In this document: piece after piece, positions 1-64,000 of the stretch | How the letters are laid out: the number at the start of each line of letters is the position of its first letter | How positions within the stretch are numbered: position 1 is the stretch's first letter | DNA from: an uncultured Holophagaceae bacterium | GTDB lineage: Bacteria > Acidobacteriota > Holophagae > Holophagales > Holophagaceae | Direction of reading: 5' to 3' | Length of the DNA stretch: 64,000 nucleotides | Assembly: GCA_903857495.1 (NCBI GenBank) | Contig: CAIOFF010000059.1 | Coordinates: forward strand, 1-64,000 | Notes under the pieces: model-generated | What the model was told of the DNA's origin: nothing | Database searches by the model: none | The model's input: the letters and a program-made list of their open reading frames with translations, nothing else | Program-made: the position numbers and the translations under genes

Positions 1-125
1 AGCTGCTACAGATCCTGTCGGTCTCCGTTTTCGAGAAAATCGAGCTACGGCGGGCCTTTGCGAAGGAGGAAATCCAGATCCACGAGGACCGCTTCTCTAA
101 ACAACTGCCATTGTTTGACTTTTAA
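1..125 (+). CDS. C-terminal end of an IS4-type transposase (partial)
   Basis: The window opens inside a reading frame. Codons from position 3 run to a TAA at 123-125 and give 40 residues that begin LLQILSVSVFEK and end KQLPLFDF. From memory of the family, an LLQIL-x-FEK segment followed by a polar linker and a QL-x-LF tail is the usual C-terminus of IS4-superfamily DDE transposases. The catalytic DDE residues lie outside the window, so activity cannot be judged. The bases after the stop (about 126-141) probably contain the right end of the insertion sequence. The left end is not visible, so the terminal repeat cannot be paired. Confidence 0.6.
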   Translation, partial: LLQILSVSVFEKIELRRAFAKEEIQIHEDRFSKQLPLFDF

Positions 126-157
126 CCGGACACTAGTGAAACAAGATAAAAGACCTA

Positions 158-597
158 ACACCGATAAACACCGATAAAAGCTGATTAAAAGCTGAAAAAG
201 AATTACTTAATAGATATTGATAGTTATTTTTTACCTGAGCATCGGCCAGACTCCGCTGAAAAGGCTCTCCACGAAGGACACGAAGACGCCCTGCGGGCGC
301 AGGAAGCACACGAATGCGCCCGGACTCACCCTGGGCATCCCCAAGGGGGCGGCGGCTGGCTGCGGCCCCAAAAAGCCGTTCCAGCCGCCGCCCCCTTGGC
401 CGGTCGCACGCGACCGGGGGCCCCAGGCCCGGATGCCCTGTCGGCGCGATGACTGGGCCTTCGTGTCCCTTTGGGTCAGTTCTTCGTGTCCTTCGTGGAG
501 ATCCTTGAAGCCCCAAATGGGCGGAGCAAGGCCGATAACCAGAATTTGTTATTTCCTCTATCGGTGTTCATCAGCTTTTATCGGTGTTCATCGGTGG
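158..597. repeat. Nested inverted-repeat element, non-coding
   Basis: This roughly 440-bp stretch has no convincing gene. It is built from three pairs of perfect inverted repeats, one inside another. The outer arms are 167-185 and 570-588 (19 nt, AACACCGATAAAAGCTGAT and its complement). The middle arms are 267-286 and 481-500 (20 nt, containing CACGAAGGACACGAAG). The inner arms are 341-359 and 381-399 (19 nt, containing GGGGGCGGCGGCTGG). A further perfect 7-bp hairpin sits at 400-417 and a small one at 287-299. The outer and middle arms are themselves short words in tandem (ACACCGATAA twice; CACGAAGGA then CACGAAG). The left 200-240 part is AT-rich, unlike the rest. It lies between a transposase tail and the 3' end of an SDR gene. 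It could be a non-autonomous element or a structured RNA; the function is unknown. Confidence 0.85.
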
Positions 598-619
598 CAA
601 AGCTTTTTTGGGTTCGGTC

Positions 620-1429
620 TCATTGCCGTCCGCGGAAGTGGTCCATGCTTCGGTTCACGCCCAGGATGCGCAGCACGGCGTCGAAGAGGACGGGCGGCAG
701 CACGCGGGCCACGGGCAGGGCCAGGACGAAGCGGGGCATGATGAGCCGGGACCGATTTCTCTCGATGGCGATCATGATGCGACGCACGACATCGTCCGGC
801 TGGAGGATGGGCAGCAGCCGGGGGAAGCGGGTGCTGGCGCCTTCGAACATCCCCGTGTCGATGAAGTAGGGACAGACCACGGTGGTCCGAACCGGGCTGC
901 CCAGCCGCTTCAGCTCTACCCGCAGCGACTCGTCGAAGCCCACGGCGGCGAACTTGGACGCGCAGTAGTCGCTCAGCCGGGACGTGCCCGCCAGGCCCGC
1001 CACGGAGGCCACGGTGACGATGTGTCCCTTCCCCCGGCTCAGCATGCCCGGCAGGAAGGCCCGCACGGTCCAGAAGTGGGCCAGGGTGTTCACCTGGAAG
1101 GTGCGCTCGATGGCCTCGTCGCTGGTCTCCAGCAGGGGCTTGCCTGACACGATGCCGGCGTTGTTGATGAGGATGTCCACGCCACCCCGGGCGGCCAGCA
1201 CCTGGGCACAGACGACCTGCAGCGCCGCGCGATCGGCGAGGTCCACCACGAAGGCGCTAACCTCGCCCCCGAGTCGGCAGAGCTCCTCGCGGACCCGGTC
1301 CAGCCCCTCCGGGTCCCGGTCCAGCAGGGTCACGCGGGCCTTCCGGTGCACGGCCTCCAGGGCCATAAGGCGCCCCAGGCCGCTGGCCGCGCCGGTGATT
1401 AGAACGTGAGCGTCGAAAAATTGGGTCAT
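620..1429 (-). CDS. SDR family NAD(P)-dependent oxidoreductase
   Basis: A 269-residue classical short-chain dehydrogenase. The cofactor motif TGAASGLG is at residues 12-19, NNAG at 89-92, the active-site Asn at 114 and the catalytic Ser142, Tyr155 and Lys159 (YCASK). Length and layout fit the classical SDR fold. The C-terminal part, with a PxxVVR stretch after the active site, resembles the 17-beta-HSD11/retinol dehydrogenase-like group, but the substrate cannot be read from sequence. The ATG at 1429 is preferred because a GGTGG element lies a few bases upstream; in-frame GTG codons at 1435 and 1438 are alternatives. It is the last gene of the minus-strand run and ends beside the palindromic element. 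Confidence 0.85.
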   Translation of the reverse strand: MTQFFDAHVLITGAASGLGRLMALEAVHRKARVTLLDRDPEGLDRVREELCRLGGEVSAFVVDLADRAALQVVCAQVLAARGGVDILINNAGIVSGKPLLETSDEAIERTFQVNTLAHFWTVRAFLPGMLSRGKGHIVTVASVAGLAGTSRLSDYCASKFAAVGFDESLRVELKRLGSPVRTTVVCPYFIDTGMFEGASTRFPRLLPILQPDDVVRRIMIAIERNRSRLIMPRFVLALPVARVLPPVLFDAVLRILGVNRSMDHFRGRQ

Positions 1430-1466
1430 AGTCACCACCCAGATCGCAAATACCCTAGCACCAAAC

Positions 1467-3512
1467 TCAGCGCTGGAGTTCTTCCAGGGCGCCCTGGGCG
1501 GCTTCCCAGTCGCTCATCGCATAGGCCAGGTCCGCCTCGAGGGCCTTCTGCTCGTCCAGGCGGATACTGAAGGCCTGCCAGTCGGCGGGGTCCATGGCGG
1601 CCAGCCCCTTCTGGTGGTCTGTGAGCTGGGCTTCCAGGGCCGCGACCTTGGCCTCGGCCTCGGCCACCAGGCGCTCGGCACGCTTCAGGGACCGCTGCTT
1701 GTCCTTGTCGATGGGGGTGTGCGGCTTCGGGGTCGGCTGGGGCCGAGACGGCGCCTTGGTCGGGGGCAGCTCGGGCTTCCTGTCGGCCTTCTTCGGGGCT
1801 TCGGGTTCCTGGCTGCCCACCTCTCCGCCTGACGCGCCCCGCCGCGCGGGACGCTCCCGCTCACCCTTCGGGCTCGCGGAGTCGGAGCCTCCTTCGCTTC
1901 CAAGATCCAAATCCACCCAGGCCTGGTGCTCCTCGTAGCTCCCCTCGCGATACTCGGCGCGGCCCTCATGGATGCGCAGCAGCGTGTCCGCCACGCGACC
2001 CAGCAGGTAGCGGTCGTGGGTCACCACGATGGCGGCGCCGCTGAAGCTGAGGATGGTGTCCTCCATGGCCTCCATGCTGGGGATGTCCATGTGGTTGGTG
2101 GGTTCGTCCAGCAGCAGCAGGTTCACGCCGTTGCGGATGAGGGTGGCAATGCTGAGTCGGGCCCGCTCGCCGCCGGAGAGGGCCGTGACGGGCTTGTCCA
2201 CCTCGTCGCCGCGGAACTGGAACTTCGCCAGGAAGCCCAGGATGTCCTGCTTCACCGCGTTGGGCGTCACCGCGTGGATCTGCTGGAACACGGTGTTGCG
2301 CGGATCCAGGTTCCGGTGGTGCTGGTCGAAGTAGCCCAGCTTCACCTGGCTGCCCAGGCGGGCCTGGCCGGTGATGAAGGGGATCTCCTCGGAGATGGCC
2401 TTGAGGATCGTCGACTTGCCGGTGCCGTTCAGACCCACGATGCCCAGCTTCTGGCCCCGCTTGATCTGCAGCTGCTCCAGGGGCGCGAACAGGGCCTTGC
2501 CGTCCCAGCCCACGCTGGCGTTCTCCAGCACCAGGGCCACGTCCCCGCCCCGCTGGGTCTCGGGGAAGCTGAACTTCACCTTCCGGCGGTCGCGGAGCGG
2601 GCTCTGGATTCGGTCGAGGCGTCCCAGGAGCGTGCGCCGTCCCCGGGCCTGCTTGGTGTTCTGGCCCGCGATGTTGCGGCGGATGTACTCTTCCTGCTTC
2701 TTGATGTAGGTCTGCTGCTGCTCGTAGTGGCGCTCCTGCAGCTCCAGCTCCTGTTCCTTCTTTTCCATGAACTCCGAGTAGTTGCCCTCGTAGACCCGGG
2801 AGCGGCCCGCCTCAAGTTCGAGGATCTCGGTGGCGATCTTGTCCAGGAAGTAGCGGTCGTGGCTGATGACGGCCACGGTGGCGTCCGTGTCCTGGATGAA
2901 GCCCTCCAGCCAGCGCAGGCTGGGCAGGTCCAGGTGGTTGGTGGGCTCGTCCAGCAGCAGCAGGTCCTGCCCCTGGAGCACGGCCTTGGCCAGCATCACG
3001 CGGCTCTTCTGGCCGCCGGAGAGGGTCTCCACCGGGCGCTCGAAGTCCTCGGCGCTGAAGCCCAGGGACTGCAGGATGCTCTCGGCCCGGGCACGGATGC
3101 TGAAGCCGTCCAGGTGCTCGAAGGCCTCGGTCACCGTCTGGTAGCGGTCCATGACCTCGTTCAGGTCGCCGCCGACCTCGCCCATGCGGTGCTCCAGCTC
3201 ACGCATCTCGTGCTGCAGGCGCTCCACGTCGCCGAAGGCCGCCAGGGCCTCCTCCAGCACGGTGCCGTTCGTGTCGGGAATCAGGTCCTGGGCGTAGTGG
3301 CCCATGCGGATGCCCCGCTCTCGTGTGGGCCGCACCACGGTGCCCGCGTCAGCCTCCAGCTGGGCCAGCAGCAGCTTGAAGACGGTGCTCTTGCCGGCCC
3401 CGTTCCGGCCGATGACGCCCCAGCACTCACCCTCCTGGATGGCCCAGGTCACGTCCTTCAGCACCTCCTGGGGGCCGAAGCGCAGGTCGACGTGGTTGAG
3501 GGAGGCGAGCAT
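1467..3512 (-). CDS. ABC-F family ATP-binding cassette protein
   Basis: A 681-residue protein with two ABC ATPase domains and no membrane segment, which is the ABC-F layout (Uup/EttA/YheS type). The first domain has Walker A GRNGAGKST (residues 35-43), signature LSGGQ (164-168) and Walker B LLLLDEP (184-190). The second has GLNGTGKST near 357, LSGGERAR and LLLLDEPTNHMD. Between them is a charged linker rich in Glu, Gln and Arg that matches the family's P-site tRNA interaction motif. After residue about 530 come a Pro/Lys-rich linker and a coiled coil like the C-terminal domain of Uup. Members act on ribosomes as translation factors or resistance proteins; which subfamily this belongs to is uncertain. 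No clear Shine-Dalgarno precedes the ATG at 3512. Confidence 0.9.
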   Translation of the reverse strand: MLASLNHVDLRFGPQEVLKDVTWAIQEGECWGVIGRNGAGKSTVFKLLLAQLEADAGTVVRPTRERGIRMGHYAQDLIPDTNGTVLEEALAAFGDVERLQHEMRELEHRMGEVGGDLNEVMDRYQTVTEAFEHLDGFSIRARAESILQSLGFSAEDFERPVETLSGGQKSRVMLAKAVLQGQDLLLLDEPTNHLDLPSLRWLEGFIQDTDATVAVISHDRYFLDKIATEILELEAGRSRVYEGNYSEFMEKKEQELELQERHYEQQQTYIKKQEEYIRRNIAGQNTKQARGRRTLLGRLDRIQSPLRDRRKVKFSFPETQRGGDVALVLENASVGWDGKALFAPLEQLQIKRGQKLGIVGLNGTGKSTILKAISEEIPFITGQARLGSQVKLGYFDQHHRNLDPRNTVFQQIHAVTPNAVKQDILGFLAKFQFRGDEVDKPVTALSGGERARLSIATLIRNGVNLLLLDEPTNHMDIPSMEAMEDTILSFSGAAIVVTHDRYLLGRVADTLLRIHEGRAEYREGSYEEHQAWVDLDLGSEGGSDSASPKGERERPARRGASGGEVGSQEPEAPKKADRKPELPPTKAPSRPQPTPKPHTPIDKDKQRSLKRAERLVAEAEAKVAALEAQLTDHQKGLAAMDPADWQAFSIRLDEQKALEADLAYAMSDWEAAQGALEELQR

Positions 3513-3530
3513 CGGGGAGGGCTTTCAGCA

Positions 3531-3556
3531 AGAAGGCCACCGTGAGGTGGCCTTCT
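3531..3556 (-). terminator. Stem-loop downstream of tRNA-Ala, likely intrinsic terminator
   Basis: AGAAGGCCACC (3531-3541) pairs perfectly with 3546-3556 around a 4-nt loop. It starts just after the 3' end of the minus-strand tRNA and before the ABC-F start codon. The downstream T-run on the minus strand is weak, so termination may be partial and the ABC-F gene may receive read-through from the tRNA promoter. Confidence 0.6.
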
Positions 3557-3559
3557 GTT

Positions 3560-3635
<76 letters not shown>

Positions 3636-3649
3636 AATCGGGAAGACCC

Positions 3650-3678
3650 AGTATCCCACTCCCTCTGCGCCTCTGCAA
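3650..3678 (-). promoter_or_regulatory. Sigma-70-type promoter of tRNA-Ala
   Basis: On the minus strand a TTGCAG (-35, 3673-3678) is followed by a 17-nt spacer and GATACT (-10, 3650-3655). Transcription would start about 8 nt before the mature tRNA. The -35 box falls inside a CTCTGCGCCTCTGC word repeat (3664-3677) related to the palindromic element near 47.4 kb. Confidence 0.65.
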
Positions 3679-3686
3679 GCACAGAT

Positions 3687-5675
3687 CTACGGTGCGACCC
3701 GCAGCTTCTGCCCCACCTGGATCCGGTCCCCCTTGAGGTGGTTCCAGGTGCGGAGGTCGCTGAGCTCGACGTCGTATTTCCGGGCGATGGCCGCGAGCGT
3801 CTCCCCCTTCAGCACGCGATGCACGGCGGGCGCCGGGGCGGGTGCCGTCTTGACCTTGGCCGGGGCCACCTTGGCCGAGGCGGCGCCGCCGGACAGGCGG
3901 ATCTCGTCGCCGGGGTGCAGGGCCTTCGCGGCCTCGGGATTCAGGCGCAGCAGCTCACTGAGGGGCAGGTCATAGGTCCGGGCGATCTTCGACAGGGTAT
4001 CGCCAGGCTTGGCCCGCACGGTGGCGGGCGCCTCGGCCTGCGCCTTGGCCTTGGGCGCCGCTGGCTCGGGCTTGCGCGTGGCGGCGGGGGGCTCGACCGC
4101 GGGCGTGCGCTCCCGCACAGGAGCGGCCGTCGTCGACGATGGAACCGGCAGCTCCCGGGCCGGGGACGCCGGACGGGGCTCAGGGGCCGGCTTCTCGCCC
4201 TCCTCGCCCGGGGCAAGCTCCCGGGGCACCACGGGCAGCGGGGGCAGGGGCTGATCGCCGAGCGACTTGGGCTTCGCACTCTTGGCGGCGAGATCCCGAT
4301 CATCCAGGGCCAGGGAGGGCGCGGGCGGCACCAGGAGGCGCTTGCCAGGCTTGAACTGCTTGGCGGTGAGGTCGTTCGCGACGAGCAGATCCTCCTCGGT
4401 GACCTTGAAGCGCTTGGCCACCTTCGCCAGGGTGTCGCCCTTGCGGACCGTGTAGTTCTGGAAGTCCAGGCGTTTGTTGGCGGGCATGCGGGCCAGCTGC
4501 CGCAGGCAGTCCATGGCCCGGCCCGGCGGGACGCGCAGCAGATAGCTGCCGGGCGGGGTCGAGCCCCGCAGCAGCTCCGGATTCAGGGCCTTCAGGGTCG
4601 CGGCATCCGTGTCAGCGCAGCGGGCCAGCACCGTGAGGCTCGTCATGCTCGTCACCGCGACGGTCTCGTAGGAATAGGGGGTGAGCGGCACGATCCGCAG
4701 GCCGTAGCGCTCGGGGTTCCGGCCCACGAGGATGGCCGCGCAGAGCTCGGGGATGTAGTTCTTGGTCTCGGTCCGCAGCCAGCGGGACCGGGCCAGATCC
4801 CAGAAGTTCCGGCTGCCCACGTTCTGGATGGCGCGGTCCAGGGTGAGGGGTCCGGCGTTGTAGCTGGAGGCCGCCAGGTACCAGTCACCGCTGATCTGGT
4901 AGAGCCGCTTGAGGTAGCGCGCCGCGGCGCGGGTGGCCTTGATCGGGTCGCGGCGCTCCTCCAGCCAGGCATTGCCGTTGAGGCCGTAGATGCGGCCGGT
5001 GGAGCGGATGAACTGCCACATGCCCACGGCCTTGGCCTTGCTGTTGGCCTCGTTGCGGAAGCCCGATTCGATCACGGCCAGGTAGGCCAGATCCGCGGGG
5101 ACACCCTCCTCGGCGAAGACCTGGCGGATCATGGGCATGTACATCGAGGCCCGGCCCAGGGCGTTCTCCATGAAGCCGCGCTTGGTGGTGGTAAACAGGC
5201 TCACCCAGGTGAGCACCCGGTCGTTGAGGTCGATGGGGTAGTCGTAGGTGGCGCCCTTTTCCGCGGCCTTCACCCGCTCCTGCTCGGCCCGCAGCTCGTC
5301 CCCGCTGAGGGTCACGACCTCCTCGGGAGCCTTCAGTCCCGGCTCGGTGGCCGCGGCTTCTTCGACGCCCACCTGGTCCTGGACGTCCTTCAGGCGCTGC
5401 AGCAGCGCCTGGACCTCGGGCAGCTTGAGGAGCTCCAGCGGCCAGTCCGCGGTGAGGACATCCGCCTCGTCCGCACGGTCCGCCGCGGCGTCCTCGTCAT
5501 CGGCCTCCAGCGCGTGCTCCGCCGCCTCCACCAGGGCCTGCAGGCGCAGGATCCGGGTGGAGTCAGACTCGACCGCCGGCACGACCTGCGCCACCGCAGG
5601 GGTCTGCGGTGGCGGCGCCGGAACCTGGGCCAGCGCCGTCCCCCAGAGGAGGGCGGCCAGGAGCGGGCTCGGCAC
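3687..5675 (-). CDS. LysM-containing lytic transglycosylase (MltD-like)
   Basis: A 662-residue exported protein that should cleave peptidoglycan glycan strands in the periplasm. A short hydrophobic N-terminus (LLAALLWGTALA) looks like a signal peptide. The SLT domain spans about 160-300, with the catalytic Glu at 203 in VIESGF and the family motifs GMWQF and SSYNAG. Three LysM modules follow at about 407-450, 552-594 and 618-661 (YTVRKGDTLAKVAKRF and similar), the first separated from the others by a Pro/Ala-rich linker of about 100 residues. This order matches MltD. The GTG start at 5675 shares one base with the gcvH stop codon (TAGTG), suggesting translational coupling; the functional link to glycine cleavage is not obvious. 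Confidence 0.88.
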   Translation of the reverse strand: MPSPLLAALLWGTALAQVPAPPPQTPAVAQVVPAVESDSTRILRLQALVEAAEHALEADDEDAAADRADEADVLTADWPLELLKLPEVQALLQRLKDVQDQVGVEEAAATEPGLKAPEEVVTLSGDELRAEQERVKAAEKGATYDYPIDLNDRVLTWVSLFTTTKRGFMENALGRASMYMPMIRQVFAEEGVPADLAYLAVIESGFRNEANSKAKAVGMWQFIRSTGRIYGLNGNAWLEERRDPIKATRAAARYLKRLYQISGDWYLAASSYNAGPLTLDRAIQNVGSRNFWDLARSRWLRTETKNYIPELCAAILVGRNPERYGLRIVPLTPYSYETVAVTSMTSLTVLARCADTDAATLKALNPELLRGSTPPGSYLLRVPPGRAMDCLRQLARMPANKRLDFQNYTVRKGDTLAKVAKRFKVTEEDLLVANDLTAKQFKPGKRLLVPPAPSLALDDRDLAAKSAKPKSLGDQPLPPLPVVPRELAPGEEGEKPAPEPRPASPARELPVPSSTTAAPVRERTPAVEPPAATRKPEPAAPKAKAQAEAPATVRAKPGDTLSKIARTYDLPLSELLRLNPEAAKALHPGDEIRLSGGAASAKVAPAKVKTAPAPAPAVHRVLKGETLAAIARKYDVELSDLRTWNHLKGDRIQVGQKLRVAP

Positions 5676-6058
5676 TAGTGGCTTTCAGCGCTGACCAGCG
5701 CCTCGTAGGCGGGGGCGTCCAGCAGGCCGGCCAGATCCCCGGTCAGCTTGATCTTGACCATCCAGCCGCGGCCGAAGGGGTCCTCGTTCACGGCTTCCGG
5801 GTGATCGGCCAGGGTCTCGTTGACCTCCAGCACTTCCCCCGCGGCCGGCAGGTTCAGCTCGGAGACTGTCTTCACGGACTCCACCGTGCCGAACTCCTCG
5901 CCCTGACCGAAGGTGGCGCCCACTTCCGGCAGGTCCACGAAGACCACGTCCCCCAGGGCGTCCTGGGCGTAGCTGGTGATGCCCACCAGGGCCGTGCCGT
6001 CGGCAGCGGGCTTGAGCCACTCGTGGTCCTTGGTGTACTTCAGGTCGGCCGGGAACAT
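5675..6058 (-). CDS. gcvH: Glycine cleavage system H protein
   Basis: A 127-residue lipoyl carrier protein of the glycine cleavage complex. It moves the aminomethyl group between the P, T and L proteins. The lipoylation site is Lys63 in GTVESVKTVSEL, the signature context for GcvH. The length is the usual one. GGAGG stands 5 nt before the ATG at 6058. It lies 67 nt downstream of gcvT in the same direction; the gene for the P protein is not in the window. Confidence 0.97.
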   Translation of the reverse strand: MFPADLKYTKDHEWLKPAADGTALVGITSYAQDALGDVVFVDLPEVGATFGQGEEFGTVESVKTVSELNLPAAGEVLEVNETLADHPEAVNEDPFGRGWMVKIKLTGDLAGLLDAPAYEALVSAESH

Positions 6059-6099
6059 GGGACCTCCGAAAAAAGGTAACGGTTAACGAATGGCTGGCT

Positions 6100-6127
6100 G
6101 AGAGCTGAGAGCTGACAGCCGACAGCT
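6100..6127. repeat. Dispersed period-7 repeat directly after the gcvT stop
   Basis: The bases GAGAGCT-GAGAGCT-GACAGCC-GACAGCT are four 7-nt words in tandem. Read on the minus strand, the repeat begins with the last two bases of the gcvT TAG codon. A near copy (21 of 23 positions the same) lies 5 nt after the maeB stop at 47580-47602, in the same orientation relative to its gene. It occupies much of the gcvT-gcvH gap. Confidence 0.8.
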
Positions 6128-7229
6128 ACTTCAGGCGCTTGTAGAAGGGCGTGGGAATGAGCTCGGCCGGGACGGCGCGGCCGCGGATGTCGATCTGGAT
6201 GCGGCCGCCGACCTTGGCCAGTTCGGTGGGCACGTAGGCCAGGCCCAGGTTGATGCCGCAGGTGGGTGAGGGGGCCGCGCTGGTGACGAAGCCGATGGGC
6301 TGGCCGTCCTGGACCACCGCCATGTGGTCCCGGGCGATGTCCCGCTTCTCCAGGGTCTTGAAGCCGACGAGCTTGCGGGCGGATGGGGCCGCCTTGGCCG
6401 CGAGCAGGGCCTCGCGGCCAATGAAGGCGCCCTTGTCCAGCTTCACGATCCAGCCAAGGCCCGCTTCGAGCGCGTGGATGGTGTCGTCGATCTCGTGGCC
6501 GTAGAGGGCCATCTTGCACTCCAGGCGCAGGGTGTTGCGGCAGCCTAGCCCCGCGGGCAGCAGCCCCTGGGGCGTGCCGGCCGCCATCACGGCGTTCCAG
6601 ACCGCTTCGGTGTCCCCGGCGGCGCAGTAGAGCTCGAAGCCGTCCTCGCCGGTGTAGCCGGTGCGGCTGATGAGGCACTTGATCCCGGCGACCTCGCCGT
6701 GGGTGTAGTGGTAGTAGCCGATGGGCGCCAGGGGCGTCTGCGTGAGCGGCTGCAGGATGCCCAGGGCCAGCGGCCCCTGGAGGGCGATCTGGCCCGTGGC
6801 CGGGCTCTCGTTCACCACGGTGCAGTCGTAGCCGCCCGCGTGCTGCTGGACCCAGGCGAAGTCCTTGTCCGAGTTGCCGGCGTTCACCACCAGCAAGAAC
6901 TCCTCCTCGCCCTCGCGGTAGACCAGCAGGTCGTCCACGAAGGTGCCGTTCTCATACAGGAAGGCCGTGTAGTGGATCTGCCCGAGGACCAGCTGGGAGA
7001 CGGCATTGGGCGTGAGGTGCTCCACCAGCGCCAGGGCGCCGGGTCCCTTCACGCGGATCTCGCCCATGTGGCTGACGTCGAAGAGGCCGGCCTTGGTGCG
7101 GACTGCCTCATGCTCGGCGATGATGCCCGCCGGATACTGGACGGGCATGTCCCAACCCCCGAAGTCCACCATCTTGGCGTTCAGCGCCCGGTGTGCTGCA
7201 TTGAGAGGGGTCTTCATCAGCTCAGACAT
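6126..7229 (-). CDS. gcvT: Aminomethyltransferase, glycine cleavage T protein
   Basis: A 367-residue T protein that transfers the methylene group from the H-protein-bound aminomethyl intermediate to tetrahydrofolate and releases ammonia. The N-terminus (TPLNAAHRALNAKMVDFGGW) is typical, including the early His and Asp, and the DVSHMGE and GYTGEDGFE motifs of the folate-binding fold are present. The ATG at 7229 is chosen over an upstream TTG because AAGGAG lies at a normal distance. It precedes gcvH and the lytic transglycosylase in one direction. No glycine riboswitch can fit in the 23-nt gap upstream. Confidence 0.97.
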   Translation of the reverse strand: MSELMKTPLNAAHRALNAKMVDFGGWDMPVQYPAGIIAEHEAVRTKAGLFDVSHMGEIRVKGPGALALVEHLTPNAVSQLVLGQIHYTAFLYENGTFVDDLLVYREGEEEFLLVVNAGNSDKDFAWVQQHAGGYDCTVVNESPATGQIALQGPLALGILQPLTQTPLAPIGYYHYTHGEVAGIKCLISRTGYTGEDGFELYCAAGDTEAVWNAVMAAGTPQGLLPAGLGCRNTLRLECKMALYGHEIDDTIHALEAGLGWIVKLDKGAFIGREALLAAKAAPSARKLVGFKTLEKRDIARDHMAVVQDGQPIGFVTSAAPSPTCGINLGLAYVPTELAKVGGRIQIDIRGRAVPAELIPTPFYKRLK

Positions 7230-7252
7230 CAAGGACTCCTTGAGGTCTCAGT

Positions 7253-7993
7253 CTAGCCCCGCCGCAACCAGGGCAGAAGGCCCGGCAGCTCCCAGCCCAG
7301 ACTCCACAGACCACTGGCGTCCTCAGTTGTGACAAGGCGCACAGCCAGCGGGAGCACCAGGACCCCGGCCGCCGCCGCGCGGTCCAGCTCCGCGGCGTAG
7401 AGCGGATCGATCTCCCGCGCCGCATCGAAGCGGTCCACATCGGTGCGGTGGACGAAGAGGGCGATGGCGGCGCGGTGACCCTCACGCACCATGGCCTGGA
7501 GCTCGCGCAGATGCTTGGTGCCGCGCTCCGTGACCGCGTCCGGAAACAGCGCCCAGTCCCGGTCCTTCAGGGTGGTGTTCTTCACCTCGACGAAAACCTG
7601 GCGGCCCACGCCATCCAGGGCCAGCACGTCGATGCGGCTGCGCTCGGCGCCGTATTTGACCTCGGTGCGGACCTCCCGCAGGCCGGACAGTCCCGGCAGC
7701 GCGTCCCGCCGGGCGGCCTCGGCCACCACCTTGTTGGGCATGCCGGTCTCCACGCCCACCCAGCCGCCGTCCCGCTCCACCGCCAGCCAGGTGAACTTCA
7801 GCTTGCGGTCAGGGTTCGCGGCCCGCTCCAGCAGGACCCGGTCGCCTGGCTCCCAGCAGGTCTTCATGGAGCCGGTGTTGGTGGTGTGGGCGGTGACGAC
7901 ACTGCCGTCCGCCAGGCGCACATCCGCCAGGAACCGCTTGTAGCGCTGGATGAGAAGGCCTGGGACCAGGCCCGTCTTCTCGACCAGGATCAT
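7253..7993 (-). CDS. sfsA: DNA/RNA nuclease SfsA
   Basis: A 246-residue SfsA family protein. The family was named for sugar fermentation stimulation and is now described as a nuclease with an OB-fold and a PD-(D/E)XK-like core. Conserved pieces seen are RYKRFLADV, HTTNTGSMK, EVKYGAERSRIDVL and FVEVKNTTL, which hold the expected acidic and Lys residues. The ATG at 7993 overlaps the TGA of the upstream phosphatase gene by four bases (ATGA), so the two are probably translated together. The reading frame stays open upstream, but that extension is Gly/Pro-rich shadow sequence. Confidence 0.93.
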   Translation of the reverse strand: MILVEKTGLVPGLLIQRYKRFLADVRLADGSVVTAHTTNTGSMKTCWEPGDRVLLERAANPDRKLKFTWLAVERDGGWVGVETGMPNKVVAEAARRDALPGLSGLREVRTEVKYGAERSRIDVLALDGVGRQVFVEVKNTTLKDRDWALFPDAVTERGTKHLRELQAMVREGHRAAIALFVHRTDVDRFDAAREIDPLYAAELDRAAAAGVLVLPLAVRLVTTEDASGLWSLGWELPGLLPWLRRG

Positions 7994-8550
7994 GGCCACT
8001 GGGCCAGGATCTGGTCCAGAACCGCCGGCAGATCCGCCGCCACCAGATCCGCCTGGGAACCGTCCACCTTGTGCCCGTAGCCCGTGCGGACCAGGGCGAC
8101 CCTGCACCCGGCCCGACGTCCGGCGTCCAGGTCGATGGCCTTGTCCCCCACCATCCAGGAGCGGGAGAGGTCCAGGCCGTGCTCATCCGCAGCCCGGACC
8201 AGCATCCCCGGATTGGGCTTCCGCTCCGGGTGGTCGGCCACGGCGTATTCCCCCTGCCCTTCCTGGTGGTGGGGCGCGGCATAAATCGCGTCGACGCGGG
8301 CGTGCTCCGCGGCCAGCAGGACCGCCATGCGGTCCATGACGGCGTCGAAGTCCTCCCAGCTGAAGCGGCCCCGGCCGATGCCGCTCTGGTTGGTGACGAC
8401 CACCACGGGAATGCCGAGGGCGTTGAGCCGGGCGACGGCAGCTGCCGCGCCCGGGATCAGGACGAGCTTGTCAGGGTCGCAAAGGTGATCCACTTCCTCG
8501 TTGAGGGTGCCGTCGCGGTCCAGGAAGATGGCTGGCTTCAAGGCAGCCAC
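7990..8550 (-). CDS. gmhB: HAD-IIIA phosphatase, GmhB-like
   Basis: A 186-residue HAD-superfamily hydrolase similar to D-glycero-beta-D-manno-heptose-1,7-bisphosphate 7-phosphatase, which acts in ADP-heptose synthesis for lipopolysaccharide. The catalytic aspartates are Asp11 and Asp13 in FLDRDGTLNEE. VVVTNQSGIGRG and WMVGDKAIDLDAG are the second and fourth HAD motifs. Unusually, the zinc-binding loop is not conserved: E. coli GmhB has CPHH and CDC-RKP, whereas here the text reads APHH and DHPERKP, without cysteines. The function is therefore likely but not certain. A GTG start at 8550 overlaps the preceding gene's end by 13 nt. Confidence 0.8.
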   Translation of the reverse strand: MAALKPAIFLDRDGTLNEEVDHLCDPDKLVLIPGAAAAVARLNALGIPVVVVTNQSGIGRGRFSWEDFDAVMDRMAVLLAAEHARVDAIYAAPHHQEGQGEYAVADHPERKPNPGMLVRAADEHGLDLSRSWMVGDKAIDLDAGRRAGCRVALVRTGYGHKVDGSQADLVAADLPAVLDQILAQWP

Positions 8551-9584
8551 TCGGCGACGCAGACATCGAACTGGCGGGGCCCGCGGGGCGCCCGGCCACT
8601 CACCCAGAGCAGCCGCTTGCCGTCGGGGCTGAAGTGGGGGAAGGAGTTGAAGCCACCGGTCCAGGTGATGCGCTCCAGGCCGGTGCCATCGAGGCTGATG
8701 CGGAAGAGGTCAAACCCGCGGCCCTTGCCCTGGTCGTCGTGGTGGTTGGAGGCGAAGATGATGCCCTTCCCGTCCGGGGTGAAGATCGGCGCGAAGGCGG
8801 CCCCGGGCAGGTTCGAGACCTGCCGCTTGCCGGTGCCATCGGCGTTCATCACCCAGATGTCCATGGCCATGGGCTCGACGAGGTGCTGCTTCAGCAAGGT
8901 CTTGTATTTCGCCGTAGCCTCAGCGCCCTTGGGGTAGTTCGTGCGCCAGGCGATGAGCTTGGAGTCGGGGCTGAACACGGCACCGCCGTCGTAGCCCACC
9001 CCATCCGTGAGCTGGAGCAGGTGCTTGCCGTCGAGGTCCACGCGCCAGATGTCGACATCGCCGCCCCGCTCGCTCGTGAAGATGATCCACTTGCCATTGG
9101 GGGACGTGGTGGCCTCGGCATCGTAGCCTGTGGCCGGCAGGAAGGGCTTGGCGTCCGAGCCGTCCGCCTTGGCGATGTAGAGGTCGAAGCCCTGGAACAC
9201 GGGCCACTGGTACTTGCCCGGCGTGTAGGGCGGCCCCTCCGGGCACTCGGGACCGGCGCCATGGGTGCTGGCGAAGATGATCTTCTTGTCGCCCGGCAGC
9301 CACCAGCCGCAGGTGACCCGCCCCTTGCCGGTGCTGACGCGCTTCTGCTCCGAGCCATCGGCGTTCATGGTGTAGAGCTGATCGCAGGGATAGCCGTCCC
9401 GGGTGCTCTGGAAGATGACCTTCTTGCCATCGGTGGACCAGTAGGCCTCCGCATTGGAGCCGGTGGCAGTGAGCTTGACGGGGTTGCGGAGGTGGGTCTC
9501 CCGGGCGTCTACCAGGCTCATCGTGGGCGCGGGCTGGGCGACCAGGAGCAGCGGGCAGAGCGCGGCGAGCAGCAGGCGTTTCAT
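8538..9584 (-). CDS. TolB-like PD40 beta-propeller protein, exported
   Basis: A 348-residue protein with a Lys-Arg plus hydrophobic N-terminus (MKRLLLAALCPLLLVAQ) that looks like a signal peptide. The body is made of repeated WD40/PD40-type blades with motifs such as YWSTDGKKVIFQS, TSPNGKWIIFTSE, FSPDSKLIAW, FTPDGKGIIFAS and FSPDGKRLLWVS. This is the beta-propeller of TolB and of the N-terminal domain of some peptidases; no peptidase domain follows and no Tol-Pal genes are nearby. It is probably periplasmic, with an unknown partner. The ATG at 9584 follows GGAG at good spacing. Confidence 0.82.
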   Translation of the reverse strand: MKRLLLAALCPLLLVAQPAPTMSLVDARETHLRNPVKLTATGSNAEAYWSTDGKKVIFQSTRDGYPCDQLYTMNADGSEQKRVSTGKGRVTCGWWLPGDKKIIFASTHGAGPECPEGPPYTPGKYQWPVFQGFDLYIAKADGSDAKPFLPATGYDAEATTSPNGKWIIFTSERGGDVDIWRVDLDGKHLLQLTDGVGYDGGAVFSPDSKLIAWRTNYPKGAEATAKYKTLLKQHLVEPMAMDIWVMNADGTGKRQVSNLPGAAFAPIFTPDGKGIIFASNHHDDQGKGRGFDLFRISLDGTGLERITWTGGFNSFPHFSPDGKRLLWVSGRAPRGPRQFDVCVAEWLP

Positions 9585-9646
9585 GGGGACTCCTTTTTCA
9601 CGTACGAACAGGTATCCCTCAGAATGGCAGAGTCCGGGCCTCCCCG

Positions 9647-11458
9647 TCATTCCAGCGGCAGGCTGATCCGCACCTGGGAGCCCCGGTCCCGGGGCAGGAT
9701 CTCCACCGTGCCGCCATAGGCGTTCAGCAGCTGGACGCAGGCGGAGAGCCCATGCCCGGGTCGGCGGCCCGTCTCCATGGGCTCTGGCCGCAGGGCCGGG
9801 AACGGCTCGAAAGCGGCCGCCAGGAGGGCGGCGTCAATGGGGGCGCCGTCATCCTCGACTTCGAGCAGGAAGCGCCCCTCACCGGAAGCTGTTCGCAGGA
9901 TGATTCGTTCGGGGTCCCCTTCCAGGGCATGCAGGAGCAGGTGACTGAGCACATCGGTGAAGTCGGCGCTCACCCCGAAGAGCCGGTCCACCGGCGCCGC
10001 GAGCTCAAGCACCACCTGCTGACCGACCGGCAGGAGGCCCGCTGCCCTGGACAGCTCCAGCTCTTCTTCGAGGAGAGCATGGAGGTTCAGCCACTCCGGG
10101 CTGCTGGCCCGGTCATGGCCCGCCCGCCGGAGCATGGCCCGGACCAGGCGATCCACCTGGTCGAGGGCCCCCTGGATCTCACCCATGGCCCGGTGGCACT
10201 CCACCCGCTCCGCCGGGGCCGGTGCGTCGGGACGGTCCATGAGCTCCGCCAGGGCGGCGCTCTCCTCCCTGAGGCTGTGCACCGGTCCCTCCAGGCGCCG
10301 GGCCATGTTCAGGAACAAGCCCCCCAGGGCGGTCTTCTGGTTCTGGGCCCCCAGAGCCCGCTGGGCTTCCTTCAGCTCGACATAGGCGGCTTCGATCCCC
10401 TCGTAGCTGGCTCCCAGGGCGCGGCTGGTCTCCCTCAGGTGGGTGATGAGGCCGGCGTTCTCCAGGCTCACATGGAGGAGCCCGGTGTGCATGGCGGCGA
10501 GCTCCAGCTCGAAGGGTTGGTAGGCTTCCGGGGCCCGGTCGGCGGCAAGGAAGCCCCAGAGCTGGTCACTGCCCGAGCGGCTGCGCAGGGGGATGAGCAG
10601 GGGCTGGGCCAGGGGAGCCCAGAGCTTCAGCTCGATGCCCTGCTGCCAGCAACCGGACTGGCGGAGCTCCACCCCGGAGCACACCGTGCCGGCGGCCAGC
10701 GCCGAGGCCCAGGCAGCCAGGGGATGCTCCATGGGGAGCACCGGGGTCTCGGCAAAGCCCTCCGGGGTGCGGGCCAGGCCCTGGAAATAGGCTCCGCTGT
10801 CATGCAGGTGGTAGCAGCACAGGTGCTCGAACTGGAGGTCCGTCGCCAGCTGCTCCAGCACCCGGGTGAGGATGGCCTGGGCGTCCCGGAGGGGGATGAT
10901 GTCCTGGCTGAGGGACAGCAGCCGGGAGAGGCTATGACTCCGCTGCTCCAGCTGCCCCTGGACCTCCAGCAGCTTCCGGTTGCTCTCCTGGGCCTCCCGC
11001 AGCTGGACTTCGAGATGATCCACCACCTGCTGGCTGAACTGGCGCAGGGCGGCCTTCTCCCGGCCCAGTTCGAGGCGGTCGCGCTGCCCCCCGAGGTAGG
11101 CCTGGACCTGGGCGACGAAGACGAATGGATCGATGGGCTTGGAGATGAAGCCGTCGCAGCCTGTGACCAGGGCCGTCTCCCGGTCATGGCGCATGGACTT
11201 GGCCGTCAAGGCCACGATCAGGGTGTCCGCCAGGTTGGGATTCTGGCGGAGCTTCGTGGCCACCTCGAACCCGGAGAGGTCCGGCAGGTTGATGTCCAGC
11301 AGGATGAGCGCGGGCATCAGCCTCAGGGCCATCTCACACCCCTTGAGCCCCTCGGCGGCCCAGTGCATCTCGTAGCCGGCCTGGGACAGCAGCCGCTGGA
11401 CCAGGCGCCAGTTCATGGGATTGTCCTCGATGCAGAGGATCCGGACCGGGTCGCTCAT
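9647..11458 (-). CDS. Response regulator fused to a GAF domain and a degenerate histidine-kinase core
   Basis: A 603-residue soluble signalling protein. Residues 1-125 are a receiver domain with the acidic pair Glu11/Asp12, phospho-acceptor Asp55 (LILLDINLPD) and Lys in FISKPID. A coiled coil (about 130-190) and a GAF-like domain (about 190-360) follow. The C-terminal 230 residues resemble a kinase module but appear catalytically broken. Where an H-box His is expected (GGLFLNMARRLEGPV) there is none, and the N-box Asn of LLxNA is His (LLLHALEG). A DDGAP remnant of the G1 box is present. It overlaps the histidine kinase upstream by four bases (ATGA), so the kinase is the likely phosphodonor. 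The output may be through protein binding. Confidence 0.85.
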   Translation of the reverse strand: MSDPVRILCIEDNPMNWRLVQRLLSQAGYEMHWAAEGLKGCEMALRLMPALILLDINLPDLSGFEVATKLRQNPNLADTLIVALTAKSMRHDRETALVTGCDGFISKPIDPFVFVAQVQAYLGGQRDRLELGREKAALRQFSQQVVDHLEVQLREAQESNRKLLEVQGQLEQRSHSLSRLLSLSQDIIPLRDAQAILTRVLEQLATDLQFEHLCCYHLHDSGAYFQGLARTPEGFAETPVLPMEHPLAAWASALAAGTVCSGVELRQSGCWQQGIELKLWAPLAQPLLIPLRSRSGSDQLWGFLAADRAPEAYQPFELELAAMHTGLLHVSLENAGLITHLRETSRALGASYEGIEAAYVELKEAQRALGAQNQKTALGGLFLNMARRLEGPVHSLREESAALAELMDRPDAPAPAERVECHRAMGEIQGALDQVDRLVRAMLRRAGHDRASSPEWLNLHALLEEELELSRAAGLLPVGQQVVLELAAPVDRLFGVSADFTDVLSHLLLHALEGDPERIILRTASGEGRFLLEVEDDGAPIDAALLAAAFEPFPALRPEPMETGRRPGHGLSACVQLLNAYGGTVEILPRDRGSQVRISLPLE

Positions 11459-13125
11459 GGGCGCCCACCCTGGACGACCGGCATCTCCATCACGAAGACG
11501 CTGCCCTCGCCCTTGCGGCTGCTGGCGGTGATGCGACCAGCCATCAGGCCCATGAACCGCTGGCTGATGGCGAGGCCCAGCCCGGTGCCGCCGAAGCGTC
11601 GGGTGATGCTGCCGTCCACCTGCTGGAAGGACACAAAGAGACGCCCGAGCTCGGTCTCGTTCATGCCGATGCCGGTGTCCTCGATGCGGACCCGGAACAT
11701 CCGCCCCTCCCGGGCAGCCGAGATGCGCACGGTGCCCGCTTCCGTGAACTTGACCGCGTTGCCGGCCAGGTTCGTGAAGACCTGACGCAAGCGGTCGGCA
11801 TCGCCCATCACCCGGATCTCTTCGGCAGGCCGCTGGTATTCGAGGGTGATGGGACGGCCCTTGATGAGCCCCGCCGCCATGGCTTTCACCTCGTCGAGCA
11901 GAAGCATGGGATCGACCTCCTCCAGCAGCAGCTCCATCTTGCCCGCTTCGATCTTGGAAAGGTCCAGGATCGAATCAATGAGGCCCAGGAGGGACCGGCC
12001 GTTCTGGTAGATGATCTGGAGATCCTCCTTCGCCTCCTCGCCCAGCCGCCCCTGCGTATCCTGCATCAACATGCCGGAGAAGCCGATGATGGAGTTCAGG
12101 GGCGTCCTCAGCTCGTGGCTCATGTTGGCCAGGAACTCGTCCTTGAGGTGGTCCACTTCCTTCAGCTTCTGGAAGCTGGCGACCAGGTCCTCGTTGAGCT
12201 CCCTCAGCTCCTGGGTCTTCTCGTGAACCTTCTCCTCCAGGGTGTCGGCCCAGGCCTTCAGCTCAGTGCGGCTCTGCTCGAGGCCCTTGGTGCGGTCCAG
12301 CACCAGCTGCTCCAGATTGGCGCGGATCTCCTCCAGCTCCCAGATGGTCTCCATGAGCTGCCGGGTGCGCTCCTGGACGCGATACTCCAGCAGCCGGTTC
12401 TGTCGCTCGATCTCGTCCCGGGAGATCCTGAGCTTGTCCGTCATCACCTCGAAGGAGTGGCTGAGGTCCTGGATCTCGTCCCGGGTTGTGACCCTCACGG
12501 AGACAGTCTCCAGGCTGCCCGAGGCCACCTTCTGCGCCGCCTCGGTGAGCTCGATCACCGGGCGGAGGTAGCGGTTCGATAGGACCACCGCCGCGAGGAT
12601 GCCCAGCACCAGGGTGACCAGGCCCACGGTCAGGCTGGCCCTGATGTTCTCCCGCACGGCCCGCTGGGTGCCTTCGGTGGTGAAGCCGAGGACCAGCGTC
12701 CCCACCTGGTCCGCCCGGGGCTCCTCGTAGAACACCGGGGCGACCGCGACCAGCATGTTGTCTTCCCGCCGGGCGTAGGTGTGGGAGATGCCGTCTTTCA
12801 GCAGCTGCCCCATGGCCCACTCGGGCGTGGTCGGCGTGCTGTCCAGGGGCTCGCCCTGGGACCCGAAGACCGCGCTGAACCGGAAGGCCGGGATGTTCTG
12901 CACCCCCTGGAGCACCCGGGCGATGTCCCGGGTGTTGCCGGAACTGACAGCGGGCCCAAGGGCGTAGCTGGCCGTTTCCGCCACCTGGCGGGCGCTGAGC
13001 TCGGCCTGGGTGCGGATCTGCTGCTCCACCCAGCGCGGGTAGTAGAGCAGGTTGAAGGCGATGAAGGAGAGCACCAGGATGCTGATGACGGTGCTCAGCT
13101 TGGTCTTGATGGAGAGACGGTACAT
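11455..13125 (-). CDS. Membrane sensor histidine kinase (periplasmic sensor, HAMP, long coiled coil)
   Basis: A 556-residue sensor kinase. A transmembrane helix at about 8-28 and another at about 166-188 enclose a periplasmic domain of about 135 residues. A HAMP domain, a long coiled coil (about 240-330), HisKA with the phospho-acceptor His in FLANMSHELRTPLNS, and a HATPase domain with N-box NLAGNAVKF, G1 EDTGIGM and G2 GGTGLGLAIS follow. All catalytic boxes look intact. It is translationally coupled to the receiver protein downstream. A TAGGCT hexamer at 13153-13158 (minus strand) may be its -10 box. The ligand is unknown. Confidence 0.92.
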   Translation of the reverse strand: MYRLSIKTKLSTVISILVLSFIAFNLLYYPRWVEQQIRTQAELSARQVAETASYALGPAVSSGNTRDIARVLQGVQNIPAFRFSAVFGSQGEPLDSTPTTPEWAMGQLLKDGISHTYARREDNMLVAVAPVFYEEPRADQVGTLVLGFTTEGTQRAVRENIRASLTVGLVTLVLGILAAVVLSNRYLRPVIELTEAAQKVASGSLETVSVRVTTRDEIQDLSHSFEVMTDKLRISRDEIERQNRLLEYRVQERTRQLMETIWELEEIRANLEQLVLDRTKGLEQSRTELKAWADTLEEKVHEKTQELRELNEDLVASFQKLKEVDHLKDEFLANMSHELRTPLNSIIGFSGMLMQDTQGRLGEEAKEDLQIIYQNGRSLLGLIDSILDLSKIEAGKMELLLEEVDPMLLLDEVKAMAAGLIKGRPITLEYQRPAEEIRVMGDADRLRQVFTNLAGNAVKFTEAGTVRISAAREGRMFRVRIEDTGIGMNETELGRLFVSFQQVDGSITRRFGGTGLGLAISQRFMGLMAGRITASSRKGEGSVFVMEMPVVQGGRP

Positions 13126-13172
13126 GCGCGAAGCCCGGGGAATCGGTTACCAGCCTAGCAGTAGCTTGCGCG

Positions 13173-15719
13173 CTAGAACTTGAAGAGGTTCACCTCGCGG
13201 TTGAGCATGTGGACCTGCAGGCCCAGCTCCTCCACCGCGCCGTTCGAGGTCTCGATGGCCCGCTCGCTCTCCAGGGCCTTGCCGAGCACCCGGTTCATGG
13301 TCTCTTTCAGGGAGACCACGTGGTCCTCCTGGCGGGCCAGGATCTCGTGGAGGTGGCTCGCCAGGGCGCGGACCTGCTCGGTGGCCTTGGCGATCTCGTC
13401 GCTGCCCGTGCTCTGCTCCCGGGTCGAGTCGCGCACCACGGCAGTGGCCTGCTGGACGTTCATGGCCAGTGAGAGGATGTAGTTGCTGGTCTGCTGCTGC
13501 TCCTCGATGACCGTGCGGATGGTCTCCACCTGGTTGTGGATATTGCGGTTGGCCTCGTGGATCAGGGAGGCCTGCCCCGCCTGCTGGAGGGTCTCCGAGT
13601 GGATGCTCTCCACCACGCAGTCCGTCTCGCTCACAGACTCCAGGATGGCCTGCAGCGCCAGCTCGCTCTGCCCCACCGAGTCGGCGCCATCCCGGACCGC
13701 GTCCAGGCCCAGCTCCACCTGCTGGTAGGCCTTCCGGATCTCGGCCTGGAGGGTGCCGATGATCTGCTGGATCTCCTGGGTCGAGCGGCTGGTCTGTTCG
13801 GAGAGCACCTTGATCTCGTCCGCCACCACGGAGAAGCCCTTGGACTGGTCCACTCCGGAGCCGCCCTGGGACGCGATGATGGCCGCGTTGAGGGCCAGCA
13901 TGTTGGTCTGCTGGGTGTGGTCGCCGATGTAGTCGAGGATCTTGGCGATGTCCGCGCCGAGCTGCAGCAGGGTGCGGGTGGTGCCGTGGAAATCCTGCAC
14001 GACGCGCTCGATCACCTGGATCTTCTCGCGGTTCCGGGCGACCAGCTCCATGCCCCGACCCGCGTTGTGGATGACCTTCTTGGTGTAGCGCTGGGCGATC
14101 TTCACGCTGTCGTCGATGGCACAGGTGCTCTGCTCCAGGTTCTCGGCGAACTCCTTGGTGTGCTCCGCATGGCCGGCCAGGTGGTCGATGTTCTTGCCCA
14201 CGTTCTTGATGGCCACGTCGAAGTCCCGGATGGCGGAGGTGATGCCCTCCACGACCAGGAGGAGCTCGTCCATGCTCTGGTTGATCTGCTGGACGCTGGC
14301 GGCCATCTCCACGATGGTGGTGTTGGTGCTCTCGGAAGCGAGGCTCAGCTGCATGGAGCTGGCGCTGATGCCGATGGAGGTGTCCGTCAGCTCGTTGATC
14401 TCGTGGTGGAAGGCCTCGATGAGCTCGCGCTGCCCCGAGTTGGAGTGCCGGACCCCGTCGCCGGACTCGCGGATCAGGGTGCTGGCCTTGGCCAGGTCGC
14501 GGCTGGCGGACCGGATCTGGAGCACCATGCCCCGCAGGCTGCCCACCATGTGGCCGAAGCCCTGGACCAGCGCGGTCACTTCATCGTCGCTGTAGACGGG
14601 CTCCAGGCGGTCGATGCGGCCTTCGCCCACCCGCTGGGTGTTGCGGGTCAGGAGCAGCAGGGGGCGCTGCACATCCCGCAGGATCAGGGGAATGAAGTAG
14701 GCGAGGAAGGCGGCCGCCAGGATGAGGATGGCCAGGTTGGGCCGGAGGGCCTTCCAGATGGCGTCGGCGTATTCCGCCTCCGGGATCACGGCGCGCAGCT
14801 CGGAGCCGTCCGGCAGGGGCTGGACCACCAGGATGTCCCCGCCACCGGCGGGCTGGAGCCGCGACCCCAGCACCCGGCCGCCCCGGGCCGCCGACAGGCG
14901 AAGCGAGACCCCGCCCCCGGCGCCGAGCTTCAGGGTTCCCAGAAAGGCTTCCAGATCCTCCGGGGTGGTGTTCATCTCGGCCACGAAGGCCACGGAATCC
15001 GCGAGGTTGACCAGCTCATTCTGGGCGTATCGGGCAGCCTTCGCCCGGATCGAGGACTGCAGGGTCAGGCCCGACACGAGAATGGAGAGGAGGAGCACCC
15101 CGCCGGTGATGCCCAGGAACCCGAAGCCGAACTTCGCCCGCAGGCTGGTGGAGAACCGCGCGAAGGAGGCATTGAAGCCCGGCTGGCCCGCCAGCAGCTT
15201 GTAGAGCCTCATGAGGTTCTGCTTGGCGATGAAGTAGTGGCAGATGGCGCTGACGGCCACCAGGGTGGCGAACATCGCTGCGGTGATGAAGCTGATCCAG
15301 ACACTCTGGCCCAGGTAGAGCTTCATCCAGAGGTAGCCCCCACCACTCAGGCCCAGACCCAGCAGGAAATACAGGAGCGAGGAGGACTGGGGGAAGCGGG
15401 TGAGCAGCCGGTAGGACTCGGGACCGAGCTCACGGTCGGCGAGGTGACGCCCGAAGTGCCGGACCTGGAGGAAGTTTCCGCCGCTGGTCAGCAGGAGGAA
15501 GCCCAGCGCCACCAGGGCGCCCTTGAGGGTGAAGCGGAAGCCTGGCGGCGCCACAAAGACCAGCAGGATCGCCGTCACGAGGAACAGCAGGAGCCAGATG
15601 ATGCCGGTCCCCAGGCTCAGATGCCGTAGCACCTGCTCCCGGTCTGCCTGCCCCAGCTGGACCGCAGGCTCCGCCTTGAATTCAGGCAGGGATCCAGAGA
15701 TGGAATCGGGCTGAGCCAT
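13173..15719 (-). CDS. Membrane methyl-accepting chemotaxis-like protein with divergent signalling tip
   Basis: An 848-residue receptor. The N-terminal third has several hydrophobic segments (about residues 37-62, 68-87, 118-138, 142-165 and 200-220), then a periplasmic portion, another membrane helix near 335-355 and a HAMP-like region. The C-terminal half is the long helical MCP signalling domain. The conserved hairpin tip is unusual: QTNMLALNAAI is followed by IASQGGSGVDQSKGFSVV, which is three residues longer than the canonical AARAGEQGRGFAVV and lacks its Glu/Arg contact residues. The ATG at 15719 lies inside the upstream rsmD gene (38-nt overlap). It may not join ordinary chemoreceptor arrays. 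Confidence 0.85.
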   Translation of the reverse strand: MAQPDSISGSLPEFKAEPAVQLGQADREQVLRHLSLGTGIIWLLLFLVTAILLVFVAPPGFRFTLKGALVALGFLLLTSGGNFLQVRHFGRHLADRELGPESYRLLTRFPQSSSLLYFLLGLGLSGGGYLWMKLYLGQSVWISFITAAMFATLVAVSAICHYFIAKQNLMRLYKLLAGQPGFNASFARFSTSLRAKFGFGFLGITGGVLLLSILVSGLTLQSSIRAKAARYAQNELVNLADSVAFVAEMNTTPEDLEAFLGTLKLGAGGGVSLRLSAARGGRVLGSRLQPAGGGDILVVQPLPDGSELRAVIPEAEYADAIWKALRPNLAILILAAAFLAYFIPLILRDVQRPLLLLTRNTQRVGEGRIDRLEPVYSDDEVTALVQGFGHMVGSLRGMVLQIRSASRDLAKASTLIRESGDGVRHSNSGQRELIEAFHHEINELTDTSIGISASSMQLSLASESTNTTIVEMAASVQQINQSMDELLLVVEGITSAIRDFDVAIKNVGKNIDHLAGHAEHTKEFAENLEQSTCAIDDSVKIAQRYTKKVIHNAGRGMELVARNREKIQVIERVVQDFHGTTRTLLQLGADIAKILDYIGDHTQQTNMLALNAAIIASQGGSGVDQSKGFSVVADEIKVLSEQTSRSTQEIQQIIGTLQAEIRKAYQQVELGLDAVRDGADSVGQSELALQAILESVSETDCVVESIHSETLQQAGQASLIHEANRNIHNQVETIRTVIEEQQQTSNYILSLAMNVQQATAVVRDSTREQSTGSDEIAKATEQVRALASHLHEILARQEDHVVSLKETMNRVLGKALESERAIETSNGAVEELGLQVHMLNREVNLFKF

Positions 15720-16212
15720 ATTCCCGTATTTCGGCCAGCTTCCAGCCTGTCTGTAATTCCAGCGCGGTCTCGCGGGCCGTTTCGAAGACCAGGACGCCAT
15801 CCGAGGCGATCCAGGCCCGCAGGGTCGCCGCAAGGCGGAGCCAGAGGTCCGCCGCCCGGTCGTAGGGCGGATCCAGGAAGATCACCGCCTGCCCGGCGAA
15901 AGCCTTGGGACCGAACTTGCGGAGGTCACCACGCAGGGCCTGGACCGGCACGCCCGCCACGTTCTTCTGGAGGCAGGTCCAGCCGGGCTCTGCGGTTTCC
16001 AGGCAGACCACGGGCGCATAGCCCCGGGAGTGGGCCTCAAGCCCCACCGCCCCGGTGCCGGCGCAGAGGTCTAGGAAGGGTCCCTGGGGCCAGCGCTGGA
16101 GGATGGAGAAGAGCGCCTCCCGGGCCCGGTCGGAGGTGGGGCGCACCCGCAGGTCGCCAGTCGGAGGCGCCACCAGGCGGCGTCCCTTCAGCGTGCCGGC
16201 CACGACGCGCAT
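15682..16212 (-). CDS. rsmD: 16S rRNA (guanine(966)-N(2))-methyltransferase
   Basis: A 176-residue SAM-dependent methyltransferase of the RsmD family that modifies G966 of 16S rRNA during 30S assembly. It starts MRVVAGTLKGRRL and has RPTSDRAREALFSIL, the SAM motif FLDLCAGTGAVGLEA and the catalytic LDPPYD, all hallmarks of the family. The length is usual or slightly short. The ATG at 16212 is 10 nt after the fabH stop, and its 3' end overlaps the MCP gene by 38 nt, so it sits embedded between fabH and the signalling genes. Confidence 0.95.
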   Translation of the reverse strand: MRVVAGTLKGRRLVAPPTGDLRVRPTSDRAREALFSILQRWPQGPFLDLCAGTGAVGLEAHSRGYAPVVCLETAEPGWTCLQKNVAGVPVQALRGDLRKFGPKAFAGQAVIFLDPPYDRAADLWLRLAATLRAWIASDGVLVFETARETALELQTGWKLAEIREYGSARFHLWIPA

Positions 16213-16222
16213 GGTAGTTGGC

Positions 16223-17224
16223 TCAGTAGGCCCAGCGGAGGAGGGTGGAACCCCAGGTGAACCCGGCGCCAAAGGCGGCCAGGGCCACCAGATCGCCCTT
16301 CGCCATGCGGCCCTGCTCCCAGGCCTGGTGCAGCGCCGTGGGAATGGTCGCCGCCGTGGTGTTGCCGAACTTGTCGATGTTGACCATCATCCGCGCCGGG
16401 TCCAGCTCCAGGCGCTTGGCGGCGGCATCCATGATCCGGATGTTGGCCTGGTGGGGCACGAAGAGCTTGAGCTCCTCGGGCGCGAAGCCATTCCGGTCCA
16501 TGAGCAGGCGGCTGTTGTCAGCCATCTCCCGGACGGCCTTCTTGAAGACCTCGCTGCCGGACTGGTGGATGTAGTGATCCCGGGCCGCGACGGTCTCCGC
16601 CGTGGCTGGACTCGCGGAACCGCCCGCGGGCATGTGGAGGAAGCAGCCTCCGGAGCCGTCGATACGGTGTTCGAAGTCCAAGATGCCGAGGCCCTCATCG
16701 ACTCGCTCCATAATGACCGCGCCGGCGCCGTCCCCGAAGAGCACCGAGGTGGTCCGATCCTCGAGATCGATGACGGTCGACATGATGTCCACGCCGACCA
16801 CAGCTACCCGCTGGACCCCTCCGGCGGCGATCAGGCTTGCGGCGGTGGTGAGGGAATACAAGAACCCTGAGCAGGCAGCGCTTACATCAAACCCGAAGGC
16901 ATTCGTGGCTCCAACCATCTCCTGGATGCGGCAGGCGGTGGCAGGAAAGAGCGTATCCGGCGTCACCGTGGCAACAATGATCGCATCCAGCTCCGTGGCC
17001 TTCATGCCCCGGTTGTCGAGGGCCATCTGCAGGGCGGGCGCCCCAAGCTTGGAGGCCCCGGTGCCGGGATCGGCCCAGCGCCGCTCGCTGATGCCCGTGC
17101 GGCTCCGGATCCACTCGTCGTTGGTTTCCATGATCTTGGAAAGATCGTCGTTGGTGACCACGCGAGGGGGAAAACACTGCCCGGTGGCGGTGATTCCGAC
17201 GGGGGCGGCAAGGCGACGGTTCAA
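16223..17224 (-). CDS. fabH: Beta-ketoacyl-ACP synthase III
   Basis: A 333-residue KAS III that condenses acetyl-CoA with malonyl-ACP to begin fatty-acid synthesis. The catalytic triad is Cys118 (DVSAACSG), His258 (VPHQAN) and Asn288 (FGNTTAA). The NDEWIRSRTGI motif of FabH is also present. The start is a TTG at 17224: GGAGG lies four bases upstream and no good ATG or GTG is near. The same 13-base context, GGAGGCCCTTTGA, precedes the TTG start of the RNase E/G gene. It lies upstream of rsmD; no other fab genes or plsX are in the window. Confidence 0.95.
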   Translation of the reverse strand: MNRRLAAPVGITATGQCFPPRVVTNDDLSKIMETNDEWIRSRTGISERRWADPGTGASKLGAPALQMALDNRGMKATELDAIIVATVTPDTLFPATACRIQEMVGATNAFGFDVSAACSGFLYSLTTAASLIAAGGVQRVAVVGVDIMSTVIDLEDRTTSVLFGDGAGAVIMERVDEGLGILDFEHRIDGSGGCFLHMPAGGSASPATAETVAARDHYIHQSGSEVFKKAVREMADNSRLLMDRNGFAPEELKLFVPHQANIRIMDAAAKRLELDPARMMVNIDKFGNTTAATIPTALHQAWEQGRMAKGDLVALAAFGAGFTWGSTLLRWAY

Positions 17225-17272
17225 AGGGCCTCCGGAGCGAAACAGCTATTGTCGCACGAAGGGGGCAGCCCG

Positions 17273-17704
17273 TCAGCGCTCGCTCCGGAACCGGCGCAGC
17301 AGGTCCAGCATCCCTTCAACATCAAGCTGTCGGACCACCACTCCGCCCAGCTGCACCGAAGCCCCGAGCCAGGGCCGCGCCGGGTCGGCGTCCTCGGGTT
17401 CCTCCCACGGCCCCGGCAGCTCATCGAGCGTGCGCACCAGCCGCTCGAGAGGCAGGGCCAGGCGCGTGCGCAGCACGGCCAGCGCCTCGGGGGGCCCGTC
17501 CAGGCACCGACCACCAGGCAGGTCCTCCCAGGCCAGCACCGGCAGGAACTCGCCGTGGTGGATGACGACCCCCTGGATACCCGGGAGACCGCCAGGCAGC
17601 GGGGTGGGCGGCGAGGGGGTCACCACCTCCCGCAGATCCCGGGTGGAGAGCAGCAGGTCCCGCCCCGCAGCCCTCACCAGGAGCCAGCTCCCCGCCTCAG
17701 ACAC
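17273..17704 (-). CDS. CheW-like adaptor protein
   Basis: A 143-residue protein with the CheW fold: SWLLVRAAGRDLLL at the start, then a REVV segment and GIQGVVIHHGEFLPVLAW, the strand pattern of CheW that binds CheA and receptors. It is slightly short and its C-terminal half is divergent. The GTG start at 17704 lies inside the end of the CheA gene (8-nt overlap), so the two are surely co-translated. A longer in-frame opening exists upstream but reads through the CheA gene. The role should be coupling the CheA-type kinase to a receptor such as one of the two MCP proteins in the window. Confidence 0.8.
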   Translation of the reverse strand: MSEAGSWLLVRAAGRDLLLSTRDLREVVTPSPPTPLPGGLPGIQGVVIHHGEFLPVLAWEDLPGGRCLDGPPEALAVLRTRLALPLERLVRTLDELPGPWEEPEDADPARPWLGASVQLGGVVVRQLDVEGMLDLLRRFRSER

Positions 17705-19718
17705 TGGCCACCCGCCGCATGAGTGAATCCATGGCCAGCCCCAGCACCGCCTCCGGATCCACCACCCAGAGGATGCCGTCCTCCTGGGGGCTGCCGCCCA
17801 TGATGCCAGGGGTCTGGGCCAGCTCCGGCAGACTGCGCAGGAGCACATCCCCCCGGCCCAGAACCTGATCCACCCCGATCGCCACCTCGAAGCTGCCCCG
17901 TCCGGCGGGTCCACCCCGCTGCGTGAGCACCACGAAGGTGCGCTGAGCCTCGGGGTCTCGCAGCCCCAGGCAGGCCTGGAGGGACTCCAGGGGAAGGCGC
18001 TCGCCCAGCACCTCAACCCGCATCCCGCCAACCAGGGGGGTCCGGCCGGTCTGGACCCGCAGGACACTGGCCAGAGGGATGCCGAAGACCTGCCCCTCGC
18101 AGCGGACCTTGAGGCAGTTCACCACCGCCCGGCTGAGGGGCAGGGTCAGGCGGATGAGGCTGCCCCGGCGCGGCTCGGTGGAGAGGTGGATCTCGCCGCC
18201 GAGGCTCTCCACCTCGGACCGCACCACATCCATGCCCACGCCGCGCCCGGAGATCTGGGAGGCCTGATCCTGGGTCGAGAAGCCGGGCTCCAGGGAGAGC
18301 CGGAGCAGCCGCTCCGGGTCGGGCCGCTCACCGTCCTCCAGCAGCCCGAGTTCCAGGCCCCTGGCCTCGATGCGCGCCAGATCGAAGCCCCGGCCGTCAT
18401 CGCGCAGGTCGAAGCGCAGGTTCCGCCCCCACTGGCTGGCCGAGAGCTTCAGGGTGCCGGTCTCGGTCTTGCCCTGGGCCAGGCGCTCGGAAGGCAGCTC
18501 CAGACCGTGGTCCAGCGCGTTGCGGACCAGGTGCAGGAAGGGGTCGGCCAGGCGGCTGAGCAGGCTCCGCTCCACCTCGAGCTCACCCCCCTGCAGCTGC
18601 AGCCGCACGGGCTTGCCCAGGTCCCGGCTGAGGTTCTTCACCATGGGCTCGATCCGGGAAAACAGGCTCTCGACCTTGACCATGCGCATCTGGAGGAGGG
18701 ATTTCTGCACGTCCAGCAGCCCCGTCTCCATCTCAGAGAGGAGCGCCCGGGGCGCCTCCAGGTCCGCCTCCTCGACCCGCCGCAGCAGCCGGCTGGTGGT
18801 GTCCCGGAGCTGGCCCACGGTCATGAGGCGGGCCTCCAGCTCCTCCACCCGCTGGGCGGGCAGCCGCAGGATCTCGGCCTCATGCACCGGGACCACCGGC
18901 GGGGCGGGGCCCTCCGGCAGGCGCTCGGGGACCACCTCTGGGGGCAACGCCGCCGGGGCCCGCAGGCTGGCCGGAATTCCCGCGGGATCCACCAGCTGCC
19001 GGCTTTCCATGGCCTCCCCTGCTTCCACGGGAAGAGGCTCCAGGGTTAGTCCCGCCCAGAGCAGCAGGAAGGCCAGGCCTTCCCGCTCCGGTGGCAGGTC
19101 CCAGGGGAGGGTGGAAATCAGCTCGCCCCGGGCCGCCAGGGTCTCGCTGATGGCCCGGAGCCGCTCGTCAAAGGTCGCATAGTCGAGACACACGCCCAGG
19201 GCGTGGATCGGGGTCCCCGCCCGCAGCACGGCCGTCACCCGCAGCCGCTCATAGTCGGACAGGGCCTTGAGCGTCTCCAGGGGCAGGTCCAGGAGGGTCG
19301 TCAGGTCCTGGGTCTGGCCCTCGGCAGGGCGGGCCATGGCCTCGAGCTCCCCGATCTGCCGGCGCACGGGCTGGAGGTAGTCCTCGGGCTCGGGCCGCCC
19401 CCGGCGGAGGCTGTCGAGCCCGGACTCGAGGGCGAGGATGCCCGCCTCCAGGGTCTCGATCAGGGAGTCCGTGGAGCGCAGCCGCCCCTTCCGCATGAGG
19501 TCGAAGATGTCCTCCAGCCGGTGGGCCGCCTTGCTGAACACGGGATACCCGAGCATGCCGGCCATCCCCTTGAGGGTGTGCGTGGCCCGGAACAGGGCAT
19601 TCACCGAGGCCTGGACCACGTGGGCGGGCTGCGGCTCCTTCAGCGTGGCAAGCGTCTGCCGGGCCTGTCCGAACAGGTCCTCGCATTCCGCCCAGACATC
19701 GTCGAAGGACTGATCCAA
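17697..19718 (-). CDS. CheA-type chemotaxis histidine kinase
   Basis: About 673 residues. An Hpt (P1) domain carries the phospho-acceptor His47 in ALFRATHTLKGMAG. A long middle region is followed by the P3 dimerisation helices (about 375-440), a HATPase domain with N-box LVRNALDHGLELP, G1 DDGRGFD and G2 GRGVGMDVV, and a C-terminal CheW-like P5 domain. There is no receiver domain. The start is uncertain: the TTG at 19718 has GGAGG at 7 nt, while the GTG at 19724 is almost on top of that element. Only cheW follows; no cheY, cheB, cheR or flagellar genes are seen, so it may control something other than swimming. Confidence 0.88.
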   Translation of the reverse strand: MDQSFDDVWAECEDLFGQARQTLATLKEPQPAHVVQASVNALFRATHTLKGMAGMLGYPVFSKAAHRLEDIFDLMRKGRLRSTDSLIETLEAGILALESGLDSLRRGRPEPEDYLQPVRRQIGELEAMARPAEGQTQDLTTLLDLPLETLKALSDYERLRVTAVLRAGTPIHALGVCLDYATFDERLRAISETLAARGELISTLPWDLPPEREGLAFLLLWAGLTLEPLPVEAGEAMESRQLVDPAGIPASLRAPAALPPEVVPERLPEGPAPPVVPVHEAEILRLPAQRVEELEARLMTVGQLRDTTSRLLRRVEEADLEAPRALLSEMETGLLDVQKSLLQMRMVKVESLFSRIEPMVKNLSRDLGKPVRLQLQGGELEVERSLLSRLADPFLHLVRNALDHGLELPSERLAQGKTETGTLKLSASQWGRNLRFDLRDDGRGFDLARIEARGLELGLLEDGERPDPERLLRLSLEPGFSTQDQASQISGRGVGMDVVRSEVESLGGEIHLSTEPRRGSLIRLTLPLSRAVVNCLKVRCEGQVFGIPLASVLRVQTGRTPLVGGMRVEVLGERLPLESLQACLGLRDPEAQRTFVVLTQRGGPAGRGSFEVAIGVDQVLGRGDVLLRSLPELAQTPGIMGGSPQEDGILWVVDPEAVLGLAMDSLMRRVASV

Positions 19719-19782
19719 TGGCACTCCTCCCTCCCGCCGATTCGGCAGACGGCCCCCTGCGCTGGAATCTGGGCGCTCCCGA

Positions 19783-19788
19783 TAGACT
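19783..19788 (+). promoter_or_regulatory. TAGACT, candidate -10 box of a leaderless kdsB transcript
   Basis: TAGACT ends 6 nt before the kdsB ATG at 19795, and no Shine-Dalgarno precedes that ATG. In bacteria with leaderless genes a TAnnnT box about 6-7 nt before the start codon places the transcription start on the ATG. No clear -35 box is visible. Confidence 0.4.
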
Positions 19789-19794
19789 GATCCC

Positions 19795-20580
19795 ATGCGC
19801 ACCCTCGCTGTCCTCCCCTCCCGCTTCCAGGCCTCCCGGTTCCCGGGCAAGCCCCTGGCGCTCATCGCCGGCCGGCCCATGATCCAGTGGGTCTTTGAGG
19901 CCGCGCAGCGCGCCCGGGGCGTGGACCGCGTGGTGGTGGCCACCGACGATGACCGCATCGCCAGCGTGGTGCGGGGCTTCGGGGGCGAGGCCGTGATGAC
20001 CGATCCCGCCCTGCCCTCAGGCACGGACCGCGTCGCGGCTGCCCTGGCGGCCCTGGGCGAGGCCTATGACTGCGTGCTGAACCTCCAGGGCGATGAGCCC
20101 GCCATGCACCCCGAGACCGTGGCCGCGGTGGTGGCGCTCATGCAGGCGCAGCCGGACCTGCCCCTGGGCACCGCCGCCTGCCCCTTCGCCAGCGCCGACG
20201 AGCTGTTCAACCCCAACGCCGTGAAGGTGGTGGTGGATGACCGGCAGCGGGCGCTCTACTTCAGCCGCAGCCCCATTCCCTATCTGCGGAGCTCCACCGT
20301 GTTCGAGCCGGACTTCCGGCCCTGGCTGGCGCCGGGCCAGCTGGCCCTCTTCCGCCGCCACCTGGGGCTCTACGCCTACCGGCCCGAGGCCCTGCGGGCC
20401 TTCACCCGGCTGCCCCAGCACCCGCTGGAGCAGGTGGAGATGCTGGAACAGCTCCGGGCGCTGGCCGCGGGCATGGCCATCGGCGTGGCGGACACGCCCC
20501 ACCTGAGCCTTGGCGTGGACGTGCCCGGCGATGTCCCGGCCGTCGAGGCCCTCCTCCGGGAGCGGGGCCTGGCGCGGTAG
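19795..20580 (+). CDS. kdsB: 3-deoxy-manno-octulosonate cytidylyltransferase
   Basis: A 261-residue enzyme that activates KDO with CTP to form CMP-KDO for lipopolysaccharide inner core. It begins with the nucleotidyltransferase loop PSRFQASRFPGKPL and contains VVVATDDDRI, SGTDRVA, NLQGDEP and the LYFSRSPIPY segment typical of KdsB. The length matches the family. It is divergent from cheA and followed 45 nt later by trxB. The candidate promoter sits immediately before the ATG. Confidence 0.95.
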   Translation: MRTLAVLPSRFQASRFPGKPLALIAGRPMIQWVFEAAQRARGVDRVVVATDDDRIASVVRGFGGEAVMTDPALPSGTDRVAAALAALGEAYDCVLNLQGDEPAMHPETVAAVVALMQAQPDLPLGTAACPFASADELFNPNAVKVVVDDRQRALYFSRSPIPYLRSSTVFEPDFRPWLAPGQLALFRRHLGLYAYRPEALRAFTRLPQHPLEQVEMLEQLRALAAGMAIGVADTPHLSLGVDVPGDVPAVEALLRERGLAR

Positions 20581-20625
20581 ACTGAGGGACAGGGCCGAGG
20601 GCCCCGTTCATCGCCAGGAGCGCTC

Positions 20626-21594
20626 GTGAGCCACCATAAAGTCGTCGTGATCGGCACCGGCCCCGCGGGCTACACCGCGGCCCTCTACACCTCGCGCGCC
20701 AACCTGGAGCCTCTGGTGCTGGAGGGCGCCCAGCCCGGCGGCCAGCTCACCATCACCACGGAGGTGGAGAACTTCCCCGGCTTCCGCCACGGCATCGCGG
20801 GTCCGGCCCTCATGGACGAGATGCGCGAGCAGGTGCTCCGCTTCGGCACCGTCATCAAGTCAGAGACGGTCCTGACCGCGGACCTGCAGTCCCGCCCCTT
20901 CCACCTCACCACGGACAAGGGCGACTACACCGCCGATGCCGTGATCATCGCCACCGGGGCCTCGGCCAGGTGGCTGGGCATCGGCAAGGACGAGGACCTG
21001 TCCCGGTCCGGCGGGGGTGTCAGCGCCTGCGCCACCTGCGACGGGTTCTTCTACCGCGGCAAGGAGATCGCCGTGGTGGGCGGGGGCGACACGGCGGTGG
21101 AGGAGGCGGTCTTCCTCACCAAGTTCGCCACCAAGGTCCACCTCATCCACCGCCGGGACCGGCTCCGGGCCTCCAAGGCCATGCAGGACCGCGCCCTGGC
21201 CAACGAGAAGATCCACCCCGTCTGGAACAAGACCGTCCTGGACGTGCTCACCACGGTCCTGGAGACGCCCATGGGCGAGAAGATCGAGAAGGTCTGCGCC
21301 CTGAAGCTGCAGGACACCGTGGACGGCTCCATCTCCGAGCTGCCCATCGACGGCCTCTTCGTGGCCATCGGCCACCAGCCCAACACCAGCCTCTTCACGG
21401 GACAGCTGCCCATGGACGAGACGGGCTACCTGCAGGTGGAGAAGGGCTCCAGCCGCACCCGCATCGAAGGTGTCTTCGCCTGCGGCGATGTGCAGGACCA
21501 CACCTACCGCCAGGCCATCACCGCCGCCGGCAGTGGCTGCATGGCCGCCATTGACGCGGAACGCTGGCTGGTCGAGAAGGGCCTCGCCGAGTAG
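20626..21594 (+). CDS. trxB: Thioredoxin-disulfide reductase
   Basis: A 322-residue flavoenzyme that transfers electrons from NADPH to thioredoxin. The FAD motif GTGPAGYTAA is at about 10-19, the redox pair Cys135/Cys138 is in ACATCDG, the NADPH motif is VVGGGDTAVEE, and GVFACGDV closes the FAD site. The GTG start at 20626 has GGAG about six bases upstream. TAGACT at 20578-20583, overlapping the end of kdsB, may serve as its -10 box. The length is typical of low-Mr bacterial TrxB. Confidence 0.96.
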   Translation: MSHHKVVVIGTGPAGYTAALYTSRANLEPLVLEGAQPGGQLTITTEVENFPGFRHGIAGPALMDEMREQVLRFGTVIKSETVLTADLQSRPFHLTTDKGDYTADAVIIATGASARWLGIGKDEDLSRSGGGVSACATCDGFFYRGKEIAVVGGGDTAVEEAVFLTKFATKVHLIHRRDRLRASKAMQDRALANEKIHPVWNKTVLDVLTTVLETPMGEKIEKVCALKLQDTVDGSISELPIDGLFVAIGHQPNTSLFTGQLPMDETGYLQVEKGSSRTRIEGVFACGDVQDHTYRQAITAAGSGCMAAIDAERWLVEKGLAE

Positions 21595-21680
21595 GCTGCC
21601 AGGTCGAAAGCAGGTCGTCTTTTTCGGCATCAGTCCCTATTTCGCCTTACCATGGGTTGGCCTTTGCTTCTGGCCCATCC

Positions 21681-23054
21681 ATGAACCTACTTGTCATTTC
21701 CCGACATGACGACCTTGTCGAGCGCCTCCGAATGGCCTTCGAGGGGGGGGGCCATGCCGTTATCCAGGCCGGGGACCCGCTGGAGGCCCTCGCCAAGGAT
21801 GCCTGGGGGGATGTCCAGGTGCTGGTGGTGGATGCCATCGGGGACCCCATGGACGGCTTCCGGCTCACCCGCCTGCTGCGGGGCGAGGCCCGGGTGCTCT
21901 TCCAGAACCTGCCCATCTTTCTGGTCCTGGACCACCCCCCCAGCGACCAGGAGCGCCTGGCCCTGAAGGCCAGCGAAGGCGACGGGTTCATCCTCACCAC
22001 CAGCAGCATCCAGCAGCTGCTGAACCGCCTGGGTCCCGTCATGGCCGGGGGCCTCAGCAAGGAGGGGTGCCAGCGGGTGCCCGTGCTGGGGTTGGGCCTC
22101 CAGACAGACCTCGCTCGGCGGGCCCGGGAGATCCTGCAGCATGTCGGCATGGAGCTGTATACCCCGCCTGCCCGCAACGCCTCTGAAGCCCAGCAGAGCC
22201 TGAAGTCCCCCGTGCTCCTGCTGGGACTCTCCGCCGGCGGCGTCCAGGGCGCCCTGGCCGCGCTGGCCCAGCTGCGGGACCAGAACCACCTGCTCTACAC
22301 GATCCTGGTGGGCCAGGTGAAGACGGACGCGGACCAGCGGAAGCTGATCCTGGCGGGCATCTCCGACTGGGTGCCCCTGCCCCTCCCCGCCCCCCGGCTG
22401 ATCCACGCCTGCAAGCGGGCCATCGAGTTCCTGCACGCGCGGCGGATCCAGGCCGAATACGAGTCCGCCCTCCACGACCTCCGCGCCCGGCGGAGCGTGC
22501 TCGAGGTTGAGGCCGCGACCCTGCGGAACGAGGTGCTCACGGATCCCCTCACGGAGCTGCTCAACCGCCGCGCCTTCGACCAGCACATCGAGCACGCCCT
22601 GCGGCAGTGGGAGCGCCACCGCCGCTCCTTCGTTCTGCTCATCGGGGACGTCGACCACTTCAAGCTCATCAACGACCGCTTCGGCCATCCGGTCGGCGAT
22701 GAGGTGCTGCGGCAGCTGTCGGCCCGCCTCCGCACCGCCCTGCGCAAGTCCGATCTGGCCTTCCGCATCGGGGGCGAGGAGTTCGCCATCCTCCTGACCG
22801 AGACCAGCCTGAAAGCCGGGGCCGAGGTGGGCGAGAAGCTGCGCAGCCGCATCGATGAGGAGCCCATCGCGCTGCCCAGCGGCCAGACCATCTTCCCCAC
22901 CATGAGCTTCGGCGTCGGCGGGCCCGGCGCCGCCACCATCTCAGAGCTGCTGTCCCAGGTGGACCGGGCGCTCTACCGGGCCAAGAGCCTGGGCCGCAAC
23001 CGCGTGGTGGTCTTCGGCGGCCTGGAGCCCCCCGCGGCGCCCAGCGGTCAGTAG
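21681..23054 (+). CDS. GGDEF diguanylate cyclase with two receiver-like N-terminal regions
   Basis: A 457-residue protein. The C-terminal GGDEF domain has LTELLNRRAFD, DVDHFKLINDRFGH and the active-site GGEEF, with an RKSD product-inhibition site five residues before it, so cyclic di-GMP synthesis and feedback control are expected. The N-terminal 260 residues look like two receiver-fold regions (MNLLVISRHDDLV and later VPVLGLGLQT), the first keeping an Asp in VLVVDAIGDPMDG. A run of nine G residues (21743-21751) lies in codons 21-24. The ATG at 21681 is preferred over a TTG at 21657. Its last 7 bases overlap the convergent lptD. Confidence 0.9.
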   Translation: MNLLVISRHDDLVERLRMAFEGGGHAVIQAGDPLEALAKDAWGDVQVLVVDAIGDPMDGFRLTRLLRGEARVLFQNLPIFLVLDHPPSDQERLALKASEGDGFILTTSSIQQLLNRLGPVMAGGLSKEGCQRVPVLGLGLQTDLARRAREILQHVGMELYTPPARNASEAQQSLKSPVLLLGLSAGGVQGALAALAQLRDQNHLLYTILVGQVKTDADQRKLILAGISDWVPLPLPAPRLIHACKRAIEFLHARRIQAEYESALHDLRARRSVLEVEAATLRNEVLTDPLTELLNRRAFDQHIEHALRQWERHRRSFVLLIGDVDHFKLINDRFGHPVGDEVLRQLSARLRTALRKSDLAFRIGGEEFAILLTETSLKAGAEVGEKLRSRIDEEPIALPSGQTIFPTMSFGVGGPGAATISELLSQVDRALYRAKSLGRNRVVVFGGLEPPAAPSGQ

Positions 23055-25354
23055 CGATAGGTGAAGAGGTCGCCCAGGCCGCGCAGGGTCAGGGTGAGGT
23101 CCACCCGATCCTCCCGGCCTCCAGAGAGCAGCGAGGTGTTCAGCGCCACGTGGGTGAACTTCAGCACGTAGGCCACGCAGGGCTCCACCCAGGCCAGGGC
23201 CACCTGGCTGGAGGCGAAGCCGTGGGTCCGGTAGTCGTAGTTGGCGCTGAACTCCAGCCGGCACCGGTCGTCGAAGAAGCGCTGGATGCCGCCGAACTGC
23301 AGCCCCTGCTGGCGCACCAGGAAGCTGTTGATGCCCGTGGAGAAGTAGGCGAGGTTGAAGCGGTTGCCCTGGCTGCCCTTCACGTCGACGCTGACCGCGT
23401 TGTCCGAGCCGCCCGTGCCCAGATCCGAAGAGCGGCGGAGGCTGATGCGCCAGCGGTTGTCCGGCTCCACGTCGAGGTCCGTGTTCACCGAGGACCAGCC
23501 CTGCTTGTAGCGCCCGTCGCTGAGGATGATGGGCGTCAGGTGGAAGCGGGTGGACACGGTCAGGCGGGCGAGATCAGCGAAGCTCACGCCGGGCCCGGAG
23601 CGGCCCAGGATGTGCTGCTTGAGGCCCAGCTCGAAGCTGCGCTCGCCAGAGGCGCTGTCGTTCACGCCGGGGTTCGAGTCCGCGCTGTCGAAACGCGGCA
23701 CCACGCCCACCTGGCCATAGCGGCTGGTCTCAGTGAAGCCGAAGTAGGGTTCGGCCACGTGCTTCAGCTCGCCGTGATAGCCCAGGAGCGACACGTCCGG
23801 GAACGAGCGTCCCACCTGAGGGCCCGAGAGCCGCAGGTGGGTGGAGAGCAGGAACCGGTTCGCGGCGGCCCCGTCCACCTCGAAGGGGCTGGTGGCGGGA
23901 TTCACGGAAGCGCCGTTCACCCCTCCCGCCGGGTCGAAGACGGGCGCGGCCAGCGTGCCGCTGTAGTGCGTGCCCCGCCCCATGAACTCGAAGTCCGCCC
24001 GGAAGGGACCCCACTGCCCCAGGCGACCATGCAGCCGGGCGTTGGCGTCCTGGCGGTCCCACGCATAGCCCTTGTCGTTGCCGGTGGCGCTGCCTTCGAT
24101 GCGGTAGGCGAAGCGCCCCAGACGAAGGCCGCCGTCCAGGTAGAGGGGACCCATGACCGGCACGGGAAAGAACCGGAACTCCGCCTGGGGCAGCGTCTGC
24201 CGACGCAGCGAGGCCGGAAAGTCATTGCTGTAGAAGGGATCGCCCTGGTCCTTGGTGAAGAAGAAGCTGCGCTGCTCGGCGGCAGACAGGCTGAGGTTCC
24301 CGAAGCTGAAGCTGCGGCCCAGATAGAGGGCCGAGTCGAAGCTGGTGCTGCCCAGGTAGCCGAGTCCCTTCCCGAAGTCGGCGTCCACCAGGTTGTCTGA
24401 GGCCTGGTTCACGTCCGCCGTGAGCTGCCAGCCATCCTCCCGCTGCCAGACCTCCTTGAGGGTGTAGCGGTAGCGGGTGGTGTCCAGGCTGCGCTGGTGG
24501 ATGGTCTGGCCGGAGAGGCTGCCTTCGTGGGTCAGGTCGGGCCGCCAGCGCAGATCCCCGCCCAGCAGAGTGCCCTCTTTGCTGAAATACTCCGGCGCCA
24601 GGGTCACATCCGCCGAGGGGCCGAGCACCTGGTAGTAGGTCAGGCCCACGGTGGTGCCGAAAGCGCTGGACATCCCCAGCGTGGGGGGCAGCAGGCCCGA
24701 GGCCCGGTTCGCCTGGGCGGGGTAGATGGCCCAGGGGACGTAGTAGATGGGCGCCGGGCCCAAGAAAATGAGCGCGTTCCGGAGGGTGGCGAAGCCGTCC
24801 AGATCGACCTTGAGGCTCGAGAGCTTGGCCTGCCAGCCCGGCTTTTCCTCGGGGCAGGGACTCAGCTCCACCGCATCGAAGGCCCAGGTCCGCAGGGTGG
24901 TGAAGGCCACATGGCCCGAGCGCAGGGTCCAGGTCGGGGGCAGGTCCATCTGCAGGGCCCAGGCTTCGCCCGAGCGGGTGGTCCAGCCCATCTCCAGCCG
25001 CTCACAGCGCAACCGGAGGTCCGGACCTTCCAGGCGGATGTGGCCCTGGGCGGCGAGGCGACCCTCCCGGATGTGATACTCGATGCGGTCCGCCAGCAGG
25101 AGCAGGCCCTCTGCCTGGATGGCGCCCTGCTCCAGCACCCAGACATCGGCGGCCTCGCGCACCCGCTCACCGCGCCAGTCGAAGGGGACGCGAGAGGTGC
25201 CCGGCCCGCCTTCAAGGCTGAAGGGGCGCAGGGGCAGCAGCTCCGCAGGAGTCCGCGCATCCAGGAGCTCCAGCACCGGCCGGCCCGGCAGGCTCTGGGC
25301 CCTCAGCAGCACCGATCCGGTGCACAGCAGCAACGCCACCCCGATCCGGCGCAT
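23048..25354 (-). CDS. lptD: LPS-assembly protein LptD (OstA)
   Basis: A 768-residue outer-membrane protein that inserts lipopolysaccharide into the outer leaflet with LptE. The N-terminus (RIGVALLLCTGSVLLRAQ) looks like a signal peptide. An OstA/LptA-type beta-jellyroll region follows (about 75-180, AQGHIRLEGPDLRLRCERLE), and the rest is a long C-terminal beta-barrel ending in alternating aromatic residues with Tyr last, as in outer-membrane proteins. YYVPWAIYPAQANRASGLLPP is the conserved plug-barrel junction motif of the family. The family's disulfide cysteines are not obviously conserved. Its start is 7 nt after the ZIP transporter stop. Confidence 0.93.
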   Translation of the reverse strand: MRRIGVALLLCTGSVLLRAQSLPGRPVLELLDARTPAELLPLRPFSLEGGPGTSRVPFDWRGERVREAADVWVLEQGAIQAEGLLLLADRIEYHIREGRLAAQGHIRLEGPDLRLRCERLEMGWTTRSGEAWALQMDLPPTWTLRSGHVAFTTLRTWAFDAVELSPCPEEKPGWQAKLSSLKVDLDGFATLRNALIFLGPAPIYYVPWAIYPAQANRASGLLPPTLGMSSAFGTTVGLTYYQVLGPSADVTLAPEYFSKEGTLLGGDLRWRPDLTHEGSLSGQTIHQRSLDTTRYRYTLKEVWQREDGWQLTADVNQASDNLVDADFGKGLGYLGSTSFDSALYLGRSFSFGNLSLSAAEQRSFFFTKDQGDPFYSNDFPASLRRQTLPQAEFRFFPVPVMGPLYLDGGLRLGRFAYRIEGSATGNDKGYAWDRQDANARLHGRLGQWGPFRADFEFMGRGTHYSGTLAAPVFDPAGGVNGASVNPATSPFEVDGAAANRFLLSTHLRLSGPQVGRSFPDVSLLGYHGELKHVAEPYFGFTETSRYGQVGVVPRFDSADSNPGVNDSASGERSFELGLKQHILGRSGPGVSFADLARLTVSTRFHLTPIILSDGRYKQGWSSVNTDLDVEPDNRWRISLRRSSDLGTGGSDNAVSVDVKGSQGNRFNLAYFSTGINSFLVRQQGLQFGGIQRFFDDRCRLEFSANYDYRTHGFASSQVALAWVEPCVAYVLKFTHVALNTSLLSGGREDRVDLTLTLRGLGDLFTYRY

Positions 25355-25361
25355 GGCGCGG

Positions 25362-26084
25362 TCAGTGGTGGTGCGGCAGCAGCCGCGCGCTTAGGAGGAA
25401 GATGCCCACGCCGGACAGCAGGGCCGCGGTGCCACGGAGTCCCGAGACCTTCTGCACCTCGGGGAGCAGGTCCGAGCTGGCCACATAGAGGGCCAGGCCC
25501 GCGGTCAGGCCCAGGATCGGTCCCAGGGGCAGGTGCAGCATGGACTGGCCGGCAGCTCCCACCAGGGCCGCCAGGGCGAGGGTGCCCGCCGCCAGCAGCG
25601 CGGCCCGGTTGCCGAAGCCCCGCACCAGGAAGATGGAGGCGATGGTGCCGCCCTCGGGGATCCGGTGGAAGAGGATGCCCAGGACCACGAGAGGGCCCAG
25701 GTTGCTGTGGGTGGAGAGGGCCGCGGCGATGGCCACGCCGTCCATGAGGCTGTGCAGGGACAGGCCCACCAGGGCCAGCACGCCGCTGAGCGGGCTCCCG
25801 TCCTTGTGGGTCTCCTCCCCGTAGTGGAAGTGCAGCGTGATGCCGTGCTCCATGACGTGGACCAGGAGGTAGCCCCCGAGCACCCAGAGGGCATTGGCCT
25901 CGCCCCCGCTGGACTCCAGGGACTCGGGAATGATCCGCACCAGGGTCAGGGACAGCAGGTAGCCCGCCGCCACGCCGGAGAGCAGGCGCATGAACTGGGC
26001 CCGCCCTTGCAGGAAGCGCACCACCCCCCAGCCACCCAGGAGGGTGGCCAGGGAGGCGAGGGGCGCCAGCCAGTAGAGGGACAC
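25362..26084 (-). CDS. ZIP family divalent metal transporter
   Basis: A 240-residue inner-membrane protein with about eight hydrophobic segments. The ZIP metal-binding motifs are clear: HSLMDGVAIAAAL in the fourth helix and HRIPEGG in the fifth, plus a His-rich cytoplasmic loop (HGITLHFHYGEETHKDG) and a HHH C-terminus. Members import zinc, iron or manganese; the metal cannot be chosen here. The GTG start at 26084 is 6 nt after the RNase gene stop and lacks a strong Shine-Dalgarno, so translation is probably coupled. Confidence 0.88.
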   Translation of the reverse strand: MSLYWLAPLASLATLLGGWGVVRFLQGRAQFMRLLSGVAAGYLLSLTLVRIIPESLESSGGEANALWVLGGYLLVHVMEHGITLHFHYGEETHKDGSPLSGVLALVGLSLHSLMDGVAIAAALSTHSNLGPLVVLGILFHRIPEGGTIASIFLVRGFGNRAALLAAGTLALAALVGAAGQSMLHLPLGPILGLTAGLALYVASSDLLPEVQKVSGLRGTAALLSGVGIFLLSARLLPHHH

Positions 26085-26090
26085 GGGCGG

Positions 26091-28304
26091 CTACTCGGCC
26101 TTGGGCTTCTTGACTCGGGTCGCCTTGGGCTTGGGAGCGTCCTCGACGGGCGCCTCCGCCTTGGGCTTCTTGGCGGCGGCCGGCTTGGCCTTGGGTGCGG
26201 CCTTCTTCTTCAGCGGCTTCTCCACCGCAGGCTCGGGTACCGGCACGGCCACGGGCTCGGGCGCAGCCACAGGGGCAGGCTCCGGGGTGACGGCCACCTT
26301 GGCCCGGGGGGTGCGCCGGGGCTTGCCGGGCGCAGGCTCGGCAGCGGGCGCGGGCGCGGCGCCGATCCGGGGCCGGGGACTGGGCGTCAGCAGGCTGGCG
26401 ACCAGATCCGCCGAGAAGGTGGGCGGCTCGGGTTGGGAGTCGTCCTGTTGGTCATTCGCCTCGGCACCAGGGGTCTGGGTGGACCCTTCGGCCCGGTCGG
26501 CGCCGCCCTTGCGGCGACGGCGGCGGCGCTTGCGCTTGGCCCCTTCGCCTTTGGGCTCGTCCGCGGAGTCGGCAGATTCCTCGCCACCCTCCTCGGCCTC
26601 CTCGTCCTCGGGCTTGGCGCTCTCGAACAGGGCGCGGAGGCGCTCCCGCTCATCCAGGGCCGCCCGCTGCACGTCGCGGCGGTCGTATTTGAAGGCTTCC
26701 TTCTTGGCGTCCTTGGTGTTCTCGCCCAGGGCCTTCTCGAAGGAGATGGGGCTGTCCCCGCCCAGGACCACGGTCTCGTCCTCGGGGGAGCCCTTCTCGC
26801 GGGGCGGTTTGGGTGCGCTCACCTTCTCGACCGGGGCCTCCTCGGCGCGCTCGATCTCGGCGGCCATCTCGCCATAGCTCATGGACCAGTCGGCCTGGAT
26901 CAGGATCCTGGCCTCGCTCTGCTCCTCCATGACGATCAGCTCGCGGCGCTTCTGGTTCAGCACCGCTGCGGCGATGGAAGGCGCCAGCTTGATGCGGATC
27001 TCGCCGATGCCGCCCTTGGCCAGGATGCCGTGGACGCGGCGCATGACGGACAGCACCAGGGCCTCCATGGTCTTGACCTTGCCGGTGCCGGTGCAGGTGG
27101 GGCAGGTCTCGTGGTTCACGTGCTGCAGGCTGGGGCGGATGCGCTGGCGGGTCATGACCAGCACGCCGAAGCGGTTGATCTTGCCAACTTCCATGCGGGC
27201 CTTGTCGGCCTTGAGGCACTCGACCAGGCGGTCCTGCACGGCGCGGATGTGGCTCTCGCGCTTCATGTCGATGAAGTCGATGGCGATGAGCCCCGCCAGA
27301 TCGCGCAGGCGCAGCTGCCGGGCCACTTCTTCCGCAGCTTCCAGGTTGGTCTTGGAGGCCATGTCCTCGACGCCGTCGCCGGAGGTCTTGCCGCTGTTGA
27401 CGTCGATGGCCACCAGGGCCTCGGTCTGGTCCAGCACCAGGGCGCCGCCGCTAGGCAGAGGCACCTTCCGGCCGTAGATGCGGTCGATCTGCTCTTCCAG
27501 CTGGTGGCGGGAGAACAGGGGCTTCTTGCCGGTGTAGTGCTTCAGCACGTCGAGATACTGGGGCATGGTGCGCTTGAAGAAGGACTGGGCGGCGTGGAAG
27601 GTGTCCAGGTCGTCGATCTGCACTTCCTCCACGTCGGAGCTGAAGGTGTCGCGCAGGGTGCGGGTGACGACGTCATCCTCCTGCCAGACGAGGCCCGGCC
27701 CCTGGCGGTGCTTGTAGCGGGCCAGGACTTCCTTGTAGGAGTCCAGGAGGTAGTCCAGGTCGCGCTGGAAGTCCTCCCTGGTGACGCCCAGACTCGCGGT
27801 GCGGACGATCACGCCGATGTCCTCGGGGATCTCCAGGGTGTCGATGAGCTGCTTGAAGTGGCGGCGCTCCTCGGTGCTCTCGATCTTGCGGCTGATGCCA
27901 TTCACGGGATTGCCGGGGGTAATCACCAGGTAGCGGCCGGCCATGCTGACCTGGCCGGTCATCATCGCGCCCTTGGAGCCGAGCTCCTCGCGCACGGCCT
28001 GGACCAGGATCTCCTGGTCCCGGGACAGCACGTCCTGGATGCGGCCGCGGCGGCCATCGCCGCTCAGGTCCCGGGGCAGCTCGCCCATGGGCAGGAAGCC
28101 GTTCTTCTGGCCGCCGAAGTGCACGAAGGCGGCCTGAAGGCTGGTGTCAGCCCGGACGACCCGGGCCTTGTAGATGTTGCCCTTGATTTTTTCGTTGTGT
28201 AAAAATTCGACATCAAAGTCGAACAGCACACCGTCGATCAGGGTGGCTACGCGGATCTCTTCGGGATCCGTGGCGTTGATCATCATTGTTTTCTTGGGGC
28301 TCAA
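26091..28304 (-). CDS. Ribonuclease E/G family endoribonuclease
   Basis: A 737-residue RNase E/G. An S1 domain (about 37-125) is followed by the DNase I-like catalytic domain with metal-binding aspartates in VAIDVNSGK and IAIDFIDMK, and by the zinc-link cysteines CPTC. The C-terminal 250 residues are low-complexity: a [10 protein letters not shown] basic patch that could bind RNA, then Pro/Ala/Lys repeats ([15 protein letters not shown]). This resembles the disordered scaffold tail of RNase E, shorter than in E. coli. The TTG start at 28304 has GGAGG four bases upstream; the ATG at 28286 is an alternative. Role: mRNA decay and rRNA/tRNA processing. Confidence 0.93.
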
Positions 28305-28321
28305 AGGGCCTCCTCTCGGGG

Positions 28322-28370
28322 CCCAGGGGCTTCGCTGCGGCTTACGCCCGGCAGGCTCAGCGGCCCTGGG
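28322..28370 (-). promoter_or_regulatory. Stem-loop in the leader of the RNase E/G gene
   Basis: CCCAGGG (28322-28328) pairs with CCCTGGG (28364-28370), and inside it CGCTG (28333-28337) pairs with CAGCG (28358-28362). The structure lies 18 nt upstream of the TTG start on the minus strand, in the presumed 5' untranslated leader. In E. coli, RNase E limits its own expression by acting on its structured leader; a similar role here is only an inference. Confidence 0.4.
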
Positions 28371-28560
28371 GATTGATGGGGTTGGGATGGGTGAATCGGG
28401 AAACCGAAGGGGGCCCTGCCCTGACTTCGGCCACCCGGGGGAGGAAAATCGGGATGGTCGCGACCCCCGTACCTGGGCTGCGCCTCGAACGGCACGCGGG
28501 ATCTTTAAACATTAAACCCACTTATTTTCCCGAGGGCAAGCGGGATCGGCCGGGGGTGAA

Positions 28561-28576
28561 GTTACACCGATGTAAC
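28561..28576 (+). promoter_or_regulatory. Palindromic operator candidate upstream of pstS
   Basis: GTTACA-CCGA-TGTAAC is a perfect inverted repeat with a 4-nt spacer, about 60 nt before the pstS start. A TAGCCT hexamer at 28600-28605 could be the -10 box. The position fits a binding site for PhoB, whose gene is in this operon. The site does not match the classical direct-repeat Pho box closely, although GTTAC and GTAAC can be read as an 11-nt-spaced pair. Confidence 0.45.
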
Positions 28577-28636
28577 GCGCCTGAGTACCCCCCTTTACCT
28601 AGCCTGCTCAGGCTGGGACCTACACAGGAGGAATCC

Positions 28637-29614
28637 ATGAGGATCCGAACTCTGGCCCAGACCATCGTCGCGGGGCTGCTGCTCTCAGTCATCGCCCAGG
28701 CCCAGACCGTGAAGGTGGACAGCAAGCTGAGCACCTACAAGAAGGTCTCCGGCGTCAGCGGGAACCTCAACTCCATCGGCTCCGACACCCTGAACAACCT
28801 GATGGCCTACTGGGTGGAAGGGTTCGGCAAGAAATACCCCAACGTGAAGATCCAGGTCGAAGGCAAGGGCTCTACCACCGCCCCCCCGGCGCTCATCGAA
28901 GGCACCAGCCAACTGGGCCCCATGAGCCGGGAGATGAAGGCCGAGGAGATGGACAAGTTCGAGAAGAAATACGGCTACAAGCCCACCAAGGTGGCTGTGG
29001 CCATCGACACCCTGGCGGTCTTCGTCCACAAGAACAACCCCATCAAGGCTTTGAGCCTGCAACAGGTGGACGCCATGTTCTCCAAGACCCGGAAGGGTGG
29101 CGCCGCCAAGGACCTCACGACCTGGGGTGAGCTGGGCCTGACCGGCGAGGCCGCCAACCGCACCCTGAGCCTCTACGGCCGCAACAGCGCCAGCGGCACC
29201 TACGGCTACTTCAAGGAGCACGCCCTTTTCAAGGGGGACTACAAGGACACCGTCAAGGAACAGCCCGGCTCCTCCTCTGTGGTCCAGAGCGTGGGTTCCG
29301 ACCGCTTCGCCATCGGCTACAGCGGCATCGGCTACGCCACCTCCGGCGTCCGGGCCGTGCCCCTGTCCGACGAGAAGAAGAACGGCGGCGCCGCCTTCCC
29401 GGCCACCTACGAGAACGCCCTGAGCGGCAAGTATCCCCTCTCCCGTTTCCTCTACGTCTACCTCAACAAGGATCCCAAGAAGCCCATCGATCCTCTGACC
29501 CGCGAGTTCCTCAAGTTCGTCCTGAGCAAGGAAGGCCAGGAGATCGTGGTCAAGGACGGCTTCCTGCCCCTGACCGCGAAGATGGAAGGCGAAGAGACCT
29601 CCAAGCTGAAGTAG
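28637..29614 (+). CDS. pstS: Phosphate ABC transporter, periplasmic substrate-binding protein
   Basis: A 325-residue periplasmic phosphate-binding protein. A signal peptide ([20 protein letters not shown]) precedes the mature part, which has the phosphate-binding stretch [11 protein letters not shown], the second loop GPMSREM, and [15 protein letters not shown] and [16 protein letters not shown], typical of PstS. AGGAGG lies six bases before the ATG at 28637. The reading frame extends upstream to 28286 but that part overlaps the regulatory region. It begins a pstS-pstC-pstA-pstB-phoU-phoB operon; a 12-bp stem-loop after its stop may favour pstS expression over the rest. Confidence 0.95.
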
Positions 29615-29623
29615 TCGCCAACC

Positions 29624-29662
29624 TCAGGCGGAGGGCTCGGGATCCCCGTCCCCTCCGCCTGA
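29624..29662 (+). terminator. Stem-loop between pstS and pstC (attenuator or mRNA stabiliser)
   Basis: TCAGGCGGAGGG (29624-29635) is perfectly complementary to 29651-29662, with a 15-nt loop. TTCTCTGATT follows, which is only weakly T-rich. In many binding-protein-dependent transporter operons such a structure lets the binding protein be made in excess over the permeases. Confidence 0.6.
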
Positions 29663-29680
29663 TTCTCTGATTGAGCTTCC

Positions 29681-31852
29681 ATGGCCAGCAATCCAGGTAT
29701 CCAGGCCCGCGCGAAACGCGTGGATCGCTTCATGACCTTCGCCATCTCCGGCGGGGGTCTCCTGATTATCGGGGCCGTGCTGGCCATGCTGCTCTTCATC
29801 CTGAAAGAGGCTGCGCCCCTCTTCCTGCCGCCCCGAGTCAGCCAGGCCGGCACCGTCCAGAGCGCCCCTGCCAGCGGTGTCTGGCTGGACGAGTCCGGGA
29901 AGGCCGCGGTCACGCTCTCCCGCGAGACGGGCCTGAAGGCGATTCGGCTGCCGGAAGGCACCGCCCTGCCCGCGCCCGGCGGCGGACCCGCCCTGCCCTG
30001 GCGGGAAGTCACCCCCCCGAACACCCGGGGCGAGTCCCTGGTGACCGGTGCGGACGGCCGCCTGTTCCTGGCCCGACTCACCTGGACGAAGCCTGCGGGA
30101 GAGAACGATCCCTCGCACTGGGAGCTGAACCCCCAGTGGCAGGGCGGCTTCCTGTCGAGCCCCGCCCCCACTCGGATCCTGGCCTTCCGGCTGAAGGAGG
30201 GCGGCGGCCTGGGCGCGGCCCCCCAGCTGCTGATCGCCGCCCAGCTCGGTTCCGGCCTAGGCTGGCTGGAAGCGGATCTGGCAGGCGAAGCGCCTGCCAC
30301 CTGGAAGACCATTCCCCTCGAGGCGGGCCTGGAAGCCACCGCCGCGGTATGGAGCGCCGATGGCGCCTCCCTGGCGGTGGGCACCCGAGAGGGTCGGCTG
30401 CTGATCCTGGAGCCGGATTCCGGCACGGTCATCGCTTCGGCGGTCTTCGGTGAGCCCATCACGGCCCTGGGCTACGCCCTGGGCCAGTCCAGCATCCTGG
30501 TGGGCGGCAGCCGGGGCGGCCTCGTGGCCTACCAGCGGGCCCGCCTGGGCGAAGAATTCCAGCTCCAGCCCTTCCACCAGTTCCCCCGCCTGTCGGGCCC
30601 GGTCCTGGGGTTCCAGGCCAGCCTGCGAGACAAGCGCTTCCTGGCCTGGACGCCGACCGAGGCCGTGGTCGATCACCTGACCACGGAACGCCGCCTGATG
30701 TCGGTATCCGTCAGCGGGACCGGCCTCGCGGCCATGGCCCCCCGGGGCGACCTGATCCTGCACTCCCGGTCTGACAGCGGTGCCCTGCAGCTCTGGACCC
30801 TGGACGCCCCCCACCCCGAAGTCAGCATGGGCGTCCTCTGGGGCAAGACGCACTTTGAAGGCTACGGGAAGCCTGAATACGTATGGCAGAGCACGGGCGG
30901 CACTGATGACTTCGAGCCCAAGTTCAGCCTGGTGCCGCTGGTCTTCGGGACCCTCAAGGGCACGCTCTATGCGATGCTCTTCGCCTTTCCCATGGCCGTC
31001 CTCGGGGCGCTCTACACCTCCCAGTTCGCGGCCCCCCGCTTCCGGAACGTCATCAAGCCCGCCGTCGAGATCATGGCCGCCCTGCCCTCGGTGGTGCTGG
31101 GGTTCCTGGCGGGCCTCGTGATGGCGCCGCTCCTGGAGCGCAGCGCCGTGGAGGTGCTGGTCTATCCATTCTGCGTACTGCTGGCGGTCCTGCTCGCCGC
31201 CCCCTTCTGGACCCGTCTCTCCCAGCCCTTCCGGAACCGCTTCGGGACCGGCCAGGAGGCCCTCTGGATCGCCCCGGTGCTACTCCTGGCCGTCGGCCTC
31301 GCGGTCCTGGTCGGCCCCTGGGTGGAGCACGGCCTCATGGGTGGCAGCTACCGGACCTGGCTGCAGTCGGCGCTGGGGGTCACCTACGACCAGCGCAACA
31401 GCCTCGTGGTGGGTTTCGCCATGGGCTTCGCGGTCATCCCCATCATCTTCACCATCAGCGAGGATGCGCTCTCGAGCGTGCCGCGCTCCCTCACCTCGGC
31501 CAGCCTCGCCTGCGGCGCCAGCCCCTGGCAGACCGCCTGGCGGGTGGTGCTGCCCACGGCCAGCCCCGGCATCTTCTCGGCGACCATGGTGGGCCTGGGC
31601 CGGGCCATCGGCGAGACCATGATCGTGCTCATGGCCACGGGGAACACACCGGTCATGGACTGGGGTCCCTTCAACGGCATGCGCACCCTCAGCGCCAACA
31701 TCGCCGTGGAGATCCCCGAGGCGCCCCTGCACGGCACCCTCTACCGGGTGCTGTTCCTGGCGGCCTTCCTCCTGTTCCTGTTCACCTTCGTCCTCAACAC
31801 CGTCGCCGAGCTGGTCCGCCAGCACCTGCGCCGCCGCTATGAGTCCATCTGA
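29681..31852 (+). CDS. pstC: Phosphate ABC transporter permease PstC, extended form
   Basis: A 723-residue inner-membrane permease, more than twice the length of E. coli PstC. One membrane helix at about 25-47 is followed by a roughly 370-residue extracytoplasmic region with repeating strand-rich segments (AAVWSADGASLAVGTREGRLLILE, ILVGGSRGGLVAYQ) suggestive of a beta-propeller. The permease core starts near residue 420 (VPLVFGTLKGTLYAML) and contains the EAA loop ending CGASPWQTAWRVVLPTASPGI that contacts PstB. Long PstC proteins of similar size occur in Pseudomonas and relatives. The stop overlaps the pstA start by one base (TGATG). Confidence 0.92.
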   Translation: MASNPGIQARAKRVDRFMTFAISGGGLLIIGAVLAMLLFILKEAAPLFLPPRVSQAGTVQSAPASGVWLDESGKAAVTLSRETGLKAIRLPEGTALPAPGGGPALPWREVTPPNTRGESLVTGADGRLFLARLTWTKPAGENDPSHWELNPQWQGGFLSSPAPTRILAFRLKEGGGLGAAPQLLIAAQLGSGLGWLEADLAGEAPATWKTIPLEAGLEATAAVWSADGASLAVGTREGRLLILEPDSGTVIASAVFGEPITALGYALGQSSILVGGSRGGLVAYQRARLGEEFQLQPFHQFPRLSGPVLGFQASLRDKRFLAWTPTEAVVDHLTTERRLMSVSVSGTGLAAMAPRGDLILHSRSDSGALQLWTLDAPHPEVSMGVLWGKTHFEGYGKPEYVWQSTGGTDDFEPKFSLVPLVFGTLKGTLYAMLFAFPMAVLGALYTSQFAAPRFRNVIKPAVEIMAALPSVVLGFLAGLVMAPLLERSAVEVLVYPFCVLLAVLLAAPFWTRLSQPFRNRFGTGQEALWIAPVLLLAVGLAVLVGPWVEHGLMGGSYRTWLQSALGVTYDQRNSLVVGFAMGFAVIPIIFTISEDALSSVPRSLTSASLACGASPWQTAWRVVLPTASPGIFSATMVGLGRAIGETMIVLMATGNTPVMDWGPFNGMRTLSANIAVEIPEAPLHGTLYRVLFLAAFLLFLFTFVLNTVAELVRQHLRRRYESI

Positions 31853-33450
31853 TGACGCGCCTGGCTGAACACCTCCGTCGCGGCAGCGGCTTCGTGTGGT
31901 TTTCGGGAGCCACCCTGGCCTTCTCCCTGGCCATGATCATCAGCCTGGTGGGCTACATCGCCGCCCGCGGCCTGGGCTTCTTCTGGCCTGGCCCCCTGCT
32001 GCAGGTGCAGACCACCGAGGGCGTGGTGCTGGGCGAGATCACGGACCGCGAGCCCGCCCGCGGGGAAGAGTCCGCGAAAGTCCAGTTCCGGGTGGGGAAC
32101 CGCGATATCTACGGGCAGGACTTCCGCTGGGTCCCCGCCACCGGCATGAGCACCCCGACCCAGCCCCGGGAGGCGGTGCTGCTGGAGCGCTCGGAGTACG
32201 GCCCATTCCTGGGCCGGATCGCCTCCATCAGCCACCTGGGCGCGGTGGTCGCCGAGGGGGACCGGGCCCTGGCCGAGGCCCAGGCCCGCCTGCCCGAGAG
32301 CCGGCGCCTCCTCGACCAGCTCCACAGCATCGAGGTCGGCAAGGTGGGCGAGCTCAACCGCCGCATCGAGAAGCTCCGGGTGACCCGCAAGGGCCTCGAA
32401 CTGCGCGGCGACGTGGGCCGCCTGGCCACGCTCGACGCGGAGGTCGCGGGGCTCCAGAGCACCTACGATGCCCTACAGACCTCCCTGGATCAGACCCGGG
32501 CTGACACCAAGGCCTGGGTACTTGGCCTGGAGACCGTTGACGGCCAGAAGAAGGAGTGGCCCCTGGCCTCGGTGGTCCGCATCGTGCCCGCCAACACCCT
32601 CAGCACCCCCGGACGGCTGGGGGTCTACCTGGCCCGGCTCTGGGAGTTCGTCGCGGGCGATCCGCGGGAATCCAACACCGAGGGCGGCATCTTCCCGGCC
32701 ATCTTCGGCACCGTGATGATGGTCCTGGTCATGTCGGTCATGGTGGTGCCCCTGGGCGTCGTCACGGCCCTCTACCTGCGGGAATATGCCCGCCAGGGCT
32801 GGCTGGTCCGGGCCGTGCGGGTGGCCGTGAACAACCTGGCGGGCGTGCCCTCCATCGTCTTCGGCGTGTTCGGCCTGGGCTTCTTCGTCTACACCCTTGG
32901 CGGCAGCATCGACCGGATGTTCTTCGCGGAGAGCCTGCCGACACCCACCTACGGCACCGGCGGGATCCTCTGGGCCTCCCTTACGCTGGCCCTGCTCACG
33001 GTCCCGGTGGTGGTCGTGGCCACGGAGGAAGCGCTCGGGTCGGTGGCCCGCTCCCAGCGGGAGGCCAGCCTGGCCATGGGGGCCACCAAGTGGCAGACCC
33101 TGTGGAACGTGGTCCTGCCCGCCGCCACACCGGGCATCCTCACGGGCTTGATCCTGGCCATTGCCCGCGGCGCCGGCGAGGTGGCTCCCCTCATGCTCAC
33201 GGGCGTGGTGAAGCTGGCCCCCTCCATGCCCCTGGATGGCACCTTCCCCTTCTTCCACCTGGACCGCAAGTTCATGCACCTCGGCTTCCACATCTACGAC
33301 GTCGGCTTCCAGAGTCCCAACTCCGAGGCGGCCAAGCCCATGGTCTTCATGGCCAGCCTACTGCTGCTGGCCGTGGTCGTGATCCTCAACATCTTCGCGC
33401 TGAACCTCCGCAGGAAGCTGCGGGCCCGCCTGGGAGGGAGTACTTTCTAA
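31852..33450 (+). CDS. pstA: Phosphate ABC transporter permease PstA, extended form
   Basis: A 532-residue permease, again much longer than E. coli PstA. A membrane helix (about 20-42) is followed by a periplasmic insert of about 220 residues that includes a coiled coil (about 135-220, rich in Leu, Arg, Glu). The permease core begins near residue 275 ([17 protein letters not shown]) and has the EAA-type loop [21 protein letters not shown]. The matching enlargement of PstC and PstA suggests that the two inserts meet in the periplasm. The start and stop both overlap neighbours by one base (TGATG, TAATG), giving tight translational coupling. Confidence 0.92.
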
Positions 33451-34358
33451 TGCCATCCACTGGAGTTATCGACATGGAAATCGAAGATCCGCGCCCTGTG
33501 GCCGAGCCGGTGCAGGCGCCCTCGCCTTACGTCCCGCTCAGCGTCCGGCCAGGGCCTCCCGGCAAGGCCGACCTGCCGCTCACGGATCCGTCCGTGCTCT
33601 CGGCGCCGACCATGCTCGAGGTGGCAGGGCTCAACCTGTTCTACGGCCAGAAGCAGGCCCTGGTGGACATCAACCTCAAGGTGGCCAAGAACTCGGTCAT
33701 GGCCTTCATCGGCCCCTCGGGCTGCGGCAAGAGCACCCTGCTGCGCTGCCTGAACCGCATGAACGACCTCATCGACGACGTGCGGGTGGAGGGCAAGGTG
33801 CTCCTCGGCGGGACCGATCTCTACGCCCCCGGCACCGATGTCATCGCCCTCCGGAAGCGGGCGGGCATGGTCTTCCAGAAGTCGAACCCCTTCCCCAAGT
33901 CCATCTTCGAGAACGTGGCCTATGGCCTGCGCATCCAGGGCGAGAAGGACCCCCACGTGCTGGGCGATGCCGTGGAGCGGAGCCTCAAGGGCGCGGGCCT
34001 GTGGGACGAGGTGAAGGACCGCCTCAAGGACTCGGCCCAGGGCCTGTCCGGCGGCCAGCAGCAGCGCCTGTGCATCGCCCGGGCGCTGGCGGTGCGGCCC
34101 GAGGTCATCCTCATGGACGAGCCCTGCTCGGCCCTGGATCCCATCGCCACGGCCCGGATCGAGGAGCTGATCCTGGAGCTCAAGCAGGAGTTCACCATCG
34201 TCATCGTCACCCACAACATGCAGCAGGCGGCCCGGGTGAGCGACCACACGGCCTTCTTCTGGATGGGTAAGCTCATCGAGACCGGCTTCACCGAAAAGCT
34301 CTTCACCACGCCAGAGCAGCGGATGACCGAGGACTACCTCACGGGAAGGTTTGGCTGA
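33450..34358 (+). CDS. pstB: Phosphate ABC transporter ATP-binding protein
   Basis: A 302-residue ATPase of the Pst importer. Walker [20 protein letters not shown] (a PstB hallmark), signature LSGGQQQR, Walker [14 protein letters not shown] and the switch His in [14 protein letters not shown] are all present. About 50 Pro-rich residues precede the usual PstB start, so the protein may begin at ATG 33450 (1-nt overlap with pstA) or at the ATG at 33474, or even nearer the core at the internal Met before [11 protein letters not shown]. The first is preferred because of the stop-start overlap. Confidence 0.95.
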
Positions 34359-35035
34359 TGCGACATTTCGACCAGGAACTGAAAGAGCTGCGGGACGGCA
34401 TCCTCACCATGGCCGGCCTCGCCGAGGAGATGATCGACCTGACCAACCAGGCCATGGCCGAGCGGTCTGCGGCCAAGGTCGAGCAGGTCCAGGCCATGGA
34501 CCGCACCATGGACGAGTGGGAGCTGCGCCTGGACCGCCTGTGCGTGGACCTGCTGGCCCTCCGCTCCCCGGCGGCCCGGGACCTCCGCCTCATCGCCTCC
34601 AGCCTCAAGATCGTGCCGGAGCTGGAGCGCATCGGCGACCACTGCTGCAACATCGCCCGCCGGGCCACCTATGTCCACCCGCCGATCCTGCCGGCCGGCC
34701 TGCTGGAGCGCCTCTCCCAGGAGACCCGCGCCATGGTCCGCTGGGCGGTGGATTCCTTCATCGGCAGTGACGCGGGCCTGGCCCGCTCCGTCATCCAGGC
34801 CGACGACTCGGTGGACGAGCTGTACGGCACCATCTACCGGAAGCTCCTGCAGCTGATGCTGGCGGACCCGCTCTGCATCGAGCGGGCCAGCCACCTGATC
34901 CTGGTCATCAAGAACTGGGAGCGCATCGCCGACGAGGCCACCAACATCGCCGAGGAGGTGCTCTTCATCCTGGAGGGGCGCAACGCCAAGCACACCTACC
35001 TCCAGGGCCCCAGCGCTCCGGTAGACTCGGAGTAG
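34358..35035 (+). CDS. phoU: Phosphate signalling complex protein PhoU
   Basis: A 225-residue all-helical PhoU, made of two copies of a three-helix PhoU domain. The metal-binding motif E-x-x-x-D appears as LERIGDHCCNIARR in the first half and WERIADEATNIAEEV in the second. PhoU links the Pst transporter to PhoR and keeps the Pho regulon off when phosphate is plentiful. The ATG shares one base with the pstB stop (TGATG). Confidence 0.95.
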   Translation: MRHFDQELKELRDGILTMAGLAEEMIDLTNQAMAERSAAKVEQVQAMDRTMDEWELRLDRLCVDLLALRSPAARDLRLIASSLKIVPELERIGDHCCNIARRATYVHPPILPAGLLERLSQETRAMVRWAVDSFIGSDAGLARSVIQADDSVDELYGTIYRKLLQLMLADPLCIERASHLILVIKNWERIADEATNIAEEVLFILEGRNAKHTYLQGPSAPVDSE

Positions 35036-35044
35036 AAGGAACCC

Positions 35045-35746
35045 ATGCCGCGCATCCTCCTGCTGGAAGACGACACCGAGATCCGCCTCGGGCTGGAGCA
35101 GCACCTCCGGCGGGAGGGCTTCAGTCCCCTGCCCGTGGGCACCGGGCGGGACGCCCTGCTGGCCCTGAACGCCTCCGGTCCCAAGCTGGACGCGGCCCTG
35201 CTCGACCTCAGCCTGCCGGACATGGACGGCCTCGACGTCCTGCGCGCCATCCGGAGCCATCCGACCTACAAGGCCCTCCCCGTGCTGCTGGTGACCGCCC
35301 GCAGCGAGGAGATCGACCGCATCCTGGGCCTGGAGCTGGGCGCCGACGACTACATCTCCAAGCCGTTCTCCGCCCGGGAGCTGGCGGCCCGGCTGCGGGC
35401 CACCCTGCGGCGCAGCTCTCCCTCTGATGCCGGGGAGAAGGCCCCCACGCTCAGCTATGGCCCCATCACCGTGGACCTGGACATGCACGCGGCTCGGGTG
35501 GATGGCGCCCTGGTGGAGCTCACGCGGCGCGAGTTCGAGCTCCTGGCCTACTTCCTCGCCAACCCCAAGCGGGTGCTGACCCGGGAGAAGCTCCTGCAAC
35601 AAGTCTGGGGTCTGGAATACCTCGGCGAGAGCCGCACGATCGACGCCCACGTGCGGCGAGTCCGCGCCAAGCTGGGCGAGGCCGCCGCCGCCCACATCGA
35701 GACCGTCGTCGGCGTCGGCTACCGTTTGGGCGGGCCGGCAGACTGA
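35045..35746 (+). CDS. phoB: PhoB-like phosphate regulon response regulator
   Basis: A 233-residue OmpR/PhoB-type regulator. The receiver domain has the acidic pair at 9-10, phospho-acceptor Asp54 (ALLDLSLPDMDG) and Lys in ISKPFS. The winged-helix DNA-binding domain starts near 135 and contains LTRREFELLAYF and RTIDAHVRRVRAKLG. Its place directly after phoU supports the PhoB assignment. AGAAGGA stands before the ATG, and a TAGACT hexamer at 35022-35027 inside the end of phoU could give an internal promoter. The downstream kinase gene points toward it. Confidence 0.92.
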   Translation: MPRILLLEDDTEIRLGLEQHLRREGFSPLPVGTGRDALLALNASGPKLDAALLDLSLPDMDGLDVLRAIRSHPTYKALPVLLVTARSEEIDRILGLELGADDYISKPFSARELAARLRATLRRSSPSDAGEKAPTLSYGPITVDLDMHAARVDGALVELTRREFELLAYFLANPKRVLTREKLLQQVWGLEYLGESRTIDAHVRRVRAKLGEAAAAHIETVVGVGYRLGGPAD

Positions 35747-35781
35747 TTGAGGAGTTACCCCTCTACCGGTCCTTCCTTCCA

Positions 35782-35808
35782 CTCGCAACCGGCGTTGCCG
35801 ATTGCGAG
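35782..35808. terminator. Stem-loop between convergent phoB and phoR
   Basis: CTCGCAA (35782-35788) pairs with TTGCGAG (35802-35808); inside, CGGC-GTT-GCCG forms a second stem with one C-A mismatch between them. It lies in the 70-bp gap between the two facing stop codons and could stop transcription from both sides. There is no clear T-run on either strand. Confidence 0.5.
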
Positions 35809-35816
35809 AAGGCAAC

Positions 35817-37166
35817 CTACACGGGTGGAACCCCGCCGCCCAGGGGCAGCCTGACCCGGAAGGTGGCGCCTTCGCCGGGGCGGCTCTCCACGGTGACTTC
35901 GCCGCCCATGAGCCGGCAGAGGTGCTTCACGATGGCCAGCCCCAGGCCCGTGCCAGGCTTGGCCTTGGCGGCCTGGGCCCGGTAGAAGCGCTCGAAGATC
36001 CGGCCCTGTTCTGCCTCGGGAATCCCCGGGCCCTGATCCCGAACCTCCCAGGTCTGGCCCTGCTCCGTCAGGGTCGCAGTGACCATGACCTGACCTCTGG
36101 GCGGGGTGAACTTCACCGCGTTGGAAACCAAGTTCTCGAGGACCTGATTCAGGCGGAGGGGATCTGCCAGGATCCGGATACCAGTCGGAGCCGTCAGGCT
36201 TCCAGACAGCTCCACCCCTGTCCCGCCATGCTGCAGCCGCAGCTCCTGCAGGGTCATCTCGAAGAACGCGGCGGGATCGAGACTCACGGGCGCCAGATGC
36301 AGGGCGCCGCTCTCGATGCGGCTGAGCTCCGAGAGGTCGCCGAGCAGCAGCGCCAGCCGGTCCACGGAGCGCAAGATGGACTCGGCATTGCCCCGAGCCA
36401 CCTCGGGCAGGTCCTCCTCCTGAAGGTTCTCGGCGGCGATGCGGATGGCGGTCACGGGCGTCTTGAGCTCGTGGCTCACGTTGGAGATGAACTTCTGCCG
36501 GGTGGTCTCCAGGGCCTCCTGGCTGGTGATGTCGTCCAGCGTGAGCAGCACCCCGCTCACGGCGCCCATGGGCGCGAAGGGGATGGCCCGCACCCGGAGG
36601 CTCCGGGCAGCCCGCGTGAGCCGCCACTCGGCGCCCGTCCCCAGATAGGCGCGCTTCACCGCCGCGCGGCCATCGGCATCCTGGAACACGTCGGCCACGG
36701 GCATGCCCTTGGCCAGGGGGGCGCTCAGGCCCAGGTGCCGCTGGGCCGCGGGGTTGAACTGCTCCAGGGCGCCCTCCCGGCCAAAGAGCAGGACGCCCTC
36801 CTCCAACCGCGCCATGATGCCCGGGAGCAGCCGATCTTCCCAGGCCGCCCGCTCCCGGAGGTCAAGGTTCTCCTGCTCCAGCTCCGTCCAGGCCTGGGGC
36901 AACTCCTCGATGCTTCGGGGTCGGCTCCCGCCCAGGAGCTGGCCCAGGGGTGCCGCCAGGAAGCCCACCTGCCACCGGGCCATGAGGAAGAGGACGCCGA
37001 TCACGGTGGCCAGCAGGCCCAGGGTCCACCAAGAGAAGGCACCCTTATGGAAACTCATGCCCAGGCCCACGCCCAGAAAGAGCATGGACGCCAGACAGAT
37101 CAGCGCCCGGCCCAGAAACACGGGAATTCCCGAGCCATCCCCCCGCTGCAGATGCTGCTGCTCCAT
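35817..37166 (-). CDS. phoR: PhoR-like sensor histidine kinase
   Basis: A 449-residue kinase with two membrane helices near the N-terminus (about 17-37 and 45-65) and almost no periplasmic part, as in PhoR, which senses phosphate through PhoU and Pst. A PAS domain (about 105-215) precedes HisKA with the phospho-acceptor His in FISNVSHELKTPVTAI and a HATPase domain with N-box ENLVSNAVKF, DQGPGIP and GTGLGLAIVKHL. It is convergent with phoB rather than in its operon. The ATG at 37166 lacks a Shine-Dalgarno; TAAGGT seven bases upstream could be a -10 box. Confidence 0.88.
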   Translation of the reverse strand: MEQQHLQRGDGSGIPVFLGRALICLASMLFLGVGLGMSFHKGAFSWWTLGLLATVIGVLFLMARWQVGFLAAPLGQLLGGSRPRSIEELPQAWTELEQENLDLRERAAWEDRLLPGIMARLEEGVLLFGREGALEQFNPAAQRHLGLSAPLAKGMPVADVFQDADGRAAVKRAYLGTGAEWRLTRAARSLRVRAIPFAPMGAVSGVLLTLDDITSQEALETTRQKFISNVSHELKTPVTAIRIAAENLQEEDLPEVARGNAESILRSVDRLALLLGDLSELSRIESGALHLAPVSLDPAAFFEMTLQELRLQHGGTGVELSGSLTAPTGIRILADPLRLNQVLENLVSNAVKFTPPRGQVMVTATLTEQGQTWEVRDQGPGIPEAEQGRIFERFYRAQAAKAKPGTGLGLAIVKHLCRLMGGEVTVESRPGEGATFRVRLPLGGGVPPV

Positions 37167-37275
37167 GCTTTAGACCTTACACCTTCCACGCTCGCCCGCC
37201 CAGCACCCCCGGGAGAATTTACGCTCCAGTTACCTCCCCGGACCCGGTACAGTTGAAGGCTGATTCGGAGTTCCC

Positions 37276-37923
37276 ATGTCCCTGAACGCCCTGATGCGCT
37301 GGCTCAAGCCCCGCGAGATGATCTTCTTCGATCTGCTGGAGGAGGCCACGGCCAACGTCTATCAGGCTGCCCAGCTGTTCGACCGGGAGATCCGCAGCAA
37401 CGATCCAACCCGCTTCGCGGAGCTGCGCCGCCAGATGAAGGACCTGGAGCACAACGGGGACAACCTCACCCAGCAGATCATCGAGCGCCTGAATCACACC
37501 TTCGTCACCCCCCTCGAGCGGGAGGACATTCTCCACCTGGCCTTCGCCATCGATGACGTGGTGGACCGCATCCACTCGGTCTGCGAGCGCCTGATCCTCT
37601 ACCGCATCGGCCACGTGATGCCCGCCATCACCGAGATGAGCTCCATCATCGTCGAGGGCTCCGGGGAGATCCTGCACCTCACCAAGTCACTGCGGAACAT
37701 GTCGAACCAGAAGGAGATCGTGGACCGCATCCGCCGCGTCCACGCCCTGGAGAACAAGGCCGACTCCATCTACCACGCGGCCCTGGCCCAGATCTTCGAG
37801 GATCCGAAGGACGCCATCGAGCTGCTCAAGTGGAAGGAGCTGCTGGAGGAGGTCGAGCACGCCACCGACAAGATCGAGCTCGTGGCCAAGGTGATCGGCT
37901 CCACCGTGATGAAGAACGCCTAG
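37276..37923 (+). CDS. DUF47 family PhoU-like protein, Pit partner
   Basis: A 215-residue helical protein of the DUF47/PhoU-like family (begins MRWLKPREMIFFDLLEEA). In many bacteria such genes stand directly before pit genes and are thought to regulate the Pit permease. Here the spacing to pit is 13 nt. GGAG lies five bases before the ATG. The two acidic motifs (DLEHNGDN and ALENKADS) match the metal-binding repeats of PhoU-type domains. Confidence 0.93.
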   Translation: MSLNALMRWLKPREMIFFDLLEEATANVYQAAQLFDREIRSNDPTRFAELRRQMKDLEHNGDNLTQQIIERLNHTFVTPLEREDILHLAFAIDDVVDRIHSVCERLILYRIGHVMPAITEMSSIIVEGSGEILHLTKSLRNMSNQKEIVDRIRRVHALENKADSIYHAALAQIFEDPKDAIELLKWKELLEEVEHATDKIELVAKVIGSTVMKNA

Positions 37924-37936
37924 GACTGGAGCGCCC

Positions 37937-38944
37937 ATGTTCTCAGGCTACATCCCGGCCCTGGTGCTGATCGTCCTGCTTGCGCTCGCCTTCGACTACA
38001 TCAACGGCTTCCACGACACGGCCAACGCCATCGCCACGGTGGTCTCCACCGGCGTGCTCAGTGCGCGCAACGCCATCATGATGGCTGCGGTGCTGAACTT
38101 CGGCGGGGCGCTCCTGGGCACCCAGGTGGCCACCACCATCGCCAAGGGCATCGCGGACAGCCAGTTCGTGGTCCCGGCGGTCATCGTCGCGGCCCTCCTC
38201 TCGGCCATCACCTGGAACCTCATCACCTGGTACTTCGGCATCCCCTCCAGCTCCAGCCATGCCCTGGTCGGCGGTCTGGCCGGGGCTGTGGTGGCCCAGG
38301 CCGGACGGGGCGCGCTGCACACCACCAAGCTCAAGGAAGTGGGCACCTTCCTCATCGTCAGCCCGGTGGTGGGCTTCCTCATCGCCATGGTGCTCATCCT
38401 CATCATCCTCTGGATCGTGCGGCGCCAGGCCGGCCACAAGGTCAACGTCGCCTTCCGCAAGCTGCAGTTGATCTCGGCCGGCGCCATGGCCTTCACCCAC
38501 GGCACCAACGACGCCCAGAAGGCCATGGGCATCATCGCCCTGGCCCTCATCACCTACGGGAAGCTCGAGGCCCACGGCGCCAAGGTCGATGTGCCCGTCT
38601 GGGTGAAGCTGGCCTGCGCCTGCGCCATGGGCCTCGGCACCATGTCCGGCGGCTGGAAGATCATCCGGACCATGGGCACCAAGATCGTGAAGCTCCGGCC
38701 CATCCACGGCTTCGCCGCCGAGACGGCCGCCGCCATCGTCCTCTTCGCCACGGCCCACTTCGGCATCCCGGTCAGCACCACCCATGTGATCTCCGGCGCC
38801 ATCATGGGCGTGGGCGCGAGCATGAACGTCTCCGCCGTGCGCTGGGGCGTGGCCGGCAACATCCTGGTGGCCTGGGTCCTGACCATCCCCGTCAGCGCCC
38901 TGCTGGCCGCGGGCTTCCTGAAGCTGGTCACGCCCTTCTTCTGA
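37937..38944 (+). CDS. pit: Low-affinity inorganic phosphate transporter Pit
   Basis: A 335-residue PiT family permease that imports metal-phosphate with protons (or sodium). The duplicated family signature is present: YINGFHDTANAIATVVSTGVL near residue 20 and AFTHGTNDAQKAMGII near 190. The PSSSSHAL and PVSTTHVISGAI motifs of each half are also clear. About ten membrane helices are visible. The length is close to archaeal and Gram-positive PiT. Together with the upstream Pst operon it gives two phosphate uptake routes side by side. Confidence 0.95.
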   Translation: MFSGYIPALVLIVLLALAFDYINGFHDTANAIATVVSTGVLSARNAIMMAAVLNFGGALLGTQVATTIAKGIADSQFVVPAVIVAALLSAITWNLITWYFGIPSSSSHALVGGLAGAVVAQAGRGALHTTKLKEVGTFLIVSPVVGFLIAMVLILIILWIVRRQAGHKVNVAFRKLQLISAGAMAFTHGTNDAQKAMGIIALALITYGKLEAHGAKVDVPVWVKLACACAMGLGTMSGGWKIIRTMGTKIVKLRPIHGFAAETAAAIVLFATAHFGIPVSTTHVISGAIMGVGASMNVSAVRWGVAGNILVAWVLTIPVSALLAAGFLKLVTPFF

Positions 38945-39129
38945 GGCCCGTTCCTGGGACGTGACGGAGCCGCCTCGAGCTCCTACGCAGGGCCGCGATG
39001 ATCAGTGTCCGCGCGCCGCAGAGGCCTGTCACGGCTGCGTCTCAGCTTGTTTGCGCAGAGTTGGCGCCCACGCCACGCCACCGTCATCCGCACCCCCGAC
39101 CCTGATCGTGAGACTCAGGGAGGAACGCC
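38945..39129. other. Intergenic region after pit
   Basis: No gene is supported in these 185 bases. There is a weak 5-bp stem (GGAGC 38966-38970 with GCTCC 38979-38983), and the only clear signal is the GGGAGG Shine-Dalgarno before 39130. CTGCGTCTCAGC and GCGCAGAG around 39033-39061 loosely resemble the CTCTGCG word family seen near 47.4 kb. Confidence 0.4.
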
Positions 39130-39666
39130 ATGACGATCGAAACCCTCACCCCCCATCCCGAGGGCGCCCGCTACACCGTCCGGTCGCTGACCAGCGCGGA
39201 CTTCAACCACCTCCGCCGACTGGAAGCGGAGATCTGGTCCGGTGACAGCACCGGCGAGCTCTGCCCCCACTACCTCCGGCTCTGCACCGAGCTCTACCGG
39301 GACTGGTGCTTCCTAGCCCTCGACGGGGACCGCCCCGTGGGCTACGTGCTCAACTTCGTGCAGGGCAAGACGGTCTACTGCGCGACCCTGGCCGTGCACC
39401 CTGAGTATCAGAAGGGCCGGGTCAACTACCTGCTCATCCGCGCCATGGTCTCCAAGCTGCTCAACGAGGACGTCGAGGAGTGCCGCTTCCTGGTGGAGCC
39501 CGGCAACAACGATGCCCGCAGCGTCCACAACGCCCTGGGCGCCCGGGTGATCGAGGAGGTCCAGGACTTCTACGCCCCCGGCGACACCCGGCTCTGGTCC
39601 GCCATCACCAAGGCCGACCTGGAGCGGGTGCGGGCCCGCTACACCCGCCTCAAGCTGGTCTCCTGA
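39130..39666 (+). CDS. GNAT family N-acetyltransferase
   Basis: A 178-residue GNAT acyltransferase. The acetyl-CoA-binding region reads ATLAVHPEYQKGRVNYLLIRAMV, a variant of the usual R/Q-x-x-G-x-G/A loop, followed by the PGNNDARSVHNALGARVIEE segment typical of the fold's C-terminal half. The substrate is unknown. A strong GGGAGG precedes the ATG. Its stop shares one base with the next start (TGATG), so it heads a run of five genes reaching 42673. Confidence 0.8.
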   Translation: MTIETLTPHPEGARYTVRSLTSADFNHLRRLEAEIWSGDSTGELCPHYLRLCTELYRDWCFLALDGDRPVGYVLNFVQGKTVYCATLAVHPEYQKGRVNYLLIRAMVSKLLNEDVEECRFLVEPGNNDARSVHNALGARVIEEVQDFYAPGDTRLWSAITKADLERVRARYTRLKLVS

Positions 39667-40346
39667 TGTCCTGGGCTGGGGTCCTCTGGCCCACCGCCGC
39701 CCTGCTGCCGCGCCTGGCGGCGGGAGCCGAGACCCAGCCCGACCTGCACCGCTGGGCCCAGCGGCTGCTGCCTGCCCTGGGCGTGGACCTCACCATCGAG
39801 GGGCGCCTGCGGACTGACGTCCCCCTCTGGGTGGCCAACCACCTCAGCTGGGTGGACCCGGTGGTGTTCATGAGCCTGCGGCCCATGGGCACCATCGCCA
39901 AGCACGAGGTCACCAGCTACCCCATCCTGGGCCGATGGGCCCGGAAGTCGGGCATCCAGTTCGTGGACCGCACGGAGGCCACCAGCCGGGCTGCGGCCCT
40001 GGTGGCCTTCTGCACCGCCCTCCGGGCCGGCCGGGACATGCTGCTGTTCCCCGAAGGCACCACCACCCGGGGCGGGCGCCTGGCACCGCTCTACGCCGGG
40101 GGGCTCCACGCGGCCTACGAGCTGGGCCTCCCGGCCCAGCCCATGCGCATCGACAGCCCTGCGCCGCACTATCCCTGGACTGGGGACGAGACCCTGCTGC
40201 CGCACCTGCGCACCCTGCTCGCCACCCGCACCCCCGTGGTCATCACGCCCGGGGAGCCCCTGTTTCCCAGTGACTACCCCGATCCGCTGGCCTGGCTCTC
40301 CGCCTTCCAGGCCGCCCTCGCCCCCCGGAGCCTCGATGTCTGCTGA
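39666..40346 (+). CDS. 1-acyl-glycerol-3-phosphate acyltransferase-like protein (PlsC domain)
   Basis: A 226-residue membrane-associated acyltransferase. The catalytic HX4D motif is NHLSWVD (about 57-63) and the substrate-binding FPEGTTTRGG follows at about 130. The chain begins with a short hydrophobic stretch. It is related to PlsC and to ornithine lipid or lysophospholipid acyltransferases such as OlsA. A one-base overlap joins it to the acetyltransferase gene, so the pair might act on one amino-lipid pathway, but that is a guess. Confidence 0.85.
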   Translation: MSWAGVLWPTAALLPRLAAGAETQPDLHRWAQRLLPALGVDLTIEGRLRTDVPLWVANHLSWVDPVVFMSLRPMGTIAKHEVTSYPILGRWARKSGIQFVDRTEATSRAAALVAFCTALRAGRDMLLFPEGTTTRGGRLAPLYAGGLHAAYELGLPAQPMRIDSPAPHYPWTGDETLLPHLRTLLATRTPVVITPGEPLFPSDYPDPLAWLSAFQAALAPRSLDVC

Positions 40347-41274
40347 CGTGCTCATGCAGGGCCTTTGCACGGGCCTGACGCCCTTCCTGGGCCTGCCCCA
40401 CTCCGTGGAACCGCGCGCCGCCACCGGCGTGGTCCTGGGCGTCCCCTGTGATGCGGGAGTCATCAACCGGCCCGGCGCCCGCCTGGGTCCCTGGGCCTTG
40501 CGCGCCGCCTCCATGGGCATGGGCACCCACCCCATGCCCGAGCGCCTGCGGGAAGGACGCGCGGAAGGCACCCCCGCCGCCGCCCGGGGCTGGGTGGATG
40601 GCGGCAACATCCCCACCCTGCCCTTCTCCCTGGCCGCAGCTCTGGAGACCGTCCAGGCCACCGTCGGCGCCTGGGCGCGGCAGGACTGCCGGACCCTGCT
40701 GCTGGGCGGGGATCACTCCCTCACGCTGGGCGCCCTGCGCGCCCTGGCCCTCCAGCATGGTCCGCTGGGCCTGCTGCACATCGACGCCCATCCGGACGCC
40801 GCCGACGGCGCCGCCTGGGGCACCGACATCCACCATGGAACTTGGCTGCGGCAGGCCATCCTCGAAGGCCTCGTCGACCCCCAGCGGGTGCTGCAGGCGG
40901 GCCTCCGGGCGCCGCGCTTCGATGACGAGGAACTGCACTTCCTTCGGGCCGCCGGGGTGCGCCTGTGGTCCCCTGCGGACCTGCGCGACGCCTCGCTGGC
41001 CTCCTGGCTGCAGGCGGACCTGGCCCTGGTGGGACAGGGCCCCGCCTATCTCAGCCTGGACCTGGATGCCCTGGACCCGGTCCTGACCCCCGCCGTGGCC
41101 GAGCCCGTGCCTGGCGGGCTGAGCCTGCCCGAGACCCTCCGCCTCATCCACGCCGCGCGGCAGTGGGCCCGGCCCTGGGTGGGCGCAGACCTCATGGAGC
41201 TGGCCCCCACTCTGGAGGGCGCCGAAGCCACCGCCCGCGTCGCCGTCCACCTCGCCCTCCACCTGCTCGCCTGA
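40336..41274 (+). CDS. Ureohydrolase family protein (agmatinase/arginase/formiminoglutamase fold)
   Basis: A 312-residue protein with the manganese-binding signatures of ureohydrolases: GGDHSLTLG, HIDAHPDAAD and SLDLDALDP. Such enzymes remove urea or formamide from guanidino compounds. The exact substrate (agmatine, arginine, formiminoglutamate or another) cannot be set from these motifs. The ATG at 40336 overlaps the acyltransferase end by 11 nt. A start further upstream at 40270 is possible but would deepen the overlap. Confidence 0.85.
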   Translation: MSADVLMQGLCTGLTPFLGLPHSVEPRAATGVVLGVPCDAGVINRPGARLGPWALRAASMGMGTHPMPERLREGRAEGTPAAARGWVDGGNIPTLPFSLAAALETVQATVGAWARQDCRTLLLGGDHSLTLGALRALALQHGPLGLLHIDAHPDAADGAAWGTDIHHGTWLRQAILEGLVDPQRVLQAGLRAPRFDDEELHFLRAAGVRLWSPADLRDASLASWLQADLALVGQGPAYLSLDLDALDPVLTPAVAEPVPGGLSLPETLRLIHAARQWARPWVGADLMELAPTLEGAEATARVAVHLALHLLA

Positions 41275-41281
41275 GGAACCC

Positions 41282-41776
41282 ATGTCTCCACTCGACGCCT
41301 TCCTCGATTACATCGGCTCCCTGAGCTGGGATGACCTCGTCGCCGGCTACGACTTCGGCCTGCTCAGCTCCCTGGAGATCCAGTCCCAGGCTGCCGGCGC
41401 GGGCCTCGCCGTCCAGCGGCTGCGGGCCCTGGAGGGCTCAGCCCTCCTGACCTTCGAGGCCCACCTCTGGGCCGCCTGCGCCGAGGCCCAGGGCGTCACG
41501 CCGCGCCCAGGCAGCCTGCGCTGGGCCCAGGCCCAGGACCGCTGGCGGGAGGCCCTCCTGCGCGAGGCCCTGGCCACGGACTGCACCGCCAGCCAGCTGG
41601 CCCAGGCGGTGGAGCGGCTCTATGAGCAGGTGGGCTGCCCCGAGGACATGCTGGCCATGCTGCGCCCCTCGCAGACTTGGTCCGGCACCCCAGCCACCGT
41701 AGACCCCCGGGCCGTGAAGGCCTTCCTGGACCGCGCCCTGTCCCAGCGGAGGCGGCACTTCGGGGCCGCTTCCTGA
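41282..41776 (+). CDS. Hypothetical protein
   Basis: A 164-residue soluble protein that I do not recognise. It is mostly helical by composition (many Ala, Leu, Glu, Arg), without a signal peptide, membrane segment or cysteine motif. Coding is supported by a GAGG Shine-Dalgarno five bases before the ATG, a spacing of 7 nt from the ureohydrolase stop and codon use like its neighbours. It probably belongs to the same transcript. Confidence 0.7.
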   Translation: MSPLDAFLDYIGSLSWDDLVAGYDFGLLSSLEIQSQAAGAGLAVQRLRALEGSALLTFEAHLWAACAEAQGVTPRPGSLRWAQAQDRWREALLREALATDCTASQLAQAVERLYEQVGCPEDMLAMLRPSQTWSGTPATVDPRAVKAFLDRALSQRRRHFGAAS

Positions 41777-41818
41777 GGGCCAGGGGTGCTAACCTCGACT
41801 CCCTGCAAAGGAGTCCCC

Positions 41819-42673
41819 ATGCGCCCCTTCCTGCTCCCTCTTCTGTTGGCCACGGCCCTCACCGCCCAGGAAAAACCGGCCCCGGTGCGCCTGAGCCCCC
41901 TGCGCCCCAGCCCCGCCTGCACGGTCTCCCAGGACATCGGCATCAGCAAGGTGGAGCTCGCTTTCTCGCGCCCCTTCGTCAAGGGCCGCAAGATCTGGGG
42001 TGAACTGGTCCCCTACGGCCAGGTCTGGCGGGTGGGCGCCAACAGCGCAACGACCCTGACCCTCAGCCACGCGGCCAAGGTGGCTGGCAAGGATGTCCCG
42101 GCGGGCACCTACGGCTTTTTCGCCATCCCCGGCCCCAAGACCTGGACGCTGATCCTGAACCAGAAGGCGAAGCAGTGGGGCGCCTACGAATACAAGCCCG
42201 AGGAGGACCAGCTGCGCTGGGAGGTCACCCCCCAGACCGGCGCCTTCCTGGAGTGCCTGGACTACCGCATCGTGCCCCGGGACGCCGGTTCCGCCACGGT
42301 GGAGCTGGCCTGGGAGAGCCTGCGTATCAGCTTCGCCCTGACCTTCGACACCAAGGCCCTCTACTGGGCCCACCTGGAGGCCACGCTGAAGAAGGCCCCG
42401 GAGACCGACTGGGTGCCCTGGTACCAGGCCGCCAAGTACTGCCAGGAGCAGGGCCTCGAGCCCCAGCTGGCCCTGGCCTGGATCGAGAAGAGCCTGAAGG
42501 CCGGAGACACCTATTCAAACCACGAAGCCGCCGCCCGGATCTACAAGGACGCCAAGCGCCTGCCCGAAGCCCTGGTCCACCTTCAGAAGGCGATCGACCT
42601 ATCCAAGGACAAAGCGCCCAAGGAATACACCGAAAACCTCGAGAAGGAGATCGCCGCCTGGAAGAAGGGCTGA
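41819..42673 (+). CDS. DUF2911 domain protein, exported, with C-terminal helical repeats
   Basis: A 284-residue protein with a signal peptide (MRPFLLPLLLATALTAQ). Residues about 35-170 match the DUF2911 pattern as I know it: VELAFSRPFVKGRKIWGELV, VWRVGANSATTLTLS, PAGTYGFFAIPG and WTLILNQ with WGAYEY. The C-terminal 90 residues contain TPR-like helices (EAAARIYKDAKRLPEALVHL). The function of DUF2911 is not known. AAAGGAG precedes the ATG, and a TGCTAACCT element about 30 bases upstream could be an extended -10 promoter. Confidence 0.85.
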   Translation: MRPFLLPLLLATALTAQEKPAPVRLSPLRPSPACTVSQDIGISKVELAFSRPFVKGRKIWGELVPYGQVWRVGANSATTLTLSHAAKVAGKDVPAGTYGFFAIPGPKTWTLILNQKAKQWGAYEYKPEEDQLRWEVTPQTGAFLECLDYRIVPRDAGSATVELAWESLRISFALTFDTKALYWAHLEATLKKAPETDWVPWYQAAKYCQEQGLEPQLALAWIEKSLKAGDTYSNHEAAARIYKDAKRLPEALVHLQKAIDLSKDKAPKEYTENLEKEIAAWKKG

Positions 42674-42692
42674 GCCCGGCTTTCAGCAGGTC

Positions 42693-43427
42693 TCAGCGAT
42701 CGACCCAGCGCCGTCCCCCATCCAGGGTGAGGATCTCCCCGGTCAGGAAGGGGCTGTCTGCGGCGTAGCGCACGGCGCGGCAGAGGTCGGCGGGCTCCCC
42801 GATCCGCTTGAGCAGGGTCCGGCTGGCGAGGAAGGCAGGGTCCGATCCCTCGGCGGGCAGCAGGGTGCCCAGGGCGTGACCCACCACCCGCACCCGGGGG
42901 GCCAGCAGCTGGGCCAGGCCCGGCACCAGCGCAGCCAGTCCGGCCTTGGCGGCGCTGTAGGGCAGGCGCTTCAGCCAGGGGTGGTGGAGGGACGTGTCCA
43001 GCAGCAGCTGCAGGCAGGCGCCCTCCGCGAGGTGAGGTGCCAGGGCCTGGGCGCACAGAAACGGGAAGCTGAGGTTCAGGCGCCAGGTGGCCTCCAGGGC
43101 CTCGGGGGTCCACGTGCCCAGGGGACTCTCGGGAAAGGTTCCGGCCAGTAAAACCACACCGGAAATAACCCAGCCCTGGGCCTGGAGAGTATCCAGATCT
43201 GCCATCATTCGGGAAACCAGATCGGGGCTCTCGGCATCCCACTGCAGGGTCCGGATCTGGGCTGTTTTAGCCAGGTCTTCCACCCAGCTCTCCCCCTCCC
43301 AGGACTCTGAACTCGTCAGCACCAGGTCGTGATCCTGAGCCAGATCCTCCGCGAGCGCCCGGCCCAGCCGCCGCCTTCCACCCACCAGCACCCAGCAGGA
43401 CCTGCCGTTCCGTTCGCTCTGCACCAT
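42693..43427 (-). CDS. SDR family oxidoreductase
   Basis: A roughly 244-residue short-chain dehydrogenase. The cofactor loop is GGRRRLGRAL, the NNAG position reads LLAGT, and the active-site Ser (DTSLHH) and YSAAK are present. The Gly-Arg-Arg-Arg loop recalls pteridine reductases and FolM, which use NADPH, but the substrate is not certain. The start is ambiguous: the ATG at 43427 is preferred on fold length, while an ATG at 43454 would overlap the start codon of the divergent phosphatase gene. Confidence 0.78.
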   Translation of the reverse strand: MVQSERNGRSCWVLVGGRRRLGRALAEDLAQDHDLVLTSSESWEGESWVEDLAKTAQIRTLQWDAESPDLVSRMMADLDTLQAQGWVISGVVLLAGTFPESPLGTWTPEALEATWRLNLSFPFLCAQALAPHLAEGACLQLLLDTSLHHPWLKRLPYSAAKAGLAALVPGLAQLLAPRVRVVGHALGTLLPAEGSDPAFLASRTLLKRIGEPADLCRAVRYAADSPFLTGEILTLDGGRRWVDR

Positions 43428-43452
43428 CTGGGCATTTTTCCACAAAGGCGTC

Positions 43453-46008
43453 ATGAACCCCTACTTGAAACGCATCCGCTGGCGCCTGCTCTGGATCAGC
43501 TTCGCCTGCCTGACGCTGGCGCTGGGGTCCTATGCGCTGAACCAGTGGGTCTTCGCCCAGTCCGACGACCAGTGCTCCTGGGTGGTGGAGAAGGGCCGGG
43601 TGGTCATCCGGGAGATCCTGCCGGACGGCGTCGCGGAAGAGGCGGGACTGCTGGAGGGCGACGAGCTGGTGAAGATCCAGGGGCGCGCCTACGAGCCCAC
43701 GGTGGAAGGCACCCTGAAGGCGCAGCGCTACATCAATGCCAAGCCTGAAGGCACCATCCTGATCTACACCGTCAAGCGCCAGGGCCGCCAGATCCTCATA
43801 CCCATCCGCCTGGTCAAGCCCCTGGACCTGGTGCAGCTGGCCCTGCTGGCCAACGGCATCCTCGCCTGGGCCATCAGCCTGCTGGTGGTCCTCTCGGCGC
43901 CGGAGCGGAAGTCCTCGCGGCACTTCTTCTACCTGGCCGCCACCGCCCTGCTGCTCTCCGGTGCGAACGTCGCTGGCAACGCACCCGTGGCCATGAGCGT
44001 CGTCATCATCCTCATGGGCGCCGTCGCCGCGGCGCTGCTGCCCCCACTCTGGGTGCACTTCTTCCTGCGCTTCCCGCACCCCTTCGAGTGGCGGAAGCAC
44101 CGGGGCTTCCTGCGGGCACTCTACGGCACCTTCGTGGTGCTGGCCCTGGTCCAGGCCCTGGCCCGCCTCTGGATCGTGGCTGGGAACGGGCTCCTGCTGA
44201 GCCCCGGCGGCGGAGCGCCGGATGGCCTGCTCCGCACGTTCCTCATGGGTTTCGGCGTCCTTACGATCGGGCTCTACTTCGCCGCGGCACTCACGGGGCT
44301 CGGGTTCTTCGTGGTGGGCGTCATCCGCGCCCCGGATCACCACCGCAAGGCCCTGCTGCCCTCCCTGATCGTCGCCGCGGTCCTCTGCCTGGACCTGCTG
44401 GCCTGGGCCCTGCTCCAGGCCCGGTTCGGGAGCAGCCTCCTGTTCCGTCGGCAGGTCTTCATCTTCATGCTCCCGGCACCCCTGCTGCCCCTGACCTTCG
44501 CCTTCGCCATCTTCCGGCACGGGCTCTTCGATGTGCGGGTGGTGCTCCTACGCTGGGTCAGCTACATGGCGGTGCTCGGCCTCACCCTCGCCGCCTACCT
44601 GGGCGGGCTGGCCTGGGCCTTCTCGCACCTGGCGGCGATCCCCTCTGGCTGGGCCGGCGCCCTCATCGGCCTCCTCGCCCTGCCCCTGGGCTGGGCCCTG
44701 CGCCGCCTGGTGCGCACCATCCGCCGCCGCTTCCGCCGCGACTTCGCCAGCACCCGGGAGGTGGCCCTCAGCATCGTGCGGGAGCCCCGCAAGCGCTTCA
44801 GTGAGGAGTCCCTGCTCAAGTCCGTGCGCCGGGCCCTGGACGAGGCCTTCCAGCCCCACTCCCTCGAGATCCTGCCGGTCCAGGACCAGCTGGTGCTCCT
44901 GCCTGCGGCCGAGGCCACGGATCGCGAGGAGCGCCGCCTCCACTTCCCGGCCCAGCCCCTGCGCCTTCCTGCGGGCCTCCTGCGGCTGGCCCGGGACAAC
45001 CAGGAGCTGGTGCTGGGCCTGGGCAGCGAGGAGGCCGACTGGATCCGGGAGCAGGGCGGCACCCTGCGGGCCCACATGGATGCCCTGGAGGCGCAGCTGC
45101 TCCTCCTCATCCTCGCCGGGGACACGCCCCACAGCGTGGTGCTGCTGGGCGGCAAGTACGCCCAGCTGAGCTACAGTCGCGAGGACCAGGACCTGCTCCG
45201 CGAGGTCGCCCAGGCCGCGGGCGGATCGCTGGAGACCGCCGTGATGCACCAGCGCCTGGTGGCGCAGGAGCGCCTCAGCCAGGAGCTGGAGACCGCCCGG
45301 CGCATCCAGGAGGGCCTGGTCACCTCCCAGGTGCCCCCCATCCCCGGCTTCCAGGTGGCGCTGCGCCTGGAGCCCGCCCTGGAGACCGGCGGCGATCTCC
45401 TCTTCGTCAAGCGCCGTCCCAGCGGCAACTGGCTGGCGGCCGTGGGGGATGTCTGCGGCAAGGGTCTCGCCGCAGCCCTCTACATGGCCCAGGCCACCGC
45501 CCTGCTTGAGCAGGCCGCCCAGAGCGAGGACCAGGGCCTGGCGGAGATCCTGGCGTCGCTCGACCAGACCCTCCGTCACCTCCTGGGCCAGCGGGGCTTC
45601 CTGACCCTGATCCTGCTGGAGTGGGACGCGGCCGGGAACTACCGGCTGGCGCGGGCCGGTCACCCCGGCGCGCTGTTCCTCCAGCATCCGGGCGAGGGCG
45701 GCACCACGGAGCTGACCCCGGGCGGGCGGGGGCTGGGCCTCCGCCCGGCGGGCCCCGGCGACTGGCAGGTCACCGAGGGCATCCTGCCTCCGAAGGGCTG
45801 GCTGGTGCTCTACAGCGACGGGCTCTCCGAGGCCATGAACCGGGACGGCGAGCTCTACGGCCTGCCCCGGCTCTGCGGCCAGCTGCGCCGCCTCTGGGGC
45901 ACCGGCAGCCCCCGGGCGGCCTGCGAAGCCATCTTCCAGGACGTGTCCGCCTTCGATACCCGGAACCCGGACGACCGCACCCTGTTTATCCTGGGAAGAG
46001 AGGCCTGA
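43453..46008 (+). CDS. Membrane PDZ-GAF-SpoIIE serine phosphatase (RsbU-like)
   Basis: An 851-residue protein. A membrane helix (about 12-34), a PDZ-like domain outside the membrane (about 45-118, VVIREILPDGVAEEAGLLEGDELVKIQG in part), about eight membrane helices (125-430), a GAF-like region and a C-terminal PP2C/SpoIIE phosphatase domain (about 640-850) are visible. Phosphatase motifs are ETGGDLLF, VGDVCGKGLAAAL, LYSDGLSEAMN and DDRTLFIL. The usual GGDxYD is GGDLLF, with the second acidic residue lost. Relatives dephosphorylate anti-anti-sigma factors; no such partner is nearby. The start codon overlaps the divergent SDR start candidate. Confidence 0.88.
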   Translation: MNPYLKRIRWRLLWISFACLTLALGSYALNQWVFAQSDDQCSWVVEKGRVVIREILPDGVAEEAGLLEGDELVKIQGRAYEPTVEGTLKAQRYINAKPEGTILIYTVKRQGRQILIPIRLVKPLDLVQLALLANGILAWAISLLVVLSAPERKSSRHFFYLAATALLLSGANVAGNAPVAMSVVIILMGAVAAALLPPLWVHFFLRFPHPFEWRKHRGFLRALYGTFVVLALVQALARLWIVAGNGLLLSPGGGAPDGLLRTFLMGFGVLTIGLYFAAALTGLGFFVVGVIRAPDHHRKALLPSLIVAAVLCLDLLAWALLQARFGSSLLFRRQVFIFMLPAPLLPLTFAFAIFRHGLFDVRVVLLRWVSYMAVLGLTLAAYLGGLAWAFSHLAAIPSGWAGALIGLLALPLGWALRRLVRTIRRRFRRDFASTREVALSIVREPRKRFSEESLLKSVRRALDEAFQPHSLEILPVQDQLVLLPAAEATDREERRLHFPAQPLRLPAGLLRLARDNQELVLGLGSEEADWIREQGGTLRAHMDALEAQLLLLILAGDTPHSVVLLGGKYAQLSYSREDQDLLREVAQAAGGSLETAVMHQRLVAQERLSQELETARRIQEGLVTSQVPPIPGFQVALRLEPALETGGDLLFVKRRPSGNWLAAVGDVCGKGLAAALYMAQATALLEQAAQSEDQGLAEILASLDQTLRHLLGQRGFLTLILLEWDAAGNYRLARAGHPGALFLQHPGEGGTTELTPGGRGLGLRPAGPGDWQVTEGILPPKGWLVLYSDGLSEAMNRDGELYGLPRLCGQLRRLWGTGSPRAACEAIFQDVSAFDTRNPDDRTLFILGREA

Positions 46009-46497
46009 ATGCGACGCTCCTCCTTCCGCTGGACCATCCCGACCCTGCTGGCTCTCCAGCTGGCGCTGCTCTGGGTCCAGGGCGCCCAGCTCTACCGCCA
46101 GAACCAGGTGCTACAGGGGCTGCGCGAGGATGTCCAGGCCCTGTCCGACTCCTTCCAGGACGGGAAGATGCCGACCCAGGACCAGGAGGATGGCCCTGCG
46201 GTTCCGGCCCGCTACCAGGCCCCAAGCCCGCCGCCCCGGCACGTGGCAGTCCTGGGTGCCGAAGAAGAACAGGACGCCGCGAAGGAGCTGAAGGCCTCCC
46301 GGGACTCGGCCCAGAAAGCCGTCAAGGATGCCCGCGAGGTCCAGTCGAAGCTCTCCATCGAGGAAAACATCCGCAAGGCTGATGAGACCCGCAAGGTCAA
46401 CGCCGCCACCACCTCCTGGCAGCGCTGGGTCTACGGCGCGCTCGGCCTCGTGGTGCTGGGCCTGATCGCGCGGGCCATCCTCCGCCGGAATGCCTGA
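46009..46497 (+). CDS. Small membrane protein with coiled coil, hypothetical
   Basis: A 162-residue protein of unknown function. A hydrophobic helix is present at each end (about 9-27 and 137-156), separated by a Pro-rich stretch and a charged coiled-coil region (about 85-130, AKELKASRDSAQKAVKDARE). Its ATG follows the phosphatase TGA without a gap, and its stop shares a base with the next start (TGATG), so it is co-translated with both. It may be a membrane partner of the phosphatase. Confidence 0.72.
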   Translation: MRRSSFRWTIPTLLALQLALLWVQGAQLYRQNQVLQGLREDVQALSDSFQDGKMPTQDQEDGPAVPARYQAPSPPPRHVAVLGAEEEQDAAKELKASRDSAQKAVKDAREVQSKLSIEENIRKADETRKVNAATTSWQRWVYGALGLVVLGLIARAILRRNA

Positions 46498-47288
46498 TGT
46501 CCCTCCTCGAGTATCTGCAGGCCGATCCCGAGTGCCGGAACCTGGCGGAAGGGGCCATCCACGCCGTGGCCCCGGCCCTGGATGACCCGGACCCCTCCCA
46601 CCTGAACCTCCAGCTGAACGAGTGGGCCTTCACTCTGGCGGGGCGCATGCCCCTGCCCTGGAACACCCACAAGGCCATCGACGCCCTGAACGACCTGCTC
46701 TTTGTCGAGCTGGGCTTCCGGGGCGACCGGGAGACCTACGACGACCCCCTGAACGCCCTGCTGCCCGAGGTGGTCGCTCGCCGCAAAGGCCTGCCCATCG
46801 CCCTCTCCATCCTCTGGGTGGACCTGGCCCGGCGGCTGGGCTTCGACGCCGTAGGGGTGGGCCTGCCCGGACACTTCATCGCCGCCCTGCGCACGGACTT
46901 CGGGCTGCTCTGCTTCGACCCCTTCCATCAGGGGCGACCCGTGGGCGAGGAGAGCGGCGAGCACCTCGTCAAGGCCGCGACGGCAGGCCGGGTGGCCTTC
47001 CACCCGGGCATGCTGCGCGCCACGTCGGACCGCCAGATCCTCGCCCGCCTGGTGCGCAACCTGCATCAGCGCTTCATGCAGGCCGAGAGCTGGGACGAGG
47101 CCATCTGGACCAGTACCCACCTCGTCCTGCTGGATGCCGGGAACCCGCGGCCCCTCAAGGAGCGCGCCTTCGTGCACCTCCAGCGCAACGAGCCCGGCCC
47201 CGCCCTGGTCGACCTGCGCGAGGCCCTCCTGCTGAGCCCCGAGTCCGATCCCGAGATCCAGGCCTGGCTGCAGCAGCTGGAAAAGTAG
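46497..47288 (+). CDS. SirB1 family transglutaminase-like protein with TPR tail
   Basis: A 263-residue protein. The N-terminal part has the SirB1 signature RRKGLPIALSILWVDLARRLG and GVGLPGHFIAAL, part of a transglutaminase-like fold that in this family usually lacks the protease Cys. The C-terminal 80 residues look like TPR helices (ERAFVHLQRNEPGPALVDLREAL). The cellular role is not established. It is the last gene of the plus-strand run, 319 nt from the convergent maeB. Confidence 0.85.
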   Translation: MSLLEYLQADPECRNLAEGAIHAVAPALDDPDPSHLNLQLNEWAFTLAGRMPLPWNTHKAIDALNDLLFVELGFRGDRETYDDPLNALLPEVVARRKGLPIALSILWVDLARRLGFDAVGVGLPGHFIAALRTDFGLLCFDPFHQGRPVGEESGEHLVKAATAGRVAFHPGMLRATSDRQILARLVRNLHQRFMQAESWDEAIWTSTHLVLLDAGNPRPLKERAFVHLQRNEPGPALVDLREALLLSPESDPEIQAWLQQLEK

Positions 47289-47344
47289 GGTTCTTCCGGG
47301 ATTTCTGGGAATGCCAGCTCTCCATGGATCCAACCAGCTCGTGG

Positions 47345-47473
47345 GGGAAGAGCAACCACTCTCGCAGAGGATGCGGAGAGGGCTGAGGTTCACAGAGAAC
47401 AGCGGGTAACCCGCAGCCCTCAGCGCCCCTCCGCTCACCTCGTCTTTTCTCTGCGAGAGTAGTTTCTTTCCCC
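47345..47473. repeat. Nested inverted-repeat element of the CTCTGCG word family
   Basis: ACTCTCGCAGAG (47358-47369) is perfectly complementary to 47449-47460, and the match continues outward imperfectly through GGGGAA on both sides. Inside, GCGGAGAGGGCTGAGG (about 47374-47387) pairs with the complement at about 47416-47434 with small bulges. The centre is a perfect GCGGGT-A-ACCCGC hairpin (47402-47414). The layout is the same as the 158-597 element but with different words. Confidence 0.75.
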
Positions 47474-47546
47474 TGAGAGTTCGGAGAATACACAGGGGTG
47501 GCGGGTCGAGGCTCTTTCCCTGAAATCTCCGATGAACCAGAAATAA

Positions 47547-47568
47547 GCAGGGGCCCGAAGGCCCCCGC
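47547..47568 (-). terminator. Intrinsic terminator of maeB
   Basis: On the minus strand GGGGCC-TTCG-GGCCCC forms a stem with a stable UUCG loop, extended by a GC pair on each side of one mismatch, and is followed by TGCTTATTTC, which is T-rich. It lies about 40 nt after the maeB stop codon. Confidence 0.75.
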
Positions 47569-47579
47569 TCAATCAATCA

Positions 47580-47602
47580 CTGACAGCTGATAGCCGACAG
47601 CT
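47580..47602. repeat. Dispersed period-7 repeat just after the maeB stop
   Basis: Read on the minus strand the 23 bases begin AGCTGTCGGCTATCAGCTG and start 5 nt after the maeB TAG. They match the repeat that follows the gcvT stop (6100-6127) at 21 of 23 positions and have the same orientation with respect to the gene. Confidence 0.78.
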
Positions 47603-47607
47603 CGAAG

Positions 47608-49860
<2,253 letters not shown>

Positions 49861-50036
49861 AGCCACACTCCTTGGATTGAGTGCCCTGTCAATGGGCTGA
49901 AGGCCACAGCTTACACCGCTGGACAGGCGATCCTTCCTGGAAGGTCATCAATTAAAGCCTTTGTTGCAGGGATCACATGCAAGGCTTCCCTGGCGGACGG
50001 CCCGGGGGTAGGCTTCCTCCATCCCCCGGAGCCACC

Positions 50037-50585
50037 ATGCGCGCCCTGCTGCTTGTGCTGCCCTGCCTGCTGACCGGCTTCGCCACTGCTCAGAAAACAC
50101 CGGCATCCCAAAAGGCTGTGGCGACAGCCAAAGAAGCCAAGGTGGACTGGGACGGCGAGTGGACCCTGAAGGCCTCCCAGAGCGACAACCTCGACGAGCA
50201 GATCGACGCCCATGTGAAGGACCTGAACTTCGCCCTGAAGCTCTACTGGAAGAAGAAGCTCCAGTCCGCCTGCCGCAGCTTCAGCAAGCTCGACATCCTC
50301 GCCGGGGACAGCTTCACCGTGACCCAGGGCAAGGAGCGGCCCATCGACACCCCCGGCGACGGCACCGAGGGCGAGTGGAAGCGCAGCGACGGGGAAGCCT
50401 TCAAGGTCAGCCTCACCCGGAGCGCGGCCACCCTGACCCAGACCCTCGCCGGGGACGGCGCCGTCCTGAGGTATGTCTATTCCATGCGGAAGGATGGCGA
50501 GACCCTGGCCCTGCAGGCCACCTACACCCATCCCAAGCTGGACAATCCCTTCACCTACAAGCTGGTCTTCAAGCGGAACGACTGA
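50037..50585 (+). CDS. Hypothetical exported protein
   Basis: A 182-residue protein with a signal peptide (MRALLLVLPCLLTGFATA) and a short Lys/Ala-rich linker. The mature part (DWDGEWTLKASQSDNLDEQI onward) has a lipocalin-like alternation of charged and hydrophobic strands and ends YTHPKLDNPFTYKLVF. I do not recognise the family. GGAG stands five bases before the ATG, and a TAGGCT at 50009-50014 may be its -10 box. It stands alone between maeB and the YheT-like gene. Confidence 0.72.
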   Translation: MRALLLVLPCLLTGFATAQKTPASQKAVATAKEAKVDWDGEWTLKASQSDNLDEQIDAHVKDLNFALKLYWKKKLQSACRSFSKLDILAGDSFTVTQGKERPIDTPGDGTEGEWKRSDGEAFKVSLTRSAATLTQTLAGDGAVLRYVYSMRKDGETLALQATYTHPKLDNPFTYKLVFKRND

Positions 50586-50610
50586 GCCCGCATTAGGTCA
50601 GACTGGGTGG

Positions 50611-51582
50611 ATGCTCCTGCCCGCGCCGCCCCTGCCCTGTCGTCCCCCGTGGTGGGCCATCGGCGGACACCTGCAGACGATCCTGGGCAACTACCTGCCT
50701 GGCGCCTTCCCGGACCACCCATCGGAGCCCTTCCGCCTCGCCCTGCCCGACGGGGACCAGCTGGCCGGGCGCCACTACCCCGGTGAGACCGATGTGCTGG
50801 TGCTGGTCTTCCATGGCCTGGGAGGCAGCGATCAGGCCCACTACGTGCGGCGCACGGTCACCCTGGCCCGGGCGCTGGGTCACCACGTCTGGACCGTGAA
50901 CCACCGGGGCTGCGGCGAGGGCCGGGGCCTGGCCCGGCGGCCCTACCACAGCGGCGCCGGGGACGACCTGGGCGCGGCCTTCGCCGCGGCCCGGCAGAGG
51001 CATCCCGGCCTGCGGCAGCTGGCCGTGGGCTACTCCCTCTCGGCCAACGCCCTGCTGCTCAACCTGGGAGGAGGCCTGCCCCAGCCCGCCGCCCAGCCCG
51101 ATGCGGCCATCGCCGTGAATCCTCCCGTGGACCTGGGCGCCTGCTCGGATGCCATCCACACCGGCCTCAGCCGCCTCTACGAGCTGCGCTTCATCCGGCG
51201 CTGCCGCCAGGCGATCCAGGAGCGGCAGGCCGATCGCCTGATCACCGAGACTTACGCCACCCGGCCCTTCATGAGCCTGCGCGAGTTCGACGACACCTAC
51301 ACCACCCAGGCTTCCGGCTTCCGGGACGCGGAGGACTACTACGCCCGCTGCTCGGCCCGCCACCACCTCGCGAAGATTACCGTGCCGACGGTGGTCATCA
51401 TGGCCAAGGATGATCCCTTCATCCCCTGGCGGGACGCGGCGGAAGCAAACCCGTCGGCCAGCGTGCACCTGCACTTCGAGGACCACGGCGGCCACATGGG
51501 CTACCTCAGCCGCGACCTGCCCGGGCATCGCTGGCTGCCCTACGCCCTGGAGCACTATGCCCGGGAGCTGCTCAGCGCATGA
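50611..51582 (+). CDS. Alpha/beta hydrolase, YheT/COG0429-like
   Basis: A 323-residue hydrolase. PPWWAIGGHLQTILGN near the start matches the HLQT signature of YheT-type hydrolases. The nucleophile Ser is in AVGYSLSANALL, the acid is in AKDDPFIP and the catalytic His in DHGGHMGYL, so the triad is complete. FHGLGGSD is the oxyanion region. The substrate is unknown; eukaryotic relatives (ABHD1/3 group) act on lipids. The start at 50611 has only GGGTGG before it. The end overlaps the convergent cysteine desulfurase gene by 11 nt. Confidence 0.88.
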   Translation: MLLPAPPLPCRPPWWAIGGHLQTILGNYLPGAFPDHPSEPFRLALPDGDQLAGRHYPGETDVLVLVFHGLGGSDQAHYVRRTVTLARALGHHVWTVNHRGCGEGRGLARRPYHSGAGDDLGAAFAAARQRHPGLRQLAVGYSLSANALLLNLGGGLPQPAAQPDAAIAVNPPVDLGACSDAIHTGLSRLYELRFIRRCRQAIQERQADRLITETYATRPFMSLREFDDTYTTQASGFRDAEDYYARCSARHHLAKITVPTVVIMAKDDPFIPWRDAAEANPSASVHLHFEDHGGHMGYLSRDLPGHRWLPYALEHYARELLSA

Positions 51583-52714
51583 CCGACCGCAGCTCGGCCA
51601 CCAGGCCCGGCAGCAGCGTCGCGACCCGGTCCATCTGCTCGGCGGTGGTACCCAAGCCCAAACTGAACCGCACGGTGCCCCGGGCGTAGGCCGCGGGAAT
51701 CCGCATGGCCCGGAGCACGTGGCTGGGCTCGCGCATGCCCGTGCTGCAGGCGCTGCCCGTGGAGACGCAGATGCCCTGCTCGGCCAGCCGCAGCTGGAGA
51801 GCCTCGCCTTCGAGTCCCGCGAAGCCCAGGAGGCTCGTGTTCGGCAGCCGGGGGGCACCCGCGCCGTGGACCCGCACCTCGGGGATCCCGGCCAGCACCC
51901 GGGCCTCGAAGCCGTCACGCAGCCCCTCGACCCGCGCCATCTCCGGCAGCCGCGCCTGGGCCAGGGCCGCGGCCCGACCCAGCCCGACCAGGCCCGGCAC
52001 GTTCTCGGTGCCGCCCCGGCGCCCCCGCTCCTGAGAGCCGCCCAGCATCAGGGGCTTCAGGCGCACGCCCCGGCGGATCATGAGCAGCCCCGTGCCCTTG
52101 GGACCATGGAACTTGTGGCCACTCAGCGTGAGCAGGTCGGCGCCCCAGGCCCCGGCGTCCACGGGCACCTTGCCCAGGCACTGGGTGGCGTCCACCAGGA
52201 AGAGGGCGCCCTGCTGTCGGGCGAGGCGGCCCGCGTCGACCACAGGGCTGAGCACCCCGGACTCGTTGTTGGCGGCGATGACGGCCACGAGTGCCGTATC
52301 CGGCCGCACGGCCGCGGCCAGGGCCGCCAGATCCAGGCGTCCGGCGCCGTCCACGCCGATGTCAGTCACCTCGCCGCCCTGCCCTCGCCACCAGAGCGCC
52401 AGGGCCCGCACGGCCGGGTGCTCCACCTCGGATGTCACCAGGTGCCGCCTGGCCGGGAAGGCCTCCCAGACGCCCCGGATGGCATGGTTCAGCCCCTCGG
52501 TGCCGCCAGAGGTGAAGACGACCTCCGCGGGGGTGCAGCCAATGAGCGCGGCTGCCTGTTCCCGGGCCGCCACCAGGGCACCATCGGCGAGATGGCCCAG
52601 AGCATAGGCAGAGCTGGCATTGCCGAAGCGCTCGGTGAACCAGGGCCGCATGGCCTCGAAGGCCTCGGGATCCAGGGGAGTGGTGGCATTATGGTCGAGG
52701 TAGATCAGTTCCAT
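51572..52714 (-). CDS. Cysteine desulfurase (NifS/IscS family)
   Basis: A 380-residue PLP enzyme that transfers sulfur from cysteine, probably for Fe-S clusters or tRNA thiolation. YLDHNATTPLDP opens the chain, SGGTEGLNHAI binds phosphate, the PLP Lys is in TLSGHKFHGPKG and the persulfide Cys is in STGSACSTG. The length fits group I NifS/IscS. No iscU, nifU or mnmA gene is adjacent. The ATG at 52714 is chosen because the LIYLDHNATT motif follows at once; a longer open frame exists upstream. Confidence 0.93.
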   Translation of the reverse strand: MELIYLDHNATTPLDPEAFEAMRPWFTERFGNASSAYALGHLADGALVAAREQAAALIGCTPAEVVFTSGGTEGLNHAIRGVWEAFPARRHLVTSEVEHPAVRALALWWRGQGGEVTDIGVDGAGRLDLAALAAAVRPDTALVAVIAANNESGVLSPVVDAGRLARQQGALFLVDATQCLGKVPVDAGAWGADLLTLSGHKFHGPKGTGLLMIRRGVRLKPLMLGGSQERGRRGGTENVPGLVGLGRAAALAQARLPEMARVEGLRDGFEARVLAGIPEVRVHGAGAPRLPNTSLLGFAGLEGEALQLRLAEQGICVSTGSACSTGMREPSHVLRAMRIPAAYARGTVRFSLGLGTTAEQMDRVATLLPGLVAELRSVMR

Positions 52715-52825
52715 GGTGGGGTCATTCTCCCACTTCCCGGCGCGCTGCGGCGATCTCTGCACCAAGCCTGGTTGTCCTGGCGCTGATCGGAAACCCACCA
52801 CAGCTCAGCCACAGGAAAAGGGCCC

Positions 52826-55800
52826 ATGGAGTCCACAGGCAGAAGGCGGCTATACCCCCTGCTTCCCTACGCCGGGCTGCTGCTGGGCCTGGCCCTGACC
52901 CTGATCGCCTGGCTGCTGGCCTGGCAGGAAGAGAGCTCCCGCCTCCAGTTCCAGCGGGAAGTACGCGCCGAGGCTGCCTTCCAGGTGGTCCAGCACCGGC
53001 TGGCCGCTCTGGAGAAGCACCTCCAGGGCAGCGCCGTGTTCCTGGGCCGCTCGCCCCTGCCCTCCCGGGCCGAGTGGCGGGAGTACGTGCTGCGGTCCGA
53101 CCTGGGCCGGGCCTATCCCGGTCTCCAGGGGCTGGGGTTTGCGGAGTGGGTCCCCAGCCTGAGCCTGAATGCCCACGAGCGGCGGGTTCGGGCGGAAGGC
53201 CTGCGAGACTACCGCGTGCAGTCCGCCGGCCCCCTGCCCCGGGATCCCGCCGGCCTCAGCGCCGTGCTCTACCTGGAGCCACTGGACACTCGAAACCGCA
53301 AGAGTGTCGGGCTGGACCTGCTCGGGGAACCCCAGCGCCGGGAGGCCATGCTCCAGGCGCGCGACACGGGCGAGGTGGCCATGTCCGGCAAGGTCCGACT
53401 CGACGGTGAGGAGGCCGCCGACAGCCAGACCGGGGTCCTGATGTTCGCGCCGGTCTACCGCCTGCAGGCCCCCCTCGACAGCCTGGAGGCCCGCCGCAAG
53501 GCCTTTCTCGGCTGGGCCTTCCTGCCCTTCAACGTGCGGCAGCTGCTGGGCGGCATCCTGCAGCAGGAAGTGCGCGATGCGGACGTGGACCTCATCGACG
53601 GCGCACCCGACGGCATGGACCGGCGCATCTTCGAGTCCAGCCGGGAGGCCGCCGAAGCGGCGGGCCAGACCGGCACCACCCGCATGCTGGACGCGGGCGG
53701 CCGGAACTGGATCCTGAGCATCCGCCCGAACCAGGTGGGCGCAGCCATCCAGGGCGCCGGGCGCCACTGGACGGTGCTGCTGACGGGCAGCGTGATCAGC
53801 CTGCTGCTGGCGGCCTTCTTCCTGGCCCTGACCCGCTCCGAGCGCGAGGCCCTGCGGCTGGCCAACGAGCGGAAGGCCCAGCTGCAGGAAGGCCACGACC
53901 GGCTGGCCGAGCTCTCCCAGCAGCTCAAGGAAGTGATCTGGGGCACCGACGCGGGCACCTGGGTCTGGGACATCCCTTCGGGTGGCATCGTCATCAACGA
54001 CCGCTGGGCCGAGATCATCGGCCGGACTCTGGAGGAGCTGACCCCGGTGAGCCTCCAGTCCTGGGTGGACCTCGTCCACCCGGAGGACCTGCAGCGCTCC
54101 AATGAGCTCATCGAGCGCTGCTTCCGGCGCGAGGACGAGACCTACCAGTGCGAAGTGCGGATGCGCCACCGGGACGGCAGCTGGGTCTGGGTGCTGGACC
54201 GCGGCCGGGTGGTGGAGTGGACCGCCGAGGGCCAGCCCCTCCGGATGTCGGGCACCCACCAGGACATCACCGCCCGCAAGGAGGCGGAAGAGGCCATCGC
54301 CCAGTCCCAGGAGAAGTTTCGGACCGTGGCCGACTACACCTCGGACTGGGAGTACTGGGAGGGCACCGCGCACGAGATTGTCTACATGAGCCCCTCCTGC
54401 GAGGCCATCACCGGCCACACCCGCGAGGAGTTCATCGCCGACCCGGCCCTGCTGCTGCGCCTCGTCCATCCCGAAGACCAATTCCTGGCCGAGGCCCACC
54501 AGCACTACCCCAGTGGCATGGAGGACGGCGCCCTGGACTTCCGGATCATCCGCCGGGATGGCGCCGTCCGCTGGATCTCCCATGTCTGCCACCCCGTCCG
54601 CGACGCCCACGGGACCTTCAAGGGACACCGGGTCAGCAACCGGGACATCACCGCGCGCAAGCAGGCTCTGGAGGACCTCCAGGCCAGCGAAGAGCAGCTG
54701 CGCGCGATCTTTGAGAACGCCACCCTCGGCATCTTCTGGGCCGACGCGCAGGGCGTCATCCTGCGCTCCAACCCGACCTTCCAGCAGCTCGTCGGGCAGT
54801 CCACCGAGGAGCTGCTGGGCGTCCCCTTCGACAGCTTCACCCATCCGGCCCAGCAGACCCGCGACCTGCTGCTGCGCCAGGCGCTGCTGCAGGGCAAGTC
54901 GGACGAGCTGAGAACGGAGACCCGCTGGGTCCGCAGCGATGGGCGGGGGCTATGGGTCGCTCTCACGGTCCAGCCCGTACGGGACGCCGATGGCCGCCTG
55001 AAGTTCTACTCAGGCGTGGTGGATGACATCACGGGCAAGAAGCAGGCCCAGGACGAGCTGAAGCGGATCATGCGGGAGCAGGAGATCATCCTGGAGAACG
55101 CCAACGTCGGCATCTCGTTGGTCGTGGACCGCCGCCAGATCTGGATCAACCGCTGGATGGGCAAGGTGTTCCAGTATCCCCTCGAGGAGCTGGAGGGCCA
55201 TGACACCCGCCTGCTCTTCCCCTCCCAGGAGGCCTACGAGCAGGTGGGCCGGGACGCCTACCAGGTGCTCGCCCGGGGGGAGAACTACGAGACCGTGCAC
55301 AAGCTCGTGCGCCGCGACGGTTCCCCCATCTGGATCCACCTCAATGGCAAGGCCATCGACCCTCCGGACCTGAGCCGGGGCACCCTGTGGATCCTCTCGG
55401 ACGCCACCGCCCAGAAGGCGGCGGAGGATGCCCTCCGGGCGGACGAGGCCCGCTTCCGGTCCATGTTCGAGTCCCACAGCGCCGTCATGCTCCTCGTCGA
55501 TCCCGAAGACGGCCAGATCCAGGACGCCAACCCCGCCGCTGCGGCCTTCTACGGCTATGACCGCGAGCGCCTCCGAGGCATGAACATCGCCGAGATCAAC
55601 ACCCTGTCCCCGGAGCAGATCGCCGAGGAGATGCGGCGCTCCACCGGCATGCAGAAGCGGACCTTTGTCTTCAGCCACCGCCTGGCCAGCGGGGCGATCC
55701 GGACCGTGGAAGTGAACTCCTCGCCGACGACCATCCTCGGCCGGCAGGTGCTCTTCAGCATCATCCAGGACATCACCGAGCGGGCCAATCTCGAGATCGA

Positions 55801-56596
55801 GATCCGCCTCAGGCAGGCCCTGCTTGAGGAGCTGAACCGCTCCCTGGATGACCGCGTCAACCAGGCCCTGGAGGAGATCCGCACCAAGGACCAGATGCTC
55901 ATCACCCAGGGCCGCCAGGCCGCCATGGGCGAGATGATCGGCAACATCGCCCACCAGTGGCGCCAGCCCCTGAACGCGCTGGGACTGGTGCTCTCCAACC
56001 TCAAGGACGCCTACGTGTTCGGGGAGCTTCATCCGGAGTTGCTCGACAAGTCCGTGGCGGACGGCACCGCCCTCGTCCAGAAAATGTCCTCCACCATCAA
56101 CGACTTCAGGAACTTCTTCCGGCCCGAGAAGGAGAAGACCGTCTTCTCCGTCCAGGCGCAGATCCAGCAGGCGGTCACTCTGGTCTCCGCGGGGTTCCGC
56201 AATGCCAACATCGACCTCCAGATCGACATCCCCCAGGACCTGCAGCTGTTCGGCTTCCCCAATGAGTTCTCCCAGGTGATCCTCAACCTGCTGAGCAACT
56301 CCCAGCAGGCCATCCAGCAATCCGGGCAGCGCGCCGGCCTCGTCACTCTGACCACCTCGAAGGCCAATGGGATGGGCTGCCTGAGCGTGCAGGACAATGG
56401 CGGGGGGATTCCGGTGGAAATCATGGACAAGATCTTCGAACCCTATTTCTCGACCAAGGAACTGGGGACCGGCATCGGACTCTACATGTCAAAACAGATC
56501 ATCGAGCGCAATATGGATGGGCGGCTGGAAGGCCACAACAACGGCGCTGGTGCCGAGTTCGTCATCCGCCTTCCGCTCGCAGGAGGAACTCCATGA
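52826..56596 (+). CDS. CHASE-domain multi-PAS sensor histidine kinase
   Basis: A 1256-residue kinase. Two membrane helices (about 13-33 and 312-334) bracket a CHASE-type sensor domain (about 40-300, FAEWVPSLS and VYLEPLD-like pieces). At least five PAS/PAC repeats follow (about 370-490, 490-615, 620-745, 745-875, 875-1000), with GTHQDITARK, RVSNRDITARK and GVVDDITGKK as linkers. The kinase core is of the HQWRQPLN type (IGNIAHQWRQPLNALG) with N-box NLLSNSQQA, DNGGGIP and GTGIGLYMSKQI. AGGAAAAGG precedes the ATG. It overlaps the next gene by four bases (ATGA), so the regulator-kinase below is its likely partner. Confidence 0.92.
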   Translation: MESTGRRRLYPLLPYAGLLLGLALTLIAWLLAWQEESSRLQFQREVRAEAAFQVVQHRLAALEKHLQGSAVFLGRSPLPSRAEWREYVLRSDLGRAYPGLQGLGFAEWVPSLSLNAHERRVRAEGLRDYRVQSAGPLPRDPAGLSAVLYLEPLDTRNRKSVGLDLLGEPQRREAMLQARDTGEVAMSGKVRLDGEEAADSQTGVLMFAPVYRLQAPLDSLEARRKAFLGWAFLPFNVRQLLGGILQQEVRDADVDLIDGAPDGMDRRIFESSREAAEAAGQTGTTRMLDAGGRNWILSIRPNQVGAAIQGAGRHWTVLLTGSVISLLLAAFFLALTRSEREALRLANERKAQLQEGHDRLAELSQQLKEVIWGTDAGTWVWDIPSGGIVINDRWAEIIGRTLEELTPVSLQSWVDLVHPEDLQRSNELIERCFRREDETYQCEVRMRHRDGSWVWVLDRGRVVEWTAEGQPLRMSGTHQDITARKEAEEAIAQSQEKFRTVADYTSDWEYWEGTAHEIVYMSPSCEAITGHTREEFIADPALLLRLVHPEDQFLAEAHQHYPSGMEDGALDFRIIRRDGAVRWISHVCHPVRDAHGTFKGHRVSNRDITARKQALEDLQASEEQLRAIFENATLGIFWADAQGVILRSNPTFQQLVGQSTEELLGVPFDSFTHPAQQTRDLLLRQALLQGKSDELRTETRWVRSDGRGLWVALTVQPVRDADGRLKFYSGVVDDITGKKQAQDELKRIMREQEIILENANVGISLVVDRRQIWINRWMGKVFQYPLEELEGHDTRLLFPSQEAYEQVGRDAYQVLARGENYETVHKLVRRDGSPIWIHLNGKAIDPPDLSRGTLWILSDATAQKAAEDALRADEARFRSMFESHSAVMLLVDPEDGQIQDANPAAAAFYGYDRERLRGMNIAEINTLSPEQIAEEMRRSTGMQKRTFVFSHRLASGAIRTVEVNSSPTTILGRQVLFSIIQDITERANLEIEIRLRQALLEELNRSLDDRVNQALEEIRTKDQMLITQGRQAAMGEMIGNIAHQWRQPLNALGLVLSNLKDAYVFGELHPELLDKSVADGTALVQKMSSTINDFRNFFRPEKEKTVFSVQAQIQQAVTLVSAGFRNANIDLQIDIPQDLQLFGFPNEFSQVILNLLSNSQQAIQQSGQRAGLVTLTTSKANGMGCLSVQDNGGGIPVEIMDKIFEPYFSTKELGTGIGLYMSKQIIERNMDGRLEGHNNGAGAEFVIRLPLAGGTP

Positions 56597-57768
56597 GCAG
56601 TGCAGTCCAGGATGCGGAGTTCCTGAAGTCGCTCACCGTGCTCTACGTCGAGGACGACGACCTGGGCCGCGCCCAGACAGAGATGTTCCTCAAGCGCCGG
56701 GTCGGCAAGCTGATCACTGCCGTCAACGGCGCCCAGGGCCTCGAGCTCTTCCGCACCCAGCCCATCCAGATGGTGATCACGGACGTGCTCATGCCCGTCA
56801 TGGACGGCCTGACCATGGCCGAGGAGATCCGGAAGCTGTCCCCCACGGTGCCCATCATCGTCACCACCGCCTTCGAGCAGACGGACTACCTGCTGAAGTC
56901 CATCGAGCTCGGGATCGAGAAGTACGTCGTGAAGCCGATCCGGATCGAGCGCCTCGAGCATGCGCTGCTGGACTGCGCCCACCGCCTGCTCGGTGAGGAG
57001 CTGTTCCGGCAGAAGCTCTGGCTCGAGGCCGAGGCCCAGCGGCTGAAGCACCAGGAGAGCCTCCGGATCCTCACCTCGGGCATCGCCCACGACTTCAACA
57101 ACCTGCTGCAGGCCATCCTCTCCGCCTTCACCCTGGCCAAGATGAAGCTGCCCCCGGGCAGCGAGGCCCACCGCAGCCTCGAGATCGCCGACCGGAGCTC
57201 CGAGCAGGCCCGGATCCTGGCCCGGCGCCTCTACACCCTGGCCGCGGGCGCCGAGGCCACGGATCACCTGGGGTCGCTGGACAAGCTGATCCGCGAGTCC
57301 ATCGACGGGGTCCTTGCGGGAACCCCCACTGAAGTGGAATACCGCTTCAGCGCTGAGCCCTGCGCCGTCCGCTTCAATGCGACCGCCCTGCGACAGGTGT
57401 TCACCAGCCTGGCCACCAATGCCGCCGAAGCCATGCCCACGGGAGGCAGCCTCATCGTCTCGACCGGAGTTCGGACCCTGGCCGAGCGGGAGCTGATGCC
57501 CCTGCCCCCGGGGCGGTATCTGCACCTCCAGCTGCAGGACACAGGCACCGGGATCGCCCCCAAGCACCTCCCGATGATCTTCGAGCCCTACTTCTCCACC
57601 AAGGAGCGGGGCAGCCAGAAGGGGATGGGACTGGGTCTGGCCCTGTGCGACACCCTCCTCCGCTCCCAGGGCGGGGCCATCCAGGCCGAGTCCGTCGAAG
57701 GCCAGGGCACCACCCTCCACCTCTACCTGCCAGAGGCGGCGGCCGAGGCCTGGCCCTTGCGGAGCTAG
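56593..57768 (+). CDS. Response regulator fused to a histidine kinase
   Basis: A 391-residue protein. The receiver domain (about 14-130) has the acidic cluster VEDDD, phospho-acceptor Asp in MVITDVLMPVMDG and Lys in VVKPIR. The kinase half has the phospho-acceptor His in SGIAHDFNNLLQAI and a HATPase domain with SLATNAAEAM, DTGTGIAP and GMGLGLALC. All boxes look intact, unlike the receiver protein at 9647-11458. It may take phosphate from the CHASE kinase with which it is co-translated. Its last four bases overlap the convergent alanyl-tRNA editing gene. Confidence 0.9.
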   Translation: MSSAVQDAEFLKSLTVLYVEDDDLGRAQTEMFLKRRVGKLITAVNGAQGLELFRTQPIQMVITDVLMPVMDGLTMAEEIRKLSPTVPIIVTTAFEQTDYLLKSIELGIEKYVVKPIRIERLEHALLDCAHRLLGEELFRQKLWLEAEAQRLKHQESLRILTSGIAHDFNNLLQAILSAFTLAKMKLPPGSEAHRSLEIADRSSEQARILARRLYTLAAGAEATDHLGSLDKLIRESIDGVLAGTPTEVEYRFSAEPCAVRFNATALRQVFTSLATNAAEAMPTGGSLIVSTGVRTLAERELMPLPPGRYLHLQLQDTGTGIAPKHLPMIFEPYFSTKERGSQKGMGLGLALCDTLLRSQGGAIQAESVEGQGTTLHLYLPEAAAEAWPLRS

Positions 57769-58946
57769 TCGGCCCCCAGGCAGGCCAGGGCCTCGGCCCG
57801 GCCCGCGAGGCTGGGAGCCTTGCCCTGGAAGCTGCGGCCGGAACCGCCCCCCTTGGCGCTGAGGGCGGCCGCCACGGCCCTGCCCGCCACCGCCACATCC
57901 AGGGTCGAGGCTTCGCCCGCACTGAGCAGGAAGAGGCCCTGCCCCGCCACCTCGGTCGTGAGGAAGACGGCCTTGGCCGGGGCCAGGGCGAGGATGCCCC
58001 GGGCCAGCTTCTGCAGGAACCCCGCGTCCCGCCCCTCCAGGTGGGCTGCCACCAGGGCCTCGGGCCTTGCGGCCAGGCCAGCGGACAGGCTCTCTGCCAG
58101 CTCATCTTCCGTGCGGCGCAGCCGCTTCTCCAGGGCCAGCGCCTGATCCAGTCGGGCCTGGAGGGTGGGGACGAGCTCCTCGTCCGGGGCGCCCAGCAGG
58201 GCCCGCAGCGCCGCCGTGCGTTGCTCGTGGGCGCCGAGGCGGCGGCGGACCCGGCCCCCGGCCGCGTAGAAGAGCCGGGTGCCCCCGCGGATGCTCTCCG
58301 TGCCCAGCAGCTTCAGGGCCTCGAGCTCACCGGTGTGCCGCAGGTGGGTCCCGCCGCAGGTGTTCAAGTCCACGCCGGCGATCTCCACCAGGCGGATGTC
58401 CCCGGCATGGCCCTCGGGCAGTCCCCGGGACCGGACCTGCTCCTGGGCGTAGCCCTCGGGACTCACCCACCGGGCCGCCACCTCGCGGTGGACCCGGATC
58501 TCGGCGGCCACGGCCTCCTCCAGGCGCTCCAGGGCCGCCGGAGAGATCCCGGGCGTGGCCAGCTCGATGTCGCAGACCGAGGGGCCGAGATGGAAGGCCG
58601 TGGTGGCCCACTGGAAGCGGTCCTGGGCCACGGCCGTCAGCAGGTGCTGGCCCGTGTGCTGCTGCATGTGATCGAAGCGGCGCGCCCAGTCCAGGACCAG
58701 CGCGGCGGGTCCGACCGGCAGCGCGCCCTCGGTGTAGTGGCGGATCTCCCCGTCCCGCTTCTGGACGTCCAGCACTGGCCGCCCGTTCACAGTGCCCAGA
58801 TCGCAGGGCTGGCCGCCGCCTTCGGGATAGAAGACCGTGTCCTCCAGCACCACGAAGGGCCGCCCCTTCTCCTCCCCCGTCCGGAGGACGCGGGTCTCCA
58901 AGGAGGCAAGCAGGGGGTCCCGTTCGTAGGCAGGTGGCTGGCTCAT
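57765..58946 (-). CDS. Alanyl-tRNA editing protein (AlaX-type with DHHA1 domain)
   Basis: A 393-residue protein related to the editing and C-terminal domains of alanyl-tRNA synthetase. It should hydrolyse Ser- or Gly-tRNA-Ala. The zinc ligands are visible in QQHTGQHLL and CGGTHLRHTGEL. An early YPEGGGQPCD loop, a coiled coil (about 270-305) and a C-terminal DHHA1 region with GGGSGRSFQGKA complete the AlaX-L layout. The ATG at 58946 has no Shine-Dalgarno. TAGGCT six bases upstream may be a -10 box of a leaderless mRNA. Confidence 0.92.
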   Translation of the reverse strand: MSQPPAYERDPLLASLETRVLRTGEEKGRPFVVLEDTVFYPEGGGQPCDLGTVNGRPVLDVQKRDGEIRHYTEGALPVGPAALVLDWARRFDHMQQHTGQHLLTAVAQDRFQWATTAFHLGPSVCDIELATPGISPAALERLEEAVAAEIRVHREVAARWVSPEGYAQEQVRSRGLPEGHAGDIRLVEIAGVDLNTCGGTHLRHTGELEALKLLGTESIRGGTRLFYAAGGRVRRRLGAHEQRTAALRALLGAPDEELVPTLQARLDQALALEKRLRRTEDELAESLSAGLAARPEALVAAHLEGRDAGFLQKLARGILALAPAKAVFLTTEVAGQGLFLLSAGEASTLDVAVAGRAVAAALSAKGGGSGRSFQGKAPSLAGRAEALACLGAD

Positions 58947-58952
58947 GCGGGG

Positions 58953-58958
58953 AGCCTA
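58953..58958 (-). promoter_or_regulatory. TAGGCT, candidate -10 box of a leaderless alaX transcript
   Basis: On the minus strand TAGGCT is followed by six bases (CCCCGC) and then the ATG at 58946. The spacing is identical to that of TAGACT before kdsB. The same TAGGCT occurs at 50009-50014 and at 13153-13158 (minus strand) upstream of other genes. Confidence 0.4.
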
Positions 58959-58979
58959 GCACAGCGGGCCGTCCCATTT

Positions 58980-58992
58980 GGACGGACCGTCC
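58980..58992. promoter_or_regulatory. 13-bp palindrome between alaX-type gene and rarA
   Basis: GGACGG-A-CCGTCC is a perfect palindrome in the 69-bp gap between the divergent alaX and rarA starts. CCGTCCCAT is present twice, 18 bases apart (58969-58977 and 58987-58995), the second copy overlapping the palindrome. This could be an operator acting on both genes. A TAAGCT at 59000-59005 may be the rarA -10 box. Confidence 0.4.
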
Positions 58993-59015
58993 CATCGGTT
59001 AAGCTTCGAGTGTCC

Positions 59016-60422
59016 ATGTCCCACATCCCCCTGCCCGAGCGCCTCCGCCCCGCCACCCTCGCCGAGGTGGTGGGCCAGGACCACCTGCTGGGGCCCAAGG
59101 GCGCCCTGACCCGCCTCACCGCCGGGGGCCGCCTGCCCTCCATGGTGATGTGGGGCCCTCCGGGCACGGGCAAGACCACGCTGGCCCGCATCCTGGCCGA
59201 GGCCACGGGGCACGGCTTCATGGAGTTCTCCGGCGCCGGGGGCAGCGCCGCGGAGCTGAAGAAGTTCCTCCAGGAAAGTAAGGCCATGCCCCTGTTCCGG
59301 GGGGTGCCGCCCGTGGTCTTCCTGGACGAGATCCACCGCTTCAACCGCTCCCAGCAGGACATCCTGCTGCCCTACCTGGAGCGCGGCGAGGCCATCCTCA
59401 TCGGTGCCACCACCGAGAACCCGGCCTTCTACCTGAACCCCGCGCTGCGCAGCCGCTGCCAGCTCATCGCCCTCAAGGCCCTGGAGCCCGGCCACATCCG
59501 GCAGGTGCTGGCCCGGGCCTGGTCCCGAGAACGGCCTAGCCAGCCGGAGCCCACCGAGGTCTTCGAGTGGCTCTCCCACTGGGCTGGCGGGGACCTGCGC
59601 TCGGCGCTCTCGGGCCTCGAGACCTGGATGGAGATGCCGGACCCGGACCTGGAGTCCCTCCAGGGGGCCCTCGGCGGACGCATGATGTTCGACCGCGCCG
59701 ATGGCCACTACGACCTGGCCAGCGCCTTCCAGAAGAGCCTGCGCGGCTCCGATGCCGATGCCGCCCTCTACTACCTGAGCCGCATGATCCGTGGCGGCGA
59801 GGACCCCCGCTTCATCGCCCGGCGCCTCATGGTCTGTTCCGCTGAAGACGTGGGCAACGCCGATCCGCAAGCCTTTCTGCTGTGCGAGGCGGCCAGCCGC
59901 GCCGTGGAGCAGATCGGCTGGCCCGAGGCCCGGATCCCCCTGGCCCAGGCCGTGATCTACGTGGCCAACGCCCCCAAGAGCAACGCCACGATCCTGGGCA
60001 TCGACGCGGCCCTGGCGGCGGAGGACGCGCCCATCCCCGACGCCATCCGCGACGCCCACACCGCCACCGCCCGCAAGGCCGGCCGCGGCTCGGGCTACCA
60101 CTACTCCCACGACGACTACGACCGCCCCCAGCCCTTCCTCCCCGAGAAGTTCCAGGGCACCGCCTTCTACCAACCCCGGCGGCCCCAGGAGCGGTCCTGG
60201 CGGGACCGGCAGGAGCCCGAGGCGGGCGCCCTGGCGACCCTCTGGGAGGCCTGGCTGGCAGCCCATCCCGAGGGCGGCGAGATTCCTCTGGAGGCCTGGA
60301 GCACCGAGCTCGCCTGCAGCCGCGAGGCCACCGCCCGGGCCCTGGGCAAGCTGGCCCAGGGGCGCTGCACCCTGACCCGCAAGCTGGAGGCTAGTCCTCG
60401 CTCGACCACCCCAGCAGGCTGA
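59016..60422 (+). CDS. rarA: Replication-associated recombination protein A (RarA/MgsA AAA ATPase)
   Basis: A 468-residue clamp-loader-like ATPase of the RarA/MgsA/WRNIP1 family acting at stalled replication forks. Walker A is [11 protein letters not shown], Walker [17 protein letters not shown], sensor 1 IGATTENP, and the C-terminal family motifs are [22 protein letters not shown] and [14 protein letters not shown]. The ATG at 59016 has no Shine-Dalgarno; longer upstream frames are shadows of the alaX gene. The C-terminus extends about 70 residues past the usual end ([18 protein letters not shown]), and the 3' end overlaps the convergent MCP gene by 32 nt. Confidence 0.95.
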
Positions 60423-61965
60423 CGCCATAGCGCTGGCCGCAGACGTGCAGGGGGACGGCCAGGACGGTGATGATGGCGCCGGTGTCCCGAGCGTAGGTCT
60501 GCACCAGGAAGTCCTCCCGCCCAGCCTTGGCCTCGCCCAGGTCCGTCACCCGCCGGAAGCTCTCCCGGCCAACCCGGTCCGGCAGCGCCTCAGCGGCCTC
60601 GCCCAGGCCGTAGCGGGCCCCCCGCACCAGCACCCGGTTGTCCGTGAAGAACCGCTTCACCCGGTTGCCGCCTAGGTCCTTGTCCGGCTGCCCGGTCCAG
60701 TCCTGGGTGAAGCGCTTGTTGTGGGAGGGCGCGTAGCTGTTCAGGTCGAGGATCACGGCGAAGGTGAGTCGCGGCTCCTGCTCCAGGACCCGGTCGAAGA
60801 CCTCCTGGAGGGGCCGGTCGACGAGGGCGTCGTAGGCCGTGCTGAACTTGGGCGGGGAGAAGCCCTCGGGGGGCACGCGCACCACGTTGAAGAAGCGGGA
60901 CAGGCCCTGGACGGCGGCTCCGCGGAGCTCGCGGTAGTCCAGGGCCAGGACGTCCTCGGCGTGCAGACGCCCGTCGAGCACCGGAGCCTCCAGCACCTTG
61001 GCTGCCGTGGCCGCGAGCTCCCGGGCCAGGCCCAGGGCGCGGTGGCAGAGAGACCCGGTGTCGTAGGGCGCGAGGTGGCGGTGGCCCACCTCCGTGAAGG
61101 CGGACAGGCGGAAGGCATCCTGGGCCACGGCCTCGGCCTCGGCCTTCAGGGTGCCTGTGGACTCCAGCAGCCGGCTGGAGGCCTGGACCAGGGTGCGGGT
61201 CGCCCCCTGCTGCTGGGCGGCGGAATCGGCGATGTTCGCCACATGGCCCGCGGTGGACTCCGCCAGCCCCGCGATGCCCGAGAAGCGCTGCTCCACCGCC
61301 TCCACCTGGGTGCGGGTCTCCGAGGCCAGGGCCAGGCTCTGGTCCATGGCCTCCCGGGCGGGGTCCAGCTCCCGCCGGATGGCCTCCAGCAGGGCGCTGA
61401 TCTCGTGGGTCTGCTGCGAGGTCCGGTCCGCCAGCTTCCGGACCTCGTCCGCCACCACCGCGAAGCCGCGACCGGCCTCTCCGGCATGGGCCGCCTCGAT
61501 GGCCGCATTGAGGCTCAGCAACCCGGTGCGGTCGGCAATCTCCTCGATGACCTGGGAGATCTCGTTCACCTGGAGGATGTGGCCCATGAGGGACGTGAGA
61601 CGCTCGGCGGTGAGGCCCGTCTGGTGCTGCAGCTGCCGTACCGTGGTGACGGCCTGGTCGCTCTCCTGGAGGCCCTGGCGCGTCAGGGCGGCCATGCGCC
61701 GGGTGGCGTCCGCGCTCTCCGTGGCGGCAGAGGTGGCCTGGGAGATGTTCCCGTCCAAGCCTTCCAGCGTCGCCTGCATGCTCCGGGTACTGTCCAGGAT
61801 CTGGTCCACCTCCCGGGCCAGGGTCTGCACCCGCACCGAGGTGCGCGCCGCGCCCGCGGCAGAGCGGTTGATGACTTTTTCCAACCCGGCGAAATCCTTG
61901 AGCACCGAATCCCGCAGGCCCCCCGTGGGAATCTCTGGGGCCTTCTTGGTGGACAGATAGGACAT
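60391..61965 (-). CDS. Soluble methyl-accepting chemotaxis protein with C-terminal sensor domain
   Basis: A 524-residue receptor with no membrane helix. The MCP signalling domain is at the N-terminus (about 20-300) with a canonical tip ([28 protein letters not shown] region). The C-terminal 200 residues form a sensor region with [25 protein letters not shown] and [13 protein letters not shown], recalling the Cache/PAS-like tail of cytoplasmic receptors in alphaproteobacteria. It could be served by the CheA/CheW pair at 17.3-19.7 kb. GGAAGG lies before the ATG at 61965. Confidence 0.88.
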
Positions 61966-61994
61966 CGGACCTTCCGGGGTTATGTGATCTTCTT

Positions 61995-62009
61995 CGGCCC
62001 CCGGGGCCG
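61995..62009 (-). terminator. GC palindrome after the pirin pair
   Basis: CGGCCCC-C-GGGGCCG is a perfect palindrome 12 nt before the pirin stop on the plus strand, that is just after it in the direction of transcription, and 30 nt before the MCP start. It has no T-run, so it may be a weak terminator or an operator of the MCP gene. Confidence 0.35.
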
Positions 62010-62020
62010 GGACGATAAGT

Positions 62021-62887
62021 TCAGTCCAGGAAACCCATGCGCCCCTCCTGGTAGTCCTGGATGGCCTGCTCGATCTCCTCCCGGGTGTTCATGACGAAGG
62101 GACCATAGTGGGCGATGGGCTCCCGGAGGGGTTCCCCGGCCAGCAGCATGAGGCTGACCGGCGTCTCGGCCGTGAGCGCGAGGCTCTCGCCCTCGCCCAG
62201 CAGGGCCACGGTATCCGCGGGAACCAGGCGGTCGCCGACGCGCACGGAGCCGTGCAGGGGCACCACGGCGGTGGTCCAGCCGGCGGGCACATCAGCGGCG
62301 AAGCGGGCCCCGGCGGCCAGCTCCAGGTGGGCGTAGGCGATGCGGGCCGGGGTCTGGGCGGGCCCGGTGAGACCGGCCCAGGTGCCCGCCAGCACCCGGA
62401 TGCGGCCCCCGCCAACGGGCTGCCAGGGCATGGTCTCCGGCTGCAGGTCCGTGTAGCCCGGCGCCGAGCCCTTCTGGGCCCGGGGCAGGTTGATCCAGAG
62501 CTGCACGCCCTCGATGGCGCCCCCAGTCTCCAGGTGCTCGGGCACCGGCATCTCCGCGTGCACAATACCCGCGCCGGCGTTCATGAGCTGGGCGCCGCCG
62601 GGCCGGAGCAGGCCGGACCCGCCCGTGCTGTCCCGGTGCCGGAAGGCCCCCTGGATCAGGTAGGTCAGGGTCTGGAAGCCGCGATGGGGGTGGGGCGGAA
62701 AGCCCGCGTCCGTGCCCGGCGGCAGCACCATGGGACCGAAGTGGTCCATGAGCAGGAAGGGGTCCATGGCCCGGAAGGCCTCGGCGCCGCCCTGGCCCTG
62801 GCCCGGCACCAGCCGGGTGAGCGGCACGCGGTTCCCGTCCTGGGTGGGCTGACCGGGAATGAGGGCAAGCACGGATTTGGCGGACAT
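62021..62887 (-). CDS. Pirin family protein
   Basis: A 288-residue bicupin. The pirin metal-site motif is [19 protein letters not shown], with a further His in [10 protein letters not shown] and a Glu-containing segment, giving the usual three His and one Glu. The C-terminal pirin cupin ends [12 protein letters not shown], the typical closing motif. Some relatives are quercetinases or redox sensors; the role here is unknown. The stop codon of the upstream pirin gene forms part of its Shine-Dalgarno (TGAGGTG), so translation is coupled. Confidence 0.92.
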
Positions 62888-62894
62888 GGGCACC

Positions 62895-63593
62895 TCAGGC
62901 GAGATCAAAGAAGAGGACTTCCGAGGGGGTCTCGGCGTGGAGGGTCAGGTGGGATTCGGCTTCAATGCGGGCGCTGTCACCCGCCTGGAGCATCTGCCCG
63001 TTCAGCGTCAGGCTGCCCCGGGCCACCTGCAGGAAGCCGAAGCGCCCGGGGGCCAGGGCGGCCTGGACTTCGCACCCCGCCGCGAGGCTGGCCACGAACA
63101 CCCGGACGTCCTGGAACAGCTTCACGGAGCCCTCGGTGGCATCGGGACTGGCGATGAGCCGCAGCCGGTTCTCGAAGTCCGCTTCTGGAAAGGCCACCTG
63201 ATCGTAGCGGGGTGGCAGACCTGCCCGCTCGGGCAGCATCCAGATCTGCAGGAAGTGGACCGGCTCCTGGTCCGAGGCATTGAACTCGCTGTGGCGGATG
63301 CCGGTGCCCGCGCTCATGACCTGGGCCTCCCCGGGCCGGATGACCCCGTGCGTGCCGAGGCTGTCCCGGTGTTCCAGGGCCCCCGCCAGCACCCAGGTCA
63401 GGATCTCCATGTCCCGGTGGCCGTGGGTGCCGAAGCCCTGCCCCGGCTGGACCCGGTCTTCGTTCAGCACCCGCAGGGCGCGGAACTGCATGTGGGCGGG
63501 ATCGTGGTAGTCGCCGAAGGAGAAGGTGTGGCAGGTGTCGAGCCAGCCGAAATCGAAGTGGCCTCGGGTGGCGGCGGGTCGGGTGGTGATCAT
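62895..63593 (-). CDS. Pirin family protein, YhhW-like
   Basis: A 232-residue pirin of the shorter YhhW type. It has FGWLDTCHTFSFGDY near the start, then the metal-site motif GFGTHGHRDMEILTWVLAG and GTGIRHSEFNAS, and ends in a second cupin without the longer tail of its neighbour. YhhW of E. coli shows quercetinase activity in vitro; the natural substrate is unclear. AGGAG stands six bases before the ATG at 63593. It heads a two-gene operon with the next pirin. Confidence 0.92.
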   Translation of the reverse strand: MITTRPAATRGHFDFGWLDTCHTFSFGDYHDPAHMQFRALRVLNEDRVQPGQGFGTHGHRDMEILTWVLAGALEHRDSLGTHGVIRPGEAQVMSAGTGIRHSEFNASDQEPVHFLQIWMLPERAGLPPRYDQVAFPEADFENRLRLIASPDATEGSVKLFQDVRVFVASLAAGCEVQAALAPGRFGFLQVARGSLTLNGQMLQAGDSARIEAESHLTLHAETPSEVLFFDLA

Positions 63594-63609
63594 GGGCACT
63601 CCTGATTCC

Positions 63610-63637
63610 ATTATGGGTGTTGCAACTCTTATTGCAA
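63610..63637 (-). promoter_or_regulatory. Promoter with overlapping palindromic operator for the pirin genes
   Basis: On the minus strand TTGCAA (-35, 63632-63637) is followed by 16 bases and CATAAT (-10, 63610-63615). A second TTGCAA at 63620-63625 lies within the spacer. Because TTGCAA is its own complement, TTGCAA-N6-TTGCAA forms an operator-like inverted repeat over the -35 box. The usp gene starts in the other direction about 75 nt away. Confidence 0.6.
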
Positions 63638-63711
63638 GTACTCGGCCCGCAATTTTCAAAGGCGGCTGTGGAGCAAGGACTTATCTTGGGGGTGTCTGAA
63701 GGAGGGCCGCC

Positions 63712-64000
63712 ATGATCACTCGGGTGCTGGTGGGTGTGGACTTCTCTGCTGCGTCAAAGCAGGCCCTGGAGCGGGCCGGAAGCTGGGCGACCACCTGCGG
63801 GGTGCCGCTGGTGGCCATGCACGTGCTGCAGCCCCCAGCGCCCATGCTGCCCGAGGCCCAGATCGCCCTGCCCGACCCCGCCTGGCTCCACACCATGGAG
63901 GACCATGCCCGGGAGCAGCTGGAAGGCTGGCTGAATGCCTATCCCGGGGCCACGGTCATCGTGAAGTGGGGCGGCCCCGCCGAGGAGCTCATCGCCGAGG
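63712..64000 (+). CDS. Universal stress protein, UspA family (partial)
   Basis: The first 96 codons of a UspA-domain protein run off the right edge. MITRVLVGVDFSAASKQALERA is the N-terminal strand-helix with the conserved Asp, and LVAMHVLQPP is the second strand. The ATP-binding GxxG motif expected later lies outside the window. GGAGG is placed 7 nt before the ATG. It is divergent from the pirin operon and may share control with it. Confidence 0.88.
   Translation, partial: MITRVLVGVDFSAASKQALERAGSWATTCGVPLVAMHVLQPPAPMLPEAQIALPDPAWLHTMEDHAREQLEGWLNAYPGATVIVKWGGPAEELIAE

What the first reader, a model, noticed from the sequence alone, without database searches (positions are those of the whole stretch)
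158..597. Three-tier nested perfect inverted repeats in an otherwise empty intergenic region
Three pairs of perfect inverted repeats of 19, 20 and 19 nt are nested around nearly the same centre (167-185/570-588, 267-286/481-500, 341-359/381-399), with an extra hairpin at 400-417. Chance cannot plausibly give this in 440 bp. The arms are made of different words of quite different base composition (AT-rich outer, mixed middle, GC-rich inner), as if separate short palindromic elements had inserted one inside another, or as if one long RNA fold were being kept. It lies beside a transposase end, so a mobile origin is possible.
Basis: seen in the sequence. Interest (0 to 1): 0.7.

Follow-up and report, generated by a model that had tools for sequence, protein, structure and literature searches.

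The report
Mobile hairpin element inside another palindrome
The nested inverted repeats are a 310-base non-coding mobile element, one of about 40 copies in this Geothrix genome, that jumped into the middle of an older palindromic repeat, which explains how such Russian-doll palindromes are built.

Summary
The inverted repeats are real and at the stated coordinates, but the three tiers are two things, not three. The middle and inner tiers (plus the 400-417 hairpin) belong to one non-coding element, window 234-543: 14-bp terminal inverted repeats (CCTGRTTATCGGCC), about 40 matching places in this 3.7-Mb Geothrix genome, and found in many other Geothrix species. It has 8-bp target duplications (12 of 30 copies match at 7/8 or better, against 0.23% of mismatched pairings) and empty sites in sister genomes, so it is a MITE-like transposable element. 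The window copy has ATTTTTTA/ATTTGTTA at its ends. The outer tier is a separate dispersed repeat: inverted arrays of a 10-nt word (ATCGGTGTTC) around an AT-rich centre, usually without the element, with the same word in several phyla. The element prefers palindrome centres: 7 of 33 full copies lie inside inverted tandem-word arrays made of different words (null 1-2%). Its fold is kept by compensatory changes without a one-strand G-U bias, pointing to a DNA-level hairpin, or arm correction, rather than one RNA. The neighbouring transposase end is an unrelated later insertion. The transposase that moves the element was not found. Function of the outer arrays unknown.

The parts
3..125 (+). C-terminal 40 aa of a transposase (LLQILSVSVFEKIELRRAFAKEEIQIHEDRFSKQLPLFDF*); IS reaches to about 138. 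Not part of the nested unit
   Evidence: translation; G029 ortholog lacks it and starts to match at about 139. No Pfam match for so short a piece; transposase identity (IS4-type) by recollection only
157..225 (+). Outer repeat A, left half: inverted array ACACCGATAAACACCGAT plus AT-rich spacer
226..233 (.). Left target-site duplication ATTTTTTA
   Evidence: 7/8 match with 544-551
234..543 (+). MITE-like element (core), 310 bp; contains the middle and inner tiers
   Evidence: about 40 matching places in own genome, relatives, 8-bp TSD statistics, empty sites
234..247 (+). Left terminal inverted repeat CCTGAGCATCGGCC
530..543 (-). Right terminal inverted repeat GGCCGATAACCAGA
267..286 (.). Middle tier, left arm (CCACGAAGGACACGAAGA, two 9-nt words)
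   Evidence: helices 3 and 4, 97% of cells paired
481..500 (.). Middle tier, right arm
333..340 (.). Stem enclosing the GC-rich hairpins, left side (pairs with 431-438)
   Evidence: helix 7
431..438 (.). Stem enclosing the GC-rich hairpins, right side
   Evidence: helix 7
341..399 (.). Inner GC-rich hairpin (arms 341-359/381-399); strongest covariation
   Evidence: helix 8: 11 of 16 pairs with changes on both sides
400..417 (.). Small hairpin CCGGTCGCACGCGACCGG
   Evidence: helix 10, conserved with compensatory changes
544..551 (.). Right target-site duplication ATTTGTTA
552..597 (+). Outer repeat A, right half: ATCGGTGTTCATCAGCTTTTATCGGTGTTCATCGGTGG
   Evidence: L042 ortholog

Best explanation
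A 310-bp non-autonomous, MITE-like transposable element (234-543) inserted, with an 8-bp target duplication, into the AT-rich centre of an older dispersed palindromic repeat 'A' (about 157-225 plus 552-597), so that the arms of A now form the outer tier and the element's own stems the middle and inner tiers. SHOWN: the copies, terminal repeats, 8-bp duplications, empty sites in sister genomes, A without the element and the element without A, over-representation of the element inside palindromic arrays of different words, and covariation of its stems. INFERRED: a DDE-type transposase acting in trans on the 14-bp ends (8-bp staggered cut); palindrome centres preferred because they are AT-rich, extrude as hairpins or are bound by a host protein; copies tolerated mainly just behind genes; the element's own hairpin acting as DNA (extruded or single-stranded during replication or transposition), not as a dedicated RNA.
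For: About 40 matching places in the own genome, many at contig ends; 19 of 60 relatives searched have a match, all in the same genus. TSD: >=7/8 identity in 12 of 30 copies for length 8, null 0.23%, no comparable signal at 5, 6, 7, 9, 10 or 11; window copy 7/8. Empty sites: L009 in G029 with a single target copy AAGGAAAA; also L003, L010, L126, L122 in G022/G029/G030. A is independent: 125 hits of its word against 0 in the control, paired arms 60-100 bp apart mostly without the element. Locus L137 (own) has A alone; its ortholog L154 in G029 has A with the element. L032: element inside an arm of A with perfect TSD TCAGCTTT. 14 of 36 own copies with an intact end touch or lie inside A; 7 of 33 full copies from several species lie inside inverted tandem-word arrays of different words, null 1-2%, direct repeats 0. 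Covariation: 93% of cells paired, 29 pairs with changes on both sides against 15.6 in shuffles, 0/500; slid controls 34-43% paired.
Against: No transposase flanked by these ends was found, so mobilisation in trans is inferred. Only 12 of 30 copies keep a near-perfect duplication; some nested copies (L027, L154) show none. The window locus itself has no empty site: the one ortholog seen (L042) is already filled, so the insertion predates that split. Some flank pairs used in the nesting test come from related genomes and are not fully independent.
Confidence: 0.88

Rival explanations
1. A structured non-coding RNA (or attenuator/terminator) kept by selection; the nesting is one long RNA fold.
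For: Very stable fold on both strands, compensatory changes in stems, position close behind genes with 20 of 56 copies between convergent genes against 7 of 49 gene pairs in the window.
Against: Mismatch types show no clear one-strand preference: inner helices 38 G-U against 28 A-C cells, 23 against 18 columns. Both orientations occur, copies move and are absent from orthologous sites, no Rfam match. The outer tier does not belong to the conserved fold.
Confidence: 0.08
2. The whole 440-bp unit (A plus core) is one composite mobile element.
For: The combination recurs at several loci (L001, L006, L022, L027) and the G029 ortholog keeps it.
Against: Most A copies have no core and most core copies no A; duplications lie at the core ends; L137/L154 differ by the core; outer words differ between species.
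Confidence: 0.03
3. The arms are kept alike not by selection but by template-switch (quasipalindrome) correction during replication, the element being a passive MITE. (A rival on the fold only; compatible with the mobility explanation.)
For: Compensatory changes symmetric between strands; near-perfect arms in GC-rich hairpin 8 (97% paired).
Against: Loops and the middle word are also conserved (CACGAAG, GCCCTGCGGGC), which arm correction alone does not explain.
Confidence: 0.35

Closest known systems
MITEs of bacteria (e.g. Chunjie of Geobacter uraniireducens, QMITE2 of Coxiella, BrickBuilt of Porphyromonas gingivalis; review PMC10969869, PMC4596501)
   Same: Short, non-coding, terminal inverted repeats, direct target repeats, multi-copy, intergenic, fold into stem-loops; BrickBuilt carries a minisatellite
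   Different: GC-rich rather than AT-rich; interior stems covary across a genus; preferred insertion inside other palindromes; no parent IS identified
Insertion sequences that target REP palindromes (IS1397 and others; PMC1525189)
   Same: Mobile DNA landing in intergenic palindromes
   Different: Here the inserted element is a small non-coding one, and the targets are long inverted tandem-word arrays of several different words
Paired tandem octa-/heptanucleotide sites of Geobacter metallireducens (classes 1-3, PMC2700814; class 2 consensus TCTCCGTS[Y])
   Same: Outer tier A: 8-10-nt words in tandem, in pairs on opposite strands, variable spacing, intergenic, IS found near some of them
   Different: Different word (ATCGGTGTTC); the proposed IHF/HU binding of the Geobacter sites is a hypothesis in that paper and was not tested here
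REP/REPIN elements with RAYT transposases (PMC3116915, PMC2817692)
   Same: Many intergenic palindromes per genome
   Different: No RAYT (PF01797) gene in this genome; the core makes 8-bp duplications

Membership tests
MITE (core, 234-543) | Short and non-coding, multi-copy | tested here: met
   310 bp, about 40 places in own genome; length indels along the alignment, no gene called inside apart from one weak overlapping call in L043
MITE (core, 234-543) | Terminal inverted repeats | tested here: met
   14 bp CCTGRTTATCGGCC at both ends
MITE (core, 234-543) | Target-site duplication of fixed length | tested here: met
   8 bp, 12 of 30 copies >=7/8, null 0.23%
MITE (core, 234-543) | Insertion polymorphism / empty sites | tested here: met
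   L137 against L154
MITE (core, 234-543) | Ends shared with an autonomous transposon | tested here: inconclusive
   no pair of these ends around a transposase in the own genome (draft, breaks at repeats) or in fetched loci; exact ends rare in 18 relatives
REPIN/RAYT | Cognate RAYT (Y1_Tnp) gene | tested here: not met
   PF01797 absent from own genome, present in 5 of 14 control genomes
Paired tandem-repeat sites as in Geobacter (outer tier A) | Tandem 7-10-nt words in inverted pairs at variable distance, many intergenic copies | tested here: met
Paired tandem-repeat sites as in Geobacter (outer tier A) | Sequence identity with the published classes | not tested
   supplementary alignments could not be read; consensus TCTCCGTS[Y] differs from ATCGGTGTTC
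Paired tandem-repeat sites as in Geobacter (outer tier A) | Binding by IHF/HU or another regulator | not testable with these tools
   needs footprinting
MITE (outer tier A) | Target-site duplication / clean empty sites | tested here: not met
   at the loci examined, absence in G003, G022 or G030 includes tens of bp of flank, and no duplication is seen
Structured RNA family | Covariation | tested here: met
Structured RNA family | One-strand wobble preference | tested here: not met
   38 G-U against 28 A-C cells in inner helices, 30 against 41 in terminal stems

The most novel reading that the evidence does not exclude
Two classes of palindromic DNA, 8-bp-duplicating elements with CCTGRTTATCGGCC ends and inverted tandem-word arrays, insert by preference into each other's centres, because a DNA hairpin or cruciform is what the machinery recognises; Russian-doll palindromes are then the expected product of a palindrome-centre rule, and the covarying stems are kept as DNA structures. 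(Elements with these ends carry an array just inside the ends: CCACGAAGGACACGAAG here, ACCACAGATGACGCAGATTCCGCAG in L122/L126, AACCGCGAATGACGCGAAAGG in L142.)
Probability: 0.3. Interest if true: 0.65.

Novelty: new variant of a known kind. Interest (0 to 1): 0.45.

Why it matters
It turns an odd nested palindrome into an ordered series of events with a testable rule (insertion at palindrome centres), gives Geothrix a mobile element family that fragments its assemblies, and ties the outer arrays to a poorly understood class of intergenic repeats seen in several phyla, noted earlier in Geobacter as hypothetical regulator sites. If the hairpin is recognised as DNA, the element is a natural test bed for structure-directed transposition.

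Tried and rejected
RAYT/REP origin: no PF01797 gene. Autonomous partner by its ends: only isolated or 200-430-bp pairs; PF01609 gives one transposase, without these ends. Outer repeat A as a duplicating transposon: empty sites imprecise. Adjacent IS as the source: absent from the ortholog. Plasmid or phage origin: no match. Literature by sequence string: no hits. Integron attC sites were considered for A because of the paired arms, but not tested.

Full report
OBSERVATION. The three perfect inverted repeats and the extra hairpin are at the stated coordinates. The region folds far better than shuffles on either strand, carries no Rfam family and lies between the end of a transposase (stop at 123-125) and a short-chain dehydrogenase gene (620-1438 minus). 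The window starts contig C59 of a 70-contig, 3.70-Mb genome.

TWO ELEMENTS, NOT THREE. A search of the own genome with 148-607 gives about 40 distinct places with the stretch 234-543 or part of it, many at contig ends, and separate short hits to the outermost arms. Copies aligned at their ends share CCTGRTTATCGGCC ... GGCCGATAAYCAGG. The middle arms (267-286/481-500), the inner hairpin (341-399) and the 400-417 hairpin occur together in the aligned copies (26 copies; L279 lacks part of the small hairpin), hence are one element. The outer word is another family: ATCGGTGTTCATCRG with up to one mismatch has 125 hits in the genome against 0 for the reversed control, arranged as a left inverted array, usually 60-100 bp of mostly AT-rich DNA and a right array, with 1 to 7 tandem 10-nt units per arm, usually without the inner element.

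THE INNER ELEMENT MOVES. For 30 full copies from the own genome and relatives, the 8 bases next to the left end and the 8 next to the right end match at 7 or 8 positions in 12 cases; mismatched left-right pairings do so in 0.23%; no other length from 5 to 11 shows a comparable signal. The window copy has ATTTTTTA (226-233) and ATTTGTTA (544-551). Joined flanks of seven own insertions were searched in six sister genomes: uninterrupted sites exist for L009 in G029 (with one copy of the target, AAGGAAAA), L003 in G022 and G030, L010 in G022, and for the related elements L126 in G029 and L122 in G030. Some of those sites are diverged around the junction; L009 is the cleanest. Elements L122 and L126 have the same ends with perfect 8-bp duplications AAAGTGAA and AAGGGTTT and other interiors, so a set of non-autonomous elements uses these ends. 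By sequence the core was found only in this genus among 60 relatives and not in plasmids or phages.

HOW THE NESTING AROSE. The element sits inside A in the window and in its G029 ortholog (93% identity), which lacks the IS to the left; the IS is therefore unrelated to the nested unit, most likely a later insertion. At another locus the own genome has A alone (L137) and G029 has A with the element (L154). In L032 the element lies in one arm of A with a perfect TCAGCTTT duplication. Fourteen of 36 own copies with an intact end and flank touch or lie inside A, while A repeats make up only a few kilobases of the genome (estimate). Across species 7 of 33 full copies are flanked by an inverted repeat outside the element, made of several kinds of word (CACCGATAAACACCGAT, GACAGGATTAACAGGATT, CCACAGATTTCACAGATT, CCGCGAATGGCGCGAAT), against 1-2% of mismatched flank pairs, and none is flanked by a direct repeat. 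Several nested copies (L001, L069, L296, L032) keep the 8-bp duplication at the element ends. The simplest reading is preferential insertion at palindrome centres. Whether the preference is for AT-rich loops, extruded hairpins or a bound protein is not known.

THE FOLD. On 26 copies (mean pairwise identity 72%, minimum 60%) 93% of cells pair, 29 of 82 pairs change on both sides (15.6 expected, 0/500 shuffles), and sliding the partner destroys pairing (34-43%). If one strand were kept as RNA, G-U on that strand should outnumber A-C; the counts are 38 to 28 in inner helices and 30 to 41 in the terminal stems. That favours a DNA-level structure or arm-to-arm correction over a dedicated RNA, but does not exclude transcription. 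The 56 copies tested lie between predicted genes (one, L043, overlaps a weak call), 20 between convergent ones against 7 of 49 gene pairs in the window (simple codon-score gene calls).

THE OUTER REPEAT. Its exact 18-mer ATCGGTGTTCATCGGTGG is present in 21 of 61 Holophagaceae genomes and in genomes labelled Leptospiraceae, Latescibacterota, Lentisphaeria, Bryobacterales, Phycisphaerae, Deltaproteobacteria and others, several times as an inverted pair and sometimes mixed with kindred words such as ATCTGTGTTC; a few single hits there may be chance. The nearest published description found is in Geobacter metallireducens: tandem 7-9-nt repeats in pairs on opposite strands, hypothesised to bind IHF/HU (PMC2700814). 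A is not shown to transpose: at the loci where relatives lack it, flanks are missing too and no duplication is seen. Its function is unknown here.

LIMITS. The mobilising transposase was not found; the genome is a draft that breaks at these repeats; coordinates of A ends are approximate; copies share ancestry, so shuffle counts are not probabilities.

Noticed in passing
L205:3000-6300 and L181:6800-8000; also G024:C1 around 1,719,000 and G091:C4: In Geothrix genomes with few copies, the outer word A clusters between dTDP-rhamnose (rml) polysaccharide genes; perhaps carried with, or used to shuffle, such clusters.
   Followed up: partly
L120, L122, L126, L131, L133, L142: The genus is full of kindred inverted tandem-word arrays (CACGAAGA, CACAAAGAA, CACCAAGA, CAGATGACG, GGGGATAACAGGGATGAA, GCGAATGAC words), all with the pattern of an 8-10-nt word repeated in tandem and inverted at the other side.
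   Followed up: partly
L122, L126, L132, L133: Second group of elements with the same ends (CCCGATTATCGGCC) and, in L122 and L126, perfect 8-bp duplications; 200-434 bp, with an interior unlike the core.
   Followed up: partly
L131:1780 and L373 near its end: The same sequence starting TGTCTTTCCGGCAGCACTGCC interrupts a core copy at the end of contig C64 and lies at the end of contig C29: probably the end of another insertion sequence.
   Followed up: no
L130:603-675, L137:966-1030, L095: The number of 10-nt units per arm of A varies from 1 to 7 between copies, so the arms may expand by slippage.
   Followed up: no
G000 contig ends (L004, L007, L011, L013, L015, L017-L021 and others): Many core copies lie at contig ends; the element is a main cause of assembly breaks in this genome.
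   Followed up: no
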